From Halorubrum ezzemoulense DSM 17463 (lineage in GTDB: Archaea; Halobacteriota; Halobacteria; Halobacteriales; Haloferacaceae), in the NCBI RefSeq assembly GCF_002114285.1, contig NZ_NEDJ01000012.1:1-60008 (forward strand): a stretch of DNA of 60,008 nt, read 5' to 3'. Below the pieces are notes generated by a model. It saw nothing but the letters and a program-made list of their open reading frames with translations. It was not told the DNA's origin and searched no databases. Within the stretch, counting starts at the first letter, position 1. Each line of letters opens with the position of its first letter. The position numbers and the translations under genes were made by a program. Below are positions 1 to 60,008 of the stretch, piece after piece.

Positions 1-375
1 AGCAGCGGCCTGCTCGACGAGTCTGTCGAATACATCGTCCACGACGTGTTCGAGATCAGTGAGAAACCGATCAATAGTGTCTCTGGACGGCGGTTTGTCG
101 AGTCCGCAGTAGTGCCAGACAAGGCTATGCTGGAGTTCTCGTGTGATCGGACGAGTGCCGTAGACATCCTCGTAGTAGCAGTGTAGAAAGCCGCAAAAGA
201 GGTCTGGTGGTTTGTGAACTCGTGTTCGCCCCCGGCGAGCGGGGGCGAACACTTCGTACTCCAGTAGAAACTCGAAGTTGAGATGCTCAAACAGCGGAAC
301 CGTCTCGGTAGCCGCTACATTCAAGAACTCGTCGACCGAAGCTTCGCTTTGTAGGGCTTTGGAGCTTGTAGACAC
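1..375 (-). pseudogene. DDE transposase, N-terminal part, runs off window edge
   Basis: Reading on the minus strand from a GTG at 375 gives an open frame of 125 codons that continues past the window start. It contains EFLNVAATETVPLFEHLNFE, FAPARRGRTRVHKPPDL, a GFLHCYYEDVYGTRP stretch and the motif GLDKPPSRDTIDRFL. This is the typical N-terminus of a haloarchaeal DDE transposase of the IS4/IS5 supergroup. The frame itself is intact inside the window, so the rest may be functional; it is listed as a fragment because the element's left side is fused at about 375-411 to a different, broken IS5-type transposase. A perfect 12-bp stem hairpin (222-233 with 241-252) lies inside the frame. The family is inferred from remembered homologues, not from a search. 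Confidence 0.6.
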
Positions 376-411
376 TGTCTCCAAACCCTGCTGCTTCGCA
401 CGTGACGCTTT

Positions 412-765
412 CTATGACAGGCTCCTGTCCAAGGCAACGTGGCCTGATTGTGGGAGTTGCTGCGCTGAAATGCGCAGCAACGCCCGCCAGATGTACATCG
501 CATACCGGTCGAGTGAGTGGTAGGACGTGGTTGGATCAGGTAACGCATCCGAGTGGAGGCCGAGTTGGTCACATATCTCCGGCATGAGACCGGGCCGATC
601 GACAAGTTCGGCGTAGCTGTGGCCCTCTTCTTTACGAATACAGTGAGCGACTATGTGGGCCTCGCGGGCAAGCCCGCCCGAGTCGGGCTTGCCCGCTTGC
701 TTCCCCAACGCTTGTTTAGCTAGGTGACGACACTGCTCGATGAAGTCGAGGATATCGACCTCCAT
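412..765 (-). pseudogene. IS5-family transposase, N-terminal remnant
   Basis: ATG at 765 opens MEVDILDFIEQCRHLAKQAL, the conserved beginning of haloarchaeal IS5-family (ISH) transposases. The homology continues through SLDRYAMYIWRALLRISAQQ and PQSGHVALDRS, then a TAG stops the frame after 117 codons, where the family normally goes on into the first catalytic Asp region. The DDE core is therefore missing and the gene is dead. The sequence is directly abutted by the neighbouring transposase fragment, so this is a junction between two insertion-sequence remnants. A perfect 13-bp stem hairpin (664-676 with 684-696) is embedded in the codons for GKQAGKPDSGGLAR. Confidence 0.75.
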
Positions 766-986
766 GTCAGGTTCGATTTCCTCGGCTTCACTCTTCTAAA
801 CCCGTGGTATCGGCTGATAAGATCGCTCTTCAACAGAGCAAGATATTTACGTCTCTACCCTCCCACACCCCTCCTACTTCATCTACTGACTTCTCGCTGT
901 CAACCACGTCGGCTAAGTTGCGGAGGCACTCTATGATGTCATCGTTGTCTACGTCCCAGTTGGATGGAGGGGTTAACACGGAGTAC

Positions 987-3140
987 CTATGTAGCAACCT
1001 CAATACCGGTGACTTCGAACCGAGCACCACCGCTAGTTCCGTCAGTCACGCGAATGTCCCAACCATGCGCGTCAGCGACTTCACTGATAATACTCAGTCC
1101 AAACCCGGTCCCGTCCTCAACAGTCGAGTAGCCAGCATTAAATACGTCCTCACGCTCGTCTTCAGGAATACCCGGTCCATCATCTTCGACATAGAATCCA
1201 CCCTCCACTTCGCCGACTGTGATCGTCACCCCGGCACCACCATGTTCGACTGCGTTCCGGAAAAGGTTCTCAAGCAACTGTCGAAGCCGACTCTGATCCG
1301 CTTCAATCAGTCGGTCAACACGGAGATCGACGGTTGCTTGGTCTGTTTCGACGGTTCGGAAGCAAGTTTCCACGATCTCAGCGAGATCAACTGTTTCAGT
1401 CTCGCCGACAGGTTCCCCTTGGCGTGCTAGTAGCAGGAGGTCCTCGATTAGCTCATCCATCCGGTCAACCGCCTGTGTGATCCGATCAATGTGCTCACTC
1501 TCACACTCCTTACGAAGCAATTCCAAGTAACCATCGACCACCCGTAGCGGGTTCCGCAGATCATGGCTTACAACCTTAGCGAACTCCTCAAGTTGTTCAT
1601 TCTGCGCTTCGAGCCTCTGCTTGCGGCTGATCTGATTAGTGACGTTCTGGGCCAGTGCTATCCCGTAGGTGATAGCACCGTCACCGTTTCTCACAGGGGC
1701 TACTCGATTACGGTACGTATCCTCTCCAAGACTCTGTGTGAACGTACTGGTCTTCCCATCTAGTGCTTCAGTAAAATAGTGAGCAAGTTCGTCAGCGGTC
1801 TCCTCCGGGAAGACATCATGTGGCGTTGCGCCCTCAATTTCGTCGGGTGAGAGGCCGACTGTCTCAAGTTCCGTCCCACGAGCGCGGACGTAGTGAAGAT
1901 CATCGTTAAACAGGAATACTGCGCCATCAGGAATATTCTCAGCTAACGACTGGTACTGGCGTTTTAACTCTCTGATCTCTCTGATACGCTGCTTGCTCTC
2001 GGTTATGTCTTGTATCGCCCCACGGAGCCTGACAATCTCTCCGTCTTCTGCCTGTGGCTCCGCGCGCGTGCGTACCCACCGCGTTTCCCTGTCCGCGAGT
2101 TGTACCCGCAACTCTAAGTCGTACGGCTCACCGGCCTCAACCGCATCCCGGAACGCCTGTGTAAATTGTGGTCGGTCATCAGGATGATACAGATCGATGA
2201 CAGCCTCGTTGTTTGGAGTCCACTCTCGCGGACGGTCGTGGATGTTATAGACCTGATCGGTCCAAATGGTTTGTTCACCCTGAATATCGTATTCCCACGC
2301 GCCAACATTCGCGATTTCCTGAGATTTTTTAAACAGATCATTTTGCCGTTGTAGCTCCTGTTCGCGCGCTTTCCGGTCCGTGATATCTTGAAACTGCGAA
2401 AAAATGGCGACAACATCCCCGTTTTCATCGGTCACGACACGATTATACCATTCGCAGATAACGCGCTCGTCGTCCTTCCGTACGTTCTCGTTGACGCTAT
2501 AATACCCGCCCTTATTTTCCAGAAGACTAGAGACAACATCGGCAACCGGCTCTCGATCTGATCCGGGGACAATTTTTTGCCAAGAGTGACCGATCAAATC
2601 ACCTTCAGCGTACCCGATGATCTCCTCGGCTGTCTCATTCAGACGAACAAAATTGAACTGTTTGTCCCACTCGACGACACCAAGCGGTGATTGTTCAAAA
2701 AACAGATTGAGACGTTTCTCTCGCTCGGCAAGTTCAGTCTGAGTGTGATACTTATCCACCGCGTTCCTGATGCGGTTTGTAAGGACGGTATACTGACTAG
2801 TTCCATTTCCCTTCTGGAGGTAATCTGTGACACCCGCTGAAATGGCGTCACTAGCTATTGTCTCGCTACCCTTGCCTGTATACAGAATAAATGGGAGACT
2901 CGGATATTCATCGCGAACCGATTCAAGAAATTCGATGCCGGTCTGTTCCGGCATGTCGTGATCAGAGACGATACAATCAACTGGTTCGGTTTTTATATGT
3001 TGTAGCCCCTCATCTGGGCTTGTCACAGTTTTGACATCGAACCGGTCATCCTCGCGTTCGATAAATGTCGCCGCCATGTCGGCGAATCCTGGCTCATCGT
3101 CTACGTGTAGAATTTTGATAGACTCGTTCTGATCTCTCAT
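987..3140 (-). CDS. Hybrid sensor histidine kinase, REC-PAS-PAS-PAS-HisKA-HATPase
   Basis: A 717-residue soluble kinase. A response-regulator receiver domain comes first (about 8-125; acidic pair in HVDDEP, phosphoacceptor Asp60 in IVSDHDMP, Lys90 in TGKGSE). Three PAS domains follow (about 142-258, 270-385 and 395-505), two of them ending in PAC-like QDITDRK/QDITESK. A HisKA dimerisation helix carries VVSHDLRNPL with His526, and the C-terminus is a HATPase_c domain with N box NLFRNAVEHG, G1 DDGPGIP and G2 GTGFGLSI. No membrane segment or signal peptide is seen, so it should sense a cytoplasmic signal. The receiver-first layout is common in haloarchaea. No partner regulator lies next to it. 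It is closely similar in architecture and sequence to the kinase at 57203-59701. Its stop is followed by insertion-sequence debris. Confidence 0.93.
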   Translation of the reverse strand: MRDQNESIKILHVDDEPGFADMAATFIEREDDRFDVKTVTSPDEGLQHIKTEPVDCIVSDHDMPEQTGIEFLESVRDEYPSLPFILYTGKGSETIASDAISAGVTDYLQKGNGTSQYTVLTNRIRNAVDKYHTQTELAEREKRLNLFFEQSPLGVVEWDKQFNFVRLNETAEEIIGYAEGDLIGHSWQKIVPGSDREPVADVVSSLLENKGGYYSVNENVRKDDERVICEWYNRVVTDENGDVVAIFSQFQDITDRKAREQELQRQNDLFKKSQEIANVGAWEYDIQGEQTIWTDQVYNIHDRPREWTPNNEAVIDLYHPDDRPQFTQAFRDAVEAGEPYDLELRVQLADRETRWVRTRAEPQAEDGEIVRLRGAIQDITESKQRIREIRELKRQYQSLAENIPDGAVFLFNDDLHYVRARGTELETVGLSPDEIEGATPHDVFPEETADELAHYFTEALDGKTSTFTQSLGEDTYRNRVAPVRNGDGAITYGIALAQNVTNQISRKQRLEAQNEQLEEFAKVVSHDLRNPLRVVDGYLELLRKECESEHIDRITQAVDRMDELIEDLLLLARQGEPVGETETVDLAEIVETCFRTVETDQATVDLRVDRLIEADQSRLRQLLENLFRNAVEHGGAGVTITVGEVEGGFYVEDDGPGIPEDEREDVFNAGYSTVEDGTGFGLSIISEVADAHGWDIRVTDGTSGGARFEVTGIEVAT

Positions 3141-3317
3141 ACTGTATAGTTAAGAGCCTGATATCATAATTATGCCTCGAAATATAAAATAATTTATTAA
3201 TAGAGAGCACAATTCTAGAACCCTGTATCGAAAAATCTCATCCCCCCGCGGTCCGGCGTCCAAACGACCGGCAACAAGGAGAGACGCTACGGCTTCAATT
3301 GTGGGATGATATCACAA

Positions 3318-3568
3318 CTCAGCTTTGAACGTTGTCGTGTTGGCACTATTGGACCCGAAATCGGAGGAAAAGACGTTCTACGAGGAGTTTACGGTATCGG
3401 CCGAACTGGAGAGTGATTCACAGAGGATAATGAAGGCAGCGTTCACGGCGTTTGAACCTCTAGTGGAGGGTGGAGCGTCTGCGGCTGAATTCTCTTTTCC
3501 ATGCTCACACCGTCTCAGCCGCCATTTTCGGTCGATTAAGTGTTAGATACTCAACGTTCAAAGCCGAG
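3318..3568 (+). mobile_element. MITE family A, copy 1 (251 bp, no gene)
   Basis: This non-coding element has 16-bp terminal inverted repeats, CTCAGCTTTGAACGTT at the left and its complement with one mismatch (CTCGGC) at the right. Near-identical copies lie at 13104-13352 (opposite orientation) and 15939-16189 (same orientation). Here it cuts the ISH8 transposase gene on the minus strand: the frame runs from transposase into MITE codons (SALNVEYLTLNRPKMAAETV) and stops at 3505. The two flanks do not share a target-site duplication, unlike copy 3. This fits recombination through this copy. Confidence 0.85.
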
Positions 3569-4728
3569 TAGTTGAGGGACTCACCGAGTTTGTGGAGAAT
3601 GAGATGGGCGTGCGACCGGAAGGCCGCCGCCCAGCGCTCTGCTGGAAACACAAGCTTATCATCCGCCTGCTCAGTGACGAGATCCAACAGATCACGGATT
3701 ACAAGCAGCGACAGCAACGCTGCGTACAATAAGATCCTCACCACGTGTTCGTCACTCGTGTCGAACTCGTCTAATTCGTACTGCGTCTTCAGCTCCCGGA
3801 ACAGCAACTCAACTTCCCACCGACAGCGGTAGATCTCCGCTAAATCAGCCGGAAAGAACACCTCCCTAGCTAACTTCGTCATGTACAGGTGGTAGTCGTC
3901 GGCGTCCTCGTCGCGGACGCCGACGACGCGAAATCGCTTCGTATCCAGCGACTGTGTCCCATTGTACGGCCCTCGTTTGAACTCTACTTCGACTTCTACA
4001 TCGATGTACTTCCGATCGAGATCGTCGAGAACAGCTCGGAGCTGCTTGCCCTCTAAGGGAATGGCGCGGCCGCGCCATTCCCGTAATTCTGCCGTAATCA
4101 CCGGATTCGCGTTCTGCTTCAGCCGACTCACGAAGTAGCCGTCGTTTTCGTCGATTAGCGCAAACCGGCGGTACTTGAATTAGGCGAGATCGAACAGCAT
4201 GAGGCGATTCTCAAGCCACGGCCCTGTTTTGAACAAGGTGCTGTCGTGCGTTTTCTCGTTAGCAGTATCGAGCTGTTCAATCGTCTGCTCTGTGGCATTG
4301 TGGAGCAGGTGGAGCTTCGCTCCAGCCTGCTCCTCGTGGCGGGCTTCGAACTGACCTGAGAGAAATTCGTGTAACCGGAACACTGTTCCATCAGCGATCA
4401 TCACGTCTCTAAATCGGTCGATATCAGCGTCAACAGCGTTAGGAACAGCGACCTCGTCGAGGCCGCGCTCGACGAGGTCGCGAAGGTACTCCGCAAGCGT
4501 CGGTGTCAACCGCTGATAGAATCCACCCGGCGAAATCGTCTCATCGGCAGTAGAGTTGTAACAGCGTCTAAACCCGGCGAGTGTTCGGCCTTCGCCTGCG
4601 GCGAAGCCGAACACGAACGCCCAAACGAAGGCAGGGATCTGGAGCGTGCGGTCTCGTTCGACCACGCCGAGTTCCTCGGCGTGCTCTTCGAGGAACTCAG
4701 AGGGAAACAGTGTAGTGAGCCGACGCAT
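3569..4728 (-). pseudogene. ISH8 transposase, nonsense codon and truncated C-terminus
   Basis: Starting at ATG 4728 (MRRLTTLFPSEFLEEHAEEL) the frame shows the ISH8/IS4 DDE transposase signatures: MIADGTVFRLHEFL, HDSTLFKTGPWLENRL, and the Y1-type region YRCRWEVELLFRELKTQYEL. A single in-frame TAA (4180-4182) interrupts it after MLFDLA; translation continues in the same frame with FKYRRFALIDENDGYF, so one C-to-A change from a Tyr TAC codon explains it. The C-terminus is replaced by MITE sequence after GESLNY. The frame contains a perfect 26-bp palindrome (4057-4082) and a 12-bp stem hairpin (4449-4460 with 4469-4480). The coding capacity is lost. Confidence 0.9.
4057..4082. repeat. Perfect 26-bp palindrome inside ISH8 transposase
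   Basis: The halves GGGAATGGCGCGG and CCGCGCCATTCCC are exact complements. It lies in codons for the conserved REWRGRAIPLE stretch, so it is probably a property of ISH8 itself. It could form a strong mRNA or ssDNA hairpin. Confidence 0.9.
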
Positions 4729-4844
4729 AATCCGGGGTGAGGAGTCTTTGTCGTGTACAGACTGGACTTCCTCATTCCTTCCGAAAGATGCCTCGATAAG
4801 CCGCCGCTATCACGCGGTTTCTCGCTTAACTAAAGACGGATGCC

Positions 4845-5996
4845 TCACGAACCACGAAGCGCATCCACTGGTGATTTATTAGCAGCCTTCCATGCGGGAT
4901 AAATCCCGCTCAGAATACTTGCGACGAGCGCGAAGATGAATCCATACAGGAGGTATCTCGAACTTGACCAAGCTAATGCGAGGGCTGGGTCACCGGCTAA
5001 CACGTTGAACATCACCACACCGACGACAAGAGATCCAGCAGCGCCGACAAGCCCACCGACCACACCTAAGAATGCGGCCTCGGTCAGTATCATACGGAGT
5101 ATTTCGCCGCGGCGGACACCCACGGCACGTAACACTCCAATTTCTCCCCGACGTTCTATTGTGCTCATTAACATGACATTCAAAATGGCAACACTCGCTA
5201 CGAACAGTGAAATAGAGCCAATACCGAGGAGTGCGAGCTCTAGCGTGTCGGTAAATGAGCTGATGTTCTCTTGGACACTTGCGTAGGTGGTCACACTGAG
5301 AACTTCGTCATCGTCCTCGTTGAAGTGCTCCTCTATCGTGGTTGCCGCTTCGGTTGCGGCATCTCCGTCCTCAGCGATGATGGTGACAGAATTATAGTCG
5401 TCCTGTTGGTTGAGCGCTGAGAGCGGAAGCACAAGTTCTCCCCCGCCATCAGAACCAAAGCCACTTTGTGAGGCGATGAATCCCCGAATACGGAACAGTT
5501 GTCCTTCGTATTCGATTGGGTCACCGATCTCCAGCCCGAGTGTCTGTGCAGTACTCTCGGAAATGAGAGCCCCTGTTTCAAGCCGTGTGGGCTCAGTTCC
5601 AACAGAGAGATCATACAACGGTGCTGGGTTTGTCAGACCCGTTACCTGAACGTTCGCTTCTTCGCCATTCCGTGCTGAAAGCTCTGTAAAATTCGTTTTT
5701 TGCGGAATGACGGTTACCCCTGGCAAGAGATCCCGAATCGTCTCAGCTTGCGCATCGGTGATGCCGTCAGTATCGATATCTTCTCCGGGCGAGATGGTTG
5801 CTTGATCGGTGAGACCACCGAGGCTTGAGGTGGCCTGCTGTTCGAGCGCCACCCCAGCCATACCGAGTGACGCGATCGCAATCACGCCGACCACGATACC
5901 CAGCACCGCGAGAGCGGTCCGGGTCCGGTTGCGACCGAGGTTTCGCCACGCCATCAGCACGCTTGGGAAGCGACGAAGAACGCTTGTACGCCCCAC
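4845..5996 (-). CDS. FtsX/MacB-like ABC transporter permease
   Basis: A 383-residue membrane protein with the MacB/LolC topology. One membrane segment near the N-terminus (about 25-48, TALAVLGIVVGVIAIASLGM) is followed by an extracytoplasmic MacB_PCD-like domain (about 50-250). Three C-terminal helices come next (about 258-280, 310-335, 350-370) with the FtsX signature IERRGEIGVLRAVGVRRGEI. The start is GTG at 5996, overlapping the stop of the upstream ATPase by one base, so the two are co-translated. With the ATPase and the exported COG1361-like protein it forms a three-gene operon. The family exports or extracts lipoproteins, peptides or drugs; the substrate here is unknown. The ISH8 fragment begins two bases after its stop and does not damage the gene. 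Confidence 0.92.
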   Translation of the reverse strand: MGRTSVLRRFPSVLMAWRNLGRNRTRTALAVLGIVVGVIAIASLGMAGVALEQQATSSLGGLTDQATISPGEDIDTDGITDAQAETIRDLLPGVTVIPQKTNFTELSARNGEEANVQVTGLTNPAPLYDLSVGTEPTRLETGALISESTAQTLGLEIGDPIEYEGQLFRIRGFIASQSGFGSDGGGELVLPLSALNQQDDYNSVTIIAEDGDAATEAATTIEEHFNEDDDEVLSVTTYASVQENISSFTDTLELALLGIGSISLFVASVAILNVMLMSTIERRGEIGVLRAVGVRRGEILRMILTEAAFLGVVGGLVGAAGSLVVGVVMFNVLAGDPALALAWSSSRYLLYGFIFALVASILSGIYPAWKAANKSPVDALRGS

Positions 5997-6658
5997 TACT
6001 GGACCACCCCATCAACAATACGGACAACTCGATCCGCATACTCCACTAGCTGCTCGTCGTGAGTGATCGAGACGACCGCGATGTTCTCTTCTTGTTTCAG
6101 TCGGGTTATCTCATCGAGAACCGTCTTCCCAGTGTCTTGATCGAGGTTTCCAGTTGGCTCGTCTGCGAGCAGGATATCGGGTTCATTGATCAGCGAACGG
6201 GCGATGGCGACGCGCTGTTGTTGTCCGCCAGAGAGTTCGTCAGGCGTGTGCGTGAGTCGGTCACCGAGACCAACCCGCTCTAGCAGATCGGAAGCACGCT
6301 CTCGACGATCAACATCGGTGTCCCACATTGACGGCAACTCAACGTTCTCCTCGGCTGTGAGCATCGGAAGCAAGTGGAAGTCTTGGAAGACGAATCCAAG
6401 CTGTGACCGACGTTCCTCCGTCCGCTCATCCTCATCGAAATCGGTGATGTTGCGCCCGTCAAGGAAAATCTCGCCCGTAGTCGGAGTATCTAACAAACCG
6501 ATCATGTTGAGCATCGTGCTTTTCCCGCTTCCTGACGGCCCGGTCACGACGACCATCTCACCGCGGTTAGCGTAAAAGTCGACATTTTTCAGCGCCTCGA
6601 TCGTCTCAGCCTCGGTGTTGTATCGTTTGACTACGTCTCTGAGTTGGATTACACTCAT
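5996..6658 (-). CDS. ABC transporter ATP-binding protein (LolD/MacB type)
   Basis: A 220-residue ATPase of the MacB/LolD/FtsE group. It has Walker A GPSGSGKST (about 40-48), a Q loop FVFQDFHLLPMLTAEENVE, the signature LSGGQQQRVAIARSL, Walker B ILLADEPTGNLD and an H-loop SITHDEQLVEYADRV. The length is normal for the family. It drives the FtsX-like permease encoded immediately downstream (one-base overlap) and overlaps the end of the COG1361-like gene by four bases. It should sit on the cytoplasmic face of the permease as a homodimer. Confidence 0.95.
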   Translation of the reverse strand: MSVIQLRDVVKRYNTEAETIEALKNVDFYANRGEMVVVTGPSGSGKSTMLNMIGLLDTPTTGEIFLDGRNITDFDEDERTEERRSQLGFVFQDFHLLPMLTAEENVELPSMWDTDVDRRERASDLLERVGLGDRLTHTPDELSGGQQQRVAIARSLINEPDILLADEPTGNLDQDTGKTVLDEITRLKQEENIAVVSITHDEQLVEYADRVVRIVDGVVQ

Positions 6659-7821
6659 TCACGATTCCACAGATATCGGCCGAGGCCTCCTAGTGTAAGA
6701 ACGAGCACTACTCCGAAGATTATCGGTAGGAGTGGCAGTCCGGACTGGTTCTGTTCGCCCCCCGAGGTGGCTTCTGGTTGGGTCTGCCCCGCTGCTCCAG
6801 TAGTCGTATTGAGTGACGATACATCGACTGTCTGTGTCTTCGTCACGCGATCATTGTCAGCGATATACGCGACCCTAATCGGGACTGTATCTCGCTCAAC
6901 GCTCGCTGTCAGTTCGAACGTCGAAAATTCGCTGGCGTCAACAGACCCAACGAAGTACTCTCCAGACCCACCGGCGGGAGTGATGCCGTCTGTCGTCGGG
7001 ATGCTGATGAGAACCGACTCAACATCGGTGCCACCAATATTCGCTGCCTCACCATCGATCGAGACCGTTGAGCCGCTTGCTGCCACGTCGATACTCGTGA
7101 GGCGAATCTCTCCCGTGACCTGCTGATCGCGTGTTGCTGTCCGCGTTGTTTCGTACTTCTCACCGCGTGCAGTATACGTCGCGGAGAAGTTGATGATGTC
7201 AGTGTCGTACTCTCCGGTGTCGAATGTTACCGAGGTCTCCTCGTCGGGATCGACATCGAACACATCTCTGTTGTCACGCACGCTGTCGTCCGCTGTCGCC
7301 GTTATCTCGATGTTAGACAGTTCGACGTTTCCGTAGTTCGTGAAGGTGACCGTGGTCTCATCAGACCCGTTTGAGGCCGTCGACAGCCCACCGTTGATAT
7401 CGAGTTCTTGTACATCTACTGTCACAGGACTGTAGATGGCACGGAGATTTCCGCCAGATGCGCGTTTAGCAGAAACGTGCGCTTTGAGGTTTTTTTGCCC
7501 TGCTTGCTCAAAGGTCGTCGTCATTTTGACGGTGAGGCTTCCACCGGGAGCAAGTGACCCGACATCTTCAACGCGTTCATAGTGCTCTTGATTCGTTCGA
7601 AGCATGATACTAGAGACATCAGCGATGCTGTTGCTGCCTTCTTGATTTGTCACTGTGACATTGAATGTCGTCGTTTCACCAACAACCGGATCTTCTGGTG
7701 AAGCATCTACAGACACGCTGACTGCCGATTGTTGCGCAGAAGCGACAGTTGCGCCCCCGAATGTCACACATACAATTGTGAGAAGTGTAAGAAAAACTGG
7801 CAGCAGCTGTTGCCGTCTCAC
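6655..7821 (-). CDS. Exported CARDB/COG1361-like surface protein with C-terminal anchor
   Basis: Starting at GTG 7821 gives about 388 residues. This start places a signal sequence (RRQQLLPVFLTLLTIVCVTF...VASAQQ) at the very N-terminus; an in-frame ATG at 7926 would add 35 residues of unlikely sequence ahead of the signal. The mature part has repeated beta-rich segments such as TFNVTVTNQEGSNSI, VTFTNYGNVELSNIEITAT and SVERDTVPIRVAYIAD. These resemble the CARDB/NEW3-type domains found in COG1361 S-layer-like proteins. The C-terminus is one membrane helix (LPIIFGVVLVLTLGGLG) followed by RYLWNRE. It heads the operon with an FtsX-type ABC pair and may be the extracellular partner of that transporter, an inference from gene order only. 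Confidence 0.8.
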   Translation of the reverse strand: MRRQQLLPVFLTLLTIVCVTFGGATVASAQQSAVSVSVDASPEDPVVGETTTFNVTVTNQEGSNSIADVSSIMLRTNQEHYERVEDVGSLAPGGSLTVKMTTTFEQAGQKNLKAHVSAKRASGGNLRAIYSPVTVDVQELDINGGLSTASNGSDETTVTFTNYGNVELSNIEITATADDSVRDNRDVFDVDPDEETSVTFDTGEYDTDIINFSATYTARGEKYETTRTATRDQQVTGEIRLTSIDVAASGSTVSIDGEAANIGGTDVESVLISIPTTDGITPAGGSGEYFVGSVDASEFSTFELTASVERDTVPIRVAYIADNDRVTKTQTVDVSSLNTTTGAAGQTQPEATSGGEQNQSGLPLLPIIFGVVLVLTLGGLGRYLWNRE

Positions 7822-7958
7822 GAGGATATCACCCGCTTTGGGGCAGCCAGAGCAAGTTGTGTCGGCATGTACCAGCAAATCTCGCACCGAACTGTGTGTT
7901 GGAGGGAATGTACCTGCACATCTCATTTAGATCAGTCTGTGGATAAAAAAGCCAAGTC

Positions 7959-8330
7959 TCAGTACCTCACAAAGCATTCTCGTCTAGCTGCTTCTGCGGC
8001 TTCAGTTCTGTGTCGAAGCGGTTGTACTGACGGTTTCGTAGAGAAAATTAGCCCGGATCGGCGGCGACCAGTCCCCGACGCGAAAGCGTTGTCACTTATT
8101 CCGCTGCCTTGCCCAGTCGGTGGTTAGCGGTAGAATTGGTTTCTTGATGATCGGTTCGCGGGGACGGCCCGACACACTGTGAGGGCTGTCCACGCAGCAC
8201 GTTGAACCATATTGACGAACTTCTGGTACGGTCACTACCAGAGGCGATGCCCGCCTCGGTGGAGCGTCGCCAGTTGTATACACACCTTCAGCAAGCAGAC
8301 GTTCCAACTAAGCAGCTTTGTGAATGACTA
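7959..8330 (+). mobile_element. Non-coding repeat/MITE family C, copy 1 (about 372 bp)
   Basis: It begins TCAGTACCTCACAAAGCATT and ends in a decayed complement (GCTTTGTGAATGACT). A second copy lies in reverse orientation at 56004-56387. The copies share several conserved blocks, for example around 8060-8095 (CCGACGCGAAAGCGTTG versus CCGACGCGACAGCGTTG), around 8150-8225 (GATCGGTTCGCGGGGACG, AACCATATTGACGAACT) and near the right end (CTTCAGCAAGCAGACGTTC). No open frame is conserved between them. No target duplication is evident. Confidence 0.7.
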
Positions 8331-8975
8331 AAATTGGGAGTCCGCGGTAGAAGTGCTTAGAAAGTCGATTCGTGTTCCTGTTCAGCTACCGACGACTGTA
8401 TCGACAGTCTCCTACAGAAGAGCGAACCTGTTATTTCAACTGGTGACCCCGACCGCGTCATCGGGTTCAACAGCGTAGAGGCTTCTCAAAAGCGATAACT
8501 TGCCGAGGGGGATTAAGTAGAAGGCCGCGCAGTGGCGATGTATGGGTCTGACAGACACAGGATCGCCACTTCAGCATTATATAGAGAACACGCCGAATGG
8601 CATGGAATTCCTGATGAGACCTATCGGCGTCGCCACACAGCGGGCGACCGACCAAGTCACGATCACGAACTGTCAGAGGACGTTGGAAATGAGCACGTTG
8701 ACACAAATTCGCTCGCACCACGATAAGATGTCGCTCGCTCGGTTCCTTCACGAGCCCATCGGACAGTGGCGTAACCGAGGCGTCGGCGGTCTCGTCCACG
8801 TGCCGCCCGTGAGTTCGAACGACGAGGACCGTTGCCTCGCTTCGGCACACTTCGACTACGTCGTTGAGTTCGCGAGTAAACGCCAGACGGTTGTTGCCCA
8901 GATTCTGGGGAAGTGTAACGTGAAACCGACATGGCGCCCCCTCAGTGCGTCCACGGCTGTGGGGGAAATAGGGGT
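8331..8975. other. Region without a recognisable gene
   Basis: This 645-bp stretch upstream of the FIST gene has overlapping open frames on both strands (for example 8542-8979 plus and 8467-9039 minus). None contains a family motif I recognise, and the composition of each resembles antisense reading. It may be a decayed gene. The part just before 8976 holds a purine-rich GGGGGAAATAGGGG ahead of the FIST start. Confidence 0.4.
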
Positions 8976-10079
8976 ATGAATTACAAGTACGCTGATACGC
9001 CCGAATCGATACGTATGGCGGTGCGTGAGGTGGCGTCACGAGACGCTGTCGAGGGGATTTTGCTGTGTGCCGCTCCAGACGACGGGCTCGACGAGTGGCT
9101 CGACCCGTTCCTTCGGGAACTCGACGTGAGCGTCTTCGGTGGCGTCTTTCCGGAAGTAATTCACGACGGTGAAAACAAGGGGAGTGGAGCGGTCATCTGC
9201 GGGCTCTCATCGGAACCACACGTGACGACGATCCGCGGGCTGAGCGGCGCGGACCCGGACTATACGTCAACCTTGGACGCCGACCTTCCGCTCGACGGGT
9301 ACGAGACAGCGTTCGTCTTCGTGGACGCGTACGCGACGAACATCCAGGAGTTCATCGAATCGCTGTTCAGAACGTACAGCGTTGAGCTCAACTTTATTGG
9401 CGGTGGGGCCGGTACGCTCGAAGCGGAACAGCACCCCTGTCTGTTCACTAACGAGGGGATCATCGAGGATAGCGCCGTGATGGCCGCGGTGGAGTCACCG
9501 GTAACCCTCGGCGTCGAGCACGGGTGGCGCGAAATCGCTGGTCCGTTCCGGGTGACCGACGCGGACGGGAGCACGCTACGCCGTCTAGACGGCCAGCCGG
9601 CGTTTTCGGCGTATAAATCCGCCGTGGACGAACACGCTGAGAGCGAACTCGCGGCCGATGACTTCTTTGAGACAGCGAAGGCGTACCCCTTCGGAATCGC
9701 TCGGATGGACGGAGAGCAAATCGTTCGCGACCCCTTCGAGGTGACCGAAGAGGGCGGTCTCGACTGCTTCGGGGCGATACCCGAAGGCGAGTTCGTTCAC
9801 GTCCTCAAGGGGGAACCGGAGTCACTGATCGACGCTGCACGTCGCGCAAAGACGGAGGCGCGGGACTCAGATACGCCCGTGGAAGGGCTGTTTTTCTTTG
9901 ACTGTATTTCACGGGTGCTGTACCTCGAAGACAAGTTCGAGCGCGAACTCTCCGCCGTCAAGATGGACGACACGCCGATGATCGGCGCCCTCACAATCGG
10001 TGAAATCGCAAATGATGGCTATGGACACCTCGACTACTACAACAAGACCGCGATCGTCGGTGCGGTAGAGGAGATATGA
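8976..10079 (+). CDS. FIST-domain sensory protein
   Basis: A 367-residue cytoplasmic protein with a FIST_N domain (about 1-215; VEGILLCAAPDDGLDEWLDP, ELDVSVFGGVFPEVI, NFIGGGAGTLEAEQHPCLF) and a FIST_C domain (about 220-365; AYPFGIARMDGEQIVRDPF, VEGLFFFDCISRVLYLEDKF, MIGALTIGEIANDG). FIST is a predicted ligand-binding sensor domain, usually tied to signal transduction and thought to bind small molecules such as amino acids. ATG 8976 is preferred over 8931 because it follows a purine-rich stretch and places the family's N-terminus correctly. Its stop overlaps the kinase start at 10076 by four bases (ATGA), so the pair is a translationally coupled sensor-kinase unit. Confidence 0.88.
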   Translation: MNYKYADTPESIRMAVREVASRDAVEGILLCAAPDDGLDEWLDPFLRELDVSVFGGVFPEVIHDGENKGSGAVICGLSSEPHVTTIRGLSGADPDYTSTLDADLPLDGYETAFVFVDAYATNIQEFIESLFRTYSVELNFIGGGAGTLEAEQHPCLFTNEGIIEDSAVMAAVESPVTLGVEHGWREIAGPFRVTDADGSTLRRLDGQPAFSAYKSAVDEHAESELAADDFFETAKAYPFGIARMDGEQIVRDPFEVTEEGGLDCFGAIPEGEFVHVLKGEPESLIDAARRAKTEARDSDTPVEGLFFFDCISRVLYLEDKFERELSAVKMDDTPMIGALTIGEIANDGYGHLDYYNKTAIVGAVEEI

Positions 10080-12559
10080 CTTCGCGACAGCGACGCATCC
10101 AGACCCTCTACGAGATTTCGCTCGCCATCGAGACCGGTGGGAGCATCGAAGAGACAGCTGACCAAGCGCTCGCCGCGTATCTTCAGAAACTGAACTGTTC
10201 CGTCGGCGGTGTATTCGAAATCTCCGCGCCGTCGGACGGGGCGGAACCAACGCTCGTGACGTCTATTCCCGCGAACCCGGAACGGAACGAGCTGTTCCGC
10301 AGCGCCCGAGAACACCTCATGGAGATCGCTGCCGGCGCTCGGAGCGGCGTCTCGGGGCGAAGCGACCGGACGGCGGAGTCTGCCGCCGTGGTGTCGGAGT
10401 CGACGACGGTTCGGCGGTTCGCCGACTCCCTGCCCGCTACCGGCACGGTCGACGGCTCAGGCACGTACTATCTCTTCGACCTCCCGGGGTTTGGCGTCAT
10501 GGTCCTCGGCAAACAAGGGGGGTCGCTCGATCTTGAAACCGCCTCAGCGTTGGACCCGCTGAACAATCGGTTGGCACAGGCATGTCGGTCGAACCGAAGG
10601 GAGCGAGCGCTACGCAGGCAACGCGACCGCTTCGAAGCCATCTTCGCCGCAACCGCTGAACCGACCGTCGAGGTTGTCGTCACGGAAGACGGAACAGAGC
10701 GGATTCATCGCGCAAACGACGCATTCAGATCGACGTTCGGATACCTCAACGACTCACTCCGCGGGCAGAGCCTCAACGAACTGATTACGCCCGAGGATCA
10801 GCCCGTAGAGACCGGCTCGCTCATCGAGACGCTCGAGACGGGAGAACCGTTTCGGCAAGAGGTACAGCGAGAGACATCCGATGGGGTCGGGTACTTCCTC
10901 TTTACAGCCGTTCCGGTGACTGCGACCGAGCGGACCGAGTACTTCGGTGTGTTCGTTGATATTACCGACCAACGCGAGCGTGAACTGTCGCTACAGGAGC
11001 TCTACGTCGCCGCACAGGATATCCTCACGGAGGGCTCTCGTCATCGGATCTGCCAGACGGTCGTTCAGACCGTAGAATCTGTTCTCGGACACTCGAGCGT
11101 CGGCGTTCACTTGTACGACCGGGACTCGGGAGCACTCGAACCGGTAGTCACGAGCGCGGCGATCCGGGAGCGGCTGAGCGAGGAGTCGATAACCTATACT
11201 GACAGGGACTCCGTAGTCTGGGAGGCGTACGAGCGAGAAGAGCTGATCCGGATAGATGACATCGCCGCATTCGACGGACGCTTTCCGAATGATGAAACTC
11301 CTGTCGGAAGCGCGCTCATCGTTCCCGTCGGCAGCCACGGCGTCGTCGTGACCTCGGCTCCCGAGCGGAACAGCTTCGACGACGAGGACGTGTACTTCCT
11401 ACAGGTGCTGAGCCAGCTCACGGCGATCGGGCTCGATAGGCAGTTGAGCGAAGAGGGCCTCCGGACGACCCAAGAGACGGCCCGTCGCGCGCTTCGGGAA
11501 CGCTCTCACGAGGGGATGGTCGAGTCCGTCCTCACAGACATCCCGGAGGCACTGAACATGCCGCTGATGGGCATCTGGAAGCATCGCCCCGCGCGGCAAC
11601 GGCTTGAACCGGTTGCGGCGACCGATCACTCTGAGCGACTGCTCGGAGACTCGCCGTCATTCTTGAACGGAGACAGCCTCGCGTGGCAGTCGTTCGAAAG
11701 CGACACTACGCTCGTCGCCGCCGATGTCGCCACGGACTCGGACGCCTACAATTCGGAGACACCCCTCGAGGAGGAAGTGATCGTTCCGATCGGTGACTTC
11801 GGGGTGCTAATCGCCGGCTCGGCGTACACCGAGAGCTTCAGCGAGCTCGACGCCGATATACTCGACTCCCTCGGGACAAATCTTGAAGCGATCACCGAGG
11901 TGATCGACAGTCGCCGGGATATCGACCTCCTCAATCAGGTGATCGCAAGGATCCTCAGACATAACGTCCGGAACAAGCTCACCGCGATAATGGGGTACAC
12001 GTCTCAGATAGAGGCGAAGGCTGAGGAGCCGATACGCGGGTACGCGAAGCGAGTCTTGGAGAATTGCCGCGATCTAAAGAAGACCTCGAAGCACGCCAAG
12101 GAGATGCGTAAGATCGTAAACAGTCGGGACGAGATCACTACCGTCGCGCTTGAGCAGGAGGTCCGATCCGCCGCGTCGACCGTCGACGGAGAGTTCCCGA
12201 ACGGCGAACTCGAAGTCGATGTCCGCGACGCGGCGACGGTGACGGCTCACCCAGAGCTGGAAACCGCGCTCGCTCACCTCATTCGGAACGGGTTCGAACA
12301 CAACGACAGCGACGCCCCCGCGGTTGAGGTCGCCGTCCGCCGGGGTGACGAGGATGTGCGGATCGAGATTCGTGATAACGGTCCCGGAATCGATCCGTAT
12401 GAGCTCGACGTGATCGAACAGCACGGTGAGTCCGCGCTGGAACACGGGAGCGGAGCGGGGCTGTGGATTGTGGATCGCGTGGTCCGATACTCGGAGGCTG
12501 CGCTCGAGATCGACACTGAGGACGGGACGACAGCGACGATCGCCTTTCCCGATCACTGA
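10076..12559 (+). CDS. Sensor histidine kinase (PAS, two GAF, HisKA, HATPase)
   Basis: An 827-residue soluble kinase coupled to the FIST gene. After an N-terminal region of about 180 residues comes a PAS domain (about 185-305; IHRANDAFRSTFGYLND, GVFVDITDQRERE). Two GAF-like regions follow (about 320-460 and 480-615; VGVHLYDRDSGALEPVV, LIVPVGSHGVVV, VIVPIGDFGVLIAGS). The phosphoacceptor helix has RILRHNVRNKLTAIMGYTSQ with His629, and the HATPase_c domain (about 710-825) has HLIRNGFEHN, DNGPGID and GSGAGLWIVDRVV. The HNVRNKL form is the common haloarchaeal HisKA variant. No membrane segment is present. It probably receives its signal from the FIST protein and/or from ligands of its own GAF/PAS domains. 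The cognate regulator is not adjacent. Confidence 0.93.
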   Translation: MTSRQRRIQTLYEISLAIETGGSIEETADQALAAYLQKLNCSVGGVFEISAPSDGAEPTLVTSIPANPERNELFRSAREHLMEIAAGARSGVSGRSDRTAESAAVVSESTTVRRFADSLPATGTVDGSGTYYLFDLPGFGVMVLGKQGGSLDLETASALDPLNNRLAQACRSNRRERALRRQRDRFEAIFAATAEPTVEVVVTEDGTERIHRANDAFRSTFGYLNDSLRGQSLNELITPEDQPVETGSLIETLETGEPFRQEVQRETSDGVGYFLFTAVPVTATERTEYFGVFVDITDQRERELSLQELYVAAQDILTEGSRHRICQTVVQTVESVLGHSSVGVHLYDRDSGALEPVVTSAAIRERLSEESITYTDRDSVVWEAYEREELIRIDDIAAFDGRFPNDETPVGSALIVPVGSHGVVVTSAPERNSFDDEDVYFLQVLSQLTAIGLDRQLSEEGLRTTQETARRALRERSHEGMVESVLTDIPEALNMPLMGIWKHRPARQRLEPVAATDHSERLLGDSPSFLNGDSLAWQSFESDTTLVAADVATDSDAYNSETPLEEEVIVPIGDFGVLIAGSAYTESFSELDADILDSLGTNLEAITEVIDSRRDIDLLNQVIARILRHNVRNKLTAIMGYTSQIEAKAEEPIRGYAKRVLENCRDLKKTSKHAKEMRKIVNSRDEITTVALEQEVRSAASTVDGEFPNGELEVDVRDAATVTAHPELETALAHLIRNGFEHNDSDAPAVEVAVRRGDEDVRIEIRDNGPGIDPYELDVIEQHGESALEHGSGAGLWIVDRVVRYSEAALEIDTEDGTTATIAFPDH

Positions 12560-12865
12560 CGACCGACCGCACCCCGCACTGAGCGCTCGTTTCGGCGCGC
12601 TTGCCAAGGACAGCGCCTACGGCGCCGCACCGTATACTATGTCGTCGCACTCGTCTCGAACGGCCACGGTCCGTTTGACGACCAGACGAACGCACCAGTT
12701 ACGGTCGCGACGGACCAGTTCGTTGGCCCGAATGTCGACCCCACGGACGATGTCCTCGTAGTTGGCTCTACTAACAAATCTAAGAACTGACGGAGTCGAT
12801 GCGCAAGAGACAGAGACGAAGTCCAACAGTGGTGGTCATCCCGGCAACCAACCATACACATGAAC

Positions 12866-13088
12866 CATTCGTCTTTAGTTAATATCTTCAGTAATACTCG
12901 ATAGCTGTGGTTTTTGCTCAAATACGGCCCAGCCACACCAGATACGGCAAGAAAACGCCGTTTGCGATGGTTGCTTATCGCTCGATCTCGCCGGTACTGG
13001 TGTCTCATCTGTGGCTTCTCCTACATCTAATACTGACAAGCATACTTTTGGGAATTGTATTACTATCAAGCTTAACTAAAGACGAATG
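12866..13088. mobile_element. ISH8-type MITE (223 bp) with 10-bp target duplication
   Basis: The perfect 17-bp terminal inverted repeats are CATTCGTCTTTAGTTAA (12866-12882) and its complement (13072-13088). They match the ends of the ISH8 fragment at 4824-4842 with one difference. The element is flanked by the exact direct repeat ACACATGAAC (12856-12865 and 13089-13098), the duplication length expected of ISH8. The interior has no transposase; a frame with CRIWCGWAVFEQKPQ is present but unrecognised. This looks like a non-autonomous element mobilised by ISH8. Confidence 0.9.
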
Positions 13089-13103
13089 ACACATGAACTT
13101 ATA

Positions 13104-13352
13104 CTCAGCTTTGAACGTTGAGTATTTAACACTTAATCGACCGAAAATGGCGGCTGAGACGGTGTGAGCACGGAAAAGAGAGTTCAGCCGTAGACGCTCC
13201 GCTCCCTACTGGAGGTTCAAACGCCGTGAACGCTGCCTTCATTATCTTCTGTGAATCACTCTCCTGTTCGACCGATACCCTAAACTCTTCGTAGAACGTT
13301 CTCCTCCGATTCCGGGCTCAATAGTGTTAACACGACAACGTTCAAAGCTGAG
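13104..13352 (-). mobile_element. MITE family A, copy 2
   Basis: About 249 bp, bounded by CTCAGCTTTGAACGTT and its complement, in the opposite orientation to copies 1 and 3. It is joined on the right directly to the C-terminal coding part of ISH8 and on the left, after five bases, to the flank of the ISH8-type MITE. Confidence 0.88.
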
Positions 13353-13487
13353 TCAGCTACTCACCACTGCCGCTGCTCGACCGACTGATCGAAGACGCTC
13401 AAAAAATCCGCAAGCGACAACCAATCTTACAAGAGACACTCGCTACCGCTACACAACCGAGGTGTGAGGCTTAACTAAAGACAGGTG
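13353..13487 (+). pseudogene. ISH8 transposase C-terminal remnant plus terminal repeat
   Basis: Immediately after MITE copy 2 the plus strand encodes SYSPLPLLDRLIEDAQKIRK, then RQPILQETLATATQ and a TAA at 13472. This is the C-terminus expected of ISH8 transposase after GESLNY. It is followed by GCTTAACTAAAGACAGGTG (13469-13487), the other ISH8 terminal repeat. It is therefore the missing 3-prime end of the ISH8 copy at 3569-4842. Confidence 0.85.
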
Positions 13488-13532
13488 GCCACACCAACAT
13501 ACCTTTCTTGTAATGTGGCAATTAGTAAGTAA

Positions 13533-14702
13533 ATGGAATATAGCTCAGGACTACGACGGCGGATCATCTTCGGAACTGGAGGGTTAGGATTAGTAGCTGC
13601 TGTCATTTTTGTTTTAATCCAGTTTCAGGCAACGCTCATATTTACAATCTTCCTCTACTACGCAAGCCGCCCAATTTATCGTAAACTCGAGAACCTCTCG
13701 CTTCCATCGCGACTCCAAGGCCATCGCGTTCCCTATCGATGTCAAGTTCTTGCTATGGTTACAATTGCTATTTTCCTACTGCCGTTTCTCTTATTGCTCA
13801 CCTACACCCTTATACTGGTAGTACCCGAAATCCAACGGCTCGCTGGAGGGGATGGTCCCGGTGCAGCATACATCTCTGCACTACAGTCGGCACAAGGAAG
13901 TGGACTCCCGGGTCCACTCGTAGGACTAGAAATCGGTGAGATACTGGGACTGAGTCCTGAGGAAGTCGTAGCAATCCTCAACGACCCTGCAGTTCAGACA
14001 TGGATCGAACAAACAGTTGCTACACTAACCGGTTCAGTCGGGTTTATCTCAAACGCAGCACTCCATGGATTCATTCTTCTGGCCGGGACATACTATATGC
14101 TTACCGACGGCTCACGGCTTGGAGACTGGTTTCTCAACAACTTTGATGAATCAGGTGTTGTCGGGTCATACGCAGTAGCTGTTGATGATGAACTGTCTTC
14201 CATCCTCTTCGGTAATATCTTAAACGCATTTGTGACGGGTATCATCGGGATTCTTGTCTTTTCTGGATACAATCTCGTTGCACCAGGAGCAGTAAACGTT
14301 CCATTTGCGCCCCTAGTCGGGGCACTCACAGGAGCAGGAAGTTTAATTCCAGTTGTGGGAATGAAAATTGTGTACCTCCCTGTCGGAGCAATTCTCGCGA
14401 TAGCTGCTGTCACCAGTGGTCAGGCAAGCGCGTTCGGCTTCGTGATCCTGTTTCTCGTTTTGGCGTTCGTAGTCGTTGATACGATTCCTGACTTTCTAAT
14501 CCGCCCGTATGTGAGCGGCAACCGGACACATGTGGGCCTACTGATGTTTGCCTATATTCTCGGACCGATCGCGTTCGGCTTCTACGGGATTTTTCTTGGC
14601 CCAATACTGCTTGTCCTCTTCGCAGAGTTCTTTAGAACTATTGCATCGTACGTGCTCACCGGCAGACAGCCACATGAACAATCAAGTCTCTCGGACTACT
14701 GA
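13533..14702 (+). CDS. AI-2E family transporter (PerM/YdiK-like permease)
   Basis: A 389-residue integral membrane protein with the pattern of the AI-2E/PerM family. Two N-terminal helices (about 12-33 and 35-52) and a third at about 75-98 precede a large soluble loop (about 100-165, QRLAGGDGPGAAYISALQ...). A C-terminal bundle follows (about 170-375) with FILLAGTYYMLTDGSRLGDW and VPFAPLVGALTGAGSLIPVV. The second half also carries the conserved FLIRPYVSGNRTHVG and LGPIAFGFYGIFLGPI. Members export small molecules or act as Na+/Li+ antiporters in halophiles; the substrate here is not predictable. It stands alone, 46 bp downstream of the ISH8 remnant, whose repeat may contribute to its upstream region. 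The base composition is more AT-rich than the cobalamin region. Confidence 0.9.
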   Translation: MEYSSGLRRRIIFGTGGLGLVAAVIFVLIQFQATLIFTIFLYYASRPIYRKLENLSLPSRLQGHRVPYRCQVLAMVTIAIFLLPFLLLLTYTLILVVPEIQRLAGGDGPGAAYISALQSAQGSGLPGPLVGLEIGEILGLSPEEVVAILNDPAVQTWIEQTVATLTGSVGFISNAALHGFILLAGTYYMLTDGSRLGDWFLNNFDESGVVGSYAVAVDDELSSILFGNILNAFVTGIIGILVFSGYNLVAPGAVNVPFAPLVGALTGAGSLIPVVGMKIVYLPVGAILAIAAVTSGQASAFGFVILFLVLAFVVVDTIPDFLIRPYVSGNRTHVGLLMFAYILGPIAFGFYGIFLGPILLVLFAEFFRTIASYVLTGRQPHEQSSLSDY

Positions 14703-15089
14703 TTGATATCCCCTCGCTTTCAGGGGAAGACGTCTGGTGATCGTCGTAGGCGTAGAGGATTCAAACGATATTCCAACTACCGAGAGGGTTCGCTCCGACC
14801 CCCAACTTCTTCCGCATTCCAGCGTAGGTGCTGCCGAGCAGGACGAAGAAGGTAAGCGATGACTGGCTACGAGAACGGGATCCAATTGGTCCGATCCCTC
14901 GGAGATATTGTTCAACCACCGGGAGAAGAGGAGTAGATCGAGGGAACCTCGCCCCGTCCTGATTTCGTCATGCTCGTGGCTGCTGGCCGCACCCCTTGTT
15001 GAATTTCTTGACCATTACAGCGACAATTAAATTCCAGAAGTGAAGCAGCTACAGAGCACGCCCTTGGGTGGGGAGGACCGTGTTACATT
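14703..15089. other. Intergenic region with no clear gene
   Basis: Directly after the AI-2E stop lies a short hairpin, CCCCTCGCTTTCAGGGG (14711-14727), which could act as a transcription end. Short frames with plausible residues (for example QLVRSLGDIVQPPGEEE ending near 14937) suggest decayed coding sequence, but nothing is recognisable. Confidence 0.35.
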
Positions 15090-15410
15090 GCTGTAAGGCA
15101 GAAGGATGTACTGTGTGAAGAGGTGTCTTATTATATATAACACAATCAGCGCGATTTCGCGAAACACGCGGAACCACAAGCGCGCTCACACAGGGAAGCT
15201 GAACAAGCGCTTCACAGCTGAGTTCACGGTTTCGGTCATTGAGTGCTGGTTGTAGCGATCATCGTCGATTCTGGCGTTGAATGGGTACAACACAAAGAGC
15301 CGATGCTTGATCAGCCGTCTGTTCCCAAGCACATACACCGTTTGCGGAGATCGCCCGCGTTCCGACGTGAAGTACCTCGGGATCAAGCCCCGAGGCTTCC
15401 CGTTTCCACG
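15090..15410 (-). pseudogene. Transposase C-terminal remnant (IS5-like DDE)
   Basis: On the minus strand the frame reads RYFTSERGRSPQTVYVLGNR, RLIKHRLFVLYPFNARIDDD, RYNQHSMTETVNSAVKR. An in-frame TGA follows FSFPV, and the same frame continues ARLWFRVFREIALIVLYII. The order ETVNSAVKR...ARxW(F/Y)RxFREI is the standard ending of haloarchaeal IS5-type transposases, with the catalytic Glu in TETVNS. The TGA is explained by a CGA-to-TGA change. The N-terminal half is not found. Confidence 0.65.
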
Positions 15411-15559
15411 ACGTGCTTTACAGATTCCGCGAGGGAATCCACAGGGAGCGCAGTCTCCACGGGCGTGGATTCGGAGTTCCCCACTCCTACTTGATGGTCA
15501 CGGCAGAGCGTCTCGCGGTGTTAAGTTAAGGATGAGGCGGGACGAGGATTCAGTGCTCT

Positions 15560-16450
15560 ATGCCGAAAACCGCCCGCCTCACCGAGTGTACCGAGTGGAT
15601 CGACTTGGAGTTTGTGGAGTGAGAGCGGACACCCCGCGAGATCATTGAAAAGGGTATTCGTCACCATCTCGCTGGATTATCACTTTCGAATACAGTTATT
15701 CTTCTTGAGGAATTGGGTGTCCAACGAAGTCGTGTCGCTGTTCACAATTGGGTACAGAAAGCCGATCTACAGCCAGCTGACGGTGAGAGCCCGGATCGCG
15801 TTGCCGTCGATCAGAAAGCGATCCGGATCAACGACGAGCAGTACTGGCTGTACGCTGCTGTCGATCCTGAAACGAACAAAATCCTTCATTCACGGCTGTT
15901 TCCGACGTATACGATCCCGATCGCACGAGAATTTCTCACTCAGCTTTGAACGTTGTCGTGTTGACACTATTGGACCCGAAATCGGAGGAAAAGACGTTCT
16001 ACGAGGAGTTTACGGTATCGGCCGAACTGGAGAGTGATTCACAGAGGATAATGAAGGCAGCGTTCACGGCGTTTGAACCTCTAGTGGAAAGTGGAGCGTC
16101 TGCGGCTGAACCCCCTTTTCCGTGTTCACACCGTCTCAGCCGCCATTTTCGGTCGATTAAGTGTTGGATACTCAACGTTCAAAGCTGAGTTTCTCACTGA
16201 ATTAGCTGAGAAACACGACGTCGAAGACGCGCTGTTTCTCGTCGATGACGCAGACGATCTGATCGGTGGTCTCCGCCGCAAAAACTACAGCTACCGCGTC
16301 GAACAACACGGCTTCAGAAATTCTATCGAACGTGTCTTTAGAGAAGTAGAACGACGGACCTCTTCGTTTTCAAACTGTTTTAGTCACGTTGATCCGCCGA
16401 CCGCGGAAACGTGGTTACAAGCCCACGCCGTCTGGTGGAATCATGCTTAA
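15560..16450 (+). pseudogene. IS6-family transposase, stop codon and MITE insertion
   Basis: From ATG 15560 the frame reads MPKTARLTECTEWIDLEFVE, TGA (15620-15622), then ERTPREIIEKGIRHHLAGLS. The TGA takes the place of the Arg (CGA) seen in FVERGRTPR and similar relatives. The DDE core includes RSRVAVHNWVQKADLQ and INDEQYWLYAAVDPETNKIL. MITE copy 3 splits the gene after REFLT; it resumes with ELAEKHDVEDALFLVDDADD, HGFRNSIERVFREVERRT and ends WWNHA. Two independent lesions inactivate it. Confidence 0.9.
15939..16189 (+). mobile_element. MITE family A, copy 3, with target duplication
   Basis: A 251-bp element with perfect 16-bp terminal inverted repeats (CTCAGCTTTGAACGTT and complement). It is flanked by TTTCTCA on both sides, or TTTCTCACT if the first two element bases are counted as target. 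Removing the element and one repeat restores the transposase reading frame REFLTELAEKHD exactly. This proves insertion into the IS6 gene and sets the duplication at 7-9 bp. Confidence 0.93.
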
Positions 16451-16713
16451 GTTAACACGACGGAGCGTCTGACCCGGCTTATTTTCGCCGACTAAGCCAG
16501 ACGCGAAGTGTGCCGTCACACCACTCTATTTGAGATGTTTCGAGTTAATGGCTTGGTTCACGAGTTGTCGGCTTCATCCACGGGGTCAAGCCTCGTGGCA
16601 TTCGCCTCGACAGCCTGTAAAATCTGCTTAGTGAGGTCTGTGTCACTTTCTTCCCAGTTCGTTGAGAGAACGCGTATCAAAGATTTAATTTAAGTCGATA
16701 TCGAGTTCTGCTC

Positions 16714-18468
16714 GTGGCTACCACAAGTTACGGCTTGTTGGCGTTGGCACCGCCGCTTCTGGCAATCGTGTTGGCGATGACGACACGGCAGGTGCTTGTG
16801 TCCCTATTCGCCGGCGTCTGGATCGGCGCGATGATCGTGGCGAACTGGAATCCAATCGCGGCGACAGGACTCACGATGGACTGGCTCGTCGAAGTATTTC
16901 GGTCGCCATTCAATACGAAATTCATTATTCTCATAATGTTCATGGGCGCGGGTGCGGCGTTCATTCACCGCTCCGGTGGCATCCTGGCACTGGAGCGGTG
17001 GATCGGCGATCGTGTTGACAGCGCCCGCGAGTCTCAGATCCTCACGTGGCTCATCGGAGTCTTCATTTTCTTCAGTTCTTATACCAGCACCATCGTCACA
17101 GGCAACGCGACACGGGATCTCGCGCAGGAAAACCACTCCTCCCGGGAAATGCACGCCTACACGCTTGATTCAACGACATCGCCCGTGGCGACCTTCGGGC
17201 CTGTGTCATCTTGGATCGGCTACCAAGTCTCAATGATTATCGTCGGGTTCGAGGCGGCTACGGTTACCGCCGCGGAACTCGGGATGACCCCCTTCGGATT
17301 GTTCCTCCAGAGTATTCCTTGGAACATTTACTGTTTCATGGCGTTCTTCATGGTCGGGTTCATCGCGATTACTCAGCGATTCTTTGGTCCGATGCTTGAC
17401 GCCGAGTGGCGGGCGCGTTCCACCGGTCGGACTATTCGGGAAGACGCGACGCCATTGTCCGACGTCTCCCAGGACGTCGGCGAGCCGAGCGACAGGAACC
17501 CGACCCTCGTGAATTTCTTCGGCCCCATTTTTGTGTTGCTCGTCGTGAGTTTGGTCTCGATGTGGTGGCTGGGTGGTGGACAAAATCCCGGCGTTAGTAT
17601 CTCGAAGGCATTCCAAGAGACTGACGTGGCGCTCGGTCTTCTGTATGGGTCTTTCGCGTTCATGCTGTCCGGGTTTGTCGGATCACTCGGCTACCGGACA
17701 ATGGACCTCGAAACGGCCAGCGATACCATCATCCAGGGATTCAAAACGATGAACATCGCCATCGCGATCATCGTGTTAGCGTGGTCGATCGGTTTAGCTG
17801 CCGAGAAGGTCGGCACCGCCCAAGCGATTGTGGATATAATGGTCGGCAGCGGTGTTCCTGGGAGCTTCCTCCCCGTCATAATCTTCCTCGCAGCAATGTT
17901 TGTCGCGTTCACGACCGGTACCTCTTGGGGCACCATGGCTATTCTCACCCCACTCGCAATCCCGCTTGGGTATGAACTGGTCGGTCCTTCTATCCTCCCC
18001 GTGCTTATCGGGGTGCTGTTCGGCGGCGCTATCTATGGCGACCACAGTTCACCAATCAGCGACACGACAGTTATGTCGTCTATCTTCTCAGGCTCCGATC
18101 ATATTGATCACGTTAACACCCAAGTCCCATTCGCAGGAACTGCGGCGGGGGTCACGGTGCTCGTCCTCGTGTTGTACGGGCTGGGTCTTCAGACGGCATA
18201 CTTCGCACTGCCACTGGCGCTCGTTCTGACGGCAATCGCAGTGCTCGTTCTCAACAAGTTCGACGCTAGACGTAAGGGGCTCCCCGAGGTGATGCCTTCC
18301 GCTGACGCAATCGAATCCGGCGATGTTGATGTTGACGCCGTTGAACGCGGTGAGGTTGATGGCAACAACGGGAGTCACGACCATCTCACGCTGATCCCGG
18401 TACTGGCGGTCATCATCGTCGCTGCGTACCTCGCGCTCGTGGTCGCATTCGCGGCGGTAGGTACCTAA
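16714..18468 (+). CDS. NhaC-family Na+/H+ antiporter
   Basis: A 584-residue membrane protein beginning at GTG 16714 (VATTSYGLLALAPPLLAIVL). It shows at least ten hydrophobic helices and the NhaC family stretches MGAGAAFIHRSGGILALERW, SSYTSTIVTGNATRDLAQEN, TTGTSWGTMAILTPLAIPLG and GGAIYGDHSSPISDTTVMSS. The last two form the conserved ion-binding half. The family exchanges Na+ for H+ (some members carry amino acids) across the cytoplasmic membrane. An acidic loop of about 50 residues (about 520-560, EVMPSADAIESGDVDVDAV) precedes the last helix, typical of a halophile. It stands alone between two insertion-sequence remnants. A weak TTTAATTTAA stretch about 25 bp upstream could be its TATA box. 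Confidence 0.92.
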   Translation: MATTSYGLLALAPPLLAIVLAMTTRQVLVSLFAGVWIGAMIVANWNPIAATGLTMDWLVEVFRSPFNTKFIILIMFMGAGAAFIHRSGGILALERWIGDRVDSARESQILTWLIGVFIFFSSYTSTIVTGNATRDLAQENHSSREMHAYTLDSTTSPVATFGPVSSWIGYQVSMIIVGFEAATVTAAELGMTPFGLFLQSIPWNIYCFMAFFMVGFIAITQRFFGPMLDAEWRARSTGRTIREDATPLSDVSQDVGEPSDRNPTLVNFFGPIFVLLVVSLVSMWWLGGGQNPGVSISKAFQETDVALGLLYGSFAFMLSGFVGSLGYRTMDLETASDTIIQGFKTMNIAIAIIVLAWSIGLAAEKVGTAQAIVDIMVGSGVPGSFLPVIIFLAAMFVAFTTGTSWGTMAILTPLAIPLGYELVGPSILPVLIGVLFGGAIYGDHSSPISDTTVMSSIFSGSDHIDHVNTQVPFAGTAAGVTVLVLVLYGLGLQTAYFALPLALVLTAIAVLVLNKFDARRKGLPEVMPSADAIESGDVDVDAVERGEVDGNNGSHDHLTLIPVLAVIIVAAYLALVVAFAAVGT

Positions 18469-18710
18469 ATCGACATGGTGTTCTGATCGTTATCGGTTGC
18501 TGATCAAGGACTATATTGGATCGCCATACGGCAGCGAGGTAGGCCGCTAAATCAAATGAGTTGAAGCGGGAGACTTCAGTTGCCTATGACCCAAATCTCC
18601 TGCTTCATCGGGGGTACGTGTTTAGCCCCGTCTGATTTCGTCACTATCTCGTAGGTGGTGGCCTATGATAGACACATGGTCTGCCAGCAGGGAGTCAGTC
18701 TACATCCTCA

Positions 18711-18741
18711 GGGATGGTCTCCGAGCAGCGGAGACCATCCC
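18711..18741. repeat. 13-bp stem hairpin in IS66 leader
   Basis: GGGATGGTCTCCG and CGGAGACCATCCC are exact complements with a 5-base loop. It lies 36 bp before the transposase start and could occlude or regulate translation. Confidence 0.85.
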
Positions 18742-18776
18742 GTCAGCCCTGCTGTCTTCGTTTCGAGGTGGAATCG

Positions 18777-20233
18777 ATGAGCTGGGACGATCTCTCCAAG
18801 GACGAACTCCTCTCGCGATTTCTCCAGATGGAGGAGCGAATCGACGAGCTGGAAGAGACGATCGCCCAGAAGGACGAGCGGATCGAGGAACAGAACGAAC
18901 TGATCGAAGAGCAGCAAGAGCGGATCGAAGAACTCGAAACACGCCTCCGGAAGTACGAGAATCCACACACTCCACCCAGTAAGCGACGGTCGGGGACCGA
19001 GGGTCCCCGACCTCGCAGGACGACGAAGACGACGATGTCCGAACTGATGGCGGCACTCCTGGCCGAAAGGATGGTCACGACCCGGAGTGGCGCTCTCCGC
19101 CTGATCCCGACGAAGAAGTCGATGTCACCTGTGACTGTTGTCCTGAGTGTGGCGACCACTTCGACGAGTCGGTGGGCGTCACCCCCCGACTCGTTGAGGA
19201 AATCCCTGACCCCCAAACCCCAGAAATAATCCGGTACAACCGCCACTACTACCAGTGCGATTCCTGTGGAACAGAGACAGTTGCGGCCCACCCCGACTGC
19301 CCCGATGAGGGGCAGTTCGGGGTGAACGTCATCGCTCAATCAGCTCTGTCACGGTACGATCACCGCCTTCCCTACCGGAAGATTGCTGATCGCTTCGAGC
19401 AACTACACGGACTCGAACTCTCGGGTGCATCCGCGTGGCACGCGACCGAGCGCGCTGCGCGCGCCGGTCGCTGTGAGTACGAGCAGATCCGTCAAGAGAT
19501 TCAGGATGCTGACGTGGATCACATCGACGAGACAGGCATCAAGCGCGACGGTGAACAAGCGTGGATTTGGACGTTTCGGACCATTCAACACACGTTGTAC
19601 GCGGTCAGGGAGAGTCGCGGAAGTGATGTTCCCGCAGAAGTCCTCGGCGAGGACTTCGCGGGAACAGTCGTCTGTGACGGGTGGACGGCGTACCCAGCTT
19701 TCAGCAGCAACCTCCAGCGGTGGTGGGCGCACATTCTTCGAGAGGCTGAGGACGCCGCCGAAAAGCAGCCAGAAGGTGAACCGATCTACCAAGCTCTCAG
19801 ACAGCTATTCGTCGCTCTCCAGGCTCGGCTGGAGAGCGACCCAAGTCCTCGTGAGAGAGCAGACCTCCAGCGTGTGGCGCGAAGAGAGCTTGAATCGCTG
19901 ATTGACCGGTCAGTACCCGACGGACCAGTAGCAACACTGCTGGGGAAGATCGAAGGAGGTCTCGACCACTGGCTCACCTTCGTCGGTGAGCCAGCGGTCT
20001 CTCCGACAAACAATGCCGCAGAGAACGCACTTCGTGAGCCAGTGGTTCTCCGGAAAATCATCGGAACGCTCCGTAATGACCGAGGAATGTTCGTTCACGA
20101 GACGGTCTTGTCCCTGCTGGCGACGTGGCGCCAGCAGGGACGCAATCCATACGAAGAACTTCGTCGAGTCGTCAGCAATAATGAGGTTATGTCACGGGCT
20201 CACGCTGTGCCGGCTGTCGAGACCTCGGGGTAA
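18777..20233 (+). pseudogene. IS66-family transposase with a one-base frameshift
   Basis: ATG 18777 opens MSWDDLSKDELLSRFLQMEE, followed by a Glu-rich coiled coil (residues about 15-60). The frame changes at about 19000 after KRRSGTEG. Read one base over, it continues SPTSQDDEDDD..., a zinc-binding CDCCPECGDHF and YYQCDSCGTE, then the IS66 catalytic core with ADVDHIDETGIKRDGEQAWI, VVCDGWTAYPAF and SPTNNAAENALREPVVLRKI. Loss of one G in a GGGG run fully explains the shift. The lesion sits in the loop of an 11-bp hairpin (18988-18998 with 19002-19012). Downstream the frame is intact to the TAA at 20231. Confidence 0.88.
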
Positions 20234-20241
20234 ACACGTAC

Positions 20242-20755
20242 TAGAGATTCAAGCAGAATACCTGACCCTTCAGGGTCAGGATGAATCCGACACTACTCTC
20301 CACGAACCACGTTCGGTAGCGTTCCTGAGTTTCTAATCCGTAGTTTCAATTATTGTCACTTCATAGCAACGAGAAGGGTCTGGTCGGAACGGAGCGATTC
20401 CGAACGGCCTCCGGAGGCGGTCTATCCGCCACTAACGAGACAGTGTCCGAAACACCAACACGGTGAACACGAACGCAGACACGTTCGCCTCGTGCCTGTT
20501 GGTCGAGCAAGCCCAAAGGTAACTCCAAGTCCGTCGAAGCGACGTTGACTCCCTGCTGGCAAAAACAACAGATGAGAGTCAAACGACGCCGAGGATAGGA
20601 GTAACGGCGGGTTGGCACCGCCAGTCAGCCGCTGACCACGATGGCTGGGTTAAACGGGTTCCCGAAAAGTGGCAGAGTCATGGTTGCGAACCTGAAACTC
20701 CCAACGCTCGGGATTCCTCCGCCTTCAGGCGGAGGAGGATGTCAAGGGAGGCCGA
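20242..20755 (+). mobile_element. IS200/IS605 (IS1341-type) right-end debris
   Basis: Two hairpins of the type found at the right ends of haloarchaeal tnpB elements occur here: CCTGACCCTTCAGGGTCAGG followed by ATG (20260-20279) and CCTCCGCCTTCAGGCGGAGG followed by AGGATGTCAAG (about 20717-20747). Both have an 8-bp stem with a TTCA loop region. The 300 bp before the second has no usable frame and may be the decayed tnpB 3-prime end and guide-RNA scaffold. Confidence 0.5.
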
Positions 20756-21241
20756 TCACTCGACAGGGTCCGGGAGAAACGGCGTCGGATCGTCATGGAC
20801 GAACCGGACTGCGTCGTCGTTCAATCGACGGCAGAATAGGCGCACGGCCCCCGCCTCTCTGATCGATTCGAGTTTCTCCGCCGCCTGACTCGGATCGTAG
20901 TACGCGGGGACGAAGACAGCCGTTTCGCTCTCGGGCGCGATTTCGACGACCAGCACGTAGACCAGTTCGTTTCCCTCTGCCCGGAACACCTCGACGTCTC
21001 GAAATTGTCGGTCGTCGACAAGCGACTCTAGCTCCTCGAACTCCGAGCCGGGGAGGACGACGTCAAGGCCGGTCCGACGGTCCGAGTCGACCAAGACTGA
21101 ATCGCCGGGATGGAGTTCGAGCGCTGTCCACCCGCGCTCTCGGTACTTCGTCGCAGTCGCTTCCATGTCCTCGATGACGGCGGACCATCCATCTTCCGCC
21201 TGTACGTTCGTGGGCACGTCGCCGCCTGCGGGTTCGTTCAT
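20756..21241 (-). CDS. Haloarchaeal conserved hypothetical protein (DUF7529-like)
   Basis: Start ATG 21241 gives 161 residues (MNEPAGGDVPTNVQAEDGWS...). The longer frame from 21310 adds residues that look like upstream leader. It is an acidic soluble protein with VIEDMEATATKYRERGWTAL, ELHPGDSVLVDSDRRTGLDV, RAEGNELVYVLVVEIAPESE, FVPAYYDPSQAAEKL and a C-terminal VRFVHDDPTPFLPDPVE. I recognise this pattern as a haloarchaea-specific DUF7529-type family of unknown function. It is divergent from the peptide ABC transporter, with starts about 80 bp apart. No function should be assumed. Confidence 0.75.
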   Translation of the reverse strand: MNEPAGGDVPTNVQAEDGWSAVIEDMEATATKYRERGWTALELHPGDSVLVDSDRRTGLDVVLPGSEFEELESLVDDRQFRDVEVFRAEGNELVYVLVVEIAPESETAVFVPAYYDPSQAAEKLESIREAGAVRLFCRRLNDDAVRFVHDDPTPFLPDPVE

Positions 21242-21321
21242 ACCAGCAGACGCTGGGGTAGCCGTATAAATGATTTCACTGTCCCCAAGATATATCTCCG
21301 TGAGGCTCACTACCGCCGGTA

Positions 21322-24042
21322 GTGACCGATCTGCTCTCGCTTTCCGCGCTCCAAACTGAGTTCAGAACCGAACGAGGCGCGGTCAAGGCCGTTGACGGTA
21401 TTGACCTCTCGATTGAGCACGGAGAGACCGTCGGCCTCGTGGGTGAGTCGGGTTCCGGAAAGAGTGTCACCGCTCTCTCTGCGATGGACCTCGTCGACGA
21501 CCCCGGCGACATCGTCGGTGGCCGGATCACCCTTGAGGATCCGGCGCTCGCAGCCTCCCTCCTCGACGAGTTCGACGATGCGTACGTTCCGTACCCGTCC
21601 GGGCTGATCGATGCGATCGCGGCTGTGAGCAGCGGGCTTCGCGCCGGACGGCGCGTTCCCGACACCCCTGCTGAGCTTCGCGGAATGGTCGATGACATCG
21701 TCGCCGAAGAGGACCCAAACGACCTTACGAGCCACCTCAGAACTGCCGCAGAGCGTCTCAAAACCGACGCCGACCCGAAGACCGTCGGTGACGACCTTGA
21801 GGCCGCACTCGCTGACGCCGTCGACGGCTTCGTGTTCCTCGATGCCGACGCCCGAGAGCGGATCCGCGCCGGCGCGAAGCCGACCGACGTTGATATCGAC
21901 GAAGGAATCATCGACGTGACGGCAGCCCCCGAGGCGGCCGTCCGCCGGATCCGCGGCGGCGAGATGGGGATGATCTTCCAAGACCCGATGACCTCTCTCA
22001 ACCCGGCGGTCACCGTCGGCGAGCAGATCGCCGAGTCCCTGCGGCTCCACCGGTACGGCGGTCAAAAACACGACTCGTGGCTCAATGGGGTCCGCGAAAT
22101 TCTCCCGAAACTCGGAGGTCGAGAGGGTGAAGAAGAGGTGATGGACGAAGTTGTCAGGATGCTTCAGGCGGTCGGCATTCCGGAAGCGAAACAGCGCTTG
22201 GAAGACTATCCACACGAGTTCTCCGGAGGGATGCGCCAGCGCGTGCTCGTCGCTATCGCCCTAGCCTGCCGGCCGAACCTCCTCATCGCCGACGAACCGA
22301 CGACCGCACTCGACGTGACGATTCAGGCGCAGATCCTCGATCTGATCGACGACCTACAGGAAGAGTTCGGGATGTCAGTCTTGATGATCACCCACGACCT
22401 CGGCGTCGTGGCCGAAACCTGTGACCGCGTGGCCGTAATGTACGCCGGCGAGATTGTCGAGGAAGGCCCCGTAGAAGAGATCTTCTCCAATCCCAGCCAT
22501 CCCTACACCTACACGCTGCTCGAATCGATCCCCACCGAAGAAAAAGAGCGACTGACACCGATTGAGGGAAACGTCCCTGACCTGATCAGCATGCCCGACG
22601 GGTGCCATTTCGCGCCGCGCTGTCCCTGGGCCGAGCCCCAGTGCCGCGAGGGGGAGATTCCATATCTCCAGCACGGCCCGGACGATGTCGACCACCGGTC
22701 GAAATGCGTCCACGACGAGTTTGATAAAGATATGTACGGGACCGACGAACCCGCCGCTGGTTCCAGATCTGCCATCGGCGACCCGCTTGTCGAGGTCCGC
22801 GAGATGCGGAAGTACTACCAACAGGAGGATGGCGCGCTCGACCGGATGTTCGGCGGGGGTGACTCGAGCGTCAGGGCCGTCGACGGGATCGAGCTCGACG
22901 TCCACGAGCGGGAGACGCTGGGACTCGTCGGCGAGTCCGGTTGCGGGAAGTCCACAGCGGGACAAGCGATCCTCCACCTGGACCCGCCAACCGACGGGAG
23001 GGTCGTGTTCGCTGGTGAGGACCTCGGATCGCTCTCGAAATCGGATCTCCGTAAGCGCCGGAAAGACATGCAGATGGTGTTCCAAGATCCGATGTCGAGC
23101 CTCGACCCGCGGATGACAGCCGGCCAGACGATCATGGAACCGCTGAAGATTCACGGCCTCGCCGAGGGACGCCACCGCGAGCGCGTCTTCGAGCTGATGG
23201 ACGCGGTCGGGTTAGAGCGCGGCCAGTTCGGCCGATACCCACACGAGCTTTCCGGCGGTCAGCGTCAGCGGGTCGGCATCGCGCGATCCCTAGCGGTGGA
23301 TCCCGACTTCATCGTCGCCGACGAGCCGGTGTCGGCACTCGATGTGTCCGTTCAGGCGCAGATCATTAACCTGCTGGCGGACCTCCAAGAGGAGTTCGGG
23401 CTCACCTTCCTGTTCATCGCCCACGACCTGAGCGTCGTCCGCCACATCTCCGACCGGGTGGCGGTGATGTACCTTGGTGAGATAGTTGAGGTCGCCGAGA
23501 CGGACGAACTGTTCGAGACGCCGAAACACCCATACACCAGAGCGCTCCTGTCCGCGATCCCGGAGCCCGACCCCCTCGCCGACACAGACGATCGAACGAT
23601 CCTCAAAGGGGATGTTCCGTCACCGATCAACCCACCCTCCGGCTGTCGGTTCCGCACCCGCTGTCCATCGGTCATCCCGCCGGAAAACCTAGACATCAAC
23701 CAGGAGCGCTATCGCGAGGTAATGTTCTACCGACAGCGATTAGAAGCGAGAGACATCGACCTCGATGCCATCGAGTCGGAGGTCCGAATCGAAGACGAGC
23801 CGGCGCGGACCGCCGTCGCCGACGGCGGCGAACATCCGACGCTTTTCAAGTACTTCTTCGACGGTCCGCTCTCGGGGGAGGCGCGAGCGGTCGTGGCCGA
23901 GTCCTTCGAACAGATCAAACACGACCGGTGGGACCAGGCAGAGGCCACACTCCGCGGGACGTTCGAGAGCGTCTGTGAACGAGACAACCCCGAACTCGGT
24001 GAGAGCGGTCATCCCGCTGCGTGCCACCTATACGACGAGTGA
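21322..24042 (+). CDS. Fused OppD-OppF-like peptide ABC transporter ATPase
   Basis: A 906-residue double ATPase starting at GTG 21322. NBD1 has Walker A GESGSGKS (about 41-48), then an insertion of about 140 residues (about 72-212) before the Q loop [14 protein letters not shown]. Its signature is [15 protein letters not shown], Walker [13 protein letters not shown], and it ends in the Cys-rich oligopeptide motif [16 protein letters not shown]2 has [37 protein letters not shown] and [12 protein letters not shown], followed by [10 protein letters not shown]. An extension of about 110 residues follows. It energises the permease pair at 25896-27823 and overlaps no neighbour. The insertion and extension are unusual against bacterial DppD/DppF (about 330 residues each), though fused forms are known in haloarchaea. 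Confidence 0.93.
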
Positions 24043-24144
24043 CCTGTTGACAAGTGACTACAGGACCACTCAGCCGGAGCTTATGACGCGCTTTTGTCCT
24101 GTCGCTCCACCAGAATTATTTACCTAGCTCATATATGCCCATGT

Positions 24145-25845
24145 ATGTGTCCTGATACCACAGGTACGTCACGACGCAGCTTCTTACAACGAGCGGGCGG
24201 CGCGACGGTAGCGACGGCATCGGTCGCCTCTCTTGCCGGGTGTGGCGGCGACGGTGGCGACGGTGGCGGCGGCGGCGACGGCGGCGACGGTAGCGACGGC
24301 GGCGACGGCAACAGCGGCGACGACACGACCTCGCTCCGCTACGGCCGCGGTGCTCACTCCAGTACCCTCGACCCGCAGAACACGACCAGCGGTGAGGTCG
24401 CGAAGGTCACCAATCAGGCGTACGAGGGGCTGATCGCCTTCCAACCGGGCGAAGCGTCGCTCGTCGAGTCGCTCGCCACCGACTGGTCGCTTGACGGCGA
24501 CTCGGTGACGCTCACGCTACGAGAGGGGGTGAGCTTCCACGACGGGTCGGAGTTCACCGCCGACGACTTCATCGCCACGTACCGACGGTTCGTCGACGAC
24601 GACTACGAGTACCACTTCGCGGACTCCTCCGTTTATGGGCCGTTCACCCTCGGCAACTGGATCGACAGTATCGAGGCCCCGGGCGACTACGAACTCTCGA
24701 TCACGCTGACCCAGACGTACGCGCCGTTCCTCCGCAACCTCGCGATGTTCGCGGCCGTCGTCATCTCGCAGGACGCGATCGAGGGCGACACGAACCTCGG
24801 AGAGGAGATGGTCGGAACCGGTCCGTTCCAGCTCGAGACCCTCGACGACGCCAACAACCGCATCCGGCTCACCACCTTCGACGACTACTGGGGCGAGGCC
24901 CCGAACGTCGACCGGGTGCTATTCCTCACCCGCGGGCAGAACTCCACGCGTGCGCAGGCGCTCGTCGAGGAAGAGCTCGACATCATCGACGGGCTCGACC
25001 CTGACAGCATGCAGATCGTCGACGGGTCAGACACCGCGGAAACCCGAACGGCGACGGGGATCAACATCGGTTACATGGCGTTCAACCTCTCGCGGGTTGA
25101 AGCGTTCCGCGACCGCCGAGTCCGCCGCGCGATCAGCTACGCCATCGACACCCAGGCGATCGTCGAGAACATCTACTCCGGGATCGCCACGCAGGCCGAC
25201 CAGCCGATCCCGCCCGCGCTGTTCGGGCACAACGACGACATCAGCCCCTACGAGTACGACCCCGAACAGGCGCAGAGCCTCCTCGATGAGGCCGGCTACG
25301 GCGACGGTTTCTCGTTCTCGCTGACGACTTTCCAGAACCCCCGCGGGTACAACCCGGCGCCGCTGCCGACCGCGCAAACGATCCGTTCGAACCTCGCCGA
25401 GGTCGGTATCGAGGTGTCGATCGATGACCGGCAGTTCTCCGACTACCTCACGTACACCAGCCAGGGGAGCCACGACGCGACGCTTGCCGGTTGGTACACC
25501 GACAACGCAGACCCCGACAACTTTTGTTACGTCCTCCTCCACCCGCAGACCGACGTGCCGGAGGGGCAGGACTGGGTCTCCTGGGACACCGAGGGGTTCA
25601 ACACCTCGAACAACGCCGCGTGGGCTAACAGCGAGTACATGAGCGTCGTCGAAGAAGCCCAGCGGACCACGAATCAAGAAGACCGCGCCGAGCTGTATCA
25701 AGAGGCCGCCCAGATCGCGCACGACGAGGCGCCGTGGGTGTTCCTCGACTACGCCGACGAGGTCCGCGGCGTGTCCAACAGCGTGAATAACTACAGCGTC
25801 GCCGCGATCGGCGGGCCGTTCCTCGAACAGGTCGAGCTCGAGTAA
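24145..25845 (+). CDS. Peptide ABC transporter substrate-binding lipoprotein (SBP_bac_5)
   Basis: The start chosen is ATG 24145, giving 566 residues and placing a Tat motif SRRSFLQRAGG at residue about 8 and a lipobox SLAGCGG with the lipidated Cys near 31. A low-complexity Gly/Asp linker (about 32-58) follows and tethers the domain to the membrane surface. The body is a family 5 binding protein: TLDPQNTTSGEVAKVTNQAY, LREGVSFHDGSEFTADDFIA, VGTGPFQLETLDDANNRIRL, VRRAISYAIDTQAIVENIYS and a closing DEAPWVFLDYADEVRGVSNS. It captures di-/oligopeptides or related solutes outside the cell and hands them to the permeases immediately downstream. A TATA-like ATTATTTACCTAG lies about 30 bp upstream. Confidence 0.93.
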   Translation: MCPDTTGTSRRSFLQRAGGATVATASVASLAGCGGDGGDGGGGGDGGDGSDGGDGNSGDDTTSLRYGRGAHSSTLDPQNTTSGEVAKVTNQAYEGLIAFQPGEASLVESLATDWSLDGDSVTLTLREGVSFHDGSEFTADDFIATYRRFVDDDYEYHFADSSVYGPFTLGNWIDSIEAPGDYELSITLTQTYAPFLRNLAMFAAVVISQDAIEGDTNLGEEMVGTGPFQLETLDDANNRIRLTTFDDYWGEAPNVDRVLFLTRGQNSTRAQALVEEELDIIDGLDPDSMQIVDGSDTAETRTATGINIGYMAFNLSRVEAFRDRRVRRAISYAIDTQAIVENIYSGIATQADQPIPPALFGHNDDISPYEYDPEQAQSLLDEAGYGDGFSFSLTTFQNPRGYNPAPLPTAQTIRSNLAEVGIEVSIDDRQFSDYLTYTSQGSHDATLAGWYTDNADPDNFCYVLLHPQTDVPEGQDWVSWDTEGFNTSNNAAWANSEYMSVVEEAQRTTNQEDRAELYQEAAQIAHDEAPWVFLDYADEVRGVSNSVNNYSVAAIGGPFLEQVELE

Positions 25846-25895
25846 CTAGCGCCGAACGCAGACTTTTTGACCGTCCCACGCGCCCATTTCTCTGA

Positions 25896-26909
25896 ATGGT
25901 CTCCAAACGCTTCGTCTTCAAACGGCTGCTCATGCTGTTCCCCGTGCTGTTCGGGGTCGCGACGGTGGTCTTCGCTATTCTCCACCTCTCGCCGGGCGAT
26001 CCCGCCGTGGTCATCGCCGGCGACCGAGCGAGCCAGGAGTTCGTCAATCAGGTCCGCTCGGACTTGGGGCTCGACGACCCGCTCTGGCAGCAGTACGTTC
26101 GCTTCCTCGGCGAGGTGGCGACGTTCGACTTCGGCCAGTCTTATCAGGTGAACCGAGGCGCGGCGGTGAGCCAGATCCTCGCGGATCGCCTCCCGATCAC
26201 GATCGAACTCGCGTTGCTCGGACAGTTCGCCGGCCTCCTGTTCGGGCTCCCGCTGGGTATTCTCAGCGCGGTCAAACAGGACACGTGGACTGATCATCTC
26301 ACACGCATTGGCGCGCTGAGCGGGATCAGCGTCCCGATCTACTGGAGCGGTCCGCTGCTCATCCTGCTCTTCGCGCAGTTCCTCGGGCTTCTCCCGACCA
26401 GCGGTCGAATCGGCTCCGAGTACTTCGTCGAACCGGTCACGGGGCTTATTCTCGTCGACACGCTATTGGCGGGGAACGTCGCAGCGTTCCAGTCCGCGGT
26501 CGTTCACCTCCTCTTGCCGGTGGTGGTGCTCGGGATCTATCAGATGGCGCTGCTCTCGCGGATGATGCGCTCGTCGATGGTCGAGGTGATCCGCCAAGAC
26601 TACATGCGAACCGCGCGCGCGAAGGGACAGGGCTCGAAGATCACCGTCATGAAACACGGCCTCCGCAACGCTTTTATTCCCGTCATCACCGTAGTTGGCA
26701 TCCAGTTCGGATCGCTGCTCGGCGGCGCGGTGCTCACGGAGACTGTCTTCGAGATCAACGGCATCGGTACGCTGCTCGTCGACGCGATCAACCGTAGCGA
26801 CTACCCCGTCGTCCAGGGTACCGTCCTCGTCTTCGCCGTATTGTACACGCTCGTTAACTTGGGCGTTGACCTCACCTACTCGGTCCTTGATCCACGTATC
26901 GAACAATGA
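25896..26909 (+). CDS. Peptide ABC transporter permease, DppB/OppB type
   Basis: A 337-residue permease beginning MVSKRFVFKRLLMLFPVLFG, with the usual first helix followed by FAILHLSPGDPAVVIAGDRA, the extracytoplasmic segment of DppB proteins. Six membrane segments are apparent, and the EAA loop is RQDYMRTARAKGQGSKITVM (about 231-250). The C-terminus has GALVLTETVFEINGIGTLL-like sequence (GGAVLTETVFEINGIGTLLV). It forms the channel with the DppC-type protein, whose gene overlaps by four bases, and lies 50 bp after the binding-protein gene, consistent with one operon. Confidence 0.94.
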   Translation: MVSKRFVFKRLLMLFPVLFGVATVVFAILHLSPGDPAVVIAGDRASQEFVNQVRSDLGLDDPLWQQYVRFLGEVATFDFGQSYQVNRGAAVSQILADRLPITIELALLGQFAGLLFGLPLGILSAVKQDTWTDHLTRIGALSGISVPIYWSGPLLILLFAQFLGLLPTSGRIGSEYFVEPVTGLILVDTLLAGNVAAFQSAVVHLLLPVVVLGIYQMALLSRMMRSSMVEVIRQDYMRTARAKGQGSKITVMKHGLRNAFIPVITVVGIQFGSLLGGAVLTETVFEINGIGTLLVDAINRSDYPVVQGTVLVFAVLYTLVNLGVDLTYSVLDPRIEQ

Positions 26910-27823
26910 GTACAGAGACACAGACCGGCGCCGTCGACCGAAGCATCGTCGAGCGGCTGCGCGCGAGCCCGTTCCTCTCGCAGCTCTCCTCGAACCGACT
27001 CGCGATCACCGGGATCATCATCATCGTGAGCGTCGTCCTGATCGCGGTCTACGCGCGGATCACCTACGACCTCAGCGAGCTCATGGCGACCCAGTTCGGG
27101 ACGAATCCCGCTGAATCCCCGCCCAGCTCGGAGTACCTCTTCGGCACGGACGGGCAGGCCCGCGACATCTTCCCACGCGTGATGTACGGGGCCTGGTACG
27201 CGGTCCTCTACGGAACGGTCACCGTCGTCGCGTCGACGTTCCTCGGGGTGAGTCTGGGGATCGTCGCCGCGTACTACGGTGATCTGACCGACAACGTCAT
27301 CATGCGGACGATGGACGTCCTGCTGTCGTTCCCGTCGCTACTCTTAGCGCTCGCGCTCGTCACCATCTTCCCGGAGGAGCTGGGCCTGTGGCGGGCCGTC
27401 GGGGCGCTGACGCCCGTCTACACGCCCCGGTTCGCCCGCGTCGTCCGCGGGGCCGCGCTGAAGGTGCTCGAAGACGAGTACACCGACGCCACGCGGGCGC
27501 TGGGCGCGACGGACCCGCGGCTGCTCGTTCGTCACGTCCTCCCGAACTGCCTCGCGCCGATAACGGTCCAGTCGACACTCAATTACGGGCTCGCGATCCT
27601 CGACATCGCCGCGCTGTCGTTCCTTGGCTTCGGTGCCAGTCCAGGGGAACCGACGTGGGGCATGATGCTTTCGAACGGTGTCGAGTTCGGGCTGTTCTCC
27701 GGGGCGTGGTGGTGGTCCTTCTTCCCCGGCCTGCTGCTCGCGCTGACGGTGCTCGGATTCAACCTCCTCGGTGACGGGATGCGCGACGCGCTCGACCCCC
27801 GGATGCGAGAGACCGTTGACTGA
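26906..27823 (+). CDS. Peptide ABC transporter permease, DppC/OppC type
   Basis: A 305-residue permease with an N-terminal OppC_N helix (ITGIIIIVSVVLIAVYARIT), the characteristic FGTDGQARDIFPRVMYGAWY segment and five further helices. The EAA loop is EDEYTDATRALGATDPRLLV (about 191-210), and the typical ending LGFNLLGDGMRDALDPRMRE is present. It pairs with the upstream DppB-type protein (four-base overlap) and with the fused ATPase. The small membrane protein gene begins inside its last codons. Confidence 0.94.
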   Translation: MSTETQTGAVDRSIVERLRASPFLSQLSSNRLAITGIIIIVSVVLIAVYARITYDLSELMATQFGTNPAESPPSSEYLFGTDGQARDIFPRVMYGAWYAVLYGTVTVVASTFLGVSLGIVAAYYGDLTDNVIMRTMDVLLSFPSLLLALALVTIFPEELGLWRAVGALTPVYTPRFARVVRGAALKVLEDEYTDATRALGATDPRLLVRHVLPNCLAPITVQSTLNYGLAILDIAALSFLGFGASPGEPTWGMMLSNGVEFGLFSGAWWWSFFPGLLLALTVLGFNLLGDGMRDALDPRMRETVD

Positions 27824-28163
27824 CCGCGACGGACGGCCGTCTGGACGGACGGTCGCGTGGTGGGTCGGCATCGGCAGCCTCCTCGGGCTCGTCGTCGCGG
27901 GCACGCTCTTCCCGTTCGTCGAGGCGCGGCGAGCGACCGATACCTCGTTCGCACTCGGGGTGTTGCTGTTCGGCTTCGGCGTCGCGACGTGGGGCGGCGC
28001 GGTCGGGTTCGGCGACTCGATGTCGGCGGTTCAAAGCCATCTCGGAGGCGAATCCGCGTGGAGCCGCGAGGGCGCGCGACAGGCGTTCGCCGTGTTGACT
28101 TGGGTCGGCGCGGGCTGGGCGGGGACTGCAGTCGGGGCGTCGATACTGCTTGTCGGCGTGTAA
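27816..28163 (+). CDS. Small membrane protein at end of peptide-transport operon (DUF7268-like)
   Basis: TTG 27816 gives about 115 residues overlapping the permease stop by eight bases; an ATG at 27771 in the same frame would overlap more. The protein has three hydrophobic segments: WWVGIGSLLGLVVAGTLFPF, LGVLLFGFGVATWGGAVGF and VLTWVGAGWAGTAVGASILL. A short polar stretch with QSHLGGESAWSREGARQAF separates the last two. I believe it matches a small haloarchaeal family often found after dpp genes, but I cannot verify the number. The function is unknown; coupling suggests a role linked to the transporter. Confidence 0.65.
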   Translation: MTDRDGRPSGRTVAWWVGIGSLLGLVVAGTLFPFVEARRATDTSFALGVLLFGFGVATWGGAVGFGDSMSAVQSHLGGESAWSREGARQAFAVLTWVGAGWAGTAVGASILLVGV

Positions 28164-28386
28164 ACGAGACCCACTCCGATAACCCGTCCACCCTTGGGGG
28201 CGGCCATGAATGCTGTGTTGACTCGGTGGAAACGCTGCTACTCTATTAGAGAGTTAAACCGGGGATCTCCTGTGCGCGGAGTCGGCCCATCCGACCGCTG
28301 CCGGAGACACGTGGATAAGTTATTTACCTGATGCGCGTTACCACTGTATCAAGTCCAATTGTAGTAGACCAACAATATTTGTACAC

Positions 28387-29136
28387 ATGCCACGAGAAAC
28401 ACTAGTCCTCGTCGGGCGGAACGAGGTGCGTTCGGTCGCGGAGCAGCACGCCGATCGGTTACGACAGGCTGGTCTCGTCGACACGGTCACGACTGCGACG
28501 TACGAGGTAGAGCCGGAATCGGAGCTCAGAGAGGGTCTATCGGACGTTCGTGGTGATCGAGTCTACGCGGTTCCGCTGTGTTTCGCACACACCCACGAGA
28601 CGCTGAAAGACGTTCCCAGAGCGTTGAACCGGCTTTCCGGAGAGGTGCGATACTGCGACCCGATTGGGAGGCGTCAAGCGGTGACCGAAGCGATTCGGAG
28701 CCAAGCCGAAGCGGCGAGCGACGCCGACGCTCTCTTGCTCGTCGCCCTCGGGAACAGCCGCGACGACCACGCGCAGACCGTCGCCGCATCCCATGCGGCC
28801 CGTCTGCGCGCGGAGTTCGACGAGGTCCGAACCGCGTATCTCCTCCAGAGTCCGGCCGTCGAGTGCGCGCGGTACACGCTCGATGCCGACCACGCGGTGG
28901 CGTGTCCGCTGTTCGTCGGAAATGGTGAGGCGACCCGAGACCGGATTCCCGAACAGCTCGAGTTACATCGGGGCGGGATCGACTACGCCGACCCATTCGG
29001 GGCGGACGACGTCGTCGCCGATGCGATCGCCGTCGCGGTCGAGCGCGCCCGCGCAAACTCCAAGCTCTCGACGCCGAGTCCCGACCTCGTTGCCGACGCT
29101 GAACCCGTGGCTACCGACGGGAGCGGACGAAACTAA
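28387..29136 (+). CDS. CbiX-like chelatase-fold protein (cbiX1)
   Basis: A 249-residue protein with two chelatase-like halves: the first about 5-125 (LVLVGRNEVRSVAEQHADRL, YAVPLCFAHTHETLKDVPRA), the second about 126-235 (LLLVALGNSRDDHAQTVAAS, AVACPLFVGNGEATRDRIPE). In CbiX/SirB enzymes the first motif is normally LxVGHGS with a metal-binding His; here it is LVGRN, so that His is Arg, while the second His (AHTH) remains. It is therefore related to sirohydrochlorin cobaltochelatase but its activity is uncertain. It opens the cobalamin cluster and is now separated from cbiE by a tnpB insertion. A pseudo-palindromic ACAATATTTGT lies about 15 bp before its start. Confidence 0.75.
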   Translation: MPRETLVLVGRNEVRSVAEQHADRLRQAGLVDTVTTATYEVEPESELREGLSDVRGDRVYAVPLCFAHTHETLKDVPRALNRLSGEVRYCDPIGRRQAVTEAIRSQAEAASDADALLLVALGNSRDDHAQTVAASHAARLRAEFDEVRTAYLLQSPAVECARYTLDADHAVACPLFVGNGEATRDRIPEQLELHRGGIDYADPFGADDVVADAIAVAVERARANSKLSTPSPDLVADAEPVATDGSGRN

Positions 29137-29158
29137 CTCGCTTCCCCTCTTTGCTCTC

Positions 29159-29300
29159 GTCAACAACCCCACCCTACTTCGCTCACCCTGATGGGTTCGC
29201 TCGTTGGGAGAGGGGCTTGTCCGTGAGCTCAGCCTCGAACCTGTCCGGGTAGGCGGTGAATCCGCCACTTGGCGTCACCGTTCCAGGCTTGAGGGCGAGT
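29159..29300 (-). ncRNA. Candidate TnpB guide (omega/reRNA) region
   Basis: In IS200/IS605 elements the guide-RNA scaffold overlaps the 3-prime end of tnpB and the right end. By position this would be about 29300 down to 29159, with the guide reading into about 29140-29158, inside or just after cbiX1. It is placed by analogy only; no secondary structure was computed. Confidence 0.3.
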
Positions 29301-30439
29301 TGAGTGTCGCCCGTCCGCCGAGACGACTGTTGGCCCCGGCGGACATACCGCATCCCGATGTTCTTCGCCACGTTGTAGTCTGCGTTCGTTTCCAACTCAC
29401 ACTTCACGCACCGGAAATTGGTGCGAGTCGAGCGATTCTCGTCTGCCGTGAATCCACACTCGGCGCACCGCTTTGACGTGTGTGCCGACCCGACTTGCTT
29501 CACCGAGATCCCTTCCGTTTCAGCCTTGTACTCCACTTGCTCGTACAGTGTTCGGAACGCCCACCTGTGACCCCACGAGGCCCCCGTGCGGTCGCGGATG
29601 TGGGTTAGGTTCTCGAAGGCTATCACGTCGCACTTATACCGAAGTGCTTCGTCTACGATAGCGTTTTACGCTCGGTGAAGTACGTCGCGGACGTAGCGAA
29701 GTTCTCGGCCGCTCGATTGTTCGAGCGTCCGATGGGCACTCCTCGTCCCAGTCTGTTGGAGTCCGGCGCGTACCTTCTCGAACTCGCGGAGATCGTGGGT
29801 TAACTCCCGCCCGCTGAAGAAGGAGGCGGTGCTTGTGACGGCGAGGTTTTCGATGCCGAGGTCAACCCCGAGGACCGTCCCGTCCTCGGCGGTGTTCCGT
29901 TCTGTGTCGGTCTTGGGTCGGCGGAAGCCGATATGTAAGAGGTAATCGCCGTCACGGACGGTGAGCGTGCTTTCCGTGACGCTCCAGTTGTCGGAGTCGA
30001 GGTACTGCCGTTGGTAGCCATCGTCGGCGTCGGGGAGGGCGAGGTCGCACCGGACGCGACTCTCTGTGGTGGAGAGCGACACCGTATCATCATCAAATAC
30101 CGTCATGGTCCGGGTGTCGTATTTCACCGTGGGTGCGGTGAAGGTGGGCTTACTCACCTTCTTGTCTTTCGCCTTCCGTTCGATACAGCCGGTGATGGCT
30201 TTGGCGGCTTGGTGGGTGGCGAGAATCGCGTGCTGACTTCCGAGGTCGGTGCATTCGCGCACGTCGTTGTATGCGAGGGGCTGTACGTCGCTTTTCGCGT
30301 TGTATTTGCCCCACGCCATGTCCGTGGCGAGTTGGCATCCACGCTTCCACTCGGAGATGGTCTCTTCGAGAAGGTCGCGTTGCTCGTCCGTTACCTCAAG
30401 ACAAGTGATTGCCGTCCGATGTACGTAGTCGTCTCCCAC
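29183..30439 (-). pseudogene. tnpB: TnpB RuvC-like nuclease with in-frame TAA
   Basis: From ATG 30439 (MGDDYVHRTAITCLEVTDEQ) the frame spans 418 codons, normal for TnpB. RuvC-I is GVDLGIENLAV. An in-frame TAA (29666-29668) follows DVLHRA, and the same frame continues NAIVDEALRYKCDVIAFENL with the RuvC-II Glu. The zinc ribbon is CAECGF...CVKCEL and RuvC-III is NADYNVAKNIG. All catalytic acids and Cys pairs are present, so one nonsense change, probably Ser TCA to TAA, is the only lesion. TnpB is an RNA-guided nuclease that cuts the donor-joint target; this copy should give only a 257-residue N-terminal fragment. Confidence 0.9.
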
Positions 30440-30620
30440 GTCTTCAATGTAATCAATAGGCTACTCATAAATTGGTGTTTGCGACCAACACAAACGCGCT
30501 CTTCCCCTCCCTACTCGATCCCTCCGGTCGATTCTTGAGGAAGGGGACTCCGCGTTACCGCTTCAGTTGAAACTGGCGAGGGCCGACCGCGAGCCGGCCC
30601 GGTTCCATCGGTTCGTTTTG

Positions 30621-31400
30621 CTACCGCCGAACGACCAGCACGGATAGGTCGGAGAACGGCGAATCGCCCGGTTTGTCACCGCCCGCGTGCCCGGCGCGAC
30701 CGCGAAGAGTCGTTCGGGTGATGCGTTCGTCGTCGTGGGTGAGTCGCTCGCAGACGAGCGCCTCCGCGTCCGGGTCGCCGCCGTGTTCAAGCAGGTCAGC
30801 GGCGACATCGCCGGGCATCCGGTCGAAGGGACGGGGCAACACGAGCAGGTGACGCTTCCCGACGTCGCGGCGCAGCCGGTCCATGCCCTCGGAGAGGTCG
30901 CCGCTCTTGTGGAGCGTGACGAAGGTCGCGTTCTCCATCGGCGTGCGCGCCCGACTGGCCGCGACCTGTAGCGAGGAAATCCCCGGGACGACGCGCACGT
31001 CGACCGAGCCGCCGGTCGCGTCGTCGACCGCTCGCCCGACCTTCCCGACGAACTGGTAGCCGGAGTGGTTCGGATCGCCCATCAGGACCGCAGTGCCCTG
31101 CTCCCCGCCGGCCACGCGATCGGCGAACGTCGCCAGCGCGTCCGCCTCGTCGCGATACCCGCACGTCAGACACTCCGCGTCGGTGCGATCGCGGACGAAC
31201 TCGACGACCGTCTCGAACCCGACGACGACGTCTGCCTCCCGGATCGCGCGCTCGCTCCTCGGCACGAGGTAGTCTGGGTTTCCGGGCCCGATTCCGACGG
31301 CGTGGACGGTCATCACCGACTCGGTCACCCCGTCCTCTGGACGGTCCGCGGCGTACGCCGCCGGGTCCGGGCCGGAATCGAGGTCGTACTCGTCCGTCAC
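30621..31400 (-). CDS. cbiE: Cobalt-precorrin-7 (C5)-methyltransferase
   Basis: A 259-residue SAM-dependent tetrapyrrole methylase. GTG 31400 overlaps the cbiC stop by four bases; a start at 31313 (MTVHAVGIGPGNPDYLVPRS) would fit the core domain and cannot be excluded, since the first 29 residues look like a halophilic extension. The motifs are VGIGPGNPDYL (P-loop-like GxGPG), DVVVGFETVVEF, LMGDPNHSGYQFVGKV and VVPGISSLQVAASRA. CbiE methylates C5 of the corrin ring; CbiT, which also methylates C15, is encoded separately at 40514. It is the last gene of the leftward cobN-cbiC-cbiE operon. Confidence 0.88.
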   Translation of the reverse strand: MTDEYDLDSGPDPAAYAADRPEDGVTESVMTVHAVGIGPGNPDYLVPRSERAIREADVVVGFETVVEFVRDRTDAECLTCGYRDEADALATFADRVAGGEQGTAVLMGDPNHSGYQFVGKVGRAVDDATGGSVDVRVVPGISSLQVAASRARTPMENATFVTLHKSGDLSEGMDRLRRDVGKRHLLVLPRPFDRMPGDVAADLLEHGGDPDAEALVCERLTHDDERITRTTLRGRAGHAGGDKPGDSPFSDLSVLVVRR

Positions 31401-32119
31401 GGGCTCTCCTCTCGAAGTGCGTCGAGCGTCGTCTCGCCGTTTCGGACGTCGCTGGCGGCGTGGACGAGCTCGTTCGTAAGCCCGGCGGCCACCCCGGACC
31501 CGCCGCGTCGACCGACGTTCGTGACCGCGGCGACGCCGTGTTCCGCTGCCACCTCGCGGACTCGCTCCCGGCTCTCGGCGGCCTTCACGAACCCGACCGG
31601 CGTCGCGACGACGACCGCCGGCCGCGTCCCCTGTTCGATGCAGTCGGCGAGCGCGAGCGCAGCGGTCGGCGCGTTGCCGACGACGGCTATCGCGTCGTCG
31701 TAGACGCCGCGTTCGTCGAGTTCGAGCACGCTCGCCGCGGTCCGGGTCATCCCGGTCTCCGCCGCGAGTTCCGCGCCGTTCCCGATCGCCTTCCTGACTT
31801 CGCAGTCGTGGCCGCGTCCCGTGATTCCCGACTTGACCATCGTGATGTCGGTCACGATCGGTCGCTCGTCGAGCACGGCCTCCGCGCCGACTGCGACCGG
31901 GTCGTTCGCGAACCGCATCAGGTGCGCGAATTCGGGGTCGCCGGTGGCGTGGACGGCCTTCGCACGTAGGCGGTCTGTCGGCGTCTCCTGTGGGACTAAC
32001 TCGTGGACGCGGTCCATGCTCGTCTCGGCGATTTCCATCGCATCCTCGGTCGTCGCGCCGAGGTCGGCGTAGGCGGCGGTCCCGTCGCCGCCCCCCTCCG
32101 CTCCGCCCTCAGTCGTCAT
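31397..32119 (-). CDS. cbiC: Cobalt-precorrin-8 methylmutase
   Basis: A 240-residue CbiC/CobH protein. The family segments are MEIAETSMDRVHEL, AKAVHATGDPEFAHLMRF, IVTDITMVKSGITGRGHDCE with the catalytic His, TRTAASVLELDERGVYDDAI, VVGNAPTAALALADCIEQG and VVATPVGFVKAAESRERV. It moves the C11 methyl to C12, giving cobyrinic acid. Its start overlaps the cobN end by 11 bases and its stop overlaps the cbiE GTG by four, so all three are co-translated. Confidence 0.94.
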   Translation of the reverse strand: MTTEGGAEGGGDGTAAYADLGATTEDAMEIAETSMDRVHELVPQETPTDRLRAKAVHATGDPEFAHLMRFANDPVAVGAEAVLDERPIVTDITMVKSGITGRGHDCEVRKAIGNGAELAAETGMTRTAASVLELDERGVYDDAIAVVGNAPTAALALADCIEQGTRPAVVVATPVGFVKAAESRERVREVAAEHGVAAVTNVGRRGGSGVAAGLTNELVHAASDVRNGETTLDALREESP

Positions 32120-35100
32120 CGGCGGTCACCTCCGTCGGGTCGCGCGAGGCGCGCTCCTCAATGTCGCCGTCGACGCTGAGGTTGCGGTCCCGAAGTTCAT
32201 CGACCGTCTCGGCGTCGGCGTCCCAGAGCCCGCGCTCGATCACCTCTAAGAGCGTGTCCGTGATCGACTCCAGCGCCCACGGGTTGACGTCCCGCATCCA
32301 GTCGGCCCGGTCGTCGTCGAGGGCGTACTTCTCGGCGACGTCCCGCCAGAGGCGGTCGGAGACGACGCCGGTCGTCGCGTCCCACCCGAGCGCCACGTCG
32401 ACCGTCTTCGAGAGGTCGCCGGCGCCTTTGTAGCCGTGATCCTCCATCGAGTCGAGCCAGTCGGGGTTGAGAACCCGCGCGCGCATGGCCTTCCGGACTT
32501 TCTCCTCGTTCGTGTAGACATCGACGTTGTCGGGGTCAGAGGAGTCGCCCACGTACGACGCCGGTTCCTCGCCGGCCACCTCGGTGACGGCGGTGATGAA
32601 CCCGCCGTGGAACGCGTACCAGTCCGAGGAGTCGAACTCGTCCTGCTCCATCGTGTCCTCGATCTTCACCGTCGCCTCGACGTTGCCGAGCCGACGCTCG
32701 AACGCGTCGTGTGCCGCGGAGGCGGTGCCGCGAGAGCCGAGCGCGTAGCCGCCCCACTGGACGTACACCTCGGCTAGGTCCGCGGCGTCGTCCCAGTTCC
32801 CCTCGTCGACGGCCTTGTTGGTTCCCGCGCCGTAGCCGCCTGGACGCGTCGTGAACACGCGGTGTTTCGCGGCCGTCTCGGGATCGTCGTGGCCGTCGGC
32901 GGCGAGTTCCTCGGCCTCCTCCTCGACGTGCTTTTTCACGTAGTTCATCTCGTGCGGCTCGTCCAGGGCGACCACCGCGTCGACCGCGTCGTGGATCACG
33001 CTTGCGGCCTGCGGGAACGCGTCCCTGAACAGGCCGGAGACGCGGGTCGTGGCGTCGACGCGGGGGCGGTCTAACTCGTCGAGCGGGATCGGCTCCACGT
33101 CGTCGATCCGCCCCGCGTCGGTCCAGACTGGTTTGACCCCCATCGTCGCCAGCACCTGCGCGATCGTCTCGCCTCGGGTCCGGACGGTCGGCGTCCCCCA
33201 CGCCACGACGCCGATCTCCTCGGGGTACTCGCCCTCCTCGTCGCGGTGGCGGGTGAGCGTGTCGGCGGCGATCTCGTGACCGACATCCCATGCGGCCTTG
33301 GCGGGCACCTTCCGCGGGTCGAGGGTGTAGAAGTTCCGGCCGGTGGGAAGCAGGTCGACGCCCCCGCGAGTGGGCGCCCCGGAGCCGCCCGACGGAACGT
33401 ACTCGCCGGCCAGCGCGTCGGCCGTGCGCGGGATCTCCGCTTCGGCACCGCGAACGCGAGGCGCGGCTTTCTCGGCGATGAACCGGAGCGCGTCCCGAAG
33501 ATCGTCGTGGGCACCCCCCTGAACGCGGGCGTCGCCAAGCGGGTCGATACCGACGATCAGCAGATTGATCGTCGTCCCGTCGTCCGCGCCGGCGTCTGAT
33601 TCCGACTCGGGCACGTCGAAGTCGTGGGCGGCCAGCGTCCGGACGAGCTCCTTGCTGGTCTCGTACACCTCGTCTGCGGCCTCACTGTAGGTCATGCCCA
33701 GCGTCTCGTCGTACTCGCCCGGGGCGTCGAGCATCCGCTCGTAATCGACGCCGAGCACGCCGGCGACCGACTCGCGGAGGCTCGGTCCGCCAGGGTTCTC
33801 CAGCCGGGTGAGCGCGACGAGGTACTCCACGAGGCGGTCGTCGACCGGCGGCTCGCCCATCGTGTGAAGGCCCAGCCGGATCTGGGTGTTCTTCACGTCG
33901 GTCAGGTACGCGTGGACCCGCTCGACGAGCTCCTCGACGGAGACCTTGTCGCCCGCGACCTCGCCGTCCGCGAGCGTCGTGCCGGCCTCGTCCGGCCCGC
34001 GGACATCTGCTTGCTTGTCGACTTCGCCGGCGATCCCGAGGTCGACGGCGAGGTCGAGATCGTCGACCGTCTCGCGGATGAGGTCGCCGAGTCGGGCGCC
34101 CTCGTCGGTACGGACCTCGGTGCCGCCTGCCTCGCGGTACCGGCGGGCGAGGTCTTCCAACTCGGCCAGCTCGTCGTAGCTCCCGGCGCGACGCATCACC
34201 GGGGTTAGGTAGTCCACAACGGCAGCGTACGAGCGGCGCTTCGCCTGCGTCCCCTCGCCGGGGTTGTTCACGATGTACGGGTAGACGTTCGGGAGGTCGT
34301 CGATCAGGCCGTCCGGCGCGGAGCCGGAGCCAAGCCCGACCGTCTTGCCCGGCAGCCACTCCAGCGAGCCGTGCGTGCCGAGGTGGACGACGGCGTCGGC
34401 GTCGAACTCGTTCCGGAGCCACCCGTAGAAGGCGACGTAGTCGTGCGGGGGCCAGAGGTCGGAGTCGTGGTACACCTTCTCCGGGTCCATCCCGAACCCG
34501 CGCGGGGGTTGGACCGTGACGAGGACGTTGCCGAACTCGACGCCGGGGATCGCGAAGGGCCGATCGGGCGACTCGCCCCACTCGTCGAGGACGCCGTCGC
34601 GGAACCGGTCGCTCGCCGCGTCGAACCACTCAGCGTACTGTGCGGGCGACACGGTGTCGACGCTGCGGTCGCGCACGTCTCCCGGCGCGACCCATCGGTC
34701 GTCGAGCGTGAGCTGGCTCGTGAGCGCGTTGATGAGTTCCTCCCCGTCGGCGATCGGGGTGTCTCCCCTCTCGTCCGTGCCTTTCGACCCGAGGTCGTAG
34801 CCGCGACCGTTCAGCTCCTCTAGCAGGTTGACGGTCGATTCGGGTGAATCGAGTCCGAACGCAGTCCCGATCCCGTCGTCGCTCGGCGGGTAGTTGTGTA
34901 GCACGACCGCGACCTTCTTGTCCCTATTCGGCGTGTGCCGGAGCTTCGCCCAGTTGACCGCAAGCCGCGCAGCGTGGTCGACGCGATCTTCGATCGGGAA
35001 GTGCTGTTTGGGTGCGGAGCCGATGCCTGCGGCATCGTCAGTGCGCTCTTTCCCCGAGATCGGGTGTGTGATGACGTTCCCATCAAATTCGGGGAGCGCG

Positions 35101-36023
35101 ACCGAGAGCGCGAGCTCGAAGCCCATCACGCCGGTATCGCTCGACTCGTACCGGGAGCGCGAGCGCATTGTGGTTACGGTTTGGATCACGGGGACACCGA
35201 GGTTGTCAAGGAACACGCTCTCCGCGTCGGCACCCTCGTCAGCGGCGTCGCGCCCGCGTTCGCTCATCGACAGTGAGAACATGAACGATGAGAGCACAGC
35301 GTCGATGACCGGGTCGTCTCCATCGTCGGTGAAATAGTGCTCGGCGGTCCACTTCGCGTCCTCTTGATTTGGCTCGTCGCTAACGGGATTACAGAACACG
35401 GGCAACACGTTCGCGCCGAGCGCTTCCAATCGGCGGACCTGCGCGTCGACGTATCGGACGTTCTCGTGCGTCCAGTGCGACTCGTAGAACCAGACGCCGA
35501 CCGTCGGCGCGTCCGAGTCAAATGTCGCGATCAGTTCATCGTAGTCTACACCGGGGTAATCAGGGTGGTATACGCCCTCTGTCGGAAGTTCTATCGGGCC
35601 GTCGATCCCTCCCTCGACCGTTTCGTCGCCGTACTCCCGAGCGAGGAACCGCATCCCGTTCGCGATGTTAACTGTCCCACCGTAGTCGAGGTACTCGGAG
35701 ACCGTCGCCCGGTCGGGCGAGGCGACCGTGGTGTCCTGCAGCGCGAAGGCGTCGCCCGTCGCTTTCACCACGAGCGGCACCCCGGCGTCTCGGAGCTCAT
35801 CGACCGCGAACTCGTATGCCGGCATGCTGTCTTGCCCGCCGTGGAGCCAGAGGACGACCGCGGTCGCGTCTCTGAGCTCGTCCACGAACGACGCCACGTC
35901 GCGTTGCTCGTCGAGGTCGCTGTCGGACCGAACGACGAGATCGATTCCCGTGAGCTGCTCCGCCGCCGTCTGGACCGCTCCCAGCTCGTTCTCCGTCGCC
36001 GTGTAGAGGCCGATTTTTGTCAC
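32109..36023 (-). CDS. cobN: Cobaltochelatase large subunit CobN
   Basis: A 1304-residue CobN/BchH-type protein, the usual length. GTG 36023 opens VTKIGLYTATENELGAVQTA. Characteristic stretches are VGVWFYESHWTHENVRYVDA, KVAVVLHNYPPSDDGIGTAF, DYVAFYGWLRNEFDADAVVH followed by LGTHGSLEWLPGK, GTQAKRRSYAAVVDYLTPVM, and near the end WAFHGGF-like YAFHGGFITAVTEVAGEE and MRDVNPWALESITDTLLEVI. It binds the tetrapyrrole and inserts Co2+ with an AAA+/vWA partner, here the divergent ChlID-type gene 33 bp away. Its presence next to CbiX means both late- and early-insertion chelatases are encoded together. It may also serve cofactor salvage; that is inference. Confidence 0.95.
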   Translation of the reverse strand: MTKIGLYTATENELGAVQTAAEQLTGIDLVVRSDSDLDEQRDVASFVDELRDATAVVLWLHGGQDSMPAYEFAVDELRDAGVPLVVKATGDAFALQDTTVASPDRATVSEYLDYGGTVNIANGMRFLAREYGDETVEGGIDGPIELPTEGVYHPDYPGVDYDELIATFDSDAPTVGVWFYESHWTHENVRYVDAQVRRLEALGANVLPVFCNPVSDEPNQEDAKWTAEHYFTDDGDDPVIDAVLSSFMFSLSMSERGRDAADEGADAESVFLDNLGVPVIQTVTTMRSRSRYESSDTGVMGFELALSVALPEFDGNVITHPISGKERTDDAAGIGSAPKQHFPIEDRVDHAARLAVNWAKLRHTPNRDKKVAVVLHNYPPSDDGIGTAFGLDSPESTVNLLEELNGRGYDLGSKGTDERGDTPIADGEELINALTSQLTLDDRWVAPGDVRDRSVDTVSPAQYAEWFDAASDRFRDGVLDEWGESPDRPFAIPGVEFGNVLVTVQPPRGFGMDPEKVYHDSDLWPPHDYVAFYGWLRNEFDADAVVHLGTHGSLEWLPGKTVGLGSGSAPDGLIDDLPNVYPYIVNNPGEGTQAKRRSYAAVVDYLTPVMRRAGSYDELAELEDLARRYREAGGTEVRTDEGARLGDLIRETVDDLDLAVDLGIAGEVDKQADVRGPDEAGTTLADGEVAGDKVSVEELVERVHAYLTDVKNTQIRLGLHTMGEPPVDDRLVEYLVALTRLENPGGPSLRESVAGVLGVDYERMLDAPGEYDETLGMTYSEAADEVYETSKELVRTLAAHDFDVPESESDAGADDGTTINLLIVGIDPLGDARVQGGAHDDLRDALRFIAEKAAPRVRGAEAEIPRTADALAGEYVPSGGSGAPTRGGVDLLPTGRNFYTLDPRKVPAKAAWDVGHEIAADTLTRHRDEEGEYPEEIGVVAWGTPTVRTRGETIAQVLATMGVKPVWTDAGRIDDVEPIPLDELDRPRVDATTRVSGLFRDAFPQAASVIHDAVDAVVALDEPHEMNYVKKHVEEEAEELAADGHDDPETAAKHRVFTTRPGGYGAGTNKAVDEGNWDDAADLAEVYVQWGGYALGSRGTASAAHDAFERRLGNVEATVKIEDTMEQDEFDSSDWYAFHGGFITAVTEVAGEEPASYVGDSSDPDNVDVYTNEEKVRKAMRARVLNPDWLDSMEDHGYKGAGDLSKTVDVALGWDATTGVVSDRLWRDVAEKYALDDDRADWMRDVNPWALESITDTLLEVIERGLWDADAETVDELRDRNLSVDGDIEERASRDPTEVTADDD

Positions 36024-36056
36024 AAGTTATTAAACCTCCTCTGTAATAACACAAGT
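36024..36056. promoter_or_regulatory. 33-bp divergent promoter between cobN and chlID
   Basis: Only 33 bases separate the two start codons, so both transcripts must be nearly leaderless and the core promoters probably extend into the opposite gene. The spacer is AT-rich and holds an imperfect inverted repeat, ACAAGTTATTA (36023-36033) and TAATAACACAAGT (36044-36056). This could be a shared operator. Confidence 0.5.
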
Positions 36057-38231
36057 ATGGTTGATTTGGGGACAAACAAAAAAGTTTCCACCCCCCTGCC
36101 GGCGGTCGTCGGCCAAGCGGATCTCAAACGGGTTCTTCTCGCGTTAGCGGTCGAACCAGGTCTCAGCGGTGCCCTCCTCAGGGGGGAAAAGGGGACTGCC
36201 AAATCGACGTCCGTCAGGGCGCTCGCAGACCTATTACCCGAACAGACAGTCGTCGCCGATTGCCCGTACGGTTGTCCACCGACAAACGCAACCGGTACCA
36301 CGGACGACTATTCCGGCAGCGACCAGTGTGCCTCGTGCCGCGATCGCGAGGATCCGCCGGTGGAAACGAGACCGGCTCCGCTCGTGACGCTCCCGCTCGG
36401 TGCGACCCGCGACCGAGTGGTCGGGACGCTCTCCGTCTCCGACGCGCTCGACGGCGACGCCGAGTTCGACCCGGGACTACTTGCCCGCGCCAACCGCGGC
36501 GTCCTCTACGTCGACGAGGTCAACCTGCTTCCGGACCATCTGATCGACGTGCTGCTGGACGCTGCCGCGATGGGAACGAACCACGTGGAGCGCGACGGTG
36601 TCAGCGTCGCCCACCCCGCCGAGTTCACGCTGATCGGGACTATGAATCCGGAGGAGGGTGAGCTTCGACCCCAGCTGCGCGACCGTTTCGACCTCTGCGT
36701 CAACGTCACGGGAAGCGACGAGATCGACGAGCGCGTCGAGATTCTGGACCGAGTCGTCGACGACGACGGCGGCCAAGACCTCCGCGCGGAGTTCGAAGCG
36801 GAGACGGCGGCCCTCCGAGAGCGCGTTCACAACGCCCGCGACCGCCGACCCGCGATTCCCGAGGAGTTCAAGCGCGACATCGCCGAGCTCTGCCGGGACG
36901 CGGACGTCGACGGCCACCGCGCCGATTTCGCCATCGCTCGGGCCGCCCGGGCGTTCGCCGCGCTCGACGGACGACCGAAGGTCATCGAGTCGGACGTGGC
37001 TGACGCCGCCGAGTACGGCTTGAGTCATCGATTACAGAGCCGTCCGTTCGAGGAGCCGGTCGACCCGGAAGAGGTGGTGGACGATCACTTCGGCGACGAC
37101 ACTGCCGAGGGCGACCGCGATCCGGAGGCCGACACCGACCCGCTTGGGGACGGTGACGGGACGGATACCGAGGATCCCGATCCGGACGGGAGCGACCCGG
37201 ATCAAGGGTCCGGTGCCGACGGAGAGTCGGTCGGTGGGGAGAGTCGCTCAGACACGAACCGAGGAGGAAACTCCGACGACCGTGGTACCGACGGACCCGA
37301 CCGCGATCGGTCCGGCGCTCCCGATGGCTCCAGATCGGAAGACGCCGACGACACCGAACGCCCGCCGAGCAACGCGGCGGCTGCGGACCGCGGCGACGGA
37401 GCGGACGAGGAGGCGCCTGATTCCGACGGTGACGACGAGGCCGCACCGATCCCTCCAGGACGCGCTCGCGCGGGAGTAGCCGACGCAGCGGCACCGGAGG
37501 TCCCGTCACCCACGAGTCGCAGTGACGCGACGGGTGAGGGTGACGGCCGACACGCGGCGGCGCCGTCTCCCGAGGGTCGCGGGCCGACAGTGCGAACGGA
37601 ACGCGCAGAGGAGACGGAGTCAGTTGACCCGGTATCAACCGTGCGGGCGGCCGCGCAGAACGGCCGATCGCGACCGGCCGATACCGACCTCCGACGGGCG
37701 GTTCGAGCGGACGACGCCGACACCCTCACGGTGTTCGTCACTGACGCCAGCGCGTCGATGGCCCCCGCGATGCGCGCGGCCAAGGGCGTGGCCTTAGAAC
37801 TGTTACGAGACGCGTACACCGAGCGGGACGAGGTGGCGTTAGTCTCGTTCGGCGGCGACGGAGCCGAGGTACTCCTCCCGCCGACGACGAGCGTAACGCT
37901 GGCCGCGCGTCAACTGAAAGAGCTCCCGACGGCGGATCGGACGCCGCTTCCGGACGGACTGAATAAAGCCGCGACGCTTATCGAACGGAAAGGGTCGGCC
38001 GCGGCGACGGTCGTGCTCGTTTCTGACGGTCGCGCGAACGTCGCGAAGGGCAGTCCAACGGCTGCGACCCGTCAGGCGGCCGAACGGGTCGCGGAAACGG
38101 ACGCGTCCGTTCTCGTCGTCGATGCGGGCGAGTCGAGGGCCGGCGTCCTCGACATCGTGTGCGAGACGACAGACGCGAGGCGGACCCCGCTCGCCGCGCT
38201 CTCAGCGGACGCGGTGCTTGGAGACGAGTAA
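36057..38231 (+). CDS. Fused ChlI-ChlD (AAA+ and vWA) chelatase subunit
   Basis: The start is ATG 36057 (MVDLGTNKKVSTPLPAVVGQ), giving 724 residues; longer upstream frames run antisense through cobN and are rejected. An AAA+ domain (about 1-330) has Walker A GEKGTAKST, a Cys-containing insert with CPYGCPPTNATG and CASCRDRED, Walker B VLYVDEVNLLPDHLID and sensor FTLIGTMNPEEGELRPQLRD. A very acidic Gly/Asp/Pro linker (about 345-540) leads to a C-terminal vWA domain with MIDAS TDASASMAP (about 562-570). This is the ChlI+ChlD combination that powers Mg- or Co-chelatases. Divergence from cobN makes it the probable CobS/CobT equivalent for cobalt. Confidence 0.92.
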   Translation: MVDLGTNKKVSTPLPAVVGQADLKRVLLALAVEPGLSGALLRGEKGTAKSTSVRALADLLPEQTVVADCPYGCPPTNATGTTDDYSGSDQCASCRDREDPPVETRPAPLVTLPLGATRDRVVGTLSVSDALDGDAEFDPGLLARANRGVLYVDEVNLLPDHLIDVLLDAAAMGTNHVERDGVSVAHPAEFTLIGTMNPEEGELRPQLRDRFDLCVNVTGSDEIDERVEILDRVVDDDGGQDLRAEFEAETAALRERVHNARDRRPAIPEEFKRDIAELCRDADVDGHRADFAIARAARAFAALDGRPKVIESDVADAAEYGLSHRLQSRPFEEPVDPEEVVDDHFGDDTAEGDRDPEADTDPLGDGDGTDTEDPDPDGSDPDQGSGADGESVGGESRSDTNRGGNSDDRGTDGPDRDRSGAPDGSRSEDADDTERPPSNAAAADRGDGADEEAPDSDGDDEAAPIPPGRARAGVADAAAPEVPSPTSRSDATGEGDGRHAAAPSPEGRGPTVRTERAEETESVDPVSTVRAAAQNGRSRPADTDLRRAVRADDADTLTVFVTDASASMAPAMRAAKGVALELLRDAYTERDEVALVSFGGDGAEVLLPPTTSVTLAARQLKELPTADRTPLPDGLNKAATLIERKGSAAATVVLVSDGRANVAKGSPTAATRQAAERVAETDASVLVVDAGESRAGVLDIVCETTDARRTPLAALSADAVLGDE

Positions 38232-38287
38232 GGTTTCTGTGGAGCGTAAGTTTTACAATCTGACTTTACTTTTTCCAAGTTGGATTT

Positions 38288-38476
38288 ATGTCGACAAACA
38301 CCGACACCGTCGCCGACCGGTTCGCAACGGCCGGGGCACAGATCGATCCGGTAACCGCGCTTACCGCTCTGGCGCTCGTCGCAGCGCTGGGCTTTACGCT
38401 CGCATTCTTACAGGAACCACTCGTCCACGAGGCGTTACACGACTTCAGACACGGGGCCGGGATCGTCTGCCACTAA
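38288..38476 (+). CDS. cbtB: CbtB-family cobalt transporter subunit
   Basis: A 62-residue protein with one membrane helix (VTALTALALVAALGFTLAFL) and a His-rich C-terminus LVHEALHDFRHGAGIVCH. This is the conserved CbtB metal-binding tail. Its stop overlaps the cbtA start by one base. CbtB works with CbtA in B12-linked cobalt uptake. Confidence 0.92.
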   Translation: MSTNTDTVADRFATAGAQIDPVTALTALALVAALGFTLAFLQEPLVHEALHDFRHGAGIVCH

Positions 38477-39198
38477 TGATCGATCGGCTTCGATCGGGCG
38501 TTACAGCCGGAGCCCTCGTCGGCCTGGCATACGGGCTGTTCACGTGGCTGGTCGTCTCGCCGGTCGTCCGCCACTTGGAGCACCTCGCGTCTCACGGCGG
38601 CGACCACGGACACAAGGTGGCACCCGCCGTTGGTGAAACCACCACAGCGGTTATCAGCGCCGGGGGCGGCGTCCTGTGGGGAATCCTGCTGGGTGCCGCG
38701 TTCGGCGTCGCGTACCATCTATTTGAACCGGGACTTCCCGGCGGAACACTGAAGCCGTACGTCCTCGCGGGAGCCGGATTCCTGACGGTCTCCGTCGCCC
38801 CCTGGACGGTGCTTCCGCCGGCCACGCCGGGCATGGAACCGCTGTACGGATCGTCGCTTCGCGTTCCGCTCTACCTCGGTCTGATCGTTGTTGGCGGTCT
38901 CGTCGCGGCGACAAGCATCCTCGGGTACGTCCGCACGGCCCGCACACGCGGTCGTAGTAGCGGCGTCTTCGTCGCGTTACTTCCGCTGGTAGCGCTCGGC
39001 CTTCTCTCGGTCGTCGCTCCGCCGACGCTGACCAGCGGCGGCGCTCCTACCGGGCTATCGGCCGCGTTCCGATGGCTCGTCGGCCTCTCGCAGGCCGGCC
39101 TGTGGGCGCTAATCGCCGTCGTCTTCCGCCGTTTCGACCGACGCGTCGATCGCCGTGGCACGAACGCGCCGATGGCGACAGCGAGGGGAGGCGACTGA
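38476..39198 (+). CDS. cbtA: CbtA-family cobalt transporter
   Basis: A 240-residue membrane protein with about six helices (for example VTAGALVGLAYGLFTWLVV, ISAGGGVLWGILLGAAFGVA, VPLYLGLIVVGGLVAATSIL). A His-containing loop EHLASHGGDHGHK after helix 1 is typical of CbtA. It starts at ATG 38476 inside the cbtB stop and its last base is the A of the following ferredoxin ATG, so cbtB, cbtA and the ferredoxin form one operon, likely driven from the chlID side. It is predicted to bring Co2+ into the cell for corrin synthesis. Confidence 0.92.
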   Translation: MIDRLRSGVTAGALVGLAYGLFTWLVVSPVVRHLEHLASHGGDHGHKVAPAVGETTTAVISAGGGVLWGILLGAAFGVAYHLFEPGLPGGTLKPYVLAGAGFLTVSVAPWTVLPPATPGMEPLYGSSLRVPLYLGLIVVGGLVAATSILGYVRTARTRGRSSGVFVALLPLVALGLLSVVAPPTLTSGGAPTGLSAAFRWLVGLSQAGLWALIAVVFRRFDRRVDRRGTNAPMATARGGD

Positions 39199-39545
39199 TG
39201 GAACGACGAACGGAGCAGATGCGCGAGCGCGGGGTGAGCGCGACCGTCCTCGTCTGTACCAACGACCGGACGGAACACGCCGCCTGCGCCGCCGTCGATG
39301 GCAACGGGGTCGCCGACGCTATCCGAAACTGGCTCCGCGAACGCGACCGCTACTGGTCGGAGGTCGCCGTCGCGGAGACCTCCTGTCTCGGGATGTGTAG
39401 CGAGGATGGCGTCGCTGTCGTCGTCCAACCGCACGACGAGTGGTTCGCAGAAGTAGCGGTAGACGACGTGCCGAGCCTCATGGCAGGAATGTTCGAGGCT
39501 ACTGGAGACGATCCCACCGCGACGGAACCTACGACGACCGGTTGA
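39198..39545 (+). CDS. Thioredoxin-like [2Fe-2S] ferredoxin
   Basis: A 115-residue protein whose Cys pattern VCTNDRTEHAAC (C-x10-C) and SCLGMC (C-x3-C) is that of thioredoxin-fold [2Fe-2S] ferredoxins (NuoE/Shethna type). The ATG at 39198 overlaps the cbtA stop. The same domain is fused to the C-terminus of CbiX2 in this cluster. It probably supplies electrons or carries a cluster for a corrin-pathway step; the partner is unknown. It is a candidate contributor to the reductase step for which no CbiJ is visible. Confidence 0.85.
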   Translation: MERRTEQMRERGVSATVLVCTNDRTEHAACAAVDGNGVADAIRNWLRERDRYWSEVAVAETSCLGMCSEDGVAVVVQPHDEWFAEVAVDDVPSLMAGMFEATGDDPTATEPTTTG

Positions 39546-39558
39546 ATAGCCCGAGGGG

Positions 39559-40362
39559 CTAGAACGCGTCCGAATCGAGCACTCGGTGGGGGACATTCTG
39601 ATCTCGGAGCTTAGAGGTGTGGCGCGGGATCTCGTCGGTCACCGCCACCAGAAGCACGTCGAGGCCGAGCATCCCCGCCTCGGCGACGCCCTCTGCGGTT
39701 CCGAACCGAATGTCCGGAGCGACGTCGCTCTGAGAGACGAGCGCGTACGCCTCCGTTCCGGCGACCGCGACGAGTCCCTCCTCCGGGACGCGCGTCGAGA
39801 CGACGTCCGAATTCGGCCGGTCAGCGTCGGTGACGGTCGGGACAGGCAGCACCGAGACGGTTCCGGCGTCGTAGTCGACGACGCCCTCGAAGTCGGCGAC
39901 GCCGACGGCCTCGCCTTTTTTGCCGCTCGTGACGGTGACTGCGGTCGCGGTCCCGCCGGCGGGGTTGGCGTGTAAGATGCCGTCGCGCATCACGATTCCG
40001 ACCTCGATCCCTTCGTCCACGTCGTCTAATGCGATCGCGGCGTCGACTTCGACGCTCCCGAGCACATCGGAATTTACCCGTTCGAGATACGTCTCCAGAT
40101 CGTCCGTCCGAGAGATGAGCCAGTCGACGCCCTCCTTCGTCACCTCGTACCGACCGCGACCCCTCTTTTCGACGTACCCCGACTCGACGAGGTCGCGGAC
40201 GTAGTCGCTGACCGCCTGAGAGGTCACACCGATCGTGTCCGCGATCTCGTTCTGGCTCACGGCCGGCTGGCGGGCCGCGATCTCAACGAGTATCTGATAC
40301 CGGGTCGCGCTCCGTTTGTTTTCGAGGACGTCTGGTGAGTTCTCGCCGTCGGCGTCGGCCAT
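39559..40362 (-). CDS. Winged-helix regulator, DUF7839-like, in the cob cluster
   Basis: ATG 40362 gives 267 residues; an in-frame extension to 40740 is rejected because it runs antisense through cbiT. The N-terminal winged helix-turn-helix (about 15-85) reads RYQILVEIAARQPAVSQNEI, ADTIGVTSQAVSDYVRDLVE, SGYVEKRGRGRYEVTKEG. The rest (about 95-267) is an acidic effector-like domain with DDVDEGIEVGIVMRDGILHA, GVVDYDAGTVSVLPVPTV and LVAVAGTEAYALVSQSDVAP. It is divergent from cbiT with a 151-bp intergenic region, and its tail faces the chlID operon. It is a likely local regulator of cobalamin or cobalt genes; this is inferred from position. Confidence 0.8.
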   Translation of the reverse strand: MADADGENSPDVLENKRSATRYQILVEIAARQPAVSQNEIADTIGVTSQAVSDYVRDLVESGYVEKRGRGRYEVTKEGVDWLISRTDDLETYLERVNSDVLGSVEVDAAIALDDVDEGIEVGIVMRDGILHANPAGGTATAVTVTSGKKGEAVGVADFEGVVDYDAGTVSVLPVPTVTDADRPNSDVVSTRVPEEGLVAVAGTEAYALVSQSDVAPDIRFGTAEGVAEAGMLGLDVLLVAVTDEIPRHTSKLRDQNVPHRVLDSDAF

Positions 40363-40513
40363 TACCGGACATTTTCCTGCCACAAACAAAGTCTTGTTGT
40401 CTGTTTCACAGCGCATTTGCTCTGATCGAGCCGCTCGAGGGTGCCTTTGTAAAGCCAACTTTAGTAAAAACAACCAAAATTGTTTTGTGGCGTTGTTCAC
40501 TTGTGTAGCGTGA
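40363..40513. promoter_or_regulatory. Divergent promoter region, regulator / cbiT operon
   Basis: An AT-rich spacer with pseudo-palindromic runs: ACAAACAAAGTCTTGTTGT (40382-40400) and ACCAAAATTGTTTTGTGG (40473-40490). The latter resembles ACCAACAATATTTGT upstream of cbiX1 (about 28368-28382). Both are near where an archaeal TATA/BRE would lie. Candidate operators only. Confidence 0.4.
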
Positions 40514-41101
40514 ATGCAGGCGACAAACCTTCCGAACGACGCGAAAGCGGGACCGACCAAGCCGGAGGTCCGGGCGGTGTTGGCGCGGAAGCTCGCGCTC
40601 GGTCCCGACGACCACTTCGTCGAGGTCGGCTCCTGTACCGGCGCTGTAACGATCGAAGCCGCCCGCCGAGCGGGGCGGGTAACGGCGCTCGAACGGAAAT
40701 CGGAACGGGTTGAAGCGACCCGAGCGAACCTCGACGCCAACGAGTACGGCGCCGACGTGCGGCTCGTGAACGCCGAGGCGCCGGAGAGACTTCCCGACGA
40801 CGGTGACGTGGTTTTCCTCGGGGGATCACGAAACTACGAGCGAGTTCTCGACGACGCCGTCGCCGCCGGCTACGACCGGATCGTGATGAACGTGTCTCGG
40901 CTCGAAGTCGCAGGTGAAGCGGCCCGAGCCTTCCGCGACCGCGACCTCCTCGATGAAGTGTTGTGCCTCCAGATGGCGACCGGCTACGATCTGGCAGGCG
41001 CGACGAGTTTCGACGCCGACAACCCTGTGTACATGCTCGTCGGCGAGCCGGGGTCCAGCGAAGAGCCAGGACCTAGTGAAAAGCCGGGTGATAGCGAATG
41101 A
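40514..41101 (+). CDS. cbiT: Cobalt-precorrin-6B C15-methyltransferase (decarboxylating)
   Basis: A 195-residue class I SAM methyltransferase. GPTKPEVRAVLARKLAL is the typical CbiT N-terminus, the SAM-binding motif is FVEVGSCTGAVTIEAAR (about 36-52), followed by VTALERKSERVEATRANLDA and DVVFLGGSRNYERVLDDAVA. It methylates C15 and removes the C12 acetate carboxyl. The C-terminal 20 residues (Glu/Pro/Ser repeats of the EPG/KPG type) are an unusual low-complexity tail. It is the first gene of the long rightward cbi operon; the next start (cbiL) is 29 bp downstream. Confidence 0.92.
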   Translation: MQATNLPNDAKAGPTKPEVRAVLARKLALGPDDHFVEVGSCTGAVTIEAARRAGRVTALERKSERVEATRANLDANEYGADVRLVNAEAPERLPDDGDVVFLGGSRNYERVLDDAVAAGYDRIVMNVSRLEVAGEAARAFRDRDLLDEVLCLQMATGYDLAGATSFDADNPVYMLVGEPGSSEEPGPSEKPGDSE

Positions 41102-41129
41102 CTCGGAGGGTCCGTGCCGGAGGCGTCGC

Positions 41130-41873
41130 ATGACTCTGTACGGCGTGGGGCTCGGCCCCGGCGATCCCGACCTGATCTCCGTTCGCGGACGGGAGATCCT
41201 CGACGGGGTCGACGTGGTGTATTCTCCGGGTCGACTCTCGCGGGCGGTCGCGACCGAGCACGTCCCGGAGAGCCGGATCGGGGACCTCGATTTCCCGATG
41301 ACGAGCGACGAAGAGCGGCTGCGCGAGGCGTGGAAGGAGGCCGCGGCCGAAATCGCCCCAGAAGCGCGCGCCGGCGACGCCGCGTTCGTCACGCTCGGCG
41401 ACCCGAACGTGTATTCGACGTTCGGGCACCTCAGACGGACTCTCGACGCATTCCATCCCGACATCGACGTGGAGGTCGTGCCCGGGATCAGCGCGATGAC
41501 GGCGTTCGCGACGGCACTCAACGTCGAGGTCGAAGCCGGCGCCGGACTCGCGCTCCGCGAGGCCGCCGGCGGACACGCGCCGACCGGGCCCGACAGGATG
41601 ATCCTATTCAAAGTGACCAACGCCCCTGAGACGGCTCGCCAGCTCGATCGGGCGGGCTACGACGTGCGGTTCGGACGGCGGCTGTTCATGGACGCGGGCG
41701 AAACGGTCATCACCGACGACGCCGAGGCGGTGGCGGACCGCGACTACTACACGCTCGCGTACGCCAAACGCCGCGGGCTGGAAACGTCGCGGGCGACCGA
41801 CGAGTTCGCGGCCGACGTGGACACGAACGGTCGCGTCTCCGCGACCACCGACGTGGAGGTCGGCGATGACTGA
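41130..41873 (+). CDS. cbiL: Cobalt-factor II C20-methyltransferase
   Basis: ATG 41130 (MTLYGVGLGPGDPDLISVRG) gives 247 residues. The open frame extends upstream through cbiT, but this start fits the family N-terminus exactly. The tetrapyrrole-methylase motifs are VGLGPGDPDLI, VVYSPGRLSRAVATEHVPES, AFVTLGDPNVYSTFGHL and VEVVPGISAMTAFATALN. CbiL methylates C20 of cobalt-factor II, committing it to corrin synthesis. The stop overlaps the cbiF start by eight bases. Confidence 0.92.
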   Translation: MTLYGVGLGPGDPDLISVRGREILDGVDVVYSPGRLSRAVATEHVPESRIGDLDFPMTSDEERLREAWKEAAAEIAPEARAGDAAFVTLGDPNVYSTFGHLRRTLDAFHPDIDVEVVPGISAMTAFATALNVEVEAGAGLALREAAGGHAPTGPDRMILFKVTNAPETARQLDRAGYDVRFGRRLFMDAGETVITDDAEAVADRDYYTLAYAKRRGLETSRATDEFAADVDTNGRVSATTDVEVGDD

Positions 41874-42798
41874 CGGTCCGGTCGATTCGCAGGCGGCCAT
41901 AGACGGCGTCGGCGACCGGACGGCGGGCGAACTCGATCCCCGGGTCCACGAGTACACCCCCGGCGAAGATCAAGAGGGGATTCCGTTCATCGGTGCCGGC
42001 CCAGGCGACCCCGGGCTCCTCACCGTGCGCGGCAAGGAGCTCGTCGACGAGGCTGACCTCGTCGTCCACGCCGGGTCGTTAGTCTCCAGCGCGCTCTTGG
42101 AGGAACACTGCGCCGACGCGGAGTTGGTGAACTCCGTAGGCAAAGACCTCGAAGAGCTCATTCCGCTGATGCGGGACGCCCACGAGAGCGGTCGTACCGT
42201 CGTTAGACTCCACAGCGGCGATCCAGCGGTGTACGGCGCCGCAATCGAGCAGATCGACGCGCTCGAAAGCGAGGGCGTCCCGGCGTATATCGTCCCCGGC
42301 GTCACCTCGTCGTTCGCGGCGGCGGCGACGCTGCGCACCCAACTCACGCTGAACGGCGTCGCGAACCACGTTGCGTTCACGCGTCCACGAGGGAAGACAC
42401 TTGACGCCGAGGACGACCACGTCGCCGAATTCGTCGAGATGGGCGACGTGACGACTTGTATCTACCTCGGTACCCACGCAGTGAGTGATACGATGGACCG
42501 CCTGCTCGATCGCGACGGCGTCGACCCGGACACGCCGGTCGCGGTCGTCTATCACGCCTCGTGGGACGATGAGGACGTGATCACCGGATCGATCGCCGAC
42601 ATCGGCGAGAAGGTGGAGGCGGCGGGCTACCGCGCGTCCGCGATGGTCCTCATCGGCGAGGCTGCGACGGGTGAGGGGTACGAGCGGTCGTTCCTCTACG
42701 GCGATTGGGCGAACGGCGGAGCAGCCGACGCGGGGAGCGACGGATCGAATAGCGCCGGAGGCGCCGCGGAGACGACCGAAACAGAGGCAGACGACTAA
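41866..42798 (+). CDS. cbiF: Cobalt-precorrin-4 C11-methyltransferase
   Basis: A 310-residue methylase with an acidic N-terminal extension of about 35 residues, then IPFIGAGPGDPGLLTVRGKE, ADLVVHAGSLVSSALLEEHC, VRLHSGDPAVYGAAIEQIDA and YIVPGVTSSFAAAATLRTQL. These are the CbiF/CobM hallmarks. The C-terminus is a Gly/Ser/Glu-rich tail of about 35 residues typical of halophiles. It transfers the methyl to C11. Its stop shares one base with the cbiG ATG. Confidence 0.94.
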   Translation: MTDGPVDSQAAIDGVGDRTAGELDPRVHEYTPGEDQEGIPFIGAGPGDPGLLTVRGKELVDEADLVVHAGSLVSSALLEEHCADAELVNSVGKDLEELIPLMRDAHESGRTVVRLHSGDPAVYGAAIEQIDALESEGVPAYIVPGVTSSFAAAATLRTQLTLNGVANHVAFTRPRGKTLDAEDDHVAEFVEMGDVTTCIYLGTHAVSDTMDRLLDRDGVDPDTPVAVVYHASWDDEDVITGSIADIGEKVEAAGYRASAMVLIGEAATGEGYERSFLYGDWANGGAADAGSDGSNSAGGAAETTETEADD

Positions 42799-43802
42799 TG
42801 AGCACCGACAGCGACGACGGAACGAACGCGAGTAGCACCGACGCGACCGACGACTCCGGCGGCGGGCACTGTTCGACGGCGGATTCGGACGGCGAAGTGG
42901 CAGAAGAGATCGCGGTCATCAGCTTTGAGCGGAAGCTCGATACCGCCGAGGAAATCGTCGAGGAGATCGGCGACCGCTACGAGTCGATCGACGTGATCGA
43001 GTACCACGGCGACGTGTTCGCCGAGCATTGGGGCGAGTACGACTGCTTCGTCGGACTGATGGCCTCCGGGATCGCCATGCGGAAGACCGCGCCGTTGCTC
43101 GACGACAAGTGGGACGACCCCGCGATCGTCGTGATCGACGAGGAGCTTACTTGGGCGATCCCGATCACCGGCGGTCACCACGGCGCCAATCAAGTGGCAG
43201 ATGACCTCGCGACGCTCGGCGCTGTGCCGGCGATGACCACCGCCTCAGAAGCAGCGGACAAACAGGGCGTCGAGAAGCAAGCGAAGGCGCTGTCCGCACA
43301 CGTCGTCAACGGTGACTCCACGGTCGCGACGAACCTAGCCGTCCTCGACGACGAACTCGGCCCGGTCGGACGGCTCGACGGGCCGCGGGCAGTGCTGGTC
43401 GACGACGACGTGACGGTCCTCAAACGCAACCTCGACGATGGGGTCGTCCTCGGTACGGGCTCGGTTTCCGGTGCGGATAAAGGCCGATTCCTCGATGCCT
43501 GGGACCGAGCGCTCTCCGAGGTCGATCGCGACTGGGCCGATGTCGAGTTCGTCGCCACTGGGACGCGAAAGGCCGATGAGGAAGGCCTTCTCGCCGCGGC
43601 CGCGACGCGTGACGTCGGAGTCGTCGCGTTCGACAAGGAGACCCTGCTCGAATTCGAGGGACCGACGCCGTCGAAGGCGAAAGAGCTCATCGGCTGGCCG
43701 GGCGTCGCCGAGGCGAGCGCCATCGCCGGCGGCGCCGACCACGAACTCGTTACGGAGAAGACCAGCTACGAGAACGAAGTGACCGTGGCGGTGGGGCGAT
43801 GA
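42798..43802 (+). CDS. cbiG: Cobalt-precorrin-5A hydrolase
   Basis: A 334-residue CbiG. The first 40 residues are acidic low complexity containing one CSTADSDG stretch. The central region has DCFVGLMASGIAMRKTAPLL and TWAIPITGGHHGANQVADDL (about 95-135), diagnostic for CbiG. The C-terminal CobE/GbiG domain has VLGTGSVSGADKGRFLDAWD, FVATGTRKADEEGLLAAAAT and WPGVAEASAIAGGAD. It opens the ring-A lactone and releases acetaldehyde during anaerobic ring contraction. It overlaps cbiH1 by four bases. Confidence 0.94.
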   Translation: MSTDSDDGTNASSTDATDDSGGGHCSTADSDGEVAEEIAVISFERKLDTAEEIVEEIGDRYESIDVIEYHGDVFAEHWGEYDCFVGLMASGIAMRKTAPLLDDKWDDPAIVVIDEELTWAIPITGGHHGANQVADDLATLGAVPAMTTASEAADKQGVEKQAKALSAHVVNGDSTVATNLAVLDDELGPVGRLDGPRAVLVDDDVTVLKRNLDDGVVLGTGSVSGADKGRFLDAWDRALSEVDRDWADVEFVATGTRKADEEGLLAAAATRDVGVVAFDKETLLEFEGPTPSKAKELIGWPGVAEASAIAGGADHELVTEKTSYENEVTVAVGR

Positions 43803-44752
43803 CCGGTAACGGCTCGTCTCCCGGCGGCGCGGACGAGGCGCCGGACGGCATGGGAACGCTGTACGTCGTCGGTATCGGTCCGGGACTCCCGCACGCGATG
43901 ACCCAGCGGGCCCGCGACGTGATACGCCACGCCGACTGCGTCATCGCCTCGAACCTCTACCAAGAATTCCTCCGGCGGGACGGCACCATTCCGCCCGAGT
44001 CGCGGACGGAGGATGCCGCCGCCACGGACGGCGGTGCCGCGGTCGGCTCGGTCGACGACAGTACCGACCACGCCGGCTGGACGGTCGGAAACGTCGGCAC
44101 CCATCCCGACGGCGAGACCGTCGAGATCGTTCGGTCCTCGATGGGCCAGCAGATCGAACTCGCCCGGGAGGCGTTCGAGCGCGTCCGAGACGGACAAGAC
44201 GTGGCGCACGTCTCCGGGGGCGATCCCAACGTGTACGGGAAGTCTGATCTCGTTTATTTGATGGCCGACGAGGACGACGCCGACGACGTCCCAATCGAGA
44301 TCGTGCCCGGCGTGACGGCCGCGCTCGGCGGTGCCGCGATGGTCGGCGCGCCGCTCTCGAACGACTTCTGTACGATCTCGCTGTCGGACAAGTGGCGCGG
44401 TTGGGAGGAAATCGCAGAGAAGCTTCGCGCTGCGGCGGTGTCGGACTTTTCGATCGTCCTCTACAACTGCTGGCGTGACTACGAGCGCGCGATCGAGGTG
44501 CTCCGGGAACACCGCACCGACGACGCCCTGGTCGCGATCGTCAACGACGCCGGGCGCGGCGAGGCCGGCCGTAACTTGGACGACGAGACGTACACGCTGA
44601 CGACACTGGGCGAGGCGACCGACCACGACGACGAGGTCGGCGGCATGGGCACATCCCTGATCGTCGGCACCCACGAGACGGAAATCTGGGAGAACGACTA
44701 CGACCAGTTCCTCGTCACCCCGCGTGGCGGGCGAGATGTCGACGACTTCTGA
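43799..44752 (+). CDS. cbiH: Precorrin-3B / cobalt-factor III C17-methyltransferase, paralogue 1
   Basis: A 317-residue methylase with LYVVGIGPGLPHAMTQRARD, DCVIASNLYQEFLRRDG, VAHVSGGDPNVYGKSDLVYL, IVPGVTAALGGAAMVGAPLS, NDFCTISLSDKWRGWEEIAE and VLYNCWRDYERAIEVLREH. The SLSD...W(E)xIxxKLRAAA block is that of CbiH/CobJ enzymes, which methylate C17 and contract the ring. An insertion of about 30 residues (about 63-95, TEDAAATDGGAAVGSVDDS) is unusual. A second paralogue follows after two bases. Which of the two carries the C17 activity cannot be told from sequence. Confidence 0.88.
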   Translation: MTGNGSSPGGADEAPDGMGTLYVVGIGPGLPHAMTQRARDVIRHADCVIASNLYQEFLRRDGTIPPESRTEDAAATDGGAAVGSVDDSTDHAGWTVGNVGTHPDGETVEIVRSSMGQQIELAREAFERVRDGQDVAHVSGGDPNVYGKSDLVYLMADEDDADDVPIEIVPGVTAALGGAAMVGAPLSNDFCTISLSDKWRGWEEIAEKLRAAAVSDFSIVLYNCWRDYERAIEVLREHRTDDALVAIVNDAGRGEAGRNLDDETYTLTTLGEATDHDDEVGGMGTSLIVGTHETEIWENDYDQFLVTPRGGRDVDDF

Positions 44753-44754
44753 CA

Positions 44755-45780
44755 ATGAGTGACACCACCTGCGGACCGACGGACGAATCGAGCTCGAACT
44801 GCGGCGGCAGCGATCCCGAGACGGCGATCGACGGTGGCCGCGCAGCGAACGACGCGGCCACCGACGGGGGAGCGGCGACGGAAAACACTAGCGCGTCGTC
44901 GCCGTCGTGCGGCGCGAGCGACTCCAACGGCACCTCCTCGTGTGGTAGTACGAAATCTTCGGCGACGGACGAGAAGGTCGGATCGACCGCTGACGACTTC
45001 TACGCCAACCCGGGACGGCTGTTCGCCGTCGGACTCGGCCCCGGGCAGCCGGAGGGAATGACGCAGCGTGCTAAGGCGGCACTACTGGAGGCGGAACACA
45101 TCGTCGGATACACAACGTATATCGACCTGATTCCGGACGACGTCACCGAGGCCGCCGACGAGCTGTACGACACGCCGATGTGCGGCGAAGTCTCTCGGAC
45201 CGAAGAAGCGGTCGACCGCGCGCTCGCGGGCAACGACGTCGCAATCGTCGGCTCCGGCGATCCGAACGTGTACGCGCTCGGCGGACTCGCCTTAGAAATC
45301 ATCGAGTCGAAGGGTGCGACGGCATCGGCGCTCGACTTCGAAGTCGTCCCCGGCGTCCCGGCCGCGCAGTCGTGTGCCGCTCGCGTCGGCGCGCCGCTCG
45401 TCAACGACTCGGTGTCGATCTCGCTGTCGGACCACCTCACGCCGATGGCGGACATCGAGTCGCGACTCCACGCGGTCGCGGCAGAGGGGTTCACGATCGC
45501 GATATACAACCCGTGGAGCCGGAAGCGACGCGAGAACTTCGAGACGGCCTGCGAGATCCTCTCGGAACACCGGCCGGCCGACACGCCGGTGGGTGTCGTC
45601 CACGGCGCCGGGCGCGACGACGAGGCCGTCGAAATCGTCGAACTCGGCGAACTGAAGTCGCTCGGCGAGACCGACCTCATCGACATGACGACCACGCTGC
45701 TCGTCGGCAACGAGGAGACGTACGTCTGGGACGGCCGGATGATCACCCCGCGCGGCTACGAGAGCAAATATGACTACTGA
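44755..45780 (+). CDS. cbiH: Precorrin-3B / cobalt-factor III C17-methyltransferase, paralogue 2, Cys-rich N-terminus
   Basis: A 341-residue methylase. The first 80 residues are a low-complexity Ser/Gly/Asp tail with four Cys (CGP, NCGG, SCGA, SCGS), not seen in standard CbiH. The core then has LFAVGLGPGQPEGMTQRAKA, HIVGYTTYIDLIPDDVTEAA, VAIVGSGDPNVYALGGLALE, VVPGVPAAQSCAARVGAPLV, NDSVSISLSDHLTPMADIES and AIYNPWSRKRRENFETACEI. The YNPxSxxR block is the classic CbiH/CobJ signature and fits the family better than paralogue 1. The Cys tail might bind Fe-S or metal, notable because Fe-S-containing CbiH60-type enzymes are known; this is inference. It overlaps the next ferredoxin by 11 bases. Confidence 0.9.
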   Translation: MSDTTCGPTDESSSNCGGSDPETAIDGGRAANDAATDGGAATENTSASSPSCGASDSNGTSSCGSTKSSATDEKVGSTADDFYANPGRLFAVGLGPGQPEGMTQRAKAALLEAEHIVGYTTYIDLIPDDVTEAADELYDTPMCGEVSRTEEAVDRALAGNDVAIVGSGDPNVYALGGLALEIIESKGATASALDFEVVPGVPAAQSCAARVGAPLVNDSVSISLSDHLTPMADIESRLHAVAAEGFTIAIYNPWSRKRRENFETACEILSEHRPADTPVGVVHGAGRDDEAVEIVELGELKSLGETDLIDMTTTLLVGNEETYVWDGRMITPRGYESKYDY

Positions 45781-46051
45781 GCACGTCGACACCGGGACGA
45801 CGTACCGCGTTTCCGTCGATCTGAACGCCTGCGACGGCGTCTTCGCCTGCCTCGTCCGCGACGATCGGTTCGTCGAGGCCGACGGGGGGCTCGTAGGCTT
45901 CGATCCCGCGGACGCCGTGACCTCGGTCGAACGTACCTCCGACAAGGCTGCCGCGACGTTCTGTGACGAGCGTATCGACGAGGCACAGGCAGCCGCGACG
46001 GCCTGTCCGCTGGACGCGATCAGCGTCGAGGAACGCGAGGGCGAGATATGA
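45770..46051 (+). CDS. Small [3Fe-4S]/[4Fe-4S] ferredoxin in cbi operon
   Basis: A 93-residue acidic protein. YRVSVDLNACDGVFACLVRD has a C-x5-C and ATACPLDAISVEER has the closing CP motif. The pattern (C-x5-C ... CP) is that of single-cluster [3Fe-4S] ferredoxins; an additional Cys occurs in TFCDER. It sits tightly between cbiH paralogue 2 and the LAGLIDADG-like gene (four-base overlap), so it is surely made with the corrin enzymes. It may serve as electron donor to a methylase or to the missing precorrin-6 reductase step. Confidence 0.85.
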   Translation: MTTEHVDTGTTYRVSVDLNACDGVFACLVRDDRFVEADGGLVGFDPADAVTSVERTSDKAAATFCDERIDEAQAAATACPLDAISVEEREGEI

Positions 46052-46761
46052 GCGCCGTCGAGACGACGCCGGACGACATGCTCGCCCGTCACCCGGAGAC
46101 TGCCTATTTCTGGGGCCACGTCGCCGGCGGCGGACGAGTGACCGATCAGGGGATCGAGATCGAAGTCAGCGATGAGGACGCCGCACGCCGCCTGTCCGCG
46201 ATCTCTGGTGGCGGAACCGTCGATCATCGGATCGCTGAGCGCGACTTCGCACATGACACGGCAGTCACCCGGCAGGCCGACGAATACACGGTACAGATCA
46301 TCGACCCGACGCTGGCCGCGAATGCCGCTGCGGCGCTCGGATTGCCGGTGGGATCGGATCCCGGCGGGTATCGGTTCGACGCCCTCCGCGACCACCGTCG
46401 AGAGCTGCTTCGCGGGTTGTTGGAGGCGTGCGGCGTCGTCTGCTTCCGCGAGTCGAGCGCCTCGGTCGGCATCTCGTTCGTCCACGACGACGCCCGGCTG
46501 TTGGAGCGGATCCGGACATCGCTCGACGTGGCGGGGTTCGACTCCGAAGAACCGCAACCGTCGTCGTCGGGCGGATACTGGTTCGGCGTCGCTGACGGCG
46601 ACACGGCCGCGTTCGCTGAATGGGTCTACGAGGGCGCAGGCGACAGCGGGCTGTTCGCGACAAGCCGTCGTCAAAAGGCGCTCCGAAGCGTCGAGCGGGC
46701 CACAGGCCTCGATGTGGGAAGCCTTATCGAACCGATCGACACGGACGGAGGAGACTCATGA
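46048..46761 (+). CDS. Cobalamin-operon protein with two degenerate LAGLIDADG-like repeats
   Basis: A 237-residue protein of unknown function. Two repeats resemble the LAGLIDADG fold: AYFWGHVAGGGRV (about 19-31) followed by a beta-rich segment, and ELLRGLLEACGVVCF (about 118-132) followed by VGISFVHDDARLLERIRTSL and GGYWFGVADGDTAAFAEWVY. The acidic residue that normally ends each motif is Gly in the first and Cys in the second, so it should not be an active homing endonuclease. LAGLIDADG folds without catalysis are known in DNA-binding proteins such as WhiA. It overlaps the ferredoxin and cbiX2 genes by four bases each, so it belongs to the operon. It could be a regulator or a novel pathway protein; the fold call rests on motif reading alone. 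Confidence 0.6.
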   Translation: MSAVETTPDDMLARHPETAYFWGHVAGGGRVTDQGIEIEVSDEDAARRLSAISGGGTVDHRIAERDFAHDTAVTRQADEYTVQIIDPTLAANAAAALGLPVGSDPGGYRFDALRDHRRELLRGLLEACGVVCFRESSASVGISFVHDDARLLERIRTSLDVAGFDSEEPQPSSSGGYWFGVADGDTAAFAEWVYEGAGDSGLFATSRRQKALRSVERATGLDVGSLIEPIDTDGGDS

Positions 46762-47975
46762 GCCGGACGGCAGACGCCGTCGGAATCGGCGACGAAGAGA
46801 CAGCACTGCTCGTCGGCCACGGCTCTCGTCGGGACAAGTCGAACGAGGCAGTACGCGAACTCGCGGCCGGTCTCGAGGATCGTCTCGGCGTCTCGACCGA
46901 CGCTGCGTTCCTCGAACTCGCGGAACCGTCGATCCCCGACGCCATCGGCACGCTTGCGCACAGTTCGTCGCGCATAACGATGGTGCCGCTGTCGCTGTTT
47001 GCGGCCAGTCACGTCAAAAACGACCTCCCGCTCGCCATGAAGCGAGCGCGAAGCGAACACCCGGGCGTTACCTTCCATGCGGGCGCGCACCTCGGCATTC
47101 ATCCCGCGATACTCGACCTCCTCGACGATCGGTCGCGGGACGTGGAGGCACAGTTGGGGGTCGACCGCGACGACGACGACGTCGCCGTCGTGGTCTGTGC
47201 TCGCGGCTCCTCAGACCCGGACTCAAACGCCGACGTACACAAGCTCGCCAGATTGCTGTACGAGGGTCGCTCGTTTGATCGGGTGGAAGCCGGGTTCATC
47301 GGTGTCACCGAACCGCTCCTCGACGAGGTGCTCCACGACGTCGCAAAGACCCGACCAGATGTAATCGTCGTGCTGCCGTACATGCTCGGCGACGGCGTCC
47401 TGACCGGTCGGATCCGCGAGGGGGCAGCTGAGTTCGACGCAGAGTACCCGTACGTCGACGCCGCGGCCGGCGACCCGCTTGGAACGGACACCCGTCTGCT
47501 AGACGTTCTTTCGGACCGGTGGCAAGAGGCGCGGACCGGCTCGGTCGACATGTCGTGTGACACGTGTAAGTACAAAGTAGAGCTTGATGGGTACGAGGAA
47601 GACGAAGGAGGAGCGCGTGCGATGCTCCGCGCACTAACTCACCAGCAGGCACACGAGGATCGCGACGACGTCGCCGACGAACCGCACGCTCACGACGCGC
47701 CTGAGACCCACCTCGCCGTCTGTACGAACCAGACGTGCGCGGCGGACGGTTCGCCCGCCGTTCTGGAAAAACTCCGTCAGGCCGCGCGAGACGCCGACGC
47801 AGACGTTCACGTCACGCGATCGTCGTGTTTCGATCAGTGCGGCGACGGCCCGATCGTCGCGCAGTATCCCGACGGCGTATGGTACGGGACCTGCGACGAT
47901 GAGGACGCCGATCGAATCGTCTCCGCCGTCGAGCGGGACCGAATCGTTAGCGACCTCGTTCACCAGACAATATGA
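46758..47975 (+). CDS. cbiX: Sirohydrochlorin cobaltochelatase CbiX with C-terminal ferredoxin domain
   Basis: ATG 46758 (MSRTADAVGIGDEETALLVG) overlaps the previous stop by four bases and gives 405 residues. The first chelatase half (about 10-130) has LLVGHGSRRDKSNEAV and MVPLSLFAASHVKNDLPLAM, both with the metal-binding His. The second half (about 135-265) has VVVCARGSSDPDSNADVHKL and VVLPYMLGDGVLTGRIRE. A short CDTCKY segment and a linker lead to a thioredoxin-like [2Fe-2S] domain (about 310-405) with VCTNQTCAADGS and SSCFDQCGDGPIVAQYPDGV. It inserts Co2+ into sirohydrochlorin at the start of the anaerobic branch. CbiX proteins with Fe-S centres are known; the full ferredoxin fusion is a haloarchaeal form. 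Confidence 0.92.
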   Translation: MSRTADAVGIGDEETALLVGHGSRRDKSNEAVRELAAGLEDRLGVSTDAAFLELAEPSIPDAIGTLAHSSSRITMVPLSLFAASHVKNDLPLAMKRARSEHPGVTFHAGAHLGIHPAILDLLDDRSRDVEAQLGVDRDDDDVAVVVCARGSSDPDSNADVHKLARLLYEGRSFDRVEAGFIGVTEPLLDEVLHDVAKTRPDVIVVLPYMLGDGVLTGRIREGAAEFDAEYPYVDAAAGDPLGTDTRLLDVLSDRWQEARTGSVDMSCDTCKYKVELDGYEEDEGGARAMLRALTHQQAHEDRDDVADEPHAHDAPETHLAVCTNQTCAADGSPAVLEKLRQAARDADADVHVTRSSCFDQCGDGPIVAQYPDGVWYGTCDDEDADRIVSAVERDRIVSDLVHQTI

Positions 47976-47999
47976 CCGACAATCAGACTTCGATCCACG

Positions 48000-48377
48000 A
48001 TGAGTTGTGACGAAATCGAAGCCCTGCGGCTCGGGCTTATGAACACCCTCGGAAACTCGGACGACGCGGTTCGACGGCACGCAGAGCAGGAAATCGGTGA
48101 TAAACTCGACGGAGACACACCGATCGCCGCCCTCTCGGCAGCCGAGTCCCTAACGGAACTCCAACGACATCTTGACGCCGCACTCGTCGACTTAGAGGAA
48201 ACAGTCGCAGCCCTCGACGCGGACGACCCGGAATACGCGTACACTCGAGGACGCCTCGTGGCCGTCCGGGACGCCGAGCGATCGTTGGCTCGACTCGCCG
48301 ACTCGGGCGAATCGCTCCTCAACGATCTCGGGGATTCCCATCACACGCTTCACGAGGTTTTCCCCACCGAGGGGTGA
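48000..48377 (+). CDS. DUF3209-family protein, last gene of cbi operon
   Basis: A 125-residue acidic, largely helical protein: MSCDEIEALRLGLMNTLGNS, HAEQEIGDKLDGDTPIAALS, LTELQRHLDAALVDLEETVA and GRLVAVRDAERSLARLADSG. I recognise it as the DUF3209 family found in haloarchaeal cobalamin clusters; no function is known. It begins 24 bp after the cbiX stop. ATG 48000 is used. No catalytic motif is visible. Confidence 0.8.
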   Translation: MSCDEIEALRLGLMNTLGNSDDAVRRHAEQEIGDKLDGDTPIAALSAAESLTELQRHLDAALVDLEETVAALDADDPEYAYTRGRLVAVRDAERSLARLADSGESLLNDLGDSHHTLHEVFPTEG

Positions 48378-48394
48378 ACTCGCGGGAGAAACGG

Positions 48395-48535
48395 ATGGGC
48401 GCTACAGGATTGTGAGCCTCTGAGAGACGGTCACCTCGCTCCGTTCGGCGCTACGTCTCTCGTGGCTCAAATCCTTTGGCCCAGTTTTGATTACTCGTTC
48501 CGCTCGGCGTCAGAAACATGGGCGCTACAGGATTC
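48395..48535. repeat. Pair of 17-bp direct repeats resembling a tRNA 3-prime end
   Basis: ATGGGCGCTACAGGATT occurs at 48395-48411 and again at 48519-48535. Its complement reads AATCCTGTAGCGCCCAT, like the T-arm/acceptor end of a tRNA gene. A related plus-strand string CTCAAATCCTTTGGCCCAG lies between them (48466-48484). No complete tRNA is present. They may be attachment-site scars left by integration, just upstream of the IS6 copy. Confidence 0.4.
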
Positions 48536-48604
48536 TTACCAAACCGCAAGACAGCACGAGGGTTGGACTGCTATCCATTCAATCAACCCCCGGAAATGTC
48601 CGCG

Positions 48605-49292
48605 GTGTTCAGATAAGGATTGAAAAGTGAGGCGGTGCGTCTTCAGAGTGTCTATGCCCGAAAACGACCGCCTCAACGGCTGTTTAGACGAGATCAAGTT
48701 AGATTTTGTGGAGCGAGAGGCAACACCGCGGCTGTTGATGAAGCTCAGTATTCAGCTTCATTCAGCAGGATTATCGTTTTCAAATACTGTTTCGTTTCCT
48801 GGGGTATTCGGTGTTGGACGAGTGCGCTCCACCGTTCACAACTGGGTTCACAAAGCCGATCTACAGCCGGAATCTGGTCGGAGCCCGAATCACATTGCGG
48901 TTGATGAGACTGTGATTCGGCTTGACTATGAACAATATTGGCTGTACGCTGCTGTCGATCCGGAAACGAACGATCTGCTTCATACACAGCTTGAGCCGAC
49001 AACAAATAACGCTCTCGCAGATCGGTTTTTCACTGATCTCTGTGACAAACACGACGTGGATAACGCAACCGTTCTCATAGATGGATCAGCTTCACTCCAG
49101 AAAGCCTGTCGCAAACACGACCTCGATTTCAGATACGAGCGACATGGAAATCGGAACAGCGCCGAACGTGTCTTTCGTGAGGTAAAACGCAGAACTGCCA
49201 GTTCTCAAACTATTTTAGAAACGCCAAAGCAGAAACTGCTGACGAGTGGTTCAGATCATTCGCTTTCGCATGGAACCAGCTTATCTGAACAC
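48605..49292 (+). mobile_element. IS6-family element, copy 2 (688 bp)
   Basis: Perfect 13-bp terminal inverted repeats, GTGTTCAGATAAG (48605-48617) and CTTATCTGAACAC (49280-49292). The transposase inside is nearly intact. No target duplication is visible. The element lies between the cobalamin cluster and the pst operon. Confidence 0.9.
48654..49288 (+). pseudogene. IS6-family transposase, one-base deletion near C-terminus
   Basis: From ATG 48654: MPENDRLNGCLDEIKLDFVE, RSTVHNWVHKADLQPESG, IAVDETVIRLDYEQYWLYAA with the first catalytic Asp, DKHDVDNATVLIDGSASLQK with the second, and GNRNSAERVFREVKRRT with the catalytic Glu. After KRRTAS the frame shifts at about 49202. In the next frame the expected ending FSNYFRNAKAETADEWFRSF, AFAWNQLI is intact to TGA 49286. 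All three DDE residues precede the shift, so the altered protein (stop at 49299) might retain some activity. Confidence 0.9.
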
Positions 49293-49580
49293 TACGCCTG
49301 AAAGAACGCAAATTTTAAATATTCTGGACCATTTGAAGAGACAATCAGATAATTATCAACCCAATACTTATTATTCTGATCCTCCGTTCACCAGACTCTA
49401 TCTGCGAATCAATTTGATCTAGCAATCGAAAGTTCGTATCTTGATGCTCTATGATTTGAGAATCTCCGTTCACTTCCTCAGGATCAATATCTGCCTGAAT
49501 TGTTCTTTAAGTCCGTCTGTCAACTACTTCCGCCCCCTCAAATACGGGTCTAGAGATAGACTCTATTTTTACTACCTTGT
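49293..49580. other. AT-rich intergenic region
   Basis: The IS6 copy and the 3-prime end of pstB are separated by 288 AT-rich bases. No gene, tRNA or clear terminator is recognised. The phoU gene that often follows pstB is absent. Confidence 0.5.
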
Positions 49581-50441
49581 TCACTGCTTGTCATCGCCGG
49601 CAGTCGACCCTTTACTCCCGTCAGGGGCCGGTGGTGTGGCCGTCTGCTCGGCAGGTGTGTCGTCGCGGTCAACCGGTGTTGTACCGCCAATAAACGTCTT
49701 TGTCCGCTCCTCTTGTGGATCTTCGAAGAACGACTGAACGTCGTTGCTCTCGATAACCTCTCCGAGATAGAGGAACACGACCTCGTCGGCGAGTCGGCGT
49801 GCCTGAGCCATACTGTGGGTGACAAGAATAATCGTATACTCGGATTTTAATTTTCTGAGCGTCTTCTCGACGCTTTCGGCCGACACCGGATCGAGCGCGG
49901 AGGTCACCTCGTCACAGAGCAACACGTCCGGCTCGACAGCCAATGACCGGGCGACACAGAGCCGCTGGATTTGTCCGGTTGATAGCTCCGCGCCCGGCGC
50001 GTCAAGCCGATCGGCGACCTCATCCCAGAGGTTGACTTTCCGGAGATAGGTTTCGACCTTCTCGTCGAGATCGGCCTTCGACTCGTAGTCACCGTGGATG
50101 CGCAGCCCGTAGGCAACGTTTTCGTAGATCGACACCGGCAGTGCGGTCGGGGTCTGGGGAACGTAGCCGATTTGTCTGCGTATCTCCGGGGCTGGCACGT
50201 TGGTATTGTACACCGAGTCCCCGGAGAGCAAGACATCACCGTCGATCTCAACGTTCTCTTGAATATCGTGAAGCCGGTTGAGCGATTTCAACAGCGTCGA
50301 TTTCCCACAGCCGGAAGGGCCAATAATTGTTGTGAGCGTGTTGGCCGGGAAGTCGATAGAGACTCCTTTGACGGCTTCGATTTCGCGGTCGCCGGTGTAC
50401 GTTACTGAAAGCTGGTCTGTCGTGAGTGGGATCTCTGTCAT
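49581..50441 (-). CDS. pstB: Phosphate ABC transporter ATPase PstB
   Basis: A 286-residue ATPase with Walker A GPSGCGKST (about 43-51), Q loop IGYVPQTPTALPVSIYENVA, signature LSTGQIQRLCVARSL, Walker B VLLCDEVTSALD and H-loop LVTHSMAQARRLADEVVFLY. The signature has Thr in place of the usual Gly (LSGGQ). A 40-residue acidic tail (about 247-286) extends beyond the normal end. It powers PstC/PstA and overlaps the pstA end by four bases. Its relation to pstSCA makes phosphate the likely substrate; tungstate/molybdate ATPases are similar, and the binding-protein type decides. Confidence 0.9.
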   Translation of the reverse strand: MTEIPLTTDQLSVTYTGDREIEAVKGVSIDFPANTLTTIIGPSGCGKSTLLKSLNRLHDIQENVEIDGDVLLSGDSVYNTNVPAPEIRRQIGYVPQTPTALPVSIYENVAYGLRIHGDYESKADLDEKVETYLRKVNLWDEVADRLDAPGAELSTGQIQRLCVARSLAVEPDVLLCDEVTSALDPVSAESVEKTLRKLKSEYTIILVTHSMAQARRLADEVVFLYLGEVIESNDVQSFFEDPQEERTKTFIGGTTPVDRDDTPAEQTATPPAPDGSKGSTAGDDKQ

Positions 50442-51295
50442 CTGTTTCCTCCGGGTGTATATCGCGCGTAGCGGCCGGCTAACAGCTTCGAGAGGAGGAT
50501 CAAGCCGAGCACAGCAATAGTCAACACGAACGCCGCCGCGTAGGCGTGGGAACGAACCTCAGGATTAAACGACATCGCCTGATCGAAAATGAGCACCGGC
50601 AGCGTCGTCGCCGCCTCGAACAGTCCACCAGGCATCCGGGTGCTTCGGCCGGTGGTAAACAGCACGGTTGCCGCATCGCCAATACCGCGGGCAAACCCCA
50701 TCACCAAGCCGGCGATAACGCCTGGTGCGGCCGCCCGAACGGTCATCCGCATGCTCTCAAACCGGGTCGCACCAAGCCCGTAGGTCGATTCTCGAACCGT
50801 CTCCGGGGCTGCACGCAACGCCTCGTCGGTGTAGCGCGTCATAATCGGGTACTGGAAGATAGCGATAGCGACGATGCCGAAAAATAAACTTGTCTGGGCA
50901 CCTGTAGCGATGATGATCGTCAACACGAAGACGCCGTAGACGATTGGCGGGGTACCCCACAGCACGTTGAGAAACATGTTCACAGCGTCGGAAAACCGTT
51001 TACTGGAGTAGTCGCTCTGGAGATAGACCGCCGTCGACACCGCAGCCACCATTGAGACGATGGTTGCCGGGCCGACAATAAAGAGGCTGCCAAGCACTGC
51101 ATGTAGAAAGCCTCCCGTTCCTTCGAGCATGTATCGCGAGCCGGGTGGCGTGAGTACAATCGATGGATCGGCAAGCAACACGCCCCCACCTCTGACGACG
51201 GTGACCCCGATGACCAACAGTAACACACCGACGACAAGCAGGGCGGCCGCCCGCACCGCGATACCGAACAGTCGCTGTGTGGTATAGCGGTTCAT
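50438..51295 (-). CDS. pstA: Phosphate ABC transporter permease PstA
   Basis: ATG 51295 is chosen because it overlaps the pstC stop in an ATGA; a start four codons earlier is possible. The protein has 285 residues and six membrane segments (for example AALLVVGVLLLVIGVTVVRG, VYGVFVLTIIIATGAQTSLF). The EAA-type loop is TYGLGATRFESMRMTVRAAA followed by PGVIAGLVMGFARGIGDAAT. These match PstA. It pairs with PstC to form the channel. Confidence 0.93.
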   Translation of the reverse strand: MNRYTTQRLFGIAVRAAALLVVGVLLLVIGVTVVRGGGVLLADPSIVLTPPGSRYMLEGTGGFLHAVLGSLFIVGPATIVSMVAAVSTAVYLQSDYSSKRFSDAVNMFLNVLWGTPPIVYGVFVLTIIIATGAQTSLFFGIVAIAIFQYPIMTRYTDEALRAAPETVRESTYGLGATRFESMRMTVRAAAPGVIAGLVMGFARGIGDAATVLFTTGRSTRMPGGLFEAATTLPVLIFDQAMSFNPEVRSHAYAAAFVLTIAVLGLILLSKLLAGRYARYTPGGNR

Positions 51296-52236
51296 TGGTA
51301 CTGCCACCGCCGTTTGAGCCGCCGCTGGACGAGCATCGCCCCGAAGTTAAACAGCCAGACGACGACGACGAGCATCAGCCCGACAAATATCAACGCCGAC
51401 TGTGTGAGCGGGAGCGACATCAGCTCGCCGAAATCATTGACGATCAGCGTTGGCAGCGTCTGGCCGGTCGAGAAGACCGAGGTGGGAATCTGTGTCTGGC
51501 CGCCGATCAGCAACGCTGGTACGATCGTCGCGCCGAACACGCGCCCAAAGCCGAGTAAGATCGCCGAAAAAATCCCAGGCCCAGCCGCCCGAAGCAACAC
51601 CGATCGGATCGTCTCAAACTTGGTTGCGCCGACGCCGAGCGACGTTTCCCGCAGCTCGTCGGGGAGCGATTCGAGCGACTCGACCGACAGCGAGGTCATA
51701 AACGGGGTGACGACGATCGCCATCACAAGACTGACAGTAAAGATGCCGACGCCAGCGGTGCTCTCGTTGAACACCGGGGCGACGTAGCTACCGATAAACG
51801 GCACGACGACGATCAGTGCGACCAGCCCGAAGATCACACTCGGGATCGCCGCCAACACATCGATCAGTGCGGCGACGAGTGTTTTTGTTCGCCCTTCAGC
51901 GTACTCGGCGATATAGATCGCCGCACCGAGCGCAATCGGAACCCCCATTACCATCGAGAGTGCGGTGACGTAGACGGTACCGACGATCGCCGGCAAAAAG
52001 CCGAAATTGTTCCGCGCAGGGTCCCAGTTTGTAGAGGTTAACATCGAACTCAGCGGATACTCCGAGAGGATTGGCAGCGATCGGTAGAACAGTAGTAGTG
52101 TGATCCCCCCAAACAGCGCGATCGCCAGATACCCCGCCAGGGTGAGCCAGTAGCTACTGTAGCGTTCGGCAAGCAGCCGTCGGCCGAGGCGGCTCGACCG
52201 AGCCCGCTTCCGCAGACTGTCGGTGTCGGTGGTCAC
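51292..52236 (-). CDS. pstC: Phosphate ABC transporter permease PstC
   Basis: A 314-residue permease with six membrane helices (LTLAGYLAIALFGGITLLLF, FLPAIVGTVYVTALSMVMGV, ALIDVLAAIPSVIFGLVALI). The family stretch TSLGVGATKFETIRSVLLRA precedes PGIFSAILLGFGRVFGATIV. It overlaps pstS and pstA by about four bases each, giving a fully coupled pstS-C-A-B operon. It transports phosphate delivered by PstS across the cytoplasmic membrane. Confidence 0.93.
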   Translation of the reverse strand: MTTDTDSLRKRARSSRLGRRLLAERYSSYWLTLAGYLAIALFGGITLLLFYRSLPILSEYPLSSMLTSTNWDPARNNFGFLPAIVGTVYVTALSMVMGVPIALGAAIYIAEYAEGRTKTLVAALIDVLAAIPSVIFGLVALIVVVPFIGSYVAPVFNESTAGVGIFTVSLVMAIVVTPFMTSLSVESLESLPDELRETSLGVGATKFETIRSVLLRAAGPGIFSAILLGFGRVFGATIVPALLIGGQTQIPTSVFSTGQTLPTLIVNDFGELMSLPLTQSALIFVGLMLVVVVWLFNFGAMLVQRRLKRRWQYQ

Positions 52237-53222
52237 GATTCCGTGTTGTTTTCCAAGGTCGCTCGTCCATCTTCAAGACGGTCTTCCGTTAGAGGGACGT
52301 AACCGTTTTCGGAGACATACTGTTGGCCGTCAGTGAGCACCCACTGTATAAACGGCGCGACAGAGGCGTCGAACGTGCCGTTTGCGGCGAGCCACATCTC
52401 GCGGGCCGGCGGTGCCGGGTAGTCGCCGCGCTCAACGGCCGCGAGCAACTCGCCGCGAGTTTGATAGAACGACTCCGATTCAGAGAGTCCGTCACCGTTT
52501 TGATCAAGGGGAATCGGCCGGATATCACCGTCGAGTTCGCCGCTGTCGAGATTGTAGACGTAATTGACGTTGTTCATCGCGATGGCGTTCTCGCTCTCGC
52601 CGAGCGACTGGGCAACCGGCTGATCGCCATTGAAGTTGCCGTCCGAGAGTCCCTCAAGATCGTCTTGTGTGTAGGCGTCGCCTTCGCCGCCGAGGAACTC
52701 ACCCCACTTTTTGTACGCCGCAGAGGCGTCCGAACGGCCGTAGACGACGATCTCGGCGTCAACACCGGCGTCTGGAAACAGTTCTCCCCAGTTAGTGATC
52801 TCTTTAGTAAATATTGCTTCTAACTCCGCTCTAGTTACCCCCTGTGATTGAATCTGATCGATAACCGGGTTGTCTTTATTAACCGTTCCCACGACGGTGT
52901 CGATCAACATCGGCACCGCGACCAGCCCGCGTTCAAGTTCCTCTTCAAAGGGTTCACGCCCCATCATTGCTACATCAACCTGATTATTAAACAGATCTGA
53001 CACTCCGACCCCAGTGCCGCCGCCGGAGATATCGAAGGCAAGGTCGCTTTGCTCAGCATAGATGTCAGCCCACACCTGTACCATCGGCAGTGGCCCGACG
53101 CCACCAGAAATCCGCACTGTTTGGCCGCCATCGTCGCCGCCGAGACAGCCGGTAAGTGAAACCGCGGTGCCGGCAGCCGCCGCGTTCAGCACAGACCGTC
53201 GTGAATGCCGTCGTGCCATCAC
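52233..53222 (-). CDS. pstS: Phosphate-binding lipoprotein PstS
   Basis: A 329-residue binding protein. The N-terminus MMARRHSRRSVLNAAAAGTA is a Tat signal and SLTGCLGGDD is the lipobox (Cys about 26). The body has the PstS-type beginning RISGGVGPLPMVQVWADIYA, FDISGGGTGVGVSDLFNNQV and the later VVYGRSDASAAYKKWGEFLG. The phosphate-contacting Ser/Gly loops (SGGGTG) are present. It is the first gene of the pst operon, so its upstream AT-rich region (53223-53340, with ACATATAATT at about 53239) should hold the phosphate-regulated promoter. Confidence 0.9.
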   Translation of the reverse strand: MMARRHSRRSVLNAAAAGTAVSLTGCLGGDDGGQTVRISGGVGPLPMVQVWADIYAEQSDLAFDISGGGTGVGVSDLFNNQVDVAMMGREPFEEELERGLVAVPMLIDTVVGTVNKDNPVIDQIQSQGVTRAELEAIFTKEITNWGELFPDAGVDAEIVVYGRSDASAAYKKWGEFLGGEGDAYTQDDLEGLSDGNFNGDQPVAQSLGESENAIAMNNVNYVYNLDSGELDGDIRPIPLDQNGDGLSESESFYQTRGELLAAVERGDYPAPPAREMWLAANGTFDASVAPFIQWVLTDGQQYVSENGYVPLTEDRLEDGRATLENNTES

Positions 53223-53385
53223 TCATTGGAAGGCTTTACTACATATAATTGCTCATTAAACGACAAATGTGGGCTGTTCACCGACATACCTGTAATTGTT
53301 GCTCCTATCTAAGTTCAATATGTGAGACAAAATACAAATTACTAATCAAGTCGCAGATGCCGGCAAGAAATCTGACCTTGCGGTC

Positions 53386-54069
53386 GTGTTAATTTTGACG
53401 TGAATTGTGGTAGACGGCGAGGGCTTCGAGCCAGTTTTGAGCTGTCTCTCACGCGACATTGCTAAAACTGTTCGCAAACTAAGATGTTCGTCGTTTTATT
53501 TCTCAAAAGACACGTTCGATGGCATTCCAACTTCCATGCCGAATGACTTAAAATCGATAGCCGTCTTCAGCGAGGATTGAGCCGAGATAGTCTGCGTCAT
53601 CGACGAGAAATTCCACGTTATCGAGCTGATAGCGCCGGTGTAGCTCGGTGAGAAACTATCGCGTCGTCTGTTTATTTGTGGTTGGAAAGAGGCTCACGGG
53701 GAGGATCCCGTTCGTCTGTGGATCAACCGCGCCGTACAGCCAGAACTGCTGGCCGTGGAGGCGGATCATCTTCTCGTCAGCCGCGAGTTGATTCTCGGAG
53801 ACGGTTGAGATCGGCTGTAGATTGGCTTTATGAACCCAGTTATGAACCGCAACGTAGCTCCGATCGATCCCAAACAGTTCAAGATGTTTACTTGCCTCAC
53901 GAAGTGACATACCGACCAAATGACAGCGGAGCCCTAGTTCAATCGCCCAGCGAGGCGTTCGACCTCGCTCCACAAACGGCAAGTCGATCCACGTGATACG
54001 TTCGCTGAGGCGGCCGAATTCTGGCATAGCCACTCAGAAATTGTCCGCCTCATCCTCTAACTTAACGCG
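53386..54069 (-). mobile_element. IS6-family element, copy 3 (about 684 bp, decayed)
   Basis: The ends GTGTTAATTTTGAC (53386 onward) and TAACTTAACGCG (to 54069) are decayed forms of the repeats seen at 15518-16458. The enclosed transposase has lost its reading capacity through several stop codons. Downstream it abuts an SDR gene remnant. Confidence 0.8.
53389..54027 (-). pseudogene. IS6-family transposase with five in-frame stop codons
   Basis: From ATG 54027: MPEFGRLSERITWIDLPFVE, RGRTPRWAIELGLRCHLVGM, SYVAVHNWVHKANLQPIS, QQFWLYGAVDPQTNGILPVS. After TTR the same frame continues to the natural end (YHNSRQN) without a frameshift but with stops TAG, TAA, TGA, TAG and TGA. By comparison with relatives these replace Gln, Gln, Arg, Ser and Arg. 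Four of the five are single C-to-T changes (CAG, CAA, CGA, CGA); the Ser one is C-to-A from TCG. All lie in the second half. Confidence 0.85.
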
Positions 54070-54108
54070 ACCACGATCAGACCACAGAAACTTTCACTTG
54101 AATAGCGA

Positions 54109-54213
54109 CTGACATCAGTAGATGACGCAGCGCGACTCTGGGACGTGAGCGAGAAGCTGACTGGCGTCGAGTATGACTTCGAGACAACCGAGACGGTGAA
54201 AGCACCACAGTGA
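54109..54213 (+). pseudogene. C-terminal scrap of a short-chain dehydrogenase
   Basis: The frame DDAARLWDVSEKLTGVEYDF then ETTETVKAPQ and TGA (54211-54213) has the form ARLWxVSExLTGVxF, the common ending of haloarchaeal SDR oxidoreductases. The rest of the gene is missing, replaced by the IS6 copy. Confidence 0.55.
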
Positions 54214-54266
54214 GTCTCCCCAGCGTGGAAACTCGAAATTAAATAGACCGAAGCCAACTATCACCC

Positions 54267-54944
54267 ATGGTACTCGTCGCCGAGATTCTCCTGGCTGACC
54301 GCACGCTCCCACTCGTTGGACTTGCAGAAGCGATTCCAAGCGGTGAGCTATCGATCTCGAACCCGTTTATTCTCAACAATAACAAGATACTGATGACGGT
54401 AACTGTCGATACAGGTTCGCACGGTGTGTTCGATCGAAAACTGGATTCGGCTACGGAGGTTATCAATGCGATGGAAATTGGACAAACCGCCGACGGCTGG
54501 TTCTATCAACTCATCGTGAGAGATGACTCGAATCTTGCCCGGTCTCACGACCCAGAAGAAATTGAGGGAGTTGTCATGGATGCAACAGTGACCAGCGAAG
54601 GGATTCGCGAACAGAAGGTGTTCTCGGATTACGAGTCGTTAGCCACACTGCGAGATCGATGTAAGGTCCACGACATTCCATTCGAGCTGTTAAAGATCGC
54701 GTCAGACCCCGAGAACGACGGCGAACGCGACCAGTTCGGGTTGACCGACAAGCAGTACCGGGCCATCTCGATCGCCTTCGCCGAGGGGTACTACGATTCT
54801 CCGCGTGAATTCACGACGGATGATCTTGCGTCCGAACTCGATGTCTCAGCCGCCGCGGCGTCTGATCTCCTGCGCAGAGCTGAGAGGCAGCTGATAAGCG
54901 AGACTGTTGGTCCACAGCAGTATATGAGTGTCTTGCCGCAGTAG
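54267..54944 (+). CDS. HTH-10 (Bat-like) transcriptional regulator
   Basis: A 225-residue protein. The N-terminal part (about 1-155) is the bacterio-opsin-activator-type sensor region: LVGLAEAIPSGELSISNPFI, NAMEIGQTADGWFYQLIVRD and FSDYESLATLRDRCKVHDIP. The C-terminal HTH_10 domain (about 165-225) has FGLTDKQYRAISIAFAEGYY, DSPREFTTDDLASELDVSAA and AASDLLRRAERQLISETVG. Such regulators control metabolism genes; the target is unknown, but the next rightward gene, an SDR dehydrogenase 255 bp away, is a candidate. TATA-like GAAATTAAATAG lies about 30 bp before the start. Confidence 0.9.
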   Translation: MVLVAEILLADRTLPLVGLAEAIPSGELSISNPFILNNNKILMTVTVDTGSHGVFDRKLDSATEVINAMEIGQTADGWFYQLIVRDDSNLARSHDPEEIEGVVMDATVTSEGIREQKVFSDYESLATLRDRCKVHDIPFELLKIASDPENDGERDQFGLTDKQYRAISIAFAEGYYDSPREFTTDDLASELDVSAAAASDLLRRAERQLISETVGPQQYMSVLPQ

Positions 54945-55198
54945 CCTCGGACTCTTTCGGGATTCCATCGACTGTTCCATGTGAGTAAATCTTGTCTCTC
55001 GGTCGCTTTTCGCCAGACTGTCGTCTGATCTCGCACCCTCTGACCCCACAGGTTGTCGCACCCAGCGTTTAATTTAGCGGAGTGTGACTCCATCAGAATC
55101 CCGCTCAATACCCTGGAGTGTGAAGTATGGTCATTTGTCTATATAAATGGGTTTACTGGTAAGCACAACTCGCTCCTTCCGGTATCACATATCTTCTG

Positions 55199-55969
55199 TT
55201 GATGTCTGATAACCTATCGACTGACAGCAAGTACCTTTCCGACAGTGTTGCGATTGTAACTGGCGCATCTTCAGGAATCGGCGAGGCGACTGCCGAAGCA
55301 CTTGCCACAGAGGGCGCAAGCGTCGTGCTTGCAGCACGGCGTGTCGACGAACTCGAAGCGCTCGCGGACCGAATCACCACGGAAGGTGGAGACGCACTCG
55401 TCGTCGAAACCGATGTCACGGAGGAAGACGATATTGACACACTGGTCGAGACGACTATTGACGAGTACGGCCAGATCGATGTCCTCGTGAACAACGCCGG
55501 CGTGATGCTTCTCGAGCCACTGGAACGAGCAGACCGGTCGAATCTCCGGCAGATGGTCGAAGTGAATCTGATAGGGCTGATGAATCTCACGCACGCTGTG
55601 GTCCCCATCATGCAACAGCAAGACGGTGGCCACGTCGTCAACGTCTCGTCAGTTGCGGGGCGGGAAACGATGACCAACGGAAGTGGCTACAACGCCACGA
55701 AGTTCGGTGTCACTGCCTTCACCGATGCCATTCGACAGGAACTCTCGCCACAGGACATCCGAACCACGGTCATCGAACCGGGTGCGGTTGATACTGAGCT
55801 CCCGACTCACATTACTGACGAGCAACTGCTTGAACAACTTTCCGAAGTGGATATGCCAACGCTAGCTCCCGAAGACATTGCCCGTGGAATCGTGTACGCA
55901 ACGAACCAACCCGAACACGTCGACGTCAACGAACTCATGATTCGCCCGACTGGACAAACGATGAACTAG
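55199..55969 (+). CDS. SDR-family NAD(P)-dependent oxidoreductase
   Basis: A 256-residue classical short-chain dehydrogenase (start at 55199 or 55202, MSDN). The cofactor motif is VTGASSGIGEA (TGxxxGxG, about 20-30), followed by ARRVDELEALADRI, VLVNNAGVML (NNAG) and VNVSSVAGRE with the catalytic Ser. GYNATKFGVTAFT holds the YxxxK pair, and EPGAVDTELPT follows. The Arg pair after beta-2 (ARR) suggests NADP preference. The substrate is unknown. It is the closest neighbour downstream of the Bat-like regulator. Confidence 0.93.
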   Translation: MMSDNLSTDSKYLSDSVAIVTGASSGIGEATAEALATEGASVVLAARRVDELEALADRITTEGGDALVVETDVTEEDDIDTLVETTIDEYGQIDVLVNNAGVMLLEPLERADRSNLRQMVEVNLIGLMNLTHAVVPIMQQQDGGHVVNVSSVAGRETMTNGSGYNATKFGVTAFTDAIRQELSPQDIRTTVIEPGAVDTELPTHITDEQLLEQLSEVDMPTLAPEDIARGIVYATNQPEHVDVNELMIRPTGQTMN

Positions 55970-56003
55970 CACCAGCCTCTAAGCCTCGCAGCCGATCGCA
56001 TCT

Positions 56004-56387
56004 TCAGTACCTCACAAAGCGAGTTAGTTAGAACGTCTGCTTGCTGAAGATGTGTTCAAGACCTGGCGACGCCCCGCCGAGGCGGACGTCGCCTCTGGTG
56101 GTGGCCGTACAAGGAGTTCGTCAATATGGTTCGACGGGCTGCGTGAACTGCCCTCGCAGTGCGTCGGGTCGTCCGCGCGAACCGGCCATCTGACGACCGG
56201 TTCCACCGGTAGTCACTGACCGAGCAAGCATCTTCGCAAGTGGCAACGCTGTCGCGTCGGCGGCTGACCGCCGCCGACAGCGACAACTCCGTCTTCGATC
56301 AGCGTTGCTCAACCGTGATCGACGACTCATCACAACATAACAGGTGGTTCAGGTCACGCTAACTGGCAATGCTTTGTGAGGTACTGA
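56004..56387 (-). mobile_element. Non-coding repeat/MITE family C, copy 2 (384 bp)
   Basis: The terminal inverted repeats TCAGTACCTCACAAAGC (56004-56020) and GCTTTGTGAGGTACTGA (56371-56387) are perfect 17-bp complements. The interior matches the copy at 7959-8330 in the opposite orientation, with conserved blocks near both ends and in the centre. There is no long frame. It truncates the 3-prime end of an unrecognised minus-strand gene at 56388 onwards. Confidence 0.8.
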
Positions 56388-56665
56388 TACTGAATCACAA
56401 AAAAGTGCTCGTCGCGGCAGATCCGTCGATCGTCCCACACCACGAGGTGCGAATACTCGCCAGCTTCAAGATCGCTGACGCATACTTGAACGCGATCGTT
56501 CTGGTCTAGGAGGCCCGCCGAATTATCTCGTGTCATCGTCGAGAAGCCAGTGTGGATCCAGAGATCGAGAACCTCCACCTCGTCGGCGGCGTCCTTCGCG
56601 AAACCTTGGACCAGCCCACGCTGGTCTTCGAGCCCAACGTCATCATCGTCACCCTTCGACTTCCG
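56388..56665 (-). pseudogene. Unrecognised gene, no start codon, truncated by repeat C
   Basis: The minus-strand frame reads DDDDVGLEDQRGLVQGFAKD, AADEVEVLDLWIHTGFSTMT, QNDRVQVCVSDLEAGEYSHL, VVWDDRRICRDEHFFVIQ and then runs into the inverted repeat of the MITE, where YQYLTKHCQLA is repeat-encoded. The composition looks like real haloarchaeal coding sequence. In frame upstream a TGA is met without an ATG/GTG except GTG within VEVLDL. It lies just after the AbrB-like gene and may have been its operon partner. Confidence 0.45.
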
Positions 56666-56681
56666 GATTCACGCGAGTGCT

Positions 56682-56834
56682 TTACTCATCGACGACCGTC
56701 ACCTCTAGAGAGCTTCCCGATTTGACCTTCCTGTTGAGTCTCTTTCCGTCAAGATCCATAGCCTCGGCGAGTCCTTTCGGAACTGTAACCCTGTACTGCC
56801 CGTTCGCCCCCTGACTGACTCTCGTTTTCGCCAT
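56682..56834 (-). CDS. Small AbrB/SpoVT-like DNA-binding protein (50 residues)
   Basis: ATG 56834 to TAA 56682 encodes MAKTRVSQGANGQYRVTVPK, GLAEAMDLDGKRLNRKVKSG and SSLEVTVVDE. The pattern GQYRVTVPKxLAEAMxLxGKxL is the swapped-hairpin AbrB/MazE-type motif common in archaeal antitoxins and phosphate-regulator relatives. It is short but complete for the family. A promoter-like CTATATAGG lies directly upstream (56838-56846). The following broken frame could be its partner gene. Confidence 0.75.
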   Translation of the reverse strand: MAKTRVSQGANGQYRVTVPKGLAEAMDLDGKRLNRKVKSGSSLEVTVVDE

Positions 56835-57202
56835 CTCTATATAGGCCTATTATTAGGGTTAGACTTAGTTCTAATGTAGGTGTTCAGAAAACCCCCGTTT
56901 CTTGTACGGTCGCTCGTCTGTAGGAGATTGTTAGTACAGTCGTCGCTAGTTGAGCCGAGGGCTAATCGACCTTCTAGGCATCTCTACCGTGAACCCCTAT
57001 TTTGATTCATACACCGCAAGCCGCAAGACCGCAGTCTATCAACAATGTGCTACGCAAAGGTTAACGGAGTCAGCGAGTGTCGGCTGTGCCGTCGAGTTTC
57101 CGCTGTTATCCCGGTGAAATGCCGCGTGTCGGCAACCCTCTGAATTTCTGTCTTGAGAGATGCTTGGATAGTGTTATTATCCAGCCATTATTGTATTCGT
57201 TC
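56835..57202. other. Intergenic region between AbrB-like gene and kinase
   Basis: These 368 bases hold the divergent promoters for the AbrB-like gene (left) and the kinase (right). An in-frame extension of the kinase upstream to 57077 exists but lacks family similarity. Nothing else is recognised. Confidence 0.45.
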
Positions 57203-59701
57203 ATGAACAGTGAAGCAAGCATCCACGTGCTTCATGTCGACGATGAACCAGACTTCGCTGAGTTAACTGCGGAGTTTCTGAAACGCGAGGATGATAGCTT
57301 CACCGTCACGACGGCGACGAGCGCCAGTGAGGGGTTAAAACATCTCTCTTGTGGCGACTTCGACTGTATCGTCTCTGATTACGATATGCCTACACAGAAC
57401 GGTATCGAGTTTCTCAAATCCGTCCGAGAGAACTCCCCTGACCTGCCATTCGTGCTGTTTACTGGCAAGGGTTCTGAGGAGGTTGCTGGTGAGGCTATCT
57501 CCGCTGGCGTGACTGACTATCTCCAAAAAAAGCGTGTAGCTGACCAGTATACTGTATTGGCGAACCGACTGCGAAACGCCGTCGAACGATATCGTGCGGA
57601 AAAAGAGCGCAAACGGCAGCGCAAAGCCATTGAAACGGCGCAAGAAGGCATTAGCATCCTTAATGAGGACGGTGAGTATATCTACGTCAATCAGGCCTAC
57701 GCAGACATCTACGGATATGACCCCGACGAGATGGAGGGGAAACACTGGGAACTGATCTACCCCGACAGCGACACAGCGATGGTGCGGGACGTTATTTTGC
57801 CGACTGTCGCCGAAGACGGCTACTGGAGCGGGGAGACAACTGGGCTCCGAGCCGACGGAACGACCTTCGTTGAGGATCACACCGTTGCTCAGACGGAGAC
57901 CAGTGAGCTAGTCTGTTCAGTACGGGATCGCTCTGTGGAACAAGAACAGGAGATGGCACTCACTCAATTTCGCACACTCGTCGAGACTCTCAACGATCCG
58001 GTCTACGTACTTGATGAAACAGGACACTTCGAATACGTGAACGACGCGTTCATCGAAATAGTTGGGTACGACCGTGAGAGAATTATTGGAGCGTCACCAA
58101 CACTAATTAAATCATCGGAGGTGGTCGACCGCTCGGAAGATCACCTCGGGAGGCTTCTTTCGTCGAACGGCCCCGATAGTGTACAGTTCGAGATTGAGGT
58201 CCAGCCCGCCAAAGGGGAACCAATCCCCTGTGAGGATCACATGGGCGTCTTACCCTACGAAGGGGAGTTTTTCGAGGGGTCAGTTGGGATTTTGCGTGAT
58301 ATCAGCGAGCGTAAAGAGCGCAAACAAGAGCTTGAACAGACAAATACTGTTCTTCGTACAATCGTCGAAAATCTGCCGATGGGCGTACTCGTTGAAGACG
58401 CTGAACGTGACGTACTCATGGCAAACGGCCAGTTGGGCGAAACACTTGGCGTTCCGATCGACAGTGAGGAAGTAATTGGACGCGACTGCGCCACAGCAGC
58501 TGAAGAATTTAAATCCCGATTCACCGACCCAGAGGCGTTCATCGAAGTGATTTCCGAGCGACTTGAACACCGGGAGCTGGTTCAAAACGAAGAACTCCAA
58601 CTCACAGATGGTCGCGTGTTGGAACGTGATTACGTGCCATATACCCTGTCCGAAGGTGAAGCGAACATATGGTTATATCGTGATGTCACGACTCGTAAGC
58701 AGCAAAATCAAGAACTTGAGCAGGCCAACGAGTTCCTTTCCCAGACCCAGACCGTCGCAGACATCGGTGGCTGGGAGCTTGACCGCCGAACAGAGTCACT
58801 CCGATGGACCGATGAAGTCTACCAGATTTACGGCGTCAACATGGACTTTGAACCAACAGTCGAGAACACAGTCGAGTTCTATCATCCTGAAGATCAGACA
58901 ACGATTCAGGATGCCGTCGAGCGAGTGTTAACTGATGGGGAACCATACGACTTGGAGTCGCGCATCGTCAAAGCTGACGATGAGGTGCGATGGGTCCGTA
59001 CCCGCGGCGAGCCTTGGCGTGAGGATGGCAAAATCGTTGGTGTGCGCGGCACGTCTCAGGATATTACTCAGCGGATAGAACGCCAACAGAGACTAGAGGA
59101 GTTCGCCAGCGTTGTGTCTCACGATCTTCGGAACCCGCTGAACGTTGCTACCGGGCATCTTGACTTGGTGGCCGACGAGTGTGATAGCGACCATCTCGAC
59201 AGTGTCCGCCGAGCACTAGATCGGATGGAGGCGCTGATTGAAGATCTTCTCATTTTGGCTCGGAATAATAAAGAGGTGAGTGACACTCAGCCAGTTGATC
59301 TCGACACGATAGCTGAGAGGTGTCGGGAGAACGTTCAGATGGAGCAGGGACGCGTAATTACTACCGTCGACCGAACCGTGTGGGCAGACAGCAGTCGTCT
59401 CAAGCAAGTATTTGAGAACCTGTTTCGAAACGCGGTTGAACACGGTGGGCCAGAAGTGACAGTGACGGTCGGAGAACTAACTGACGGGTTCTTTATTGAA
59501 GACGATGGGGCAGGCATTCCGACCGACGAACGCAACGCTGTCTTTGAGGTCGGCTACTCGCAGTCGGCAAATGGAACTGGGTTCGGACTGAATATTGTCA
59601 AACAGATTGTCAATGCTCACGACTGGCAGATTCGCGTTACGGACGGGACTGACGGTGGAGCACGGTTTGAGATCACGAACGTTAATTTCGTAGATGAATA
59701 G
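57203..59701 (+). CDS. Hybrid sensor histidine kinase, REC and multiple PAS
   Basis: Start ATG 57203 (MNSEASIHVLHVDDEPDFAE) gives 832 residues; the longer form from 57077 adds 42 unlikely residues. The receiver domain (about 7-125) has phosphoacceptor Asp59 (IVSDYDMP) and Lys in FTGKGSE. Four PAS-type domains follow (about 140-265, 265-395, 400-520 and 525-630; IYVNQAYADIYGYDPDEMEG, FEYVNDAFIEIVGYDRER, PMGVLVEDAERDVLMANG, GGWELDRRTESLRWTDEVYQ). HisKA carries VVSHDLRNPL (His about 640), and the HATPase_c domain has NLFRNAVEHG, DDGAGIP and GTGFGLNIV. It is the same type as the kinase at 987-3140 with one extra PAS. No membrane segment is seen. Confidence 0.93.
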   Translation: MNSEASIHVLHVDDEPDFAELTAEFLKREDDSFTVTTATSASEGLKHLSCGDFDCIVSDYDMPTQNGIEFLKSVRENSPDLPFVLFTGKGSEEVAGEAISAGVTDYLQKKRVADQYTVLANRLRNAVERYRAEKERKRQRKAIETAQEGISILNEDGEYIYVNQAYADIYGYDPDEMEGKHWELIYPDSDTAMVRDVILPTVAEDGYWSGETTGLRADGTTFVEDHTVAQTETSELVCSVRDRSVEQEQEMALTQFRTLVETLNDPVYVLDETGHFEYVNDAFIEIVGYDRERIIGASPTLIKSSEVVDRSEDHLGRLLSSNGPDSVQFEIEVQPAKGEPIPCEDHMGVLPYEGEFFEGSVGILRDISERKERKQELEQTNTVLRTIVENLPMGVLVEDAERDVLMANGQLGETLGVPIDSEEVIGRDCATAAEEFKSRFTDPEAFIEVISERLEHRELVQNEELQLTDGRVLERDYVPYTLSEGEANIWLYRDVTTRKQQNQELEQANEFLSQTQTVADIGGWELDRRTESLRWTDEVYQIYGVNMDFEPTVENTVEFYHPEDQTTIQDAVERVLTDGEPYDLESRIVKADDEVRWVRTRGEPWREDGKIVGVRGTSQDITQRIERQQRLEEFASVVSHDLRNPLNVATGHLDLVADECDSDHLDSVRRALDRMEALIEDLLILARNNKEVSDTQPVDLDTIAERCRENVQMEQGRVITTVDRTVWADSSRLKQVFENLFRNAVEHGGPEVTVTVGELTDGFFIEDDGAGIPTDERNAVFEVGYSQSANGTGFGLNIVKQIVNAHDWQIRVTDGTDGGARFEITNVNFVDE

Positions 59702-59926
59702 ACATTATTGATATCCTGCCCAATCTACTCTGATGGGATGAAAGCCTGCTAAGTCCCCAGCGTGCGTGAAGAGGTACTGGGGTGGTCAAAGGCCGATGAT
59801 TCAACAGCGTCATAGAACGCGTGGCTCTGATTGGCCTACCTACCAAGGACGCACTATCATGGGAGGCCGCCCGGATGCCGTTAATGAGTATGAAAACTTT
59901 TGTTAGTTAAGCTTGATAGAAGAGTA

Positions 59927-60008
59927 ATGGAGCGCTCACGTCGAAAAGAGATTGAGCATCACTTGACTGAGGAAGAAATCGATGAACTGCTACGTGAGGC
60001 CGAAGACG
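59927..60008 (+). CDS. IS630-family transposase, N-terminus, cut by window end
   Basis: ATG 59927 opens MERSRRKEIEHHLTEEEIDE then LLREAED. This is the typical start of haloarchaeal IS630-type transposases, which go on with a winged-helix domain. Only 27 codons are inside the window, so intactness cannot be judged. The bases just before it (TAGTTAAGCTTGATAG, 59904-59919) match the inner right end of the ISH8-type MITE at 12866-13088. Confidence 0.6.
   Translation, partial: MERSRRKEIEHHLTEEEIDELLREAED

What the first reader, a model, noticed from the sequence alone, without database searches (positions are those of the whole stretch)
46048..46761. LAGLIDADG-like protein without catalytic acids inside the cobalamin operon
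Two repeats (FWGHVAGGGRV and LLRGLLEACGVVCF) look like LAGLIDADG helices in which the acidic catalytic residue is Gly and Cys. The gene is translationally coupled on both sides to corrin genes. WhiA shows that such folds can become transcription factors. A domesticated LAGLIDADG protein serving B12 synthesis or its regulation would be new, as far as I know.
Basis: inference. Interest (0 to 1): 0.7.

Follow-up and report, generated by a model that had tools for sequence, protein, structure and literature searches.

The report
Domesticated homing-endonuclease protein in B12 operon
Salt-loving archaea that make vitamin B12 carry, inside the B12 operon, a protein built on the fold of a selfish DNA-cutting enzyme; it has lost its cutting residues and seems to have become a fixed helper gene, kept in the oxygen-respiring species tested and missing from species without an oxygen-respiration enzyme.

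Summary
The 237-aa protein at 46048-46761 folds as a two-domain LAGLIDADG protein (I-DmoI Z 16, WhiA Z 14.7), and haloarchaeal intein endonucleases match it by sequence profile. The second catalytic acid is Cys in 81 of 85 relatives. The first is Gly here but Asp in 52 of 85. The gene is not mobile: it sits between a ferredoxin gene and cbiX in nearly every cluster seen, and 53 of 58 haloarchaeal genomes with cbiG have it (one of 88 without). Its Haloferax orthologue, HVO_B0055 by gene order, is published as 'function unassigned' and suggested as a pathway-gap (CbiD/CbiJ) enzyme. That is unlikely, because genomes with the same pathway lack it and CbiD/CbiJ too. A regulator of its own operon is also not favoured: a strikingly conserved operator before cbiT persists where the gene is missing. 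Three of the genomes lacking it also lack the ferredoxin, DUF3209, the Fe-S domain of CbiX, and any haem-copper oxidase. I therefore favour an accessory, non-nuclease role in a redox/cobalt-insertion module that lets the 'anaerobic' B12 route run in air. The module association is well supported; the biochemical mechanism is inferred.

The parts
46048..46761 (+). LAG gene (orthologue of HVO_B0055 by gene order): 237-aa two-domain LAGLIDADG-fold protein without catalytic acids
46108..46134 (+). LAGLIDADG motif 1, residues 21-29 (FWGHVAGGG); Gly28 (46129-46131) at the catalytic-acid position, Asp in 52 of 85 relatives
46408..46434 (+). LAGLIDADG motif 2, residues 121-129 (LRGLLEACG); Cys128 (46429-46431) at the catalytic-acid position, Cys in 81 of 85
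46441..46443 (+). Cys132 codon, invariant in 85 of 85, first strand of domain 2, on the cleft-facing side by the hydrophobic pattern
46252..46254 (+). His69 codon, invariant in 85 of 85, hairpin between strands 3 and 4 of domain 1
45770..46051 (+). ferredoxin-like gene (Fer4_15; HVO_B0056 by gene order), overlaps the LAG gene by ATGA
46758..47975 (+). cbiX (HVO_B0054 by gene order): class II cobaltochelatase with C-terminal thioredoxin-like [2Fe-2S] domain; overlaps the LAG gene by ATGA
48000..48377 (+). DUF3209 gene (HVO_B0053 by gene order)
40514..41101 (+). cbiT, first gene of the cluster
41130..41873 (+). cbiL
41866..42798 (+). cbiF
42798..43802 (+). cbiG
43799..44752 (+). cbiH1
44755..45780 (+). 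cbiH2
40470..40486 (+). conserved operator-like element ACAACCAAAATTGTTTT, just downstream of a TATA-like stretch, 44 nt before the cbiT ATG

Best explanation
Shown: a LAGLIDADG protein was domesticated in haloarchaea. It has lost the two-acid DNA-cutting site and is now a fixed, conserved part of the cobalt-early ('anaerobic') B12 cluster, co-occurring with a ferredoxin, a CbiX cobaltochelatase carrying a [2Fe-2S] domain, and DUF3209. Inferred: these form an accessory redox/cobalt-handling module that lets the cobalt-early pathway work in oxygen-respiring cells. The LAGLIDADG protein would act without cutting DNA, using its former DNA cleft to bind a partner or ligand. That cleft has Arg/Gln/Thr plus His69 in domain 1, and invariant small residues with Cys132, a basic residue at 134, Trp178 and Cys128 at the old active site in domain 2. 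Most likely the bound thing is the CbiX/ferredoxin complex or the cobalt-tetrapyrrole it makes, protecting or handing on an oxygen-sensitive low-valent cobalt intermediate.
For: Fold and family. Catalytic-acid loss and invariant Cys132, His69, Ser143, near-invariant Arg65. Fixed position fdx-LAG-cbiX in all 57 loci of the first search. Co-occurrence with CbiG 53/1/5/87 (Fisher p 1e-32) and with DUF3209 54/0/1/91 (p 1e-39). Purifying selection, median dN/dS 0.19. Three genomes lacking it (G008, G060, G397) also lack fdx, DUF3209 and the CbiX [2Fe-2S] domain in an otherwise intact cluster, and lack COX1, which all 11 other genomes tested have. The Fe-S CbiX plus DUF3209 pair recurs in Leptospira and Thermus B12 clusters, both aerobes (general knowledge). 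Halobacterium makes B12 aerobically with the 'anaerobic' branch (PMC3403918). In G294 a second CbiX gene stands in its place. In G134 the gene lies between two CDF metal-transporter genes.
Against: The oxygen correlation rests on 14 genomes and two independent lineages without oxidase; Fisher p 0.018 among the 12 with CbiG, uncorrected for ancestry. G294 has an oxidase and the rest of the module but no LAG, so the protein can be dispensed with in an aerobe. Bacteria with the CbiX/DUF3209 pair have no LAG protein annotated in the cluster. In G134 the gene is not next to cbiX. No ligand or partner was shown, and no LAGLIDADG protein is known to me that binds a small molecule or metal chelate.
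Confidence: 0.42

Rival explanations
1. It is a DNA-binding (or RNA-binding) regulator of the cobalamin operon, working like WhiA: the LAGLIDADG saddle binds the operator near the cbiT start and represses or activates the operon in response to cobalt, corrinoid or redox state.
For: The fold binds DNA in nearly all characterised members (general knowledge). Domain 1's cleft side carries conserved Arg39, Arg61, Arg65, Arg75, Thr37, Thr81 and Gln83. There is a highly conserved operator before cbiT. In-operon genes are often autoregulators. WhiA (Z 14.7) is among the best structural matches.
Against: The operator persists in all LAG-less clusters (G008, G060, G294, G397). The G134 gene lies outside the operator-bearing cluster and no such site was found in its locus. 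There is no HTH domain. Domain 2's cleft side is small and uncharged apart from position 134. The neighbours it co-varies with are Fe-S/chelatase parts.
Confidence: 0.25
2. It fills one of the two haloarchaeal pathway gaps (CbiD methyltransferase or CbiJ reductase), as PMC8305020 suggests for the four unassigned cluster genes including HVO_B0055.
For: CbiD and CbiJ are absent from all 146 order genomes searched, and the gene is a conserved unassigned cluster member.
Against: G008, G060, G397 and G294 have the pathway genes but no LAG gene and no CbiD or CbiJ. The LAGLIDADG fold has no SAM- or NAD(P)H-binding precedent known to me.
Confidence: 0.06
3. It is an active or recently inserted homing endonuclease that happens to sit in the operon.
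For: LAGLIDADG fold closest to archaeal intron-encoded enzymes I-DmoI and I-Tsp061I; haloarchaea carry many LAGLIDADG_3 domains, most of the listed matches lying in long open frames.
Against: Second acid replaced by Cys in 81 of 85; purifying selection; constant position and divergence in step with neighbours. No relatives were found in viral contigs. Not within an intron or intein.
Confidence: 0.02
4. It is a purely structural scaffold, or a folding/assembly factor for the Fe-S ferredoxin and CbiX, without binding metal, tetrapyrrole or nucleic acid.
For: Translational coupling on both sides and tight co-variation with DUF3209 and Fe-S CbiX.
Against: Invariant polar residues line the cleft rather than the outer faces, as judged from the strand pattern; no interaction data.
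Confidence: 0.15

Closest known systems
I-DmoI and I-Tsp061I (archaeal intron-encoded LAGLIDADG homing endonucleases)
   Same: Same monomeric two-domain fold over nearly the whole length (Z 16.0, 2.8 A over 169 residues; Z 15.9, 3.1 A over 182).
   Different: Gly and Cys replace the two catalytic acids here; not mobile, not in an intron; 15% identity.
WhiA (DUF199), domesticated LAGLIDADG transcription factor of Gram-positive bacteria
   Same: Domesticated two-domain LAGLIDADG (Z 14.7, 3.5 A over 181).
   Different: No C-terminal HTH domain here; lies in a biosynthetic operon; archaeal; no shown DNA role.
HVO_B0055 of Haloferax volcanii
   Same: The orthologue by gene order in the major cobalamin cluster; listed as function unassigned (PMC8305020).
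   Different: Same gene family, so no difference in kind; that paper's main text never mentions LAGLIDADG and suggests a pathway-gap enzyme.
HO endonuclease of yeast
   Same: A domesticated member of a LAGLIDADG homing family (PMC7282813).
   Different: HO still cuts DNA; this protein lacks the acids.
Bacterial CbiX (Fe-S form) plus DUF3209 pair in Leptospira and Thermus B12 clusters
   Same: Same neighbours: CbiX with the 2Fe-2S domain, then DUF3209.
   Different: No LAGLIDADG gene annotated in those clusters.

Membership tests
LAGLIDADG fold superfamily | Two-fold repeated alpha-beta-beta-alpha-beta-beta-alpha fold with saddle-shaped sheet | tested here: met
   AlphaFold2 model and fold matches
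LAGLIDADG fold superfamily | Two LAGLIDADG-like helical motifs in register with family profiles | tested here: met
   PF14528 hits in 35 of 49 members; hhalign E 1.7e-7 to haloarchaeal intein domains
Active LAGLIDADG homing endonuclease | Acidic residue (Asp/Glu) at the end of both motifs | tested here: not met
   Gly28 and Cys128 here; position 128 is never acidic in 85 sequences
Active LAGLIDADG homing endonuclease | Mobile, sporadic, in intron/intein or with empty target sites | tested here: not met
   Constant place in the cob cluster, co-occurrence with CbiG, none in viral contigs
WhiA family (DUF199) | C-terminal HTH domain after the LAGLIDADG part | tested here: not met
   No WhiA or HTH_WhiA Pfam hit; model shows only the LAGLIDADG domains plus a C-terminal helix
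WhiA family (DUF199) | DNA-binding transcription factor | not testable with these tools
   Only indirect evidence: operator kept without the gene
CbiD or CbiJ (missing steps of cobalt-early pathway) | Similarity to PF01888 or PF02571 | tested here: not met
   No such hit for any of 49 members at E up to 10
CbiD or CbiJ (missing steps of cobalt-early pathway) | Present wherever the pathway runs without CbiD/CbiJ | tested here: not met
   G008, G060, G294 and G397 have CbiG clusters without LAG, CbiD or CbiJ

The most novel reading that the evidence does not exclude
A LAGLIDADG protein has been turned from a DNA-cutting enzyme into a cobalt-tetrapyrrole (or cobalt) binding protein: the former DNA cleft, with invariant Cys132 and His69 and conserved Trp178 and Arg residues, holds the product of CbiX and shields or reduces it so that the oxygen-sensitive cobalt-early B12 route works in aerobes. 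It would be the first LAGLIDADG fold with a small-molecule role, as far as I know, and part of a general 'aerobic kit' for the anaerobic B12 pathway.
Probability: 0.2. Interest if true: 0.85.

Novelty: new variant of a known kind. Interest (0 to 1): 0.6.

Why it matters
How haloarchaea run the so-called anaerobic B12 pathway in air, and what the four unassigned genes of their cobalamin cluster do, are open questions in the literature (PMC8305020, PMC3403918). This work gives one of the four a fold, an origin (a domesticated selfish endonuclease) and a testable context (a redox/cobalt module missing from genomes without an oxidase), and argues against the published guess that it fills the CbiD/CbiJ gap. 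Domesticated LAGLIDADG proteins outside DNA and RNA transactions would be new, as far as I know.

Tried and rejected
Profile search of PDB sequences with the orthologue alignment gave only chance hits; only the structural comparison and Pfam/hhalign reached the family. PHROGs gave weak scattered hits, one labelled endonuclease. No relatives in IMG/VR. The absence of the gene in G453 is a contig end (its contig stops inside cbiG), and so is the absence of CbiG in G448, whose contig starts at LAG. A weak hit in G463 has a stop inside and no recognisable motif and was rejected. The idea that LAG reads the cbiT operator was tested by looking at LAG-less genomes and not favoured. The pathway-gap idea was tested by the same genomes and judged unlikely.

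Full report
Observation. The gene at 46048-46761 (+) encodes 237 aa and overlaps its neighbours by ATGA on both sides: the ferredoxin-like gene ends at 46051 and cbiX starts at 46758. It is the only copy in its genome. The closest relatives are mostly Halorubrum, 79-92% identical, so the window is most likely Halorubrum.

Fold. The window protein alone hits nothing in Pfam or NCBIfam, but 35 of 49 orthologues hit LAGLIDADG_3 (best 3.6e-5). AlphaFold2 on the orthologue alignment gave pLDDT 86.5 and pTM 0.84, with two alpha-beta-beta-alpha-beta-beta-alpha halves. Foldseek against PDB put I-Tsp061I first (E 4.9e-7), with WhiA and I-DmoI close behind. VIA-align gives Z 16.0 with I-DmoI (2.8 A over 169), 15.9 with I-Tsp061I (3.1 A over 182) and 14.7 with WhiA (3.5 A over 181). 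A profile of haloarchaeal LAGLIDADG domains collected here aligns to it with probability 94 and E 1.7e-7, both motifs in register.

Catalytic residues. In 85 distinct relatives the motif-1 acid position (28) is D 52, S 12, G 11, A 6, N 4; the motif-2 position (128) is C 81, A 3, S 1. Tyr20, Gly23, His69, Arg122, Glu126, Gly129, Cys132, Ser143 and Arg207 are invariant. The two-acid nuclease site is thus gone family-wide, but Asp remains in motif 1 of most members. Cleft-side strand residues are Arg/Thr/Gln-rich in domain 1, and small plus Cys132, Lys/Arg134 and Trp178 in domain 2 (sides assigned by hydrophobic alternation, an inference).

Context. In all 57 loci from the first search the order is (cbiT-L-F-G-H1-)H2-fdx-LAG-cbiX(-DUF3209), as far as the contig reaches. 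RefSeq calls the orthologues 'cobalamin biosynthesis protein' or hypothetical. The Haloferax cluster in PMC8305020 lists HVO_B0052, B0053, B0055 and B0056 as unassigned; by gene order B0055 is this gene, and that paper is the only one in the library that names it.

Distribution. Of 146 haloarchaeal-order genomes, 54 have LAG, 58 have CbiG and 53 have both (Fisher 1e-32). In the phylum-wide draw, hits occur only in this order. DUF3209 is present in 55: all 54 LAG genomes plus G294. CbiD and CbiJ are in none. dN/dS among Halorubrum-type copies is 0.19, against 0.08-0.29 for neighbours.

Exceptions that inform. G008, G060 (one genus) and G397 have intact cbiT-L-F-G-H1-H2-cbiX with chlID and cobN, but lack fdx, LAG, DUF3209 and the [2Fe-2S] domain of CbiX, whose tail is His-rich instead. 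These three lack a haem-copper oxidase (PF00115), while the other 11 genomes tested have one. G294 has an oxidase, fdx, DUF3209 and two CbiX genes but no LAG. G134 has a diverged 198-aa LAG elsewhere, between two CDF transporter genes and next to a rhodanese gene, with cbiX-DUF3209 on a third contig. G453 is a contig end. So the pathway chemistry does not need LAG, which argues against the gap-filling idea; and LAG belongs with the Fe-S/DUF3209 set. That set's CbiX-DUF3209 core also occurs in Leptospira and Thermus clusters, which are aerobes (general knowledge). The C-terminal Fe-S and His-rich region of CbiX-L from Bacillus megaterium is known to be unneeded for cobalt insertion, purpose unclear (PMC7689651).

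Operator. Upstream of cbiT all 50 clusters examined carry TTt...cTAatACAAcCAaAATTGTTTTa at 41-44 nt before ATG. The core pattern occurs in 57 of 58 CbiG genomes and 0 of 88 others, with one chance hit in the reversed control. It also precedes cbiH1 where the cluster is split (L095, L097, L098). It is kept in LAG-less genomes with 1-2 mismatches, so LAG is not needed for its maintenance. A divergent MarR-type/DUF7839 gene next to cbiT in 26 loci is a candidate reader of it.

Mechanism. Shown: domesticated, nuclease-site-less LAGLIDADG protein, conserved, part of a Fe-S/CbiX/DUF3209 set. Inferred: the set supports cobalt insertion or early corrin steps in air, with LAG as a binding protein using its cleft. 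The oxygen link rests on two oxidase-free lineages and 14 genomes (p 0.018 among 12 CbiG genomes, uncorrected). A DNA-binding regulator remains a serious rival.

Novelty. Domesticated LAGLIDADG proteins are known (WhiA, HO). One fixed in a metabolic operon with a family-wide Cys in the old active site was not found in the literature searched. I class it as a new variant of a known kind.

Noticed in passing
window 40470-40486 (+); also L095 9777, L097 10431, L098 12739: Highly conserved operator-like element ACAAnCnnAATTGTTTT at fixed distance (41-44 nt) before cbiT in 50 of 50 clusters; core found in 57 of 58 CbiG genomes and none of 88 others.
   Followed up: partly
window 39559-40362 (-): Divergent MarR-type HTH plus DUF7839 gene next to cbiT in 26 loci, a candidate regulator of the cob operon.
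   Followed up: partly
L089, L090, L092 versus window 46758-47975: CbiX in oxidase-free genomes has a His-rich tail where the others have a [2Fe-2S] thioredoxin-like domain.
   Followed up: partly
L138 (Leptospira), L139 (Thermus): Fe-S CbiX followed by DUF3209 in bacterial B12 clusters; DUF3209 has no paper in the library.
   Followed up: partly
L091 11702-13887: Tandem cbiX genes (one with His tail, one with Fe-S domain) in G294, the first standing where LAG usually lies.
   Followed up: partly
L093 8444-11453: Diverged LAG protein in G134 lies in a same-strand run with two CDF cation-efflux genes and a rhodanese gene.
   Followed up: partly
window 48627-49301 and 53656-54033: Transposase-like fragments follow DUF3209, and a phosphate-transport gene set lies beyond; the PQQ-like gene, chlID and cobN seen after DUF3209 in other clusters are not next to it here.
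   Followed up: no
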